Below, piece after piece: positions 1 to 12,171 of a DNA stretch of 12,171 bases. The stretch is from positions 1 through 12,171 of the forward strand of contig CAINWC010000253.1 of the NCBI GenBank assembly GCA_903854305.1, in the 5' to 3' direction. The stretch's first letter is position 1. Each line of letters opens with the position of its first letter. Origin of the DNA: an uncultured Pseudomonadota bacterium. Its GTDB lineage: Bacteria > Pseudomonadota > Gammaproteobacteria > Burkholderiales > Methylophilaceae. Below the pieces are notes generated by a model. It saw nothing but the letters and a program-made list of their open reading frames with translations, did not search any database and was not told where the DNA came from. The translations under genes and the position numbers were made by a program.

Positions 1-20
1 GTTAGTAAAACATAGTTAAT

Positions 21-58
21 AAAAAGGGTGTGCAAATTTTAATTTGCACACCCTTTTT
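21..58. terminator. Bidirectional intrinsic terminator, 18-bp perfect stem
   Basis: Positions 21-38 and 41-58 are exact reverse complements (18 bp) around a 2-nt centre. The core is GGGTGTGC/GCACACCC, flanked by A/T tracts, so either strand ends in a T run after the stem. It lies 33 nt beyond the stop of the minus-strand methyltransferase gene and should end the reductase-dapE-prmB-methyltransferase transcript. The symmetry would let it also stop transcription entering from the left, but no gene is visible there. Confidence 0.9.
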
Positions 59-91
59 ATTTGTATTCAAATACTATTTAAACCAAGTACT

Positions 92-1258
92 TTATAGCTT
101 AGCCAAACGCCATAAAGAGGTTACTTCAGCTTTACGCGCAGCATGTAGCGGATCGCTGGCATCTAATGTTTTGCCATGGCGTGCTTTTGTATCAGTTCTA
201 TCAATCGCCTTTAAGCCTGCTGCGGTTATCCAGCCCAGTAACTCTTCGCGCGTTCTTAAGCCTAAGTGTTCAGCAAAGTCTGACAAGATTAACCAGCCTT
301 CACCAGTATCGTTTAAATGTGCGCTTAAGCCATTTAAAAATCCTTTAAGCATTTGGCTTTTCTCATCGTATATTGCAGATTCTAGCGCTGAGCTAGGGTG
401 CGCTGGTAACCATGGCGGGTTGCAGACGATTAAATCTGCCTTGCCGTATTCTGCTTTCGGGTACAGGTTAGCTTCTAGCAATGTGACATTGTTTTTCAAA
501 CCGAGCAGATTGATATTTTTAAGTGCACAATCTAAAGCGCGATGTGAGTTGTCGGTAGCAATGATTTTTGTGACACCACGGTTTGCGAGTACGGCTGCAA
601 GCACGCCAGTGCCAGTGCCAATATCAAATGCAACATTGCAAGGCACAGGTAATGGCGCAACATCAACCAAATCTAGGTATTCACCACGAATCGGCGAGAA
701 TACACCGTAGCTTGGGAATATTTTATTGTTAATGACGCTAATCTCTACGCCATTTTTGCTCCACTCATAAGCGCCAACCAGGCCTAATATCTCACGTAAT
801 GAAACTACGATAGATTGGCTGCTTTTGCCGTAAGCATGTTCGCAAGCGGCTTTTACATCTGGTGCGCGGCGTAAGCTGATGTTGTAGCCCACGTTTAATT
901 CGATGACTAACATGCCCAAAATACGCGCTTTTTGTGATTGCCCTTGGCGATGCAAATGAAAAGCTTGCAGCATAGTATCGCCAGTTTTTTTCGGTTTTTT
1001 ACGCGGACGATCTATTCTGCGTGAAAGCGCTTGCATCAGCAGCTTGGCATTTTGAAAATCGCCACGCCAAAGTAGCGCGGTGCCTTCGCAACAAAGCTTA
1101 TAGGCATCATCTGCCTTGATAGTGTCATCGGCAATTAAGACTTTTTTTGGTACGGGCGCGTCATTTTCAGAGTGCCATACGCCGGTTTTGGTTTTACCAG
1201 CTTCTTGCCAACTAATGGTTTGGCTAACGGGTTTGCTAGTAGCTTGTGAAATATTCAA
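92..1258 (-). CDS. Class I SAM-dependent methyltransferase, NPPW type
   Basis: This 388-residue protein has the class I methyltransferase signatures: a glycine-rich SAM loop DIGTGTGV at residues 212-219, an acidic residue after strand 2 (TDNS, D236), and NPPW at 280-283. An NPP(Y/W/F) motif is typical of enzymes that methylate side-chain amides or exocyclic base nitrogens, for example the HemK/PrmB and RlmG/RsmC groups. The 200-residue N-terminal part is not a domain I can name; it holds a very basic patch at about 80-92 (RPRKKPKK) that could bind RNA or ribosomes. The substrate is unknown; a ribosomal or rRNA target is suggested by prmB 44 nt upstream. The start is TTG at 1258 with no clear Shine-Dalgarno. 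An in-frame ATT at 1261, with AGG about 8 nt upstream, is an alternative. No ATG fits. Confidence 0.85.
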   Translation of the reverse strand: MNISQATSKPVSQTISWQEAGKTKTGVWHSENDAPVPKKVLIADDTIKADDAYKLCCEGTALLWRGDFQNAKLLMQALSRRIDRPRKKPKKTGDTMLQAFHLHRQGQSQKARILGMLVIELNVGYNISLRRAPDVKAACEHAYGKSSQSIVVSLREILGLVGAYEWSKNGVEISVINNKIFPSYGVFSPIRGEYLDLVDVAPLPVPCNVAFDIGTGTGVLAAVLANRGVTKIIATDNSHRALDCALKNINLLGLKNNVTLLEANLYPKAEYGKADLIVCNPPWLPAHPSSALESAIYDEKSQMLKGFLNGLSAHLNDTGEGWLILSDFAEHLGLRTREELLGWITAAGLKAIDRTDTKARHGKTLDASDPLHAARKAEVTSLWRLAKL

Positions 1259-1274
1259 AATATGATTGCCTAAA

Positions 1275-1323
1275 GTAACGGTGATTTAGTGTAACGGTCG
1301 ATTTATTGTAACTGTGATTTAGT
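1275..1323. repeat. Three imperfect tandem copies of a 16-17-nt unit over the prmB stop codon
   Basis: Copies lie at 1275-1290 (GTAACGGTGATTTAGT), 1291-1307 (one inserted base and one substitution) and 1308-1323 (one substitution). On the minus strand the first copy met by the ribosome encodes the last residues of PrmB (TKSQLQ minus its end), the stop codon lies within the middle copy, and the rest fills most of the gap to the methyltransferase gene. It looks like local slippage or tandem duplication of a gene end. Confidence 0.75.
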
Positions 1324-2226
1324 CAGTAAAAATACAAATTCATTGCCTGATGAAACTTCTAACCAGGTAAATGCAATGTTTGGATATGCCGCTTCTAAGG
1401 CTTCGCGATTATGGCCGATTTCAACAATCAGTATGCCATCGTCGCTTAAGTAGTTGGCGGCTTCGTGCAGAATGGTGTGTGTGTGGTCTAAGCCAGCAAT
1501 GCCACTGCCTAAGGCGAGTTGCGGCTCGTTTTGGTATTCTGCCGGTAATGCTGCCATTGATGGCGCATCCACGTACGGTGGATTGCTGATGATGACATCG
1601 TATTTTTTACCGTTTAGCGCGCTAAACATATCAGACTTAATCGCGGTAATTTGCGTTTCTAAGCCATAGTTGGCAATGTTGATATTCGCCACATCAATCG
1701 CATCTTGTGAAATATCAATCACATCTATGGCCGCATTTGGGAAGGCATTGGCCAGCAAAATACCTAAACAGCCACTACCTGTGCAAAGGTCTGCTGCAGT
1801 TTCTATCATTTCTGGAAATTCAATCCAGGCGCTTAGGCTATCGGTATTCAATTCGTCATTACTTAAGTCGCTATTCAGCAACTCAGCAATAAATGAGCGT
1901 GGAATAAGCACGCGCTCATCCACGTAAAACTTAAGGCCATGCAACCAAGCTTCTTTAACCAAGTAAGCGGTGGGCGTGTGCTTGGTGATGCGCTGCTCAA
2001 TAAAGCTCGCAAGCTTGGTGCGCTCGGTTGAGGTTATTCTGGCATCTAAAAAATTGTTAAGCGTGTCCATCGGCAAATGCAGCGCGCTCATAATCAGCCA
2101 AACAGCTTCATCATAGGCGTTATCAGTGCCGTGACCATAAAATACGTCAGAGGCTTCAAATTGGCTCACAGCAAAGCGAATCCAGTCGCGAATGGTGATG
2201 ATTTCATCAATAGTGTTATTTGTCAT
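1303..2226 (-). CDS. prmB: PrmB, ribosomal protein L3 glutamine N5-methyltransferase
   Basis: A 307-residue member of the HemK/PrmB family, which transfers a methyl group from SAM to a glutamine side chain; PrmB acts on ribosomal protein L3 (Gln150 in E. coli). Visible signatures are the helical N-terminal domain (about 1-110) ending in the family sequence VLIPRS (107-112), the SAM loop DLCTGSGCLGI (146-156) and the catalytic NPPY (215-218), which binds the glutamine amide. PrmB rather than PrmC (release-factor enzyme) is favoured by the N-terminal pattern (WLIMSALHLP, TPTAYLVKEAW) and by the dapE neighbour. Length is normal. The ATG at 2226 lies 8 nt after the dapE stop, implying co-transcription. 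The stop codon lies in a small tandem repeat. Confidence 0.93.
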   Translation of the reverse strand: MTNNTIDEIITIRDWIRFAVSQFEASDVFYGHGTDNAYDEAVWLIMSALHLPMDTLNNFLDARITSTERTKLASFIEQRITKHTPTAYLVKEAWLHGLKFYVDERVLIPRSFIAELLNSDLSNDELNTDSLSAWIEFPEMIETAADLCTGSGCLGILLANAFPNAAIDVIDISQDAIDVANINIANYGLETQITAIKSDMFSALNGKKYDVIISNPPYVDAPSMAALPAEYQNEPQLALGSGIAGLDHTHTILHEAANYLSDDGILIVEIGHNREALEAAYPNIAFTWLEVSSGNEFVFLLTKSQLQ

Positions 2227-2234
2227 GACGTTCT

Positions 2235-3718
<1,484 letters not shown>

Positions 3719-3770
3719 GAATAAAGTCTTAGCGATGGTTGTTTTAAGCCACCGTTTTAATTAAAGACGT

Positions 3771-3776
3771 ATTTTA
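3771..3776 (-). promoter_or_regulatory. Candidate -10 box for the reductase-dapE-prmB operon
   Basis: On the minus strand the hexamer TAAAAT (5 of 6 matches to TATAAT) lies about 53 nt upstream of the reductase start. The hexamer 17 nt further upstream, TCTGCA, is a poor -35 (3 of 6 matches). The rest of the 168-bp gap holds only a weak inverted repeat (ATGCTTA at 3804-3810, TAAGCAT at 3828-3834). I see no convincing terminator for the GGDEF-EAL gene here. Confidence 0.3.
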
Positions 3777-3886
3777 ACAGTAATCCAGTAAAGTGCAGAA
3801 ATTATGCTTAAGTTGTTGAATTAAATGTAAGCATTGGCAATATAGCGTGAGTGCTAATTAAGCCGTTATTGGATATTTACCTGCTG

Positions 3887-5614
3887 CTAATCAACAATCT
3901 TTTTAAGTTCTTTAATAAAAGTTTGACCTGTTTCTTCAAAATGTAAAGTCAGGTTCTTTAGCAAACCGATCAGTCTTTCTTCGGGCAGTGGGCGTGAAAT
4001 CAAGAAACCTTGCATTTGGTCACAGCCAAGGTCTGTCAGCATTTTACGTTGCCCTTCAGTTTCAACGCCTTCAGCCACCACGTTTAATTCAAGCACGTGT
4101 GCAAGTTCAATAATCGCTTGCGTAATCCCGCGCGTTTTGTGATTAGTATCAATATCGCTAATAAAGCTTGGGTCTAATTTAAGTTCGCTTACCTTTAGAT
4201 TTTTTAGATAAGCTAAATTTGATGGATGGATGCCGAAGTCATCAATTGCTATTCTAATATCAGCGTTATTAAAGCGTTCTAGTAAGCTGTTAAATAAAGA
4301 TTCATTTCTAATCGCTGAATATTCAGAAATTTCAAATATAACGCTTGATGATGGCAGCTCAAAGCGCTGTAGCATGGAGGTAATGTCGCTGACCAAGTTA
4401 GCACTTCTTAGTTGTTGGTACGATAAGTTGATCGAAATGCTAAAAGGGGTTTCTAAAAATTTTAAATGGTGTAATGTCCTGCAGCTTTCTTCTATCACCC
4501 AGGCACTGATTGTGCTACTTAAGCCAAACCGTTCAGCGACGTGCATAAAGTCTGCTGGATGCAACAGACCTCTTACAGGATGTTGCCAGCGCAGTAGCGC
4601 CTCTGCGCCCACAGGTTCTCTGGTGATGCTATCTATTTTAATTTGAAAATGGAGTTTAAGCTCGTCGTTGGCAAGGGCGTTTTTTAGGTCATACTGTGTT
4701 TCCAGTAATTGATCTGAAGCTAAGGCAATTTCAGCATCAAAGAAGCGGAATTGATTTTTACCATCTTTTTTAGCCCGGTACATCGCAGTATCTGCTGCGC
4801 TAATCAGTTGACCAATGCTGCCGTCTCTCGGGAACATCGCCACGCCAATAGAGGCTGTTATGGCAAGCTCAGAGTGATTGGGAATCGTAATATCTCGAAT
4901 CGAGCTGACCATGCGCTCAATAATGATGATGCAATCTTCATCGGTTTTAACTTCTTCAATGATGGCAATAAACTCATCACCGCCAATGCGTGCAACTTCA
5001 TCGCAACCACGTACTGCGGCAACAAGTTTTTTTGCCACTTTTTGCAACACGTCATCGCCAGCTTGATGCCCAAGTACGTCATTGACTTGTTTAAAGTTAT
5101 CAATGTCCACAAAGGCTACAGCCAAGCTTGTTCCTGATCGTTCACTTCTTCTGCAGGCGGCTTCAAGGTGCTGCAATAAGGCGCGGCGGTTTGGCAGATG
5201 GGTCAGTGTATCTACCATGGCCATTTGAGATAATTTTTCTTTTGAATGGTTTACGGGAAGTTTTTTATTTCTTAAAAACAAATCAAGCATAGCCACTAAT
5301 AGCGTAGCTAAAATTAAACTGATGACGCATAAAGCCGTGGTGAGGAAAATTAAGGTGGGTTTATCGTGAATCGTGGCAACGCAAATGGCATGAATGAACC
5401 ATGCGCCGAGTGCTGTAATGACGATGCCGCTGGTTAACCACAGCTTAGCTTCAGTCGGTTTGCTAAACCATAATCTGGTCGTTAGTCGAAACGTAGTAAT
5501 CGAGGTGCCAAAAGCAACCATGAGCGCAATTGCGATTAACCAAAGATTATTGTTAATAATAAAACTTAGCATTATTTTTCTAATAAGTCGTGAATAGTCT
5601 TCACTTATTAGCAA
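3887..5614 (-). CDS. Membrane GGDEF-EAL cyclic-di-GMP turnover protein
   Basis: A 575-residue bifunctional-type protein. Three hydrophobic segments lie at about 23-42, 59-80 and 88-113. The GGDEF domain (about 130-295) has intact GGDEF at 211-215 and an allosteric I-site RxxD at 202-205, so diguanylate cyclase activity with product inhibition is plausible. The EAL domain (about 305-555) keeps E338 in EAL, N396, E428, D458-D459, K479, E515 and Q535, the usual metal-binding and catalytic set. Loop 6 is unusual: DDFGIHPSN instead of the common DDFGTGYSS, so phosphodiesterase activity or its control may be altered. The membrane part resembles half of an MHYT sensor (W72 and H75 in GAWFIHAI). The start is TTG at 5614, preceded by GGGGA; an ATG at 5572 would give 561 residues and still keep all membrane segments. 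Confidence 0.92.
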   Translation of the reverse strand: MLISEDYSRLIRKIMLSFIINNNLWLIAIALMVAFGTSITTFRLTTRLWFSKPTEAKLWLTSGIVITALGAWFIHAICVATIHDKPTLIFLTTALCVISLILATLLVAMLDLFLRNKKLPVNHSKEKLSQMAMVDTLTHLPNRRALLQHLEAACRRSERSGTSLAVAFVDIDNFKQVNDVLGHQAGDDVLQKVAKKLVAAVRGCDEVARIGGDEFIAIIEEVKTDEDCIIIIERMVSSIRDITIPNHSELAITASIGVAMFPRDGSIGQLISAADTAMYRAKKDGKNQFRFFDAEIALASDQLLETQYDLKNALANDELKLHFQIKIDSITREPVGAEALLRWQHPVRGLLHPADFMHVAERFGLSSTISAWVIEESCRTLHHLKFLETPFSISINLSYQQLRSANLVSDITSMLQRFELPSSSVIFEISEYSAIRNESLFNSLLERFNNADIRIAIDDFGIHPSNLAYLKNLKVSELKLDPSFISDIDTNHKTRGITQAIIELAHVLELNVVAEGVETEGQRKMLTDLGCDQMQGFLISRPLPEERLIGLLKNLTLHFEETGQTFIKELKKIVD

Positions 5615-5641
5615 CTTCTATTCCCCAAACCTTTAAGTCAG

Positions 5642-5658
5642 ACAAACTAGCAGTTTGT
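5642..5658. repeat. Inverted repeat in the leader of the GGDEF-EAL gene
   Basis: ACAAACT (5642-5648) and AGTTTGT (5652-5658) form a perfect 7-bp dyad with a 3-nt spacer, 28 nt upstream of the TTG start. It could be a small operator or an RNA hairpin near the ribosome binding site. No specific regulator is recognised. Confidence 0.45.
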
Positions 5659-5756
5659 GGGTAATTTAAATAAGCCATTTATTTTTAATTTACATACAAA
5701 ACAACTGGTTGACATGTTTTATTGGTTAATTATTTTTTACTTAAAATACCGTACAT

Positions 5757-5788
5757 TAAAAAACAAACACCCGCACAAGGCGGGTGTT
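5757..5788 (-). terminator. Intrinsic terminator downstream of dapD
   Basis: GC-rich arms AACACCCGC (5766-5774) and GCGGGTGTT (5780-5788) pair over 9 bp with a 5-nt loop. Read on the minus strand, the stem is followed by TTGTTTTTTAA, a good U tract. It lies about 90 nt beyond the dapD stop and separates dapD from the GGDEF-EAL gene. Confidence 0.8.
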
Positions 5789-5805
5789 GAAGGTAATTCT
5801 TTTGA

Positions 5806-5848
5806 TTTAGTGTCAAATAATTGACACTAAATGTACTTTAGTGACAAA
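5806..5848. repeat. 11-bp perfect palindrome plus a third half copy, downstream of dapD
   Basis: TTTAGTGTCAA (5806-5816) and TTGACACTAAA (5821-5831) are exact reverse complements with a 4-nt loop. A third copy of the half site with one change, TTTAGTGACAA, follows directly at 5838-5848. There is no T run after the stem on the minus strand, so it is not a simple terminator. It could be a 3'-end stabilising hairpin for the dapD mRNA or a protein binding site. The function is unknown. Confidence 0.6.
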
Positions 5849-5878
5849 TTTTGCTACTTAACTTTCATGCAAACATAC

Positions 5879-6706
5879 TTAAATGCCGCGTAATAATTCG
5901 TTAATACCCACTTTACCTAGTGTTTTTTCATCTACTTTTTTAACAATCACTGCGCAATAAAGGCTGTAAGTGCCATCTTTAGACGGTAAGTTGCCAGCAA
6001 CCACTACTGAACCAGCAGGAACACGACCATAAGTCACGCTACCTGTTTCACGGTCGTAAATTTTAGTTGATTGACCGATATACACGCCCATTGAAATCAC
6101 GCAGTTGTCTTCAACAATAACGCCTTCAACCACTTCAGAACGTGCACCGATAAAGCAATTATCACCAATGATCGTTGGGCCGGCTTGCACAGGTTCTAAC
6201 ACGCCACCGATGCCTACGCCACCAGATAAGTGTACATTTTTACCGATTTGCGCACATGAACCAACAGTCGCCCATGCATCGACCATCGTACCTTCACCTA
6301 CATACGCACCAATGTTGACGAATGAAGGTAAAAGAACCGCATTTTTGCCGATGAATGAACCGCGACGTACCATGGCACCAGGCACCACGCGGAAGCCGCC
6401 TGATTTAAAGTCTTCTTCAGTGTAATCAGCAAATTTTGCTGGTACTTTATCAAAATACTGCGTGCAGCCACCGTCTAACAATACATTGTCATCTAAGCGG
6501 AATGAAAGTAATACCGCCTTTTTTAGCCATTGATGGGTTTCCCAATTTTGAGTGTTGCCAATACGTGAAGCAACGCGTAATGTACCTGCATCAAGATCAG
6601 CAATGATGCTGGCTATAGCTTCTTTTAATTCTGGGCTGGCATTCGCTGGGTTAATGTTTGCGCGGTCTTCAAATGCGGCTTCAATGATATTTTGTAGTTG
6701 ACTCAT
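5879..6706 (-). CDS. dapD: DapD, tetrahydrodipicolinate N-succinyltransferase
   Basis: DapD uses succinyl-CoA to succinylate tetrahydrodipicolinate, the step that commits diaminopimelate synthesis to the succinylase branch which DapE later completes. The 275 residues match the usual length (E. coli 274). The N-terminal helical region (1-105) contains [19 protein letters not shown]. It is followed by a left-handed beta-helix of hexapeptide repeats (about 110-215: [30 protein letters not shown] and so on). The acidic residues D143 (MVDAW) and E191 (ARSEVVEG) match the catalytic pair of the family. The ATG at 6706 gives the expected N-terminus [12 protein letters not shown]; no strong ribosome binding site precedes it. 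Only 35 nt separate the start from the kup terminator, so its own promoter must overlap that hairpin or it depends on read-through. Confidence 0.97.
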
Positions 6707-6740
6707 GATGATGTAGATAATATTCCAAAAATATACAGCG

Positions 6741-6778
6741 TAAAAAAGGGTAAAAAAGCAAAGACGCTATTTTACCCT
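6741..6778 (-). terminator. Intrinsic terminator downstream of kup
   Basis: On the minus strand AGGGTAAAATAGC (6778-6766) pairs with GCTTTTTTACCCT (6759-6747), giving a 13-bp stem with one T-T mismatch and a 6-nt loop, followed by a run of T. It lies 78 nt past the kup stop codon and 35 nt before the dapD start codon. Confidence 0.75.
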
Positions 6779-6842
6779 AATCTTATAAAAATCCAGAACC
6801 TAGGCTAAATTACGTTTTGCAAAATATTAAAATTTGTCAAAT

Positions 6843-6856
6843 ATACAGCGCTGTAT
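6843..6856. repeat. 14-bp perfect palindrome touching the kup stop codon
   Basis: ATACAGCGCTGTAT (6843-6856) has no spacer and reaches the last base of the kup stop codon. Its left part, extended to the 12-mer AAATATACAGCG (6839-6850), is repeated exactly at 6729-6740, just left of the kup terminator. The two copies are 110 nt apart. The function is unknown. Confidence 0.45.
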
Positions 6857-8739
6857 TAAAAAGACACCTGTGAACCAAGTTCAACTACACGATTCGGCGG
6901 TAGTTTAAATTGGTTGGTAATCGTCTCTGCGCTTCTAAATAAGCCGATAAAGATTTTTTTACGCCAGAACGCCATTTCTGTTTTTTCGCTGGAGATGAGG
7001 ATTTCCTTACCTACAAAAAATGACGTATCCATTGCATCTAAAATCAAGCCTTGTGGCGCACATAGTAATAAGTCTCGAGGTAAATCTGGCTCATCTTTAA
7101 AGCCATAATTTACCGTTACTTTATAAAACTCATGTGGTAACACTTGCACTTCAACACGTTCTTCAGTGGAACTGTGCGGGTAGTCTAAAAACTTAACCGT
7201 GAGTATCACTACTTTTTCGTGCAACACTTTGTTGTGTTTTAGGTTGTGTAGCATGGCGTGCGGAACACCATCCAAATTCGGTGTCATGAACAAGGCTGTG
7301 CCGTGTACGCGCGTGGGCGGATGTGCGCCAATCGCTTCAATAAATGGATCTAGCGCCATTGCATCATTTTTAAGGTGTTGATAAAGCAGCGTGCGCCCTG
7401 TTTTCCACGTGAGCATCAAGGTGAAAATCACAATGCCAATCGCTAAAGGTACCCATCCGCCATCAGGTATTTTTAATACGTTGGCACTAAAGAATGACAC
7501 ATCGACAATCAAAAACATCGTCACCAATGCGCCTGTGCGTACCTTGCTCCAACCCCAAATGTTATGGAATACGATGCCGGCTAATAAAGTGGTAATGACC
7601 ATGTCGCCAGTCACTGCAATGCCATACGCAGCAGCCAAGTTGCCAGATGATTTAAATGACAGCACTAATATCATCACGCCTAGCATCAAGCCCCAGTTAA
7701 CACGCGGCATATAGATTTGCCCTTCCTGGCTTTCAGAAGTATGTTCTACGTGCATGCGTGGTAAAAAACCGAGTTGCAGGGCTTGGCGTGAAACTGAAAA
7801 TGCACCGGTAATCACGGCTTGCGAGGCGATGACCGCTGCAAGTGTCGCTAAGATAATGAGTGGGAATAGCATCCATTCCGGAGCAAGTAGATAGAACGGG
7901 TTCTTAACGGCTTCAGGATTTTTTAAAATGAGCGCGCCTTGACCAAAGTAGTTAAAGATCAATGCGGGTAATACAAAACCAAACCAAGCGAGGCGAATCG
8001 GAAAACGCCCAAAATGTCCCATGTCGGCATATAAGGCTTCAGCGCCAGTTACCGCAAGCACCACCGCACCCAATGCCACAAAGGCTATCCACGGACTGAC
8101 AACAAAGAAATGAAAAGCATACATGGGGTTGAGTGCATGCAGAATTGTTGGATTTTGCAGAATACTTTGTATGCCCAATACGCCTAAAGTACCAAACCAA
8201 AGCAACATGATGGGACCAAAAAAAGCACCGACTAATGCGGTGCCTTTGCTTTGTGCCCAAAATAGAACAACGAGTACGATCAATGTGACTGGAATGATCA
8301 GCGGGTGCAACATCGGCGCCGCTAACTCTAAGCCTTCTACCGCAGAAAGCACTGAAATGGCGGGGGTAATCATGCCGTCAGCATAAAACATACAGGCACC
8401 TAAAATACCTAGCAGCATAATGGTATGTTGTTTTTTGACGTTGTCTGCCGCATTGTGGCTGGCCAACGCCAGCAAGGCCATAATGCCGCCTTCACCACGG
8501 TTATCTGCCCGCATAATAAACGCCACATATTTAACTGATACCACCATGATCAGCGCCCACACTATCAGCGATAATATGCCAAACATATTGGCTTCGGTCA
8601 ACGGTACAGGATGTGTACCTGCGGAGAATACTTCTTTGATAGTGTATAAAGGGCTTGTACCAATATCACCAAAAACTACGCCTAATGCGGCTAAAGTAAG
8701 TGCGGAGAGTTTTGTTTTACTGCCAGTAGGAGATGACAT
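6856..8739 (-). CDS. kup: Kup-family low-affinity potassium uptake protein
   Basis: Kup proteins bring potassium into the cell by K+/H+ symport across the inner membrane. With the ATG at 8739 the protein has 627 residues (E. coli Kup 622). Family signatures are GVVFGDIGTSPLYT (20-33, first membrane segment), DNRGEGGIMALLAL (about 79-92) and YADMGHFGRFP (237-247). About twelve hydrophobic segments fill the first 450 residues, followed by a soluble C-terminal domain of about 175 residues. I chose 8739 because the family normally starts roughly 20 residues before the GDIGTSPLYT motif. The frame extends upstream to an ATG at 8772 and a TTG at 8778, which would add 11 or 13 residues. None has a good ribosome binding site. 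The gene is transcribed divergently from the cytochrome cluster and ends at the terminator at 6741-6778. Confidence 0.96.
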   Translation of the reverse strand: MSSPTGSKTKLSALTLAALGVVFGDIGTSPLYTIKEVFSAGTHPVPLTEANMFGILSLIVWALIMVVSVKYVAFIMRADNRGEGGIMALLALASHNAADNVKKQHTIMLLGILGACMFYADGMITPAISVLSAVEGLELAAPMLHPLIIPVTLIVLVVLFWAQSKGTALVGAFFGPIMLLWFGTLGVLGIQSILQNPTILHALNPMYAFHFFVVSPWIAFVALGAVVLAVTGAEALYADMGHFGRFPIRLAWFGFVLPALIFNYFGQGALILKNPEAVKNPFYLLAPEWMLFPLIILATLAAVIASQAVITGAFSVSRQALQLGFLPRMHVEHTSESQEGQIYMPRVNWGLMLGVMILVLSFKSSGNLAAAYGIAVTGDMVITTLLAGIVFHNIWGWSKVRTGALVTMFLIVDVSFFSANVLKIPDGGWVPLAIGIVIFTLMLTWKTGRTLLYQHLKNDAMALDPFIEAIGAHPPTRVHGTALFMTPNLDGVPHAMLHNLKHNKVLHEKVVILTVKFLDYPHSSTEERVEVQVLPHEFYKVTVNYGFKDEPDLPRDLLLCAPQGLILDAMDTSFFVGKEILISSEKTEMAFWRKKIFIGLFRSAETITNQFKLPPNRVVELGSQVSF

Positions 8740-8972
8740 TAAAATGACTGTTAAATTTGATAAGAACGCCATTATCAATCAACTTAATATACTTAACCAA
8801 TATATTTTTTTAATAAGAGATCTTCCTGCTGGTTTTTTAAGTCTAAAAATTTACCCATTTCGTCATTTCCACGTAGATGGAAATCTATTGTAAATAGAGA
8901 CTTTTGCACCAAGCTAAATTGACTGCAATTTAAGTTGAAATTCCCAATTATCGTAGCCCAGAGTAACCTCTC

Positions 8973-8989
8973 TTGTCACAAAGTGACAA
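8973..8989. promoter_or_regulatory. Perfect dyad TTGTCAC-3-GTGACAA, candidate operator
   Basis: TTGTCAC (8973-8979) and GTGACAA (8983-8989) are exact inverted repeats around AAA. Short arms and a 3-nt spacer suit a dimeric DNA-binding protein better than a terminator, and no T run follows. It does not match the CRP (TGTGA-N6-TCACA) or FNR consensus. The site is about 234 nt upstream of the kup start and 259 nt upstream of the cytochrome start, so it could serve either gene. Confidence 0.4.
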
Positions 8990-9131
8990 TTCACCTTAAT
9001 GGTAGGCATGTCTGTGAGTTGAACTGTGTTAACAAATTTAGTTCGCGCCAGTTAAGGTTAAATATAATCTGTTGCATAAATACTACAAACTCACATTAAA
9101 TTACTTAAAATCAGGACTAGCCAACCAAAAA

Positions 9132-9145
9132 TTGACATATATCAA
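9132..9145 (+). promoter_or_regulatory. FNR/Anr-type binding site upstream of the cytochrome cluster
   Basis: TTGACATATATCAA matches the FNR/Anr consensus TTGAT-N4-ATCAA at 9 of 10 defined positions (C instead of T at position 5). Its centre, 9138.5, lies 41.5 bp upstream of the start point near 9180 predicted by the -10-like hexamer at 9168-9173. That is the classic spacing for FNR-activated class II promoters. It is flanked by the inverted hexamers GCCAAC (9120-9125) and GTTGGC (9146-9151). The match suggests activation under low oxygen by an FNR, Anr or Dnr-type protein. Which one cannot be decided, and no such regulator is in the window. The first six bases also read as a perfect -35 (TTGACA), but no -10 lies at the right distance. 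Confidence 0.6.
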
Positions 9146-9167
9146 GTTGGCATTCTCTGCATAAGCC

Positions 9168-9173
9168 CATTAT
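9168..9173 (+). promoter_or_regulatory. Candidate -10 box of the cytochrome cluster promoter
   Basis: CATTAT (4 of 6 matches to TATAAT) predicts transcription starting near 9180 and a 5' leader of about 68 nt. There is no -35 of its own, as expected if an activator at 9132-9145 replaces it. The call rests mostly on its distance to that box. Confidence 0.35.
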
Positions 9174-9237
9174 TTGGCAAGGGTCTTATTGGCTGGCATG
9201 TTAAAATTAAGCTAGCAATCATCAATCAACCGTAAAT

Positions 9238-9241
9238 GGAG
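9238..9241 (+). promoter_or_regulatory. Shine-Dalgarno GGAG that sets the cytochrome start
   Basis: GGAG at 9238-9241 is 6 nt upstream of the ATG at 9248. It overlaps the upstream in-frame ATG at 9236, which has no such signal. This favours 9248, which also gives a cleaner signal peptide. Confidence 0.75.
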
Positions 9242-9247
9242 TACAAA

Positions 9248-9631
9248 ATGAAAGTTAAAATTCGTGTTAATGCATTAATCAGTGTTGTTGCAACAGTTTT
9301 TGGGTTGTCTTTATCAGCCAGTGCGCTTGCTGTTGATGCTGATGCAGCATTGTCACTGGCACGTCAAAATGGTTGTTTAAAATGCCATGCAGTAGACAAG
9401 CATAAAGATGGTCCGGCTTATCGCGATGTTGCTGCAAAGTACAAGGATAAAGATCACGCCGAAACCGTTAAAAAGTTGATTAACCACATTACCTCAGGTG
9501 AAAAAGCTAAGTTCCCGGATGGTCATGAAGAAGAGCATAAGATCATTAAAGTGAAAGACGTCGCGCAACAAACTAACTTAATTGAGTGGGTGCTATCACT
9601 TCCAGGTGGTGTGTGGCCAGAAAAAGATTAA
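9248..9631 (+). CDS. Periplasmic class I monoheme cytochrome c, MtoD-like role
   Basis: A 127-residue precursor. Residues 1-28 form a typical Sec signal peptide (basic MKVKIRVN, hydrophobic core, cleavage near SALA), followed by about 99 mature residues. The single heme site is CLKCH (43-47), in the usual ARxxGCxxCH setting of class I cytochromes, with a C-terminal helix NLIEWVLSLPGG. The mature protein contains no methionine, so the usual Met axial ligand is impossible; H93 or H97 in DGHEEEHK, where the Met loop normally lies, are the likely replacements. The protein is rich in lysine and glutamate. Next to a decaheme/porin pair it probably shuttles electrons between that conduit and inner-membrane partners, as proposed for MtoD of Sideroxydans. 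Orthology to MtoD is not shown. It is the first gene of the cluster, 67 nt before the decaheme gene. Confidence 0.9.
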   Translation: MKVKIRVNALISVVATVFGLSLSASALAVDADAALSLARQNGCLKCHAVDKHKDGPAYRDVAAKYKDKDHAETVKKLINHITSGEKAKFPDGHEEEHKIIKVKDVAQQTNLIEWVLSLPGGVWPEKD

Positions 9632-9639
9632 GCACTAAA

Positions 9640-9665
9640 TTAAGCGGACAACACAGTCCGCTTAA
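9640..9665 (+). terminator. Intercistronic stem-loop, weak terminator or processing site
   Basis: TTAAGCGGAC (9640-9649) and GTCCGCTTAA (9656-9665) form a perfect 10-bp stem with a 6-nt loop, 8 nt after the monoheme cytochrome stop. It is followed by AAGTTTTACC, a short and displaced T run, so termination is probably partial. It may let the small cytochrome be made in excess over the decaheme protein, either by attenuation or by protecting the 3' end of a processed mRNA. Confidence 0.6.
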
Positions 9666-9698
9666 AAGTTTTACCAAGTTAAATAGGGGAGTGAAAAA

Positions 9699-10736
9699 AT
9701 GAAATTAATAAGAAAAATGGTATCTTTAGGAGTTCTAATTTGTGGATTATGTTCGGTTTCATGGACATTGGCCGCAGATCTCCCCGACCTAGGCGAACCA
9801 ACGCAATCGCAGGCCAAAGCTAGCGCTAGCATAAGCGCAGCAGAATCACTTAAAAAAGACGCAGTTTGTACCAAGTGTCACGATTCAAGTGAAATGAAGC
9901 CTGTACTCTCAATTTATCAAACTAAGCATGGTGTTAAAGGTGATCCACGCACACCTAGCTGCCAATCTTGTCATGGCGCGAGTGAAAACCATGTTAAGAA
10001 TGCCGACGGGAAAGCTACCCGCAATAAGCCTGATGTGGTTTTTGGAACTAAGCGCGGAAGCTCTGGTGCTTATCCACCAAGTGAGGCAAAAGTACAAAGT
10101 ACAGCCTGTTTATCCTGTCATGGTAAGGATGTAAATCGTACGCATTGGGAAGGTGGTGCTCACCAAACAAATGATATGACTTGTGCTTCATGCCATGAGG
10201 TCCACACTGCCCACGATAAAGTGCGTGACAAACAAACTCAACCTGAAGTCTGCTTTGTTTGCCATAAAGAGCAAAGAGCACAAAGCAAAAAAATCTCTCA
10301 CCATGCTATCGGTGAAGGTAAAGTAGTTTGTTCTGACTGCCACAACCCTCACGGTTCTGCTGGCCCAAAAATGCTGAAGAAAAACACAGTTACTGAAACT
10401 TGCTACACCTGCCATGCAGAAAAACGTGGTCCATTTCTATGGGAACACCAGCCTGTGACAGAAGACTGTACAAATTGTCATACGCCACATGGTTCAAACA
10501 TAACGCCGCTTCTAAAATCAAGAGCTCCTTTCTTATGTGATGATTGTCATGACGGCCCACATAACAGTCAAGCACCCGTAGCCGGCAATGCAGGTGGTAT
10601 CCAAGGCGGCCTAACAAATGCAACTACAAGTAAACTGGCTAACCCGAGTACGAGCTATGCTGGTCGTGCCTGTCTTAACTGTCATGTCATGGTGCATGGA
10701 TCAAATTCACCATCCGGCGCATTTTTGCATCGCTAA
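9699..10736 (+). CDS. mtrA: Decaheme c-type cytochrome, DmsE/MtrA/MtoA/PioA family
   Basis: A 345-residue precursor with a signal peptide (MKLIRKMVSLGVLICG..., cleavage near TLAA, residue 26) and exactly ten CxxCH heme sites starting at C57, C88, C137, C162, C185, C211, C235, C257, C280 and C325. Thirteen further histidines after the first heme site are enough for bis-His ligation of all ten hemes. Length and heme number match MtrA of Shewanella (333 residues) and MtoA of Sideroxydans. The longer PioA type has an extra N-terminal part that is absent here. In characterised systems this protein threads through an MtrB-type barrel and carries electrons across the outer membrane. The ATG at 9699 is preceded by GGGGAG (9686-9691). 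The barrel gene follows 21 nt downstream. Direction of electron flow is not determined by the sequence. Confidence 0.95.
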   Translation: MKLIRKMVSLGVLICGLCSVSWTLAADLPDLGEPTQSQAKASASISAAESLKKDAVCTKCHDSSEMKPVLSIYQTKHGVKGDPRTPSCQSCHGASENHVKNADGKATRNKPDVVFGTKRGSSGAYPPSEAKVQSTACLSCHGKDVNRTHWEGGAHQTNDMTCASCHEVHTAHDKVRDKQTQPEVCFVCHKEQRAQSKKISHHAIGEGKVVCSDCHNPHGSAGPKMLKKNTVTETCYTCHAEKRGPFLWEHQPVTEDCTNCHTPHGSNITPLLKSRAPFLCDDCHDGPHNSQAPVAGNAGGIQGGLTNATTSKLANPSTSYAGRACLNCHVMVHGSNSPSGAFLHR

Positions 10737-10757
10737 TTTGAGACAAGGGAATTTATC

Positions 10758-12171
10758 ATGAAAACAGATAATAAATATTTTGCGCTCAGTAAACTAACTC
10801 TGATTGTGCAAGGCGCTTTGATTGCAATGACCGCCACCCCATTAGCCACTTTTGCTGCTGACGATGAAGCTGCAGCCTTGGTACAACCGAGCAATTCTGT
10901 AGAAGTGGGTGTAAAAGTTATGCCTAAAGATTCAGCTAAGTATGGCGAATATAACGGTGTAGACCATTCTGGTGCTTATCTAATGGGCAATTTCAACTTA
11001 CGTGGAGGAGATGCATACAAAGCTTACGAAGGCGGTAACGGTGTAAATCGCTGGGAAGCCTACGGAATTGATCTTGGCACGACCTCTCGTGAACTTGGTG
11101 GCTCAGTGAGTAATCAAGGGCAATGGAATATAGGGATTAAATACGATGAGTTACGTCATAACATCTCCGATACTTATCAAACGCCCCTGCAAGGAGGAAT
11201 GGGTGGAAATAACTTCACCATGCCTGCAGCATTTGGCATTATTAATACAGGCTACGTTGCACCTGGTACATCGAACATTGGTACTGGTGCACAAGCGCTG
11301 ACCGACACGCAGAAGAGCCTTTTCCACAAAGTAGATGTATATACCGATCGTAAAAATTCTAGTTTTACTGCGGGTTATACCTTTGACGAACAATGGGGAA
11401 TTAAATTTGATTACAATCATTTAAATCAAACAGGCGCTAAGCTGATGAGTGCAAGTACTGATGCAGCTAGAGCGGCATCAGGACCATTAAGTAGTACGTG
11501 GGGCGTTGAAAAAATCCTCATGTTAATGAATCCGACCGATTACACTACAGACACTTTCAATTTGGCTCTAAATTGGAAAGGTGATAAGAGTTTTCTAACA
11601 GTTGGTTATTATGGTTCATTATTCCGCGACAACAATAACGCACTAACCTTCCCGAACATCTACGCAGCTGGAGGTACGCTAGGAACGACTGGCAATCAAG
11701 GCAGAACAGGAACGGCCTTTCCTATAAACACCCTGAGCACCATGCCTAGTAACGATTTTCACCAAATCAATCTAACTGGTGGCTCTACACTAACACCCAG
11801 CACAAAACTCGCAGGTGGATTCTCATACGGCCGCAATACGCAGGATGAAAGTTATCCATTTGCCATGCTACAGGTCGTTCCAGGCGTGTCTGGAGCGACA
11901 GCATTGCCAATGGGTGGAGGTAGGCCGCCACAGGCTTCCCTTGATGGCCTAGTAGAAACCACGCATGCTGACTTAAAGCTGACAAACCAAACTAGCAAGG
12001 ACTTAACATTAAGCGCTGGTTTTAAATATAACGAACGTGACAATCAAACTGCGTCTAATGTCTATAACTTTATCGACCTTGGTGGAGTAAATAGAACCGC
12101 AGTTAATACTCCGATGAGTAACAGAAAAACTCAATTTGAAGTAGCCGGTGACTACCGCATTGACCCGAGCA
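10758..12171 (+). CDS. mtrB: MtrB/MtoB/PioB-family outer-membrane beta-barrel, 3' partial
   Basis: Open from the ATG at 10758 to the window end without a stop (471 complete codons); family members are about 650-850 residues, so the C-terminal barrel is missing. AAGGGA (10745-10750) is a good ribosome binding site. Residues 1-33 form a signal peptide ending TFA. The mature start has family features: KYGEYNGVDHSGAYLMGNFNL followed by LRGGDAY and RWEAYGIDLGTTSREL. After that come alternating amphipathic strands rich in aromatic residues, glycine and asparagine (for example GDKSFLTVGYYGSLF, TKLAGGFSYG), as in a porin. There is no cysteine in the visible part, whereas Shewanella MtrB has an N-terminal CxxC; this is nearer to the MtoB/PioB side. 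Its job is to form the sheath that holds the decaheme cytochrome in the outer membrane. Confidence 0.93.
   Translation, partial: MKTDNKYFALSKLTLIVQGALIAMTATPLATFAADDEAAALVQPSNSVEVGVKVMPKDSAKYGEYNGVDHSGAYLMGNFNLRGGDAYKAYEGGNGVNRWEAYGIDLGTTSRELGGSVSNQGQWNIGIKYDELRHNISDTYQTPLQGGMGGNNFTMPAAFGIINTGYVAPGTSNIGTGAQALTDTQKSLFHKVDVYTDRKNSSFTAGYTFDEQWGIKFDYNHLNQTGAKLMSASTDAARAASGPLSSTWGVEKILMLMNPTDYTTDTFNLALNWKGDKSFLTVGYYGSLFRDNNNALTFPNIYAAGGTLGTTGNQGRTGTAFPINTLSTMPSNDFHQINLTGGSTLTPSTKLAGGFSYGRNTQDESYPFAMLQVVPGVSGATALPMGGGRPPQASLDGLVETTHADLKLTNQTSKDLTLSAGFKYNERDNQTASNVYNFIDLGGVNRTAVNTPMSNRKTQFEVAGDYRIDPS

Follow-up and report, generated by a model that had tools for sequence, protein, structure and literature searches.

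A probable Mto electron-uptake gene cluster, apparently acquired, in a Methylotenera genome

The analysed window is the whole of contig C253 (12,171 nt) of the source genome, G000, and its positions 9248-12171 hold three plus-strand entries of the ORF list, which encode a monoheme cytochrome, an MtoA with ten hemes, and MtoB up to residue 471 (Table 1). The earlier note had read them as three consecutive genes for a monoheme cytochrome c, a ten-heme MtrA/MtoA and an MtrB/MtoB barrel, and the ORFs, CXXCH counts and family scores agree. Its start for mtoD at 9248 is also preferable to the mechanical one at 9236, since a GGAG lies a few bases upstream of that ATG. The mtoB gene is cut short because the window spans the entire contig; the remainder of MtoB and a tetraheme cytochrome of the ImoA/CymA type lie on contig C53 of the same genome, a short unsequenced gap within mtoB separating the two contigs. 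The full cluster pieced from both is mtoD-mtoA-mtoB-imoA, which we read as intact and probably transcribed as one unit. Curated families stand in the expected order, so the gene set is not a chance assemblage. A scan for the CXXCH pattern gave 384 sites against 92 in a reversed control, and among the places listed it serves as a pointer only.

Table 1. Features of the cluster and its surroundings on contigs C253 (the window) and C53 of G000
Feature	Position	Strand	Basis or remark
mtoD, monoheme cytochrome c	9248..9631	+	signal-peptide-like start, one CXXCH, 4xxl match
hairpin, mtoD/mtoA gap	9640..9665	+	folding
mtoA, decaheme MtrA/MtoA-family cytochrome	9699..10736	+	ten CXXCH, TIGR03508
mtoB, N-terminal 471 residues, MtrB/PioB-family barrel	10758..12171	+	TIGR03509, PF11854
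mtoB continuation	G000:C53, L007 7192-8196	-	TIGR03509
imoA	G000:C53, L007 6573-7166	-	197-aa tetraheme NapC/NirT cytochrome, directly after mtoB
MITE-like repeat arm, facing outward, left of cluster	8897..8954	+	inverted partner at G000:C53:6473-6514
MITE-like repeat partner arm, right of imoA	G000:C53:6473-6514		inverted
kup, left host flank	6856..8778	-	xseA neighbour in relatives G006, G184, G180

MtoA scores 280 bits against TIGR03508 (cut-off 192) and 219 bits against 6r2q_A, which we take to be MtrA. The identification of 6r2q_A as MtrA also appears in an excerpt of PMC10654088. The N-terminal part of MtoB reaches 287 bits with TIGR03509 (cut-off 240) and 271 bits with PF11854; the C-terminal part on C53 reaches 185 bits with TIGR03509, alone below the cut-off of 240. 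The best solved relative of MtoD is 4xxl (124 bits at E 2.5e-35; 62% identity, with 65 matches over 104 aligned residues), labelled 'Cytochrome c class I' in the structure table and presumably the MtoD of Sideroxydans lithotrophicus. ImoA (PF03264, 259 bits, four CXXCH) is 82% identical to ImoA from a Sideroxydans contig, and its CXXCHxM at heme I, His74, Lys101, His167 and His186 carry the same numbers as in the ImoA of the available portion of PMC13390432. Judged from their sequences, MtoA, the adjacent MtoB, MtoD and ImoA would place the cluster in the Mto group. Beyond position 12171, where the earlier note had proposed looking for a surface cytochrome or a CymA-type quinol dehydrogenase, an ImoA/CymA-type cytochrome does follow on C53, and MtrC/OmcA was not found, TIGR03507 reaching no more than 20 bits across G000 (cut-off 209; genome 90% complete). 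A composite MtrCAB was rejected, there being no MtrC-type protein over the cut-off in G000, as was a DmsEF identity, no reductase genes being found beside the cluster. Among the listed ORFs (at least 80 aa on C253, at least 90 aa on C53) no short additional gene of the PioC type lies in the stretch from mtoD to xseA. The cluster does not include pmcA, xseA being the next gene after imoA; this is not taken as defining, because Thiomonas mto operons contain mtoABD only, according to part of PMC5566968. Absences in G000 weigh little, since the assembly is 90% complete and in 445 contigs.

The closest comparison is with slit_2494-2498 of Sideroxydans lithotrophicus ES-1, taken in what we assume to be its gene order: mtoD, mtoA, mtoB and imoA are present in both, and the ImoA ligand positions, Lys101 and CXXCHxM stand at equal numbers. 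The Methylotenera cluster differs in its methylotroph host, a family-specific MtoD tail, the mtoD/mtoA hairpin and another chromosomal site with MITE-like arms; its gene content equals that given for ES-1 in the accessible text of PMC13390432 minus pmcA. The order mtoD-mtoA-mtoB-imoA recurs on many contigs of freshwater Betaproteobacteria (Gallionella, Rhodoferax, Polaromonas, Ferrovum, Polynucleobacter). The MtrA and MtrB proteins of Shewanella MtrCAB are homologous, but in place of their partners in Shewanella the G000 cluster carries MtoD and an ImoA-type quinone cytochrome, and MtrC was not found. The occurrence of Mto in Methylotenera is partly prior knowledge: in one section of PMC11978286 (2025), a single sentence reports an MtrB/PioB gene in lake-water Methylotenera, with RuBisCO and PRK also noted, while MtoA, MtoD, ImoA, the site and mobility are not named in that section.

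The host is Methylotenera, as judged by the flanking genes. Kup matches named to genus are Methylotenera, the DapD-Kup region on C253 has matches in 39 of the 41 genus genomes, counting G000, and on C53 XseA, DsbB, CysM and others beside imoA are ordered as in G006, G117 and G184. The earlier proposal of an Mtr/Mto-type conduit in a Methylophilaceae host is thereby upheld; Methylotenera is not known as an iron oxidiser. In three relatives (G006, G184, G180) kup and xseA adjoin, whereas in G000 the cluster separates them. It is flanked by inverted half-copies of a small MITE-like repeat, of which related genomes hold scattered copies; the arms (35 bp at 89%, inverted and outward-facing around passenger genes) are the sole two copies found in G000. 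Read by eye, the bases beside the two outer arm ends do not match as a target-site duplication would, and the right end is degenerate. Across Methylophilaceae, mto clusters occupy several different sites. The interrupted neighbourhood, the flanking arms and the variety of sites do not support the earlier statement that no mobile element was seen, and acquisition of the cluster by a Methylotenera is the best explanation.

Of the 187 family genomes, 7 have an MtoA above the cut-off, G000 and six further. MtoD matches above 200 bits occur in 6 of the 187, all MtoA-positive among the matches listed; the remaining MtoA-positive genome is G026, where the contig starts inside mtoA and the best MtoD match elsewhere is 54 bits. 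Among the matches listed, the next-best genome (G174) reaches 92 bits and the remaining rows are class I cytochromes at about 35-46%. An orphan MtoD with other roles was rejected, matches over 200 bits being confined to MtoA-positive genomes among those listed. Identity of MtoD is 79-93% inside the family and 53-63% between the family and the five outsiders compared. The alignment shows a conserved HEEEH region and a C-terminal tail, PGG.WPE, present in all six Methylophilaceae rows and none of the 30 others. The hairpin in the mtoD/mtoA gap occurs in four Methylotenera clusters, with a mismatched version drawable in a fifth; it is absent from G088 and from five folded outsiders with a clean gap.

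G000 also encodes form II RuBisCO, phosphoribulokinase and XoxF-like methanol dehydrogenases. The RuBisCO scores 897 bits to NF010002; its best solved relative is 5c2c, a Gallionella-type enzyme according to part of PMC9417184, and its gene lies beside that of PRK with genus-like DNA on the flank. Of the 7 MtoA-positive family genomes 4 have form II RuBisCO, against 7 of the 180 others (Fisher p 2e-4, kinship uncorrected). Three MtoA-positive genomes (G088, G179, G180) yield no RuBisCO match, and within the genus Mto and RuBisCO of any form show no significant association (3/5 vs 9/47, p 0.07).

We favour, with a probability of roughly 0.6, the reading that the cluster is an acquired and intact Mto electron-uptake route. 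The earlier note had offered both uptake of outside electrons and an outside acceptor; uptake appears the better fit because of MtoD, the failure to find MtrC and the form II RuBisCO, and the acceptor fits less well. MtoA, assembled inside the MtoB pore, would draw electrons from a presumptive donor such as Fe(II), Fe(II) minerals or reduced humics; the high-potential carrier MtoD would pass them towards a terminal oxidase, and, whenever the cell requires reducing power, the low-potential tetraheme ImoA would feed the quinone pool. A methanol user that also has phosphoribulokinase and form II RuBisCO could then save C1 carbon or grow mixotrophically at the oxic-anoxic boundary. Potentials in the part of PMC13390432 at hand (MtoA about +100 to -400 mV, MtoD +155, ImoA 0 to -400) speak for electrons moving inward to MtoD. 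From excerpts of the respective papers, mtoD expression best tracks iron-oxidising ability in Sideroxydans CL21 (PMC12442390), and in ES-1 MtoA was detected on magnetite only (PMC12016527). Against uptake, the same sources give mtoA expression in CL21 with or without iron oxidation (PMC12442390) and, in ES-1, MtoD binding neither MtoA nor ImoA, with PmcA as the partner (PMC13390432); MtrA-type conduits can also work in both directions, by part of PMC10734462.

Flow in the opposite direction is unlikely: under oxygen shortage, electrons from methanol or formate would leave through ImoA and MtoAB to Fe(III), humics or partner cells. Such export has been proposed for Methylotenera and Methylobacter with other conduits (He et al. 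2019, PMC6344600), anode current that depended on methane was obtained from a Methylobacter enrichment carrying a porin-cytochrome cluster (PMC13322032), and ImoA in Shewanella can oxidise quinol and replace CymA (PMC13390432), all as stated in portions of these papers. However, MtrC was not found in G000, the potentials of MtoD (+155 mV) and ubiquinol (+100 mV) in the PMC13390432 excerpt suggest poor donors for Fe(III) minerals, and export does not predict the enrichment of form II RuBisCO with Mto. It is quite improbable that the conduit has a detoxifying or housekeeping role, confining Fe(II) oxidation or redox balance to the cell exterior with no energy yield, or that it serves another, DmsE-type acceptor: TIGR03508 is named as a DmsE family and no MtoA exceeds the cut-off in 180 of the 187 family genomes, but kup and xseA adjoin the cluster rather than a DmsAB-type reductase gene, and MtoD and ImoA point to Mto. 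That the contig belongs to another bacterium through misassembly or misbinning is scarcely credible, for although the draft has 445 contigs and mtoB is split over two, the host flanks on both lead us to reject contamination and MtoA passes its cut-off in the six further family genomes.

Methylotenera is common in lakes and thought to use C1 compounds leaked by methanotrophs (part of PMC11978286); a complete Mto uptake route and CO2 fixation in one genome would connect iron cycling with the methane food chain where oxic and anoxic zones meet. We judge the cluster in G000 to be a known kind of system whose host is unusual and whose evolutionary pattern can be tested. Family members form one clade in the MtoD tree and are compatible with one in that of ImoA, but not in those of MtoA and above all MtoB. 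This pattern bears on the question in the Mto field of whether MtoD matters: ES-1 biochemistry makes MtoD no partner of MtoA or ImoA, yet in Methylophilaceae MtoD follows the host most clearly of the cluster parts and, among the matches listed, is found only in MtoA-positive genomes. It seems from the trees that the outer-membrane pore was exchanged and the periplasmic carrier kept. Tentatively, Mto in Methylophilaceae may be a mobile module in which MtoD, probably with ImoA, is kept and co-evolves with the methylotroph respiratory chain, while freshwater bacteria exchange MtoAB, above all MtoB, among themselves; arriving together with a Gallionella-type form II RuBisCO, the module might produce iron-using mixotrophs, in one case MITE-bounded. 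As to the phylogenetic placement raised in the earlier note, MtoA and MtoB fall among sequences of Gallionella, Sideroxydans, Polaromonas and comparable bacteria, in trees built without Pio and Shewanella Mtr references. A swap of the whole mtoAB is not clear for G177 and G181: their MtoB is only about 30% alike, but in the 88-row tree the larger clade still includes their MtoA.

The Methylotenera source genome (G000; 2.52 Mb in 445 contigs, completeness 90.4%, contamination 2.7%) carries an mtoD-mtoA-mtoB-imoA cluster that is divided between two contigs, the window (C253) and C53 (locus L007). The window part of the MtoB barrel reaches profile position 369, and C53 starts within the C-terminal part (positions 386-662); by-eye comparison with the intact MtoB of G026 leaves about ten residues missing between the contigs. 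On C53, imoA starts 25 bases beyond the end of mtoB and is followed by a strong hairpin with TTTT, and then by xseA on the opposite strand. Because the mtoD-mtoA and mtoA-mtoB gaps are just 67 and 21 bases, these three genes are likely to share a single transcript. Minus-strand housekeeping genes lie to the left of the cluster: a GGDEF-EAL gene and a methyltransferase gene assigned by domain match, kup assigned by its homologues, and others that we take to encode PrmB, DapE, an ArsC-like protein and DapD.

Features of the mto cluster and its flanking repeat arms in G000
Feature	Position	Strand	Contig	Remark
Repeat arm, 58 bases	8897-8954		window	left of mto cluster
mtoD	9248-9631	+	window	
mtoA	9699-10736	+	window	
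mtoB, N part	10758 to contig end	+	window	cut in frame at contig end
Inverted partner arm	6473-6514		C53	beyond imoA

Of the 120 Kup matches listed, the best, at 94-96% identity, are without a genus label; the label Methylotenera sp. is borne by four (87-89% identity), Methylophilaceae bacterium by three and Pseudomonadota by two. Positions 5879-9235 of the window are matched in 39 of 41 sampled same-genus genomes, G000 counted (genus total 52). We checked the kup stretches of eight relatives for xseA: the two genes adjoin in G006 (on a single contig), G184 and G180, and lie 3 kb apart in G117. They are not together in the available stretch of the remaining four, which extends beyond kup for 12 kb in G090 and 9.6 kb in G161, and to the contig end in G177 (2.7 kb) and G179 (0.2 kb). 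With adjacency in just three of eight relatives, the neighbourhood is not universal. The kup-xseA site of G184, where Kup and XseA are 95% and 89% identical to those of G000, has no mto cluster; in G000 the cluster lies between the two genes, each contig holding one flank. The gene order past xseA (DsbB, CysM, a 597 aa protein, YdbL-like, exonuclease-like) is common to G000, G006, G117 and G184. Genus-like flanks on both contigs, on the kup side and on the xseA side, rule out a contaminant contig. Judged from gene order, the site is one of insertion into, or loss from, the Methylotenera chromosome.

The two repeat arms are 89% alike across 35 bases, and a 126-base query (E 0.01) matched only them in G000, a fragmented assembly that may miss repeats. 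G179 and G184 share a dispersed element of ~172 bases (loci L197-L206) that has GAGACCTTTGCAC as its inverted ends, encloses a hairpin and looks like a MITE. Two of the ten copies printed are shorter; border duplications, judged by eye, are perfect over 5 bases in four of the ten and match at four of five bases in two. No matching target duplication was found by eye at the G000 arms. The full element matched only the window and L007 among 23 loci, so no other mto contig of the family in this set, where some contigs are short, bears it. The mto clusters of other family genomes occupy other chromosomal sites. Their neighbours are presumably a coproporphyrinogen-oxidase-like gene and an M18-type peptidase in G177 and G181, kinase-like and copper-ATPase-like genes in G180, ccm-like genes in G026, and hemerythrin-like and rhodanese-like genes in G088; in G179 a contig end lies near the cluster.

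MtoD is 79-93% identical within the family and 53-63% identical to the five outsiders compared. Family MtoD forms one clade (SH-aLRT 98; 36 rows, six from the family) in a tree with a short alignment and long-branch warnings, and the tail PGG.WPE occurs in all six family rows and in none of the 30 others. All trees are quick ones, with AU values bounded by the model. Family ImoA is not one clade in its tree, yet constraining it to one is costless (AU p 0.665; 30 rows, G088 row partial). A single family clade is rejected for MtoA (AU p 0.0195; three label changes across 48 rows) and strongly rejected for MtoB (AU p 4e-46; four label changes across 46 rows, with the row of G180 20% filled). After addition of 40 unlabelled metagenome proteins, six of seven family MtoA rows fall inside a 36-row set (SH-aLRT 98), with G088 outside. 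The family label is clustered there no more tightly than in shuffles, of which 83 in 500 scored as low; as the metagenome rows lack a taxon, this carries little weight. The clearest pair is G000 and G179, identical at 94% in Kup, 88% in MtoD, 83% in MtoA, 85% in ImoA and only 45% in MtoB (C part). Fast change in exposed MtoB loops could contribute to the last value, but the family sequences are dispersed in the MtoB tree, on branches with support of 94 to 100: Polynucleobacter is the partner of G179, Ferrovaceae and Sideroxydans are those of G088 and G180, and Gallionella is that of G000 and G026, while G177 and G181 stand apart. The outer-membrane pore thus seems to have been exchanged. Two MtoB proteins (L107 9083-12112, L110 5094-8096) have 1001-1010 residues, about 200 above the usual length, and are ~30% identical to the others; that of L107 still exceeds the TIGR03509 cut-off.

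The mtoD-mtoA gap is predicted to form a hairpin in G000, G177, G180 and G181 (-17 to -19 kcal/mol for the whole gap), with letters that differ between two types. The G179 gap has another best fold (-15.9), but the stem of the other four can be formed in it if a mismatch is allowed. Gaps in G088 and five clean-gap outsiders (Rhodoferax, Polaromonas, Sideroxydans, Ferrovum, Polynucleobacter) fold at -2.8 to -7.1; the Gallionella stretch is not a clean gap because it includes a further cytochrome gene. One possible role of the predicted hairpin is to fix how much MtoD is made relative to MtoAB.

MtoA exceeds the TIGR03508 cut-off in 7 of 187 family genomes, five of them among the 52 of the genus; of 120 family genomes sampled for MtrB (TIGR03509), three have it above the cut-off. 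The G174 match to MtoA (170 bits) is below the cut-off; its locus L111 (C156, 7495-9549) encodes MtoD-like (43%) and ImoA-like (62%) proteins and a ten-heme protein just 29% like MtoA, and the genome has a form I-sized RuBisCO. The order mtoD-A-B-imoA is common outside the family: 48 of 51 loci (L041-L091) have MtoA, accompanied by MtoD-like proteins in 38 and ImoA-like proteins in 28. Many contigs of this set break off early, and three of those 48 loci are second sightings of family contigs. Two of the loci (L061, L071) place MtoA, MtoB and an MtoD-like protein in a MAG labelled Desulfovibrionaceae (WRJY01), of which the label or the biology is questionable; L061 also has an imoA-like gene, between mtoA and mtoB. 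In a Rhodocyclaceae MAG (L064, 10001-17358), imoA is flanked by two ten-heme genes, possibly a duplicated conduit.

A form II RuBisCO gene of G000 (C7, locus L131, 2336-3718), closest among solved structures to 5c2c, a Gallionella-type enzyme, is divergent from a phosphoribulokinase gene (pair 2336-4878). The flank beyond the pair is matched, whole or in part, in 51 of 52 genus genomes, and the RuBisCO neighbourhood also occurs in G168 and G177. RuBisCO of any form is present in 38 of 187 family and 12 of 52 genus genomes. Uncorrected for kinship, any form is found in 4/7 Mto genomes versus 34/180 others (p 0.03), and form II in 4/7 versus 7/180 (p 2e-4; G177 and G181 are close relatives); within the genus, the any-form difference is not significant (3/5 versus 9/47, p 0.07, likewise uncorrected). 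Form was set by score: five of the ten other genomes assigned to form II gave 82-91% in an identity check, and 25 form I loci gave 28-32% in the form II comparison. The fragmentary genomes G023, G039, G157 and G162 were placed among those without form II; moving them to the form II side changes the p value to 8e-4. Three further genes of G000 are each cut by a contig end and for that reason stay below the family cut-off: two of the methanol-dehydrogenase family, and one, alcohol-dehydrogenase-like, of which a part is present. The one compared best matches XoxF 6oc5, and both methanol-dehydrogenase-family genes read WDYDG, at what we take to be the site where XoxF has Asp.

Electrons leaving cytochromes at the methanol level by the outward route would have to go uphill. 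According to passages of PMC13390432, the potential of MtoD in Sideroxydans lithotrophicus ES-1 is above those of MtoA and ubiquinol, so electrons would fall from Fe(II) via MtoA to MtoD, and then to an oxidase. Inward flow is thus the likelier direction. ImoA, at 0 to -400 mV, could serve quinone-pool reduction or its reverse, and both directions are left open by the ES-1 authors in the same passages (PMC13390432).

In the parts of the literature available, the LW2 lake genomes are all reported to have RuBisCO and PRK, and some LW1-2 genomes to have MtrB/PioB (PMC11978286), other porin-cytochrome clusters and Cyc2 are described in Methylotenera, with extracellular acceptors proposed (PMC6344600), and M. 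versatilis 301 is listed with PCC3 and Cyc2-like genes (PMC5566968). The available passages of PMC8805035 and PMC10654088 contain no Methylophilaceae Mto, and our search, with subscription papers, preprints and supplements outside it, found no account of mtoDAB-imoA in Methylophilaceae, of the insertion site or of a pore exchange. Two other G000 loci, L119 (C1, 3-1181) and L120 (C333, 2301-5382), encode multiheme proteins with repeated CXXCH motifs, together with a protein of 756 aa that matches no Pfam or NCBIfam family, with ccm-like genes adjacent; a further, PCC3-like porin-cytochrome cluster is possible. A c-type cytochrome named as Novimethylophilus sp. (P0298), from a further methylotroph genus, is 94% identical to the MtoD of the window at 71% query coverage.
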